Shown: positions 1 through 14,406 of the stretch, piece by piece
Layout of the letters: every line of letters starts with the position of its first letter
Position numbering within the stretch: position 1 is the stretch's first letter
Origin: Clostridiales bacterium
GTDB taxonomy: Bacteria; Bacillota_A; Clostridia; Oscillospirales; Oscillospiraceae
Assembly (NCBI GenBank): GCA_019410105.1
Contig: DXTB01000021.1
Location: 2,901 to 17,306, forward strand
Direction: 5' to 3'
Length of the DNA: 14,406 bases
The notes under the pieces: generated by a model
What the model was told of the DNA's origin: nothing
Database searches by the model: none
What the model saw: the letters and a program-made list of their open reading frames with translations, nothing else
Position numbers and translations under genes: made by a program

Positions 1-1
1 G

Positions 2-820
2 GGTGAACTCCCCGCCGGCTCGGCCTTCCAGACGGTGGAGGCCGACTTCCCCGAGGTGCCCGCCCTGATCTACGACGGCCCCTTTTCCGACCACCTGTCG
101 GGCCGCACGCCCAAGATGCTGGAGGGGCTGCCCCAGGTCTCCGAGGCGGAGGCCCGCAGGGCCGCGGCAGCCTTTCTGGGGCTGCGGGAGGACATCTTCA
201 CCCTCAGCGCCCAGGGCGAGGGACAGCTCCCCACTTGGGGCTTCTCCGCCCTGGTGAATGGCGGCGAGCTCTATGTAGAGGTCACCCGGCAGGGCGGCCA
301 GGTGCTCCAGGTACTCTCCTCCCGGCCGGTGGGCGAGGCGTCCCTCTCCGCCCAAGAGGGGCGGCAGAGGGCTGCGGAGTTTCTGTCCGAGCGGGGCTAC
401 CAGGATATGGACCCCAGCTACTCCATCCGGCAGGGCGGCATACTCACTGTCCACTTTGCCTCCCGCCAGGACGGCGTGTACTGCTACCCCGATCTGGTCA
501 AGGTGGGTGTGGCGCTGGACACCGGGGATGTGGTGAGCTTTGAGTCGGAGGGCTACCTCATGAACCACGGGGACCGTACCCTCCCCGCCCCGGCCGTCTC
601 CGAGGCGGAGGCGGCCGCCCAGGTGGACGGCTCCCTCACCGTTCTGGCCCACCAGCTCGCCCTGATCCCCACCGGCGGCGAGTACGAGGTGCTGTGCCAC
701 GAATTCAAGTGCCAGAACGCCTCCGGCGGCCACGTGCTGGTCTACGTGGATGCCGCCGATGGCCGCCAGGAGCGCATTCTGCTGCTCCAGGAGGACGAGA
801 ATGGGACGCTGGTAATCTGA
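2..820 (+). CDS. ypeB: Germination protein YpeB, 3' part (runs off the left edge)
   Basis: The frame is open from base 2, so the gene starts upstream of the window; the GTG at 35 is only an internal codon. The visible 272 residues match the C-terminal half of YpeB, which is normally about 450 residues with an N-terminal membrane anchor that is missing here. Repeated PepSY-type units are visible. The segment reading YPDLVKVGVALDTGDVVSFES followed by GYLMNH and the later LALIPTGGEYEVLCHEF are typical of YpeB. In Bacillus YpeB is needed to place and stabilise the cortex-lytic enzyme SleB in the spore, and sleB usually lies just upstream; that part is outside the window. Two SleB-type hydrolases occur 6 kb away, but nothing shows that they are its partners. 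No clear terminator follows the stop. The family assignment is confident; the spore role is from family knowledge. Confidence 0.88.
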   Translation, partial: GELPAGSAFQTVEADFPEVPALIYDGPFSDHLSGRTPKMLEGLPQVSEAEARRAAAAFLGLREDIFTLSAQGEGQLPTWGFSALVNGGELYVEVTRQGGQVLQVLSSRPVGEASLSAQEGRQRAAEFLSERGYQDMDPSYSIRQGGILTVHFASRQDGVYCYPDLVKVGVALDTGDVVSFESEGYLMNHGDRTLPAPAVSEAEAAAQVDGSLTVLAHQLALIPTGGEYEVLCHEFKCQNASGGHVLVYVDAADGRQERILLLQEDENGTLVI

Positions 821-858
821 AACGCGAAGTTTGGAACGTACAGTTTCTGCAAAACCGA

Positions 859-887
859 TTGACAGGGAATTAACAATGTGCCATAAT
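859..887 (+). promoter_or_regulatory. Sigma-A type promoter of the Fe-alcohol dehydrogenase
   Basis: A perfect -35 box TTGACA (859-864) is followed after exactly 17 bases by CATAAT (882-887), five of six matches to the -10 consensus. Transcription would begin near 894, immediately before the palindrome at 897-922. Confidence 0.8.
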
Positions 888-896
888 AGGTTCCGG

Positions 897-922
897 TAAA
901 TCGTTAAACTTTTAACGATTTA
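897..922. promoter_or_regulatory. Rex-type operator (inverted repeat over the start site)
   Basis: Two perfect 12-bp arms (897-908 and 911-922) flank a 2-base centre. The core at 901-918 reads TCGTTAA-ACTT-TTAACGA. This is the clostridial Rex box TTGTTAA-N4-TTAACAA with one symmetric change in each arm. It lies from about +7 to +24 relative to the predicted start of transcription, where a bound repressor would block initiation or early elongation. Rex leaves its site when NADH is high, and alcohol dehydrogenases are classical targets, so the context fits. That Rex binds here is an inference; no rex gene is in the window. Confidence 0.7.
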
Positions 923-951
923 AAATTCACGTATACACGGAGGTACCTGTT

Positions 952-2133
952 ATGTCCCGTTTTACGCTTCCCAGAGACATCTATTATGGCGCCAATGCGC
1001 TGGAAAATCTGAAGAATCTGAAGGGCTCCCGTGCGGTGCTGGTGCTGGGCGGCGGCTCCATGAAGAAGTTCGGCTTTGTGGACAAGGCCCTGGGATATCT
1101 GAAGGAGGCCGGCATTGAGACCCGCCTGATCGAGAACGTAGAGCCCGATCCCTCTGTGGAAACCGTGATGAGCGGCGCGGCAGTCATGCGGGAGTTTGAA
1201 CCCGATTGGATCATCTCCATGGGCGGTGGCTCTCCCATCGACGCGGCCAAGGCCATGTGGGCCTTCTACGAGTACCCGGAGACCACCTTTGAGGATCTGA
1301 TCACCCCCTTCAGCTTCCCCGAGCTGCGCCAGAAGGCCAGGTTCTGCGCCATCCCCTCCACCTCCGGCACCGCCACCGAGGTCACCGCCTTCTCCGTCAT
1401 CACCGACTACCAGAAGGGCATCAAGTACCCCCTGGCCGACTTCAATATCACCCCCGACGTGGCCATCATCGACCCGGCCCTGGCCGAGACCATGCCCCCC
1501 AAGCTGGTGGCCCACACCGGCATGGACGCCCTGACCCACGCCATCGAGGCCTATGTGTCCACCCTCCACACCGTGTTCACCGATCCCCTGGCCCTCAAGG
1601 CCATCCACATCGTGGAGAAGGATCTGCTCCGCTCCTTTAACGGCGACATGGGCTGCCGCGAGGAGATGCACTACGGCCAGTGCCTGGCCGGCATGGCCTT
1701 CTCCAACGCCCTGCTGGGCATCGTCCACTCCATGGCCCACAAGACCGGCGCGGCCTTCTCCACCGGCCACATCACCCACGGCCTGGCCAACGCCATGTAC
1801 CTGCCCTACGTCATCGCCTACAACGCCAAGGCCGACGGCGTGGCCGAGCGCTATGCCGACATCGCCCGCACCATGGGCGTCGTGGGCGACACCACCGCCG
1901 AGCTGGTGGAGGGCCTGCGCGCCAAGATCCGCTCCATGAACGATGCCATGGGCATCCCCAACACCCTGAAGGACTTCGGCATTATTGAAGACGAGTTCAA
2001 GGAGAAGCTGGATGCCATCGCCGCCAACGCGGTGGGCGACGCCTGCACCGGCTCCAACCCCCGCCCCATCGATCCCGCCACCATGGCCAAGCTGTTTACC
2101 TGCATCTACTACGGCACTGAGGTCGACTTCTGA
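952..2133 (+). CDS. Iron-containing alcohol dehydrogenase (AdhE C-domain-like)
   Basis: This 393-residue protein belongs to the group III Fe-dependent alcohol dehydrogenases, which interconvert an alcohol and an aldehyde with NAD(P)(H). The nucleotide-binding motif GGGSPIDAAK is at residues 91-100. Predicted metal ligands are Asp192 and His196 (in HTGMDALTHAIEA), His259 and His276. The stretch HSMAHK...HGLANA resembles the C-terminal dehydrogenase domain of AdhE, but there is no aldehyde dehydrogenase domain, so this is a stand-alone enzyme of normal length. A strong RBS (GGAGGT, 939-944) sits 7 bases before the ATG. The gene appears monocistronic, with its own promoter, a Rex-like operator and a hairpin after it. 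A role in reoxidising NADH by ethanol or butanol formation is likely but inferred; the substrate cannot be read from the sequence. The stop codon opens a small TGAATTC tandem repeat. Confidence 0.93.
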   Translation: MSRFTLPRDIYYGANALENLKNLKGSRAVLVLGGGSMKKFGFVDKALGYLKEAGIETRLIENVEPDPSVETVMSGAAVMREFEPDWIISMGGGSPIDAAKAMWAFYEYPETTFEDLITPFSFPELRQKARFCAIPSTSGTATEVTAFSVITDYQKGIKYPLADFNITPDVAIIDPALAETMPPKLVAHTGMDALTHAIEAYVSTLHTVFTDPLALKAIHIVEKDLLRSFNGDMGCREEMHYGQCLAGMAFSNALLGIVHSMAHKTGAAFSTGHITHGLANAMYLPYVIAYNAKADGVAERYADIARTMGVVGDTTAELVEGLRAKIRSMNDAMGIPNTLKDFGIIEDEFKEKLDAIAANAVGDACTGSNPRPIDPATMAKLFTCIYYGTEVDF

Positions 2134-2176
2134 ATTCTGAATTCTGATTTCTACTTCCTTCCTCCATTTCTACATC

Positions 2177-2222
2177 ATAAGCCGGATGGGCGCGGTCGTT
2201 TGACCGCGCCCATCCGGCTTAT
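2177..2222. terminator. 21-bp perfect hairpin between convergent genes
   Basis: Arms 2177-2197 and 2202-2222 are perfectly complementary over 21 bp with loop GTTT. It lies between the 3' ends of the alcohol dehydrogenase (plus) and the acetyltransferase (minus), so it probably ends transcription from both sides. Neither side has a clear U-tract, so it is not a textbook intrinsic terminator; it may act as an RNA 3'-end stabiliser or a dispersed repeat. Confidence 0.65.
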
Positions 2223-2232
2223 CTGCGTCCTG

Positions 2233-2640
2233 TTAGAGCTCTTTCACGTAAAAGTAGTGGCCGTACTCCCCCACGGCGGGCTCCACTGTGCCGAAACGGC
2301 GGTAGCCCAGCTTTTCATAGAAGCCGGGGGCCTGGAATCCAAAGGTGTTCAGCTCCAGGCGCTTCGCACCCTGGCGGGCGGCGTCCTGCTCCAGCTGGGC
2401 CAGGAGGCAGGCCCCCAGGCCGGTGCCCCGGCGGGACTCCGCCACCCAAAGCACGTCCAGCAGGGCCAGCTCCCCCATCCGGAAGGCATCGCAGCCGCCG
2501 ATGATCTGTCCGGCCTCGTCCTCCACCACCAGGGAGAGATCCGCCGTATCGGAGACAAAGGTGCGGTTATAGGCCCGCAGGCCGGCGTGAACCGCCGCTT
2601 CCCCCGCCTCCCCGGCGGGCTTGATGACATAGTGCTCCAT
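2233..2640 (-). CDS. GNAT family N-acetyltransferase
   Basis: This 135-residue protein has the GNAT acetyl-CoA binding core: VAESRRGTGLGACLLAQLE (residues 66-84), with the RRGTGLG pyrophosphate loop, and a C-terminal APGFYEKLGYRRFG segment that is the usual motif B region. The chosen start is the ATG at 2640, because the GGAGG at 2651-2655 lies 10 bases upstream of it. A TTG at 2649 would be only one base from that RBS and would overlap the ftsK stop. The RBS is inside the last codons of ftsK, and the gap from the ftsK stop is 5 bases, so the two are probably translated from one message. The acceptor substrate cannot be predicted; small stand-alone GNATs modify amines, peptides or drugs. Confidence 0.88.
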   Translation of the reverse strand: MEHYVIKPAGEAGEAAVHAGLRAYNRTFVSDTADLSLVVEDEAGQIIGGCDAFRMGELALLDVLWVAESRRGTGLGACLLAQLEQDAARQGAKRLELNTFGFQAPGFYEKLGYRRFGTVEPAVGEYGHYFYVKEL

Positions 2641-2645
2641 CGCGC

Positions 2646-5303
2646 TCAATCCTCCATATCAAACGGGGGCAAATCCCGGCTCTGGGGGATGGCGTCGCCC
2701 TCAAATTCCAGCTCGTCGGGGACGGGCTCTGGGGCAGCGTCCACCATCCCCTGCTTAAACTGCATCTCCTGCCACTGATCCTTGGTAATGAGCACTTGGC
2801 GGGGCTTGGAGCCCTCAAAGGGCCCCACGACTCCCTTCTCCTCCATCTGGTCCACCAGTCGGGCCGCCCGGGAGTAGCCTAGCTTGAGCCGCCGTTGGAG
2901 CATGGACACGGAGGCCATGCCGGTCTCCACCACCACTTCAATGGCGGCGGGGAGCAGCTCGTCGTAGTCGTCCCCCACCTCGTCCGGCGCGGAGCCGCCC
3001 ACGCCCTTGCTCCCCTTCTCCTTCTCGGCGGCGTGCTGCTCGATCTCATGGATGATCTCCTCCGAGTACTCGGCCGAGCCGCTGTTCTGCTTGATAAAGC
3101 CCACTACGGCGGCCACCTCCTCGTCGGAGATGAGGCAGCCCTGCACCCGCTGGGGCTTGCCGGTGCCCAGGGGGAAGTAGAGCATGTCGCCCCGGCCCAC
3201 CAGCTTCTCCGCGCCGGTGGTGTCCAGGATGATGCGGGACTCCAGGGAGGAGGCCACCGCAAAGGCGATGCGGCTCGGGATATTGGCCTTCATCAGGCCG
3301 GTGATCACGTCGGCGGAGGGCCGCTGGGTGGCGATGATCAGGTGCATGCCGGCGGCGCGGCCCATCTGGGCCACCCGGCAGATGGACTCCTCCACCTCCT
3401 TGGCGGCCACCAGCATCAGATCGGCCAGCTCGTCAATGACCACCACAATCTGGGGCATCTTCTCCATGCCCTCGGTCTTGGCGGCGTGGGCGTTGTAACT
3501 GGCCAGATCCCGCACCCCGATCTCCGAGAAGGCCCGGTAGCGCTTCATCATCTCCACCACCGCCCACTGGAGGGCGCCCGCCGCCTTCTTGGGGTCGGTG
3601 ACCACGGGAATGAGCAGATGCGGGATGCCGTTGTAGATGCCCAGCTCCACCATCTTGGGGTCCACCATGATGAGGCGCACCTCCTCAGGGGTGGCCTTGT
3701 AGAGCAGGGAGATAATCAGAGAGTTGGTACATACCGACTTGCCCGAGCCGGTGGTGCCGGCGATGAGCAGGTGGGGCAGCTTGGCAATATTGCCCACCAC
3801 ATTGCGGTTGCTGATGTCCCGGCCCACAGCAAAGGAAACCTTGGAGGGGTTGTCCCGGAACTCACTGGAGTCGATGACATCGTGGATATAGACCGGGGAG
3901 ACGAGCTTGTTGGGCACCTCGATGCCCACCATGGAGATCTTGTCCGGGATGGGGGCGATGCGAACGCCGGTAGCCCCCAAGGCCAGGGCGATATCGTCAG
4001 CCAGGTTGGTCAGCTTGTTAAGCCGCACCCCCTGGTCCAGCTCCACCTCGTACCGGGTCACCGATGGGCCGCGGGTCACATTGGCGATGGTAGCATCGAT
4101 TCCGAAGGACCGGATGGTGTCGGACAGGCGGGCCTGATTGGCCTGGAGCTCGCTGGCCACGTCGGCGCCCGACACGCCTGCCCCCTCGTTCAGCAGCGAA
4201 ACCGGCGGATACTGGTAGGCCGCCGGAGTCCCCTCCTCCAGTTTGCGGGCGATGTCCTGGGCCACCTCGGCCGCCGCCTGGGCAGCCTCCTCCCTCTTCA
4301 CCTTGGCCACAGCGGGCTCCCGCTCAATCTCCGGCACCGGCGGGGCAGGGGCGGGCTCCGGGATGGGTTCCGGCACCGGTTTCGCCGCCTGAGCTGCCTC
4401 CTGAGGCGTCTCAGGCGGAGGGGACACGGCGATGGGTTCTGCCTCAGGCACATCCCCAGCCGCCGCACCGGCCAATACCTGGTCCGGCGTGGGCACCGAG
4501 GGCTTCCGGTTGAAAAAGCGCTCCTTCTTCTCAATGGGCTTGGGCTCGGGCCGTTTGCCCACCAGCGGACCATCGTCCACGGGGATATCGATCTGAGGCA
4601 CCTGCTGGCGGCGGGCGGCGCTCTCCGGCTCGGGGGCACGGCGGCGCTCACGGGGCTTGGGCTCGGGCAGTTCCTCCTCCTCGTACTCCACCCGGGGCCG
4701 CTCACGGATCCGGTCCACGATATCCACCGGGGAGACGTGGAACACCACCATCAGCATGATGGCCGCGATCAGGACGAAGATTACACCGGCTCCGTACTTG
4801 CTGAACACCGCAGTCAGCCCCAGGGCGATCGAGCCGCTGACCACACCGCCGCTCTTGAGAGCCTCTCCCTGGCTCCACAGGGTCTTGACCAGCTCCAGGC
4901 TCCACTCATAGGAGCCCCTGGTCAAAATCAGGTGGAGCAGGCAGCCCACCAGCACTGGGGTGAGCAGGGCGCACCACACCCGCAGCCGCACCGGGCGGCC
5001 CCGGTGGAAGACCAAGATCCCGCTGGCCACCAGCAGCATGGGGGGCAGCAGCCAGTAGCCGTAGCCGATCAGGCCCTTGACCAAGCCGCAGAAAAAGTCG
5101 ATAAAGATGGCCTGAATATGGAAGTAGCCAAAGGCGGAGAAAATGGCCAGCAGCAGACAGGCCACCGCCCCCACCTCCCGACGGATGGGCCTGGGCGCCG
5201 GGGCCTTCTTCCGGCTGCCGGCAGCGCGGGAGCCGGATGCGGTCCTTCCCGTACCCGAGGCCGTCCGCTTTCCGCCCGCGTTCTTCTTCTGTGCTGTGGC
5301 CAT
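2646..5303 (-). CDS. ftsK: FtsK/SpoIIIE family DNA translocase
   Basis: The 885-residue protein has the full FtsK/SpoIIIE architecture: a basic N-terminus, about four membrane segments between residues 45 and 190, a Pro/Glu/Ala-rich linker (about 200-360), and a RecA-like motor. Walker A is GTTGSGKS (516-523), followed by MVDPKMVELG and Walker B VVVIDELADL (620-629). A C-terminal winged-helix gamma domain (about 780-842) would read polar DNA motifs such as KOPS or SRS. Such proteins pump chromosomal DNA through a closing septum, in division or into the forespore. The length is closer to Bacillus SpoIIIE/SftA than to E. coli FtsK; which role it plays is not decidable here. An AAAGGA RBS (5315-5320) lies 11 bases before the ATG. 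It follows uppP by 47 bases, so they are probably cotranscribed. Confidence 0.95.
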   Translation of the reverse strand: MATAQKKNAGGKRTASGTGRTASGSRAAGSRKKAPAPRPIRREVGAVACLLLAIFSAFGYFHIQAIFIDFFCGLVKGLIGYGYWLLPPMLLVASGILVFHRGRPVRLRVWCALLTPVLVGCLLHLILTRGSYEWSLELVKTLWSQGEALKSGGVVSGSIALGLTAVFSKYGAGVIFVLIAAIMLMVVFHVSPVDIVDRIRERPRVEYEEEELPEPKPRERRRAPEPESAARRQQVPQIDIPVDDGPLVGKRPEPKPIEKKERFFNRKPSVPTPDQVLAGAAAGDVPEAEPIAVSPPPETPQEAAQAAKPVPEPIPEPAPAPPVPEIEREPAVAKVKREEAAQAAAEVAQDIARKLEEGTPAAYQYPPVSLLNEGAGVSGADVASELQANQARLSDTIRSFGIDATIANVTRGPSVTRYEVELDQGVRLNKLTNLADDIALALGATGVRIAPIPDKISMVGIEVPNKLVSPVYIHDVIDSSEFRDNPSKVSFAVGRDISNRNVVGNIAKLPHLLIAGTTGSGKSVCTNSLIISLLYKATPEEVRLIMVDPKMVELGIYNGIPHLLIPVVTDPKKAAGALQWAVVEMMKRYRAFSEIGVRDLASYNAHAAKTEGMEKMPQIVVVIDELADLMLVAAKEVEESICRVAQMGRAAGMHLIIATQRPSADVITGLMKANIPSRIAFAVASSLESRIILDTTGAEKLVGRGDMLYFPLGTGKPQRVQGCLISDEEVAAVVGFIKQNSGSAEYSEEIIHEIEQHAAEKEKGSKGVGGSAPDEVGDDYDELLPAAIEVVVETGMASVSMLQRRLKLGYSRAARLVDQMEEKGVVGPFEGSKPRQVLITKDQWQEMQFKQGMVDAAPEPVPDELEFEGDAIPQSRDLPPFDMED

Positions 5304-5350
5304 TGAAAATCAAATCCTTTCCAGGGTCATTCTTTTGTATCGGGTTTCTG

Positions 5351-6202
5351 TCACTTGAGCAGCATCATCTTCACGATGCCCGCTACCAAGCTGCCCAGGC
5401 CAACCGCCCAGCAGTAGTAAGCAAACTTGCCGAATTTCCCCTTATCGGACAGGCTCTTAACAAGCCGGATGGCAAAGTACCCCACCACAGCGGACACCGC
5501 TACGCCCACTAAGTACATGGGCAGCTCCTCAATGGGGAAGTTCGAGGCCAGCGCATCCTTAATTTCCAGGACGTTGGCGCCCAGTACGGCAGGAAGGGAC
5601 ATAAGGAAGGAGAAGCGCACGGCGAAGGCCCGGTCAAAGCCCCGCATCATGCCAACCGAGATGGTGGTGCCGGAGCGGGAGAGGCCGGGGATAACCGCCA
5701 GCGCCTGGCCGCAGCCCACGATCAAGGCGTCCGCCACCGTCGCATTTCTGGCGGTCTTGTGGCCCCGGGCTATGCGGTCGGAGAAAAACAGGATAAACCC
5801 GGTGGCCAGCAGGGCGCAGGAAACCATGATGGAGTTGGAGAACAGTTGGTTCACCGCATCCTGCAAAAACACCATCACAAACAGGGGCACGGTCGCGATG
5901 ATGATGAGCATCACCATCCGTCGGGCCGGCGGCGGGGCAACGCCGGTATCCTTCCGCCCGGCCAGGGCGGCAATGCCCAGGAAGAACTCGCGGATCATAT
6001 CCACAATGTCCCGCCAGTAGACCATACAGACAGAAATCAGTGTACCGAAGTGGAGCAGGACGGTAAAGAACATGTATTTCTCCTCCATGTTCTCCATCCC
6101 GAAAAACGTCTGAAACAGGGCCAGATGGCCGGAGCTGGAGATGGGCAGGAATTCCGCCACGCCCTGGATAATCCCCATTAAGATGGACATAAAATAAGTC
6201 AA
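5351..6202 (-). CDS. uppP: Undecaprenyl-diphosphatase UppP (BacA)
   Basis: The 283-residue integral membrane protein is of normal family length. It has both signature motifs: EFLPISSSGH at residues 17-26 and PGLSRSGTTIS at 172-182, the conserved Glu/Ser and Arg regions of the active site. UppP removes a phosphate from undecaprenyl diphosphate, recycling the lipid carrier used for peptidoglycan and other wall polymers; overexpression gives bacitracin resistance in several species. A TTG start at 6202 is chosen because GGAGGG (6211-6216) lies 8 bases upstream; the next in-frame ATG (6190) would be 20 bases away. It is the first gene of the likely uppP-ftsK-GNAT operon. Confidence 0.94.
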   Translation of the reverse strand: MTYFMSILMGIIQGVAEFLPISSSGHLALFQTFFGMENMEEKYMFFTVLLHFGTLISVCMVYWRDIVDMIREFFLGIAALAGRKDTGVAPPPARRMVMLIIIATVPLFVMVFLQDAVNQLFSNSIMVSCALLATGFILFFSDRIARGHKTARNATVADALIVGCGQALAVIPGLSRSGTTISVGMMRGFDRAFAVRFSFLMSLPAVLGANVLEIKDALASNFPIEELPMYLVGVAVSAVVGYFAIRLVKSLSDKGKFGKFAYYCWAVGLGSLVAGIVKMMLLK

Positions 6203-6305
6203 AGTCAGTTCCCTCCATGCTGAATCATTTGGACATACGTATTTATATTAACATACGCGCGTGGATATTTCCATCCTTTTCTCCCGCAGTTCCCGGTCGG
6301 GACAT

Positions 6306-6333
6306 TTCATACACGATGCACATATCATGACAA
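6306..6333 (-). promoter_or_regulatory. Possible promoter of the uppP-ftsK operon
   Basis: On the minus strand TTGTCA (6333-6328) is followed after 16 bases by TATGAA (6311-6306). The match is only moderate (5/6 and 4/6). It would give a leader of about 100 bases. The region 6203-6381 shows no other gene, and an AT-rich TATAAA at 6247-6242 lacks a -35 partner. Confidence 0.35.
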
Positions 6334-6381
6334 CAGGCAAATATGGCGATACATGGCCATTTTGCTGTGCTTTTGCACAAT

Positions 6382-6412
6382 AAAAAGCCGAGACCAATGG
6401 TCTCGGCTTTTT
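6382..6412. terminator. Bidirectional intrinsic terminator
   Basis: Perfect 14-bp arms (6382-6395, 6399-6412) with loop AAT. The stem has a GC core with A5 on the left and T5 on the right, giving a U-tract for minus-strand transcripts that leave the wall hydrolase ending at 6421. Confidence 0.9.
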
Positions 6413-6420
6413 GCCGCGCC

Positions 6421-7236
6421 TTACCCGTAGAAAGCGTGGGCCCCGATGGTCGCCACATAGGGGCGGTTCCGGGAGGCCCAGCTTCCGGGGGCCACGGTGG
6501 GATTCACAAAGTACAGGGCGCTGCCCGCAGTGTTGGCACCGTCCAGGCACAGCTTGGCGGCAACCACGCTCTCAGCGCTGGGGGTACGGTTGATGCTTCC
6601 GTTAGCGGCGGGGGTGAACTGGTTGCGCTGAAAGATCACTTCGTAGACGCTGTTGGGGAACCGGGGGCTGGCCACCCGGTTGAGCACCACATTACCCACT
6701 GCAATCTTTCCGTCCAAGGGCTGATTGCCGCTCTCAGCATAGATGATGCGGGAGAGCCAGTACACCACGTCCGCCTGGTAGGCCTGCTCACCGGAGAGGA
6801 TGGGCCCGCTGCCGGAGGTGATCTGGATGGTGGACTGGGTTCCGTCCCACTCCACGCCGGCGCCCAGCGCCTGGCACAGGGTTCGGATGGGAACCATGAT
6901 GCTGTAGCCCTCGCACTTGACTCCGTCCGGCACGTACAGGTAGCGGCCGTTGGCCTCGATATACTGGGTGCCGGGCTTGATGTGGAGGGTCAGGCCGTCG
7001 GCCTTGACCTCTGCCTGACCATTGACCCACTCCGCCGTCGCGTTCGGATACAAGGCGCTCACGATGGGCCAGTAGGACACATAGGTAGTGCGCGCCTCCA
7101 CACGGTTGGGCACATCTGCCACAAGGGTGATCCCATTGACTACAAAGCTGACGCTGCTCTCAGCCGCCGCCGCCTGCCCGGCCAGGGTAACGCAAAGGGC
7201 CAGGCTGACGAGCGCACAAAGGGCTCGTTTCTTCAT
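6421..7236 (-). CDS. Secreted SleB/CwlJ-type cell wall hydrolase (copy 1)
   Basis: This 271-residue protein has a signal peptide (MKKR, hydrophobic core, AAA cleavage near residue 25), a copper-amine-oxidase-N type domain (about 28-140, with the repeated pattern YIEANGRYLYVPDGV and VPIRTLCQALGA), and a C-terminal Hydrolase_2 (SleB/CwlJ) domain. The catalytic Glu is most likely Glu168 in IIYAESGNQPLDGKIAVGNV. SleB-like enzymes cut the glycan strands of peptidoglycan as lytic transglycosylases; the first domain probably helps surface binding. AGGAGG (7247-7252) lies 10 bases before the ATG. It is a paralogue of the neighbouring 7490-8293 gene, with matching domain order. The WalR-type operator over its promoter points to wall-turnover control rather than strictly spore control, though a germination role is not excluded. 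Confidence 0.9.
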   Translation of the reverse strand: MKKRALCALVSLALCVTLAGQAAAAESSVSFVVNGITLVADVPNRVEARTTYVSYWPIVSALYPNATAEWVNGQAEVKADGLTLHIKPGTQYIEANGRYLYVPDGVKCEGYSIMVPIRTLCQALGAGVEWDGTQSTIQITSGSGPILSGEQAYQADVVYWLSRIIYAESGNQPLDGKIAVGNVVLNRVASPRFPNSVYEVIFQRNQFTPAANGSINRTPSAESVVAAKLCLDGANTAGSALYFVNPTVAPGSWASRNRPYVATIGAHAFYG

Positions 7237-7283
7237 GCTTAGGATTCCTCCTGTTACAATCTGTTACTTGTTGTTCACTGTTT

Positions 7284-7300
7284 TGTAACCGTATTGTAAC
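7284..7300 (+). promoter_or_regulatory. WalR-type direct repeat at wall hydrolase copy 1
   Basis: TGTAAC (7284-7289), five bases, TGTAAC (7295-7300) is an exact match to the WalR (YycF) consensus TGTWAH-N5-TGTWAH. The repeat is on the strand opposite the gene and covers the -10 box. As I recall, sites on the opposite strand over the promoter go with WalR repression in Bacillus. A second weaker pair lies nearer the start (GTTACA 7253-7258 and GTTACT 7263-7268, one base closer together and inverted). The related PhoP box is an alternative reading on the other strand. Confidence 0.65.
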
Positions 7301-7322
7301 CGATTCTCCCCTAAAAAGTCAA
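7293..7322 (-). promoter_or_regulatory. Promoter of wall hydrolase copy 1
   Basis: On the minus strand TTGACT (7322-7317), an 18-base spacer, and TACAAT (7298-7293). Both boxes are 5/6 matches to sigma-A consensus. The same layout is kept in the promoter of copy 2. Confidence 0.7.
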
Positions 7323-7450
7323 GAGGAAGTTTTGTCGATACTGTTCAATCCATTGTGCTGCAATGGTTTCAATTCACCCTTCTCTTTGCGCGTCAGAACA
7401 TTTTTCGATGTTTCCAGCTCTCCTTCGGCTACAAATGATAACAAAAAGAA

Positions 7451-7478
7451 ACACGTCCGGAAAGCTGTCCGGACGTGT
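7451..7478 (-). terminator. Intrinsic terminator of wall hydrolase copy 2
   Basis: Arms 7451-7461 and 7468-7478 (11 bp, GC-rich) with a 6-base loop. On the minus strand the stem runs into TTCTTTTTG, a U-rich tail, 12 bases beyond the stop codon of the 7490-8293 gene. Confidence 0.85.
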
Positions 7479-7489
7479 CTCCACCGCGC

Positions 7490-8293
7490 TCAGCGGTAAA
7501 ACCAGTGGGCGCCGGTCGTCATGACGTGAGTTCTGTTTTCCATAATCCAATGGTTGTTGGTCAGCGCCGGTGCCAGGAAGTACAGGCTGTCCTTGGCCAC
7601 GTTGACCCCCTCCAAGCAGAGCTTGGCCGCCTGAATGCTCTGTTCCGTGGGCTCCTGATAGATTGTGCCATTGCGCACAGGGGTAAACTGCCCGCCCCAC
7701 CGGTCGTCAAAGATCACACCGTAGATGGTGTCCGGGAAGTCCGGGGAATCCACCCGGTTAAGTACCACGTTGCCCACTGCGATCTGTCCCTCCAGAGGCT
7801 CTCCCCGGCTCTCCGCCGAGATGATGCGGGACAGCCAGTAGAGCTTGTCCTCCCGGTTGTAGTCGGGCTGCGTCGTTGCGCTGCCTCCCCCGTTGACCGA
7901 CACTACGCCGGTGGCCGGATTCCAGTCCACGGTGGCGCCCAGCGCCTCTGCCAACACCCGCACCGGCACAAGCGTACGCCCCGCCTTCAAATGGACGCCG
8001 TCTTTGGCATACAGCGTACGGCCATTTGCTTCTATGTAGGCATCACCCGGCCGGGCCGTCAGCTTCAGCCCCTCCGCCCGGACCACAGCCCGGTCTTTCA
8101 CCCAATCCACCTCTGCATCGGGGCGCAGCGCCTCCGTTATCGTCCGCAGGGGGACATAGGTAGTGTTTTGATGGACATAGCTGCCGCTGGCGTCCACCGG
8201 TGCGCCGTTGACCCGCAGCGGGCCGGCGGACGCCGCCTGTCCGTTGGTCACCAGAGCCGCACTCAATGCCACGGCCAGTACCAGCTTTTTCAT
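7490..8293 (-). CDS. Secreted SleB/CwlJ-type cell wall hydrolase (copy 2)
   Basis: The start chosen is the ATG at 8293, giving 267 residues that begin with a signal peptide (MKKLVLAVALSAALVTNGQA). The frame stays open upstream to 8479, but that part crosses the promoter and is not signal-like. A copper-amine-oxidase-N domain (about 25-136, with TTYVPLRTITEAL and YIEANGRTLYAKDGV) precedes a Hydrolase_2 domain. The predicted catalytic residue is Glu161 in IISAESRGEPLEGQIAVGNV. It probably cleaves peptidoglycan outside the cell. The RBS AAAGG (8304-8308) with 10-base spacing is weak compared with copy 1. It has its own promoter and terminator, so despite being in tandem the two paralogues are separate units. 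The promoter carries a WalR-type operator and a 10-G tract. Confidence 0.9.
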   Translation of the reverse strand: MKKLVLAVALSAALVTNGQAASAGPLRVNGAPVDASGSYVHQNTTYVPLRTITEALRPDAEVDWVKDRAVVRAEGLKLTARPGDAYIEANGRTLYAKDGVHLKAGRTLVPVRVLAEALGATVDWNPATGVVSVNGGGSATTQPDYNREDKLYWLSRIISAESRGEPLEGQIAVGNVVLNRVDSPDFPDTIYGVIFDDRWGGQFTPVRNGTIYQEPTEQSIQAAKLCLEGVNVAKDSLYFLAPALTNNHWIMENRTHVMTTGAHWFYR

Positions 8294-8316
8294 GGTTCCA
8301 CAACCTTTCTTTGTTT

Positions 8317-8333
8317 TGTAACCAGATTGTAAC
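8317..8333 (+). promoter_or_regulatory. WalR-type direct repeat at wall hydrolase copy 2
   Basis: TGTAAC (8317-8322), five bases, TGTAAC (8328-8333): again an exact WalR consensus, on the strand opposite the gene and over its -10 box, in the same register as at copy 1. Confidence 0.65.
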
Positions 8334-8356
8334 CGCTCTCCCCCCCCCCTTGGCAA
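8326..8356 (-). promoter_or_regulatory. Promoter of wall hydrolase copy 2 with a 10-G spacer tract
   Basis: On the minus strand TTGCCA (8356-8351), a 19-base spacer, and TACAAT (8331-8326). Ten of the spacer bases are an unbroken G run (C run on plus, 8340-8349). The region after the run (GAGAGCGGTTACAAT) is nearly the same as in copy 1. With 19 bases the spacer is two longer than optimal, so loss of two Gs would restore 17. Confidence 0.65.
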
Positions 8357-8409
8357 GGCACAATGTTTTCCTGACTTCCCTCTTTTTTTGATTTTTTTCA
8401 ATTTTCCTC

Positions 8410-8437
8410 TTGACGTATTTGAAAAAGCTGATATAAT
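8410..8437 (+). promoter_or_regulatory. Strong sigma-A promoter of the tRNA-Ser gene
   Basis: TTGACG (8410-8415), 16 bases, perfect TATAAT (8432-8437). Transcription would begin near 8444, about 43 bases before the mature tRNA. It diverges from the hydrolase promoter at 8326-8356. Confidence 0.85.
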
Positions 8438-8486
8438 GATCTCTGCTGCTCGGCTGATGGGCGAGCAAGGATAGAGCACTCACCAT

Positions 8487-8578
8487 GGAGAGATGGCTGA
8501 GTTGGTCGAAGGCGCACGATTGGAAATCGTGTAGGCGTTAATAGCGTCTCGAGGGTTCGAATCCCTCTCTCTCCGCCA
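8487..8578 (+). tRNA. tRNA-Ser (anticodon GGA)
   Basis: The acceptor arm GGAGAGA (8487-8493) pairs perfectly with TCTCTCC (8568-8574), followed by discriminator G and an encoded CCA (8576-8578). The anticodon stem 8515-8519/8527-8531 holds the loop TTGGAAA with anticodon GGA at 8522-8524, reading UCC/UCU serine codons. A long variable arm (about 8532-8550), typical of serine tRNAs, precedes the T arm GAGGG-TTCGAAT-CCCTC (8551-8567). Confidence 0.97.
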
Positions 8579-8610
8579 AAACTCCGCAACCTTTCGGTTG
8601 CGGAGTTTTT
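8579..8610 (+). terminator. Intrinsic terminator of tRNA-Ser
   Basis: Arms 8579-8591 and 8596-8608 (13 bp) with loop TTTC and a T5 run to 8610. It begins immediately after the encoded CCA. Confidence 0.93.
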
Positions 8611-8623
8611 ATTTAATATGAAT

Positions 8624-8658
8624 CAGGCGCCCTGCCAGCTTAGCTGGCAGGGCGCCTG
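8624..8658. repeat. 35-base GC-rich near-perfect palindrome
   Basis: Two 17-bp arms (8624-8640 and 8642-8658) are perfectly complementary around a single base. No T-run follows on either strand. It lies between the tRNA terminator and the tandem terminators of the riboswitch unit. A smaller 7-bp hairpin (8661-8667/8673-8679) follows at once. Possible roles are a third convergent terminator, a cruciform or a dispersed repeat. Confidence 0.75.
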
Positions 8659-8679
8659 TCCGGGGAGCTGTTCTCCCCG

Positions 8680-8810
8680 CCCCAACCCATTCGCAGGCCC
8701 TGCGCGTTCCGTCGGGAGTCTGCGGCCCCGTTCCATTCTCCCCAATGTCCGGGCGGCCGCCTGGCCGGTCCTGGAATTCACCTGTTAAGCGGAACCGTCG
8801 ATCCCGAAAT
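8680..8810. other. Non-coding stretch, nothing recognised
   Basis: The longest frame crossing it (82 codons on the minus strand, 8609-8857) runs through a terminator and has no recognisable protein features. No RNA fold or known site stands out. It may be the scar of a gene once placed after the cobalamin riboswitch. Confidence 0.4.
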
Positions 8811-8842
8811 GAAAAAGCGGATACCTCTGTATCCGCTTTTTC
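8811..8842 (-). terminator. Second tandem terminator of the riboswitch unit
   Basis: Arms 8811-8824 and 8829-8842 (14 bp) with a 4-base loop. A5 on one side and T5 on the other allow it to work on both strands. Confidence 0.85.
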
Positions 8843-8863
8843 CCACCTTGGGAGCAAGTCGAA

Positions 8864-8892
8864 AAAAGCGGTAACCTCAGGTTACCGCTTTT
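8864..8892 (-). terminator. First terminator of the riboswitch unit
   Basis: Arms 8864-8876 and 8880-8892 (13 bp) with a 3-base loop. On the minus strand the stem leads into six Us. The loop on that strand is exactly the TGA stop of the 8-codon ORF at 8903-8877. Confidence 0.88.
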
Positions 8893-8903
8893 GCACGCAC
8901 CAT
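8877..8903 (-). CDS. Possible 8-codon ORF controlled by the riboswitch
   Basis: ATG at 8903 reads MVRAKAVT and stops at TGA (8879-8877). It has an ideally placed RBS, GGAGG (8916-8912) 8 bases upstream, which lies in a hairpin. It may be the start of a lost gene or a leader peptide. Coding status is uncertain. Confidence 0.3.
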   Translation of the reverse strand: MVRAKAVT

Positions 8904-8906
8904 GCC

Positions 8907-9176
8907 TCTCCCCTCCACTCGGGGAGAAACTGCTCCTTGTAGGTCTTCTGACTCACACGTCCAGACAGCTATGCCGCCAGCGCATATCCCCCGCCTTCCC
9001 AGCACAAGCCAGTGACCCGCTTTCACGGAAAGAGGATACGCTCCGTGCTTACAGCTACGTACCCATCCGCACCGAGCGGAGCTGGGCCGTGTTCAGGAAT
9101 TTCACCTGATTCCCTTGTTCAGCGAACAAGAATACGTGTCCCGCCCGGACAGGCGGGGTCGCGTAAATGCCACAAA
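8907..9176 (-). ncRNA. Cobalamin (B12) riboswitch with RBS-sequestering hairpin
   Basis: Reading the minus strand, the conserved B12-box elements appear in order: GGGAATCAGGTGAAATTCC (about 9114-9096), an ACGGCCC segment, AGCTGTAAGC, TCACTGG...GGGAAGGCG, and the 3' signature GAGTCAGAAGACCT (8954-8941), close to the consensus AGxCAGGAxACCTGCC. A plausible P1 pairs 9176-9170 with 8942-8936 with wobbles. After it comes a 7-bp hairpin (8927-8921/8913-8907) whose 3' side contains the RBS GGAGG. Its loop GAGTGGA (8920-8914) is complementary to TCCGCTC (9080-9074, one G-U pair) in the L5 region, as expected for the kissing loop that locks the RBS when cobalamin binds. It has its own promoter, but only an 8-codon ORF and two terminators lie downstream. 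Confidence 0.87.
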
Positions 9177-9206
9177 AGCCGGAGTTCGATATTCAACTGT
9201 GCTTCC

Positions 9207-9235
9207 ATCATATACCGCCCGACCGGGAAAGTCAA
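9207..9235 (-). promoter_or_regulatory. Promoter of the cobalamin riboswitch transcript
   Basis: On the minus strand TTGACT (9235-9230), 17 bases, TATGAT (9212-9207); both are 5/6 matches. Transcription would start near 9200, about 25 bases before the aptamer. The -35 box overlaps the stop codon of the IclR-family gene. Confidence 0.75.
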
Positions 9236-10026
9236 TCCCCTTCCTCAGGCCACTCCTCATAGGCCAGCCGGCGGGAGAGTTCCGCTGCCATATCCATTAC
9301 CAGGGGTGCCAGCGCCTCCAGCCGCGCCCTGGACATACGGGTGGTGGGACCTGAGACACTGATCCCGCCTACAATCCGCCCCGAGTAATCACGCACCGGC
9401 GCCGCCACACAGCGGGCACCCAGCTCCCGCTCCTCGTCCTCCAGGGCATAGCCCCGACTGCGTATCATCTCCAAGCTGTTCACCAGCGCCTCCCGCGTGA
9501 CCAGTGTATGGGGCGTCAGGGCCCGCAGGCCCTTAACTGCTATGTACTCGTTCAGCTTCTGGTTACTGTAATTGAGCAGCAGGAGCTTTCCCGCGCCGGT
9601 GGCGTGGAGCGGGGCGCGTGCGCCTACCCGCTGGCTCACCATCAGGATTCCGTCCGGGCCGTCCACCACATCGGTGCACTCCACTTCCATTTCTGCCTCA
9701 CACCACAGGCACACAGTCTCCTGACAGCGCTGCGCCAACTCTGCCAGGAATGGCCGCGCCACATCCCGCATATTGGTCTGTTCACTGACCAAGCAACCCA
9801 GGCGCGCAAACCGCAGCGACAGAGAGTAGTGCTGCGTACAGGGATCCTGATTGACATAGCCGTACACCTGCAGTGTATTAAGCATCCGCATCACCGTGCT
9901 GGCCGGCATTCCACATTTCTTAGCAACGTCCTGCAGCCGCATAGGGCCCTTACCGCGGGCCATAACCTCCACAATCTGAATGGTTTTTTCAATGGACTGA
10001 TTGACCTTGGATAGTTTTGCATTCAT
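9232..10026 (-). CDS. IclR-family transcriptional regulator
   Basis: The 264-residue protein has an N-terminal winged helix-turn-helix (about residues 10-70, with RLQDVAKKCGMPASTVMRMLNTL as the DNA-reading part) and a C-terminal IclR effector domain. Family signatures are HATGAGKLLL (141-150) and RGYALEDEERELGARCVAAPV (191-211). IclR proteins are dimeric repressors or activators, usually of carbon or aromatic-acid degradation genes, and bind a small carboxylic acid. Conserved-looking Cys residues (Cys63, Cys106, Cys109, Cys117) are frequent here but their role is unknown. The RBS AAAGGGTG (10042-10035) sits 8 bases before the ATG. The gene stands alone: no catabolic operon lies beside it, so its target is unknown. 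No terminator follows; the riboswitch promoter begins within its stop codon. Confidence 0.93.
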   Translation of the reverse strand: MNAKLSKVNQSIEKTIQIVEVMARGKGPMRLQDVAKKCGMPASTVMRMLNTLQVYGYVNQDPCTQHYSLSLRFARLGCLVSEQTNMRDVARPFLAELAQRCQETVCLWCEAEMEVECTDVVDGPDGILMVSQRVGARAPLHATGAGKLLLLNYSNQKLNEYIAVKGLRALTPHTLVTREALVNSLEMIRSRGYALEDEERELGARCVAAPVRDYSGRIVGGISVSGPTTRMSRARLEALAPLVMDMAAELSRRLAYEEWPEEGD

Positions 10027-10065
10027 CGTGCAACACCCTTTACTTCCAATGTCTTTTCATGTAAA

Positions 10066-10094
10066 ATGATACCATATAATTCACGAATTTGCAA
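10066..10094 (-). promoter_or_regulatory. Probable promoter of the IclR-family gene
   Basis: On the minus strand TTGCAA (10094-10089), 17 bases, TATCAT (10071-10066). The spacer contains a small palindrome AATTC-AC-GAATT (10078-10089) that could be an autoregulatory operator. Confidence 0.5.
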
Positions 10095-10162
10095 CAGTTA
10101 AGGGAGCATTTTCCATCACGAAGTTGATAAGAGCAAACAATTTTGTCCGCGACAGGAAGACA

Positions 10163-10194
10163 GCAGCGCCTCTGGATTTCTCCAGAGGCGCTGC
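10163..10194. other. 14-bp hairpin in the intergenic leader
   Basis: Arms 10163-10176 and 10181-10194 are perfectly complementary with loop TTTC. The plus-strand tail ATTGTTTG is only weakly U-rich and no gene ends here, so it may be a weak terminator, a leader structure of the downstream surface protein gene or the 3' end of an unrecognised small RNA. Confidence 0.6.
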
Positions 10195-10203
10195 ATTGTT
10201 TGA

Positions 10204-10222
10204 AAAGGTGTACCTTTACAAA
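10204..10222 (+). repeat. Operator-like repeat, copy 1
   Basis: AAAGGT-GT-ACCTTT (10204-10217), a perfect 6+6 inverted repeat, followed by ACAAA so that a TACAAA box ends it. It is the first of three related elements before the surface protein gene. Confidence 0.6.
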
Positions 10223-10313
10223 CTTTCAGATAGAACGATCCCTGTTTGTATGATACACAAGTCTTCCAGGATTTTCAATACTTTTTCAGCAAATACAAAC
10301 AGTAAAATTGCGC

Positions 10314-10338
10314 TTTAGAAAGGTACACTTTTACAAAG
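10314..10338 (+). repeat. Operator-like repeat, copy 2
   Basis: TTTAGAAAGGT-AC-ACTTTT followed by ACAAAG; the inverted arms are AAAGGT (10319-10324) and ACTTTT (10327-10332). TTGCGC (10308-10313) and TACAAA (10332-10337) could form a weak promoter whose spacer is this element. Confidence 0.6.
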
Positions 10339-10346
10339 CGGACAGT

Positions 10347-10373
10347 TTAGAAAGGTACTACTTTTGTATAAAG
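10347..10373 (+). repeat. Operator-like repeat, copy 3
   Basis: TTTAGAAAGGT-ACT-ACTTTT followed by GTATAAAG; arms AAAGGT (10351-10356) and ACTTTT (10360-10365). It starts exactly 33 bases after copy 2, about three helix turns, and abuts the RBS of the surface protein gene. Confidence 0.6.
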
Positions 10374-10386
10374 GAGAATAGAGCAA

Positions 10387-13300
10387 ATGAGAAAACGACT
10401 ACTAGCAAGCATAATGGCGATGGTACTGTTACCGTCTCTTTTTCCTGTTTCTGCCCTTGCAGTCGAGAGAGACAAGGGCAGCGAGACGCCGGTTGCCTGC
10501 GCCGTGACCGAGGGCTGTACCCTGCAGGCCGGGCATAAGTGTGAGTGCGTCCTGCCCGATGAACCGGAGACCACGGAGGATGATCCCGCCCCCGCTGACA
10601 ATGTGATGTCCGGTAACTGCGGCCTATATGATTATATAAACAAGGAATATACCGATACTGTTAAATGGGCACTTACAGCGAACGATGAGGATGGTTATAC
10701 TCTCACAATTTTCGGTAATGGTCCTATGGGAAATGCTTATATCACGGAAGACAATGTGAGTAGTGGCGAGCCAGAATGGCACTACTCACGCGAGAAGATT
10801 ACTCGAGTAGTAATTCAAGACGGAGTAACCTCTGTTGGCGCGAAATCGTTTAAGAATTATACAAATTTGAAGACGGTAGTTCTTCCGGCCTCTATAACTA
10901 AAATTGGGCAAGATTCGTTTTATGGTTCTGGAATTACCTCCATCACATTACCAGCAAATCTGACTACTATTGAGCCACAAGCATTTTATAAATGTTCTTC
11001 TTTGAATGGAACGATTTCTGTTCCGGTTGGCGTATTTTCCATCCCATCCTATACATTTGCAGCGACGAGCATTAGTAGCATTGAGTTTAATGGAGCCGTC
11101 ACTGAAATTGGAGTTAATGCCTTTATGGGGTGCAGTTCTCTGACAAGCATTACTCTGCCAGATACGGTAACGACGATTGCTCCTGGTGCCTTTAGTAACT
11201 GTATACAGCTTGAAAGTTGCGTTTTTCCAGAAAATCCACAGTTTACAAAAATAAGCAAGGAGACTTTTAAGGGGTGTACTAAGCTGGAAGAAGTCCTCAT
11301 TCCAAGCTCTGTTACCGAAATTGCCGAGAGTGCTTTTCAAGGATGTACTAATTTGAAAAGAGTGGTTCTTTCAAACAACCTTAACACTATTGGTAGCATG
11401 GCATTTAAGGATGCATCTTTAATGGAGGGTGTCTATATTCCGGCATCGCTTTCCTCTATTCCAGAAAATAATCAAATTTTTAAAGGAATGGCAAATAATA
11501 GTGTAATTTATTTGGGTTCAAGCGATTTAATTTCCTTGATGTTGCAGTCAAAGGCTGATCCAACCTCAACAAGCAATGGATTCGATTCAGAGAAAACTTC
11601 TCTGGCCGTTACCGATGGCGGCACCTTTGCGGCGGACACCAAGTTTGAGTCTGGCAAGCTGGCAACTCCCATCAAAGAGGGCAGCATCTTTGATGGCTGG
11701 TACGAAAACGAGGGTTGTACCGGTACCGCTGTGACCAACTCCACAGTAGGAAAGACCTACTACGCCAAGTGGATCGAGCTGAAATCCGATGCTATTTCCA
11801 TGGAGTACGGCTCCACCCAGACGCTCCCGACCATCGAGGGCGTCACCCTCTCCAACTGGCAGTCCAGTGACAGCACCATTGTCTCTATTGAGGACGATCA
11901 GCTCAAGGCAAACAAGGTGGGTAAAACCACCATCACCGCCACAGCCAGAACGGAGGCTGGCGGCACAGGGACGCTGACCGTCAATGTGGAAGTCACCCCC
12001 ATGCGGATCATCTACGGCAAGGCAGCCACAACGCAGAATGACGACGGCATCGGCCGTCCGTACATCACCTACGCGCTGAATGAGGATGGCACCGCGCCCA
12101 AGTTCAGTGACCTGCTGGGCTTCTATCCGGTGAAAGAGGGCAGTCAGAACGGGACCTATGAGGCTGATATCACTAAGGACAAGATCGACCTCAAGCCCGG
12201 CATAGGTGATGACAGCGATGTTTACTATGTTTATCAGAACGATGTAAGCGGAAATATTATACAAACTGACACCCTGCCCACCCACCCCACCACCGATGCG
12301 GACGGCAATCCCCACAGCATCCGGGTGGAGCTGAAGCTGAAAAACCCCAACTACCGTTTCTGCACCGTGGGCACGAATTGGCAGCCGAGTGACACCATCA
12401 TCCTCTATGTTACCTGCTATGAGGAAGGCATGAATGAGGTAGACCTCTATCTGGAGGGAGATGACAAGCCTCTGGAGACCTTTGAGGGAGACCGGGTGTA
12501 CGAGTACACCGGCCAGGGCATCGTTCCTACCACCCGTAACCTGACCACCCTGTACACCAAGGGCACAAGCACTGACCATTCCATCACATCCTTCACCGCC
12601 CACTTCCACGCAGTACAAGAGGGCACCGCCTTTAGCGGAACGCACCTGTACAATCAGACAAACTCCCATCTGACCGCCGATGCACTCAAGGCCATCGCTC
12701 CCACCGAGCTGGGCGTCTACTCCTTTGTCATCAATGGGTATAGCAAGGACACCAAGACCTACTGTTACGCCTCCCGGCGATACAGCATCGTCATGGGAAA
12801 TCCCAAGGGCGAACCTACCTTTGACAAGGTCAGCAGCGGCGTGGAGCTGTCTACCATCACCCTGTCCGGCTCCATGAAGAACGCGGCGGGTATTGAGGTC
12901 GCGGGTACATTCTCCTGGGATGATGGCGACCAGACCGTGGAGCGCGGTAAGTCCTACGCCTGGACCTTTACCCCAGATGATACTGACCACTACAACAAGG
13001 CCACAGGTACGGCTGTGGTGTGGCCCAGCTCCTCCGGCGGAGGCTCCAGCTCCAGCCGTTTCACCGTCAGTGTGGACAGCGGAAAAAACGGCTCCGTCAC
13101 CGTCAGCCCCAAGCGGGCCGAAAAGGGCGACACCGTAACCATCACCGTGAAGCCCAACGAGGGCTATGAGCTGGACAAACTGGTTGTCACCGGCAAGAAT
13201 GGCGGCGAAGTCAAGCTCACCAACGAGGGTGGCGGCAAATACACCTTTAAAATGCCCGCCTCCAGGGTGGAGATTGAGGCGAGCTTCGCAAAAATTGAAA

Positions 13301-13848
13301 CCGAGCCCAAACTCCCCTTTGCCGACGTGAGCAGCGGCGACTGGTACTATGACGCGGTGGTCTATGTATATAAAAACGGCCTCATGGACGGCACTGGCCC
13401 CGCCGCTTTTGCGCCCACTACAGTGCTGACCCGCTCCATGGCGGCCCAAGTGCTCTGGAACCTGGCGGACAGCCCTGCCGTCCCCGGTACGGCAGGCTTC
13501 ACCGACGTGCCGTCGGACGCGTGGTACGCCGGTGCGGTCAACTGGTCGGCGTCCCGGGGGATTGTGACCGGGTACAGCACCGGGGCCTTCGGCCCGGAGG
13601 ACGCAGTGACACGGGAGCAGTTGGCGGCCATGCTGTACCGCTATGCGGGCACGCCGGAGCCCACGGGCAGTCTGGACGGCTTTAACGGCAAAGACGCGGT
13701 TAGCGATTACGCGGCAGATGCCCTGTGCTGGGCGGTGGACGAGGGTCTGCTGACCGGCAAGGGCGGCGGTTGGCTCAACCCCGCCGGCACCGCCACCCGT
13801 GCCGAGATGGCCGCCATTCTCATGCGCTTTACAGAATCCCACAACTAA
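10387..13848 (+). CDS. SLH-anchored surface protein with BspA-type leucine-rich repeats
   Basis: The 1153-residue protein starts with a signal peptide (MRKRLLASIMAMVLLPSLFPVSALA). It continues with a short Cys-containing segment (38-56, TEGCTLQAGHKCECV), LRR_5/BspA-type repeats (about 135-385, e.g. CSSLTSITLPDTVTTIAPGAF), an InlB-type B-repeat (about 406-463, ending FDGWYE...YYAKW), a bacterial Ig-like domain (about 464-537), an uncharacterised extracellular region (538-880), a Ser/Gly linker (881-890), a divergent InlB-type repeat (892-968) and three SLH domains (about 977-1150). SLH domains bind pyruvylated secondary wall polymer, so the protein sits on the outside of the wall; the LRR and Ig parts suggest adhesion or host contact. 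An AAAGGAG RBS (10370-10376) lies 10 bases before the ATG. The LRR-coding part is markedly AT-richer than the rest. The gene is alone, with its own terminator. Confidence 0.92.
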   Translation: MRKRLLASIMAMVLLPSLFPVSALAVERDKGSETPVACAVTEGCTLQAGHKCECVLPDEPETTEDDPAPADNVMSGNCGLYDYINKEYTDTVKWALTANDEDGYTLTIFGNGPMGNAYITEDNVSSGEPEWHYSREKITRVVIQDGVTSVGAKSFKNYTNLKTVVLPASITKIGQDSFYGSGITSITLPANLTTIEPQAFYKCSSLNGTISVPVGVFSIPSYTFAATSISSIEFNGAVTEIGVNAFMGCSSLTSITLPDTVTTIAPGAFSNCIQLESCVFPENPQFTKISKETFKGCTKLEEVLIPSSVTEIAESAFQGCTNLKRVVLSNNLNTIGSMAFKDASLMEGVYIPASLSSIPENNQIFKGMANNSVIYLGSSDLISLMLQSKADPTSTSNGFDSEKTSLAVTDGGTFAADTKFESGKLATPIKEGSIFDGWYENEGCTGTAVTNSTVGKTYYAKWIELKSDAISMEYGSTQTLPTIEGVTLSNWQSSDSTIVSIEDDQLKANKVGKTTITATARTEAGGTGTLTVNVEVTPMRIIYGKAATTQNDDGIGRPYITYALNEDGTAPKFSDLLGFYPVKEGSQNGTYEADITKDKIDLKPGIGDDSDVYYVYQNDVSGNIIQTDTLPTHPTTDADGNPHSIRVELKLKNPNYRFCTVGTNWQPSDTIILYVTCYEEGMNEVDLYLEGDDKPLETFEGDRVYEYTGQGIVPTTRNLTTLYTKGTSTDHSITSFTAHFHAVQEGTAFSGTHLYNQTNSHLTADALKAIAPTELGVYSFVINGYSKDTKTYCYASRRYSIVMGNPKGEPTFDKVSSGVELSTITLSGSMKNAAGIEVAGTFSWDDGDQTVERGKSYAWTFTPDDTDHYNKATGTAVVWPSSSGGGSSSSRFTVSVDSGKNGSVTVSPKRAEKGDTVTITVKPNEGYELDKLVVTGKNGGEVKLTNEGGGKYTFKMPASRVEIEASFAKIETEPKLPFADVSSGDWYYDAVVYVYKNGLMDGTGPAAFAPTTVLTRSMAAQVLWNLADSPAVPGTAGFTDVPSDAWYAGAVNWSASRGIVTGYSTGAFGPEDAVTREQLAAMLYRYAGTPEPTGSLDGFNGKDAVSDYAADALCWAVDEGLLTGKGGGWLNPAGTATRAEMAAILMRFTESHN

Positions 13849-13930
13849 GCACAGAAGCCCCCCGGACCAGGGATTAATTCTTCTAGGGACACAATGCGAC
13901 CTCTGGACAACGCAGCCGGTACGGGTAAAC

Positions 13931-13972
13931 AAAAAAGATAGTAAGTCATGAAGTTGACTTACTATCTTTTTT
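13931..13972. terminator. Strong intrinsic terminator after the surface protein gene
   Basis: Arms 13931-13948 and 13955-13972 are perfectly complementary over 18 bp with a 6-base loop, and end in six Ts on plus and six As at the left edge, so it serves both strands. The stretch 13849-13930 before it shows no gene. Confidence 0.93.
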
Positions 13973-13978
13973 ATCTTC

Positions 13979-14380
13979 TTAGTCCGCAAAAAGAGGAGTA
14001 GAGAGATAACGGTCACCTGTATCCGGCAGCAATGCCGTGATGGTCCTTGCCTCTATTTTCGGGCCGCTTGGCGGGTTGGAGCGCAGCCCAAACCGCAGCA
14101 CCGGAAGAGATGCCAGCCAAAACGCCTTCGGATTGACCAAGCCCCTTACTATTGCCAGAGGTAGGCCCGATGATCACAGAACCGGGCTTTCATTTTCCGC
14201 TGGCCGCAGCATCGTCGATCATGGCTTTTGCGATACGGTCCTTGATGCTGCCAGCGGGATTGAAGTATTCGAGTTTGCCGAGCAGGTTGGCCTCCAGCCC
14301 TTCGCTCTGCTCAATAGGGACGAGATTCAGAGGCGGTGTTTTCCCGATCAATTGGTCCTCAAAATATAGATATTGCTCAT
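13979..14380 (-). pseudogene. cysK: Cysteine synthase (cysK) pseudogene
   Basis: Minus-strand translation in pieces gives an O-acetylserine sulfhydrylase: MSNIYI, then after a frameshift EDQLIGKTPPLNLVPIEQ, LLGKLEYFNPAGSIKDRIAK with the PLP lysine in [18 protein letters not shown], then a jump to [17 protein letters not shown] and AKRPENRGK. After another frameshift the normal end [20 protein letters not shown] and TAA (13981-13979) follow. Lesions: a frameshift near 14361-14364 in a T4 run, an in-frame TGA at 14192-14190, a large internal deletion (junction about 14141-14153) that removes well over half of the usual 305 or so residues, and a frameshift near 14043-14050. There is no well-placed RBS before the ATG at 14380. 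The enzyme would make cysteine from O-acetylserine and sulfide; this copy cannot. Confidence 0.85.
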
Positions 14381-14406
14381 TTTGTCAATAGGGCCGCTCC
14401 AAAAAG

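Follow-up and report, generated by a model that had tools for sequence, protein, structure and literature searches.

The window analysed here, a stretch of 14,406 nucleotides, carries what its sequence indicates is a real and intact cobalamin (B12) riboswitch cassette that has a promoter of its own but no gene immediately following, as the initial annotation had stated. The same holds in both Flavonifractor plautii genomes examined. Comparison with related loci indicates that the unit is a lineage-specific cassette, most likely one that was stranded without its gene. It is probably still transcribed and B12-responsive, judging from its intact parts, with the RNA as its only product. Riboswitches are usually taken as parts of messenger RNAs, and annotation ties each of them to the next gene. 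Rli55/EutX and AspocR are cases of stand-alone B12 RNAs. A maintained gene-less riboswitch, if true, would be a stand-alone metabolite-responsive RNA. Among the matches listed from titles and abstract openings in the open-licence literature, no prior description of a gene-less cobalamin riboswitch was found. The features of the unit and its neighbours are listed in Table 1.

Table 1. Features of the gene-less riboswitch unit and its surroundings, in window coordinates.
Feature	Position	Strand	Remarks
IclR-type regulator gene (iclR)	9232-10026 (10026-9232)	minus	PF01614, PF09339; directly upstream of the unit, same strand
Promoter TTGACT-17-TATGAT	9235-9207	minus	10/12 matches; -35 box contains the iclR stop codon
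Leader element TCCGGCUUUUGUGGC	9169-9183	minus	conserved in relatives; T1 and T2 have complementary 5' arms; proposed antiterminator strand
5' hairpin ACGCGACC...GGACACGU	9134-9164	minus	before the aptamer core; read from alignments
Cobalamin aptamer RF00174	9146-8921	minus	cmscan; model positions 1-189/189
Hairpin after the aptamer	8903-8932	minus	fold of 8932-8898, -18.4 kcal/mol; G-rich 3' arm resembles an RBS; presumably P13, by analogy
8-codon ORF MVRAKAVT	8877-8903, ATG at 8903	minus	stop 8879-8877 is the T1 loop
Terminator T1	8892-8864, with U run to 8862	minus	13 bp, loop UGA; -19.1 kcal/mol (8898-8858)
Terminator T2	8841-8812, feature to 8808	minus	13 bp, loop of 4; -16.3 kcal/mol (8840-8808)
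Perfect 16-bp palindrome	8624-8658	none	GC-rich, in the gene-less spacer; -37.5 kcal/mol
tRNA terminator	8578-8609	plus-strand side	after tRNA-Ser
tRNA-Ser (GGA), convergent	8487-8578	plus	ARAGORN; cmscan gives 8487-8575
SleB-type cell-wall hydrolase gene	7490-8293 (8293-7490)	minus	family name presumed; next same-strand gene, beyond the convergent tRNA-Ser

The good promoter and the well-formed aptamer that had been annotated are both borne out. The aptamer scores 54.5 bits in the Infernal search with the Rfam cobalamin model (gathering cut-off 31.5, E 1.9e-11). It exhibits no sign of decay, since this score is near the top of the listed subfamily members (about 33-56 bits). It is the only cobalamin riboswitch that cmscan reports in the window, and a search at permissive thresholds for a second, decayed aptamer after T2 returned nothing cobalamin-like besides this match. 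The 405-nt RNA of the unit folds 6.4 SD below shuffles. Two promoter-like sites were identified in 8400-9400 compared with a mean of 0.3 in shuffles, and the second of them is located upstream of the tRNA on the plus strand. The distance from the end of the -10 box to GGCTTTTGTGGC is 26 bases, and the spacing is identical in two relatives of the cbiZ group. T1 and T2 were identified using a custom script and folds, and a separate terminator scan listed neither. T2 aligns with the terminator of SLH and ABC-transporter relatives. The hairpin after the aptamer had been read as hiding an RBS. It aligns with an equivalent hairpin in the relatives where no RBS is visible (alignment by eye), and this reading is not retained.

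The stop codon of the 8-codon ORF is indeed located in the loop of T1. It is not, as had been claimed, the only ORF, since ten frames of at least 20 codons overlap 8610-8920, and the longest of these has 82 codons from TTG (8857-8609). Nor does it appear to matter. The 8-codon ORF is the in-frame end of a 49-codon GTG frame, is absent from the relatives in the alignment, and encodes MVRTKAVT in F. plautii ATCC 29863 where G is changed to A at 8894. It is judged fortuitous on these sequence features. Within 8605-8870, every ORF of 20 codons or longer scores below zero for coding potential (best -0.3, with the score trained on eight genes of the same window), and the 82-codon frame has no Pfam match. 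No gene remnant was found in 8605-8812, and of 20 genus genomes ATCC 29863 alone has DNA that matches this stretch. The initial annotation had placed only the palindrome and the convergent tRNA beyond the unit. That stands insofar as no coding-like ORF was found between the aptamer with its terminators and tRNA-Ser, but a SleB-type gene on the same strand starts 890 bases after the riboswitch leader, behind the convergent tRNA-Ser. The usual cis control of a downstream gene was not found for the unit, which is flanked by iclR and tRNA-Ser.

The window belongs to F. plautii. Over 13.9 kb it matches a contig of the type strain ATCC 29863 (G001:C23) at 99.1% identity, and the IclR protein is 100% identical between them. 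ATCC 29863 carries the same gene-less unit with three substitutions in 425 bases (9235-8811: 8967, 8894, and 8857). The spacer at 8810-8600 exhibits three substitutions and two short gaps. Two of the three substitutions in the unit are located in proposed stems and keep the pairing (8967, G-U/G-C; 8894, G-U/A-U). This kept pairing is suggestive only. The palindrome forms a strong hairpin without a U run, and one of its arm bases is changed in ATCC 29863.

The site was compared with the sister species. Nine genus loci around hydrolases of the same family were scanned for Rfam families. Two of them were left out, as one (L142, genome G020) ends about 115 bases past the tRNA and the other (L149, G015) does not show the junction. 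The remaining seven (L141, L143-L148) have the hydrolase and the tRNA with different DNA past the tRNA, and none of the seven has a cobalamin match at the hydrolase/tRNA junction. Six further loci (L150-L155) were judged from the genome-wide list of cobalamin matches, which has none on their contigs. Genome G018 has the hydrolase and the tRNA in the same places without the riboswitch, and its iclR relative (61% identity) is inverted, about 7 kb from the tRNA, and also without riboswitch. The synteny comparison, which had been proposed as a search for an intact gene at this place in relatives, does not contradict the gene-less reading, as the seven sister-species loci are without the riboswitch altogether. 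It follows that the unit was either gained by the F. plautii lineage or left behind in it. Three candidate histories were rejected. A travelling module that includes IclR was set aside as the closest IclR relative in the other 19 genus genomes (that of G018) has no riboswitch. A lost gene at the same site was not found in relatives, since the seven junction loci carry other DNA beyond the tRNA. For a phage origin, the leader pattern gave no exact match in viral_contigs.

The unit belongs to a leader subfamily in Oscillospirales. A DNA search with the unit returned relatives at about 70% identity, with a match in 7 of 60 genomes including the nearest one. The relatives have in common the P3 region, the 5' leader TCCGRCUUUUGUGGC (core CCGRCUUUUG; one U fewer in two), and the hairpin GCGCGACC...GGACACGC, which differs in the cbiZ group. 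A covariance model (R1) was constructed from the leader, the 5' hairpin, and the P3 region, with the window's own copy as a training row; all three parts of the unit match it. R1 has matches in 39 of 400 family genomes at E <= 0.01. Among these are 36 matches at E <= 1.2e-8, and they include the ATCC 29863 copy at 98.2 bits (E 3.4e-17), a score from a model that includes the window's near-identical copy. Of 394 order genomes, ten have matches at E <= 1e-4, two of them strong and outside the family. The family rows at E 2.7e-5 to 0.0096 were dropped, as were the weak order-wide matches in G470 and G630, while the strong ones in G505 and G704 were added. The 40 loci analysed consist of the 36 strong family loci, these two, and two from the DNA search.

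In 31 of the 40 loci a same-strand gene starts within 1 kb with nothing convergent before it, and three of these genes have low coding scores (G114_C52, G168, and G114_C20). A convergent gene comes first in six loci. It is cbiZ in G005b, G015, and G017, and a DegV-like gene (a name that we presume) at +1001 in G320, G095, and G238. Two loci end too soon for the following gene to be judged. The window makes up the fortieth locus, with its same-strand gene at +890 behind the convergent tRNA. Tandem terminators were identified in 13 of the 31 gene-bearing loci, with six multi-site loci judged not tandem (G015_C79, G233, G120a, G170, G230, and G005a). Tandem terminators therefore do not mark a closed unit. 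T1 and T2 are present as annotated, but the closure that was read from them is not upheld. Tandem terminators belong to the platform of the subfamily. Their spacing is alike in the window (+291/+342), G244 (+296/+341), and G081 (+301/+342).

Both G244 and G081 precede proteins with SLH and DUF4430 domains, and likewise G380, G233, and G005a. Ten first genes were scanned. Four encode SLH+DUF4430 proteins, two encode proteins with SLH only, and four encode others (dockerin/Glug, a solute-binding protein, a LytTR regulator, and a nucleotidyltransferase). B12 riboswitches are located ahead of large SLH+DUF4430 proteins at L089 2334-9806, L195 2433-6236, L203 3645-6593, L206 4359-6614, and L200 2475-6662. 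These proteins are possibly surface corrinoid-binding proteins, as DUF4430 presumably resembles a transcobalamin domain. No paper combining three of the terms DUF4430, cobalamin, riboswitch, and S-layer homology was found in the open-licence literature. Small proteins are encoded between the riboswitch and giant surface proteins (L087 1343-1687, L088 946-1311, L092 8895-9608, and the first genes of G325 and G131). The one in L092 matches HNH_repeat (PF18780), the one in L087 has no Pfam match, and the others are alike at the N terminus. In the tree of the subfamily, which left out G120a, G114_C20, G321, and G125b (end not recognised), the window is on a long branch with a nearest-node support of 0.40. 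G191 was cut to 91 bases in the tree, and its 80.9% identity is not comparable with the others. The nearest loci by distance are G259a and G259b, whose following proteins remain outside the protein scan.

The subfamily offers a clear hypothesis of a long-range leader antiterminator that reaches across a B12 aptamer. The leader core CCGRCUUUUG is complementary to the AAAAGCGG arm that is common in the terminators of the relatives, and the leader itself reads like a terminator 3' arm with its U run. AAGCGG is present in 28 of 56 subfamily terminators compared with 2 of 220 among the remaining terminators at these loci. The median leader-arm duplex energy is -10.65 against -7.9 for the background (p 2e-7), where the background was scored with the window's leader only. 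Of the 38 loci tested, 33 have any terminator, and 28 of these have AAGCG or AAGCA in the arm; these leader-terminator counts are not independent, as the loci are related and the match is partly inherited. Five loci have no terminator by the script and one of them, G114_C52, has a perfect leader. G130/G200 do not fit the leader-arm pattern. In the window the 5' arms of both terminators are complementary to the leader, with duplex energies in two calculations of -11.6 and -14.6 kcal/mol for T1 and of -9.1 and -9.3 kcal/mol for T2. Taken singly, -11.6 and -9.1 kcal/mol are not extreme against the background median of -7.9 and 5% quantile of -12.2. We infer from this complementarity that the leader may act as the antiterminator strand.

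A gene-less unit of the same subfamily was identified in another genus, g76, in three of seven genomes (G320, G095, and G238; loci L201, L202, and L207, oriented +0 to +395) that represent three species. The aligned unit, leader through terminator, has 19 variable columns of 395, and the spacer after it has 58 of 367 (p 3e-7). In the DegV-like coding sequence 92 of 867 columns vary among the three species. For the pair of G320 and G095 alone, the unit does not differ from the coding sequence (p 0.18), only from the spacer. Both of these genomes have a folB-like gene upstream of the unit. In G238 the unit starts 78 bases into the contig and the folB-like gene is on another contig. G179 has a folB relative (58%) followed by other genes, with no leader motif. 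These column counts argue that a gene-less subfamily unit stays constrained at least once, in g76, which makes g76 the stronger comparative case than the F. plautii unit. The g76 units are comparative evidence of constraint without a gene, and the F. plautii unit sits in a cultured strain. The constraint in g76 makes a role for the F. plautii unit more likely, without showing it. An ORF of about 26 codons (by eye) is located beside the DegV-like gene on the opposite strand in the three g76 loci (oriented about +826 to +905), and the stretch around it is nearly identical in the three species.

The explanation that we favour, to which we give an even chance, is an intact subfamily riboswitch cassette left without its gene. 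The cassette would formerly have preceded a secreted surface protein, as several relatives do, and in the F. plautii lineage it would have been left stranded beside tRNA-Ser. RNA polymerase would start near 9200. With corrinoid bound, the terminators would form and an RNA of about 340-390 nt would be released. With no corrinoid, the leader CCGGCUUUUG would pair with the AAAAGCGG arm of T1 (or with that of T2), termination would be relaxed, and read-through would extend the RNA to no more than about 600 nt, as far as the palindrome and the tRNA terminator. The direction of this B12 response is assumed. The presumed lost gene could not be traced, which counts against the stranded cassette, as do the weak tree support for the window's position and the g76 unit, since maintenance in another genus means that gene-less need not equal decay. 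The unit could instead be a cobalamin-controlled small RNA where the RNA itself is the selected product, with its length set by B12 and with action in trans by pairing or protein binding. We consider this a tentative reading, less probable than a stranded cassette. It is favoured by the promoter, leader, aptamer, and terminators that are intact in two strains, by the pairing kept at two of the three substitutions, and by the low variation of the g76 unit relative to its adjacent spacer. However, two strains that are 99% alike cannot show selection (three changes in 425 bases, with the 13.9 kb compared differing at about 0.9%), the g76 unit occupies a non-orthologous position, and only three of the seven g76 genomes have it, at a contig end in G238. 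A broader form, where gene-less units are a recurring class of B12-set regulatory RNA freed independently in F. plautii and g76, acting in trans on the B12 regulon via the terminator-mimicking leader or B12-dependent length, is rather unlikely. The SleB-type gene within 1 kb slightly lowers the chances of both the stranded cassette and a functional RNA. That gene is part of another rival, where the transcript reads through as antisense over the convergent tRNA-Ser, or into the hydrolase gene, and the riboswitch would control one or the other. In two gene-bearing relatives the gene is as far away as +923 and +965, and the relatives G005b, G015, and G017 face a convergent cbiZ, past which the riboswitch strand encodes a btuF-like binding protein. 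Antisense-acting riboswitches have also been described, with 292 reported in PMC9943018. This read-through is nevertheless improbable, as it would have to continue beyond both T1 and T2, then the palindrome, and then the terminator of the tRNA, which has a hairpin then UUUU in the minus direction too, and the tRNA and hydrolase are likewise placed in G018, which lacks the riboswitch there.

PMC8079631 and PMC9943018 describe AspocR (Rli39), a B12-riboswitch RNA (PMC8079631), and antisense-acting riboswitches as convergent to the next feature, a layout that the F. plautii unit shares. The unit differs from them in that its convergent feature is tRNA-Ser behind strong hairpins, with no protein gene overlapped, so it is not 3' of and antisense to a protein gene. 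The three cbiZ-convergent relatives seem by their arrangement to fit the antisense-acting kind, and the word cbiZ is absent from the main text of PMC9943018. Rli55/EutX, as set out in PMC8079631 and PMC8934654, is a B12-riboswitch RNA that sequesters EutV, and it resembles the unit in its own promoter, B12 aptamer, and RNA product. A decoy of this type, sequestering the antiterminator EutV when B12 is absent, has hardly any likelihood here, even with four ANTAR proteins in ATCC 29863. These are on other contigs, and no eut genes adjoin the unit. The stretch 9206-8480 gave one lone hexaloop on a stem of 3 bp or more and no dual A1/G4 hexaloop pair, in a scan whose sensitivity is not established, as its controls were not clean. 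The dual motif was absent from four of five eut/gln stretches, with the fifth giving overlapping hits near one spot, and from all eight stretches of a second control. The doubt that the initial annotation had expressed about this mechanism is kept, as no support for it was found. It is also very improbable that the unit mainly provides the upstream regulator gene iclR with its terminator or 3' UTR. Its start coincides with the iclR stop codon and both lie on the same strand, but the unit carries a promoter itself, such a role does not call for a full aptamer, and the iclR relative of G018 has no such unit. Among RF00174 members, the unit is ordinary in an aptamer above the curated cut-off across the whole model, and differs in the extra 5' leader and hairpin shared with its subfamily and in the missing gene. 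The B12 riboswitches before SLH/DUF4430 surface proteins in Oscillospiraceae have the same leader, aptamer, and in some cases the same tandem terminators; the gene is present there and absent in the F. plautii unit.

Further cobalamin elements were observed. Cobalamin riboswitches convergent to cbiZ (PF01955) in an excludon-like arrangement are located at L093 2664-4119, L094 6388-7843, and L089 14428-15799. The F. plautii cbiZ in ATCC 29863 (L164, about 6811-7918) aligns as two adjacent pieces (residues 1-205 and 209-365), possibly a broken gene or a sequencing error, and no cobalamin match is listed beside it. The ATCC 29863 genome has 18 RF00174-family matches, at least one of them below the cut-off. 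Two elements that are alike, at L089 10375-10631 (G005) and L096 13178-13434 (ATCC 29863), score 26.9 and 25.8 bits for RF00174 against the cut-off of 31.5, and the ORFs behind both elements start alike.
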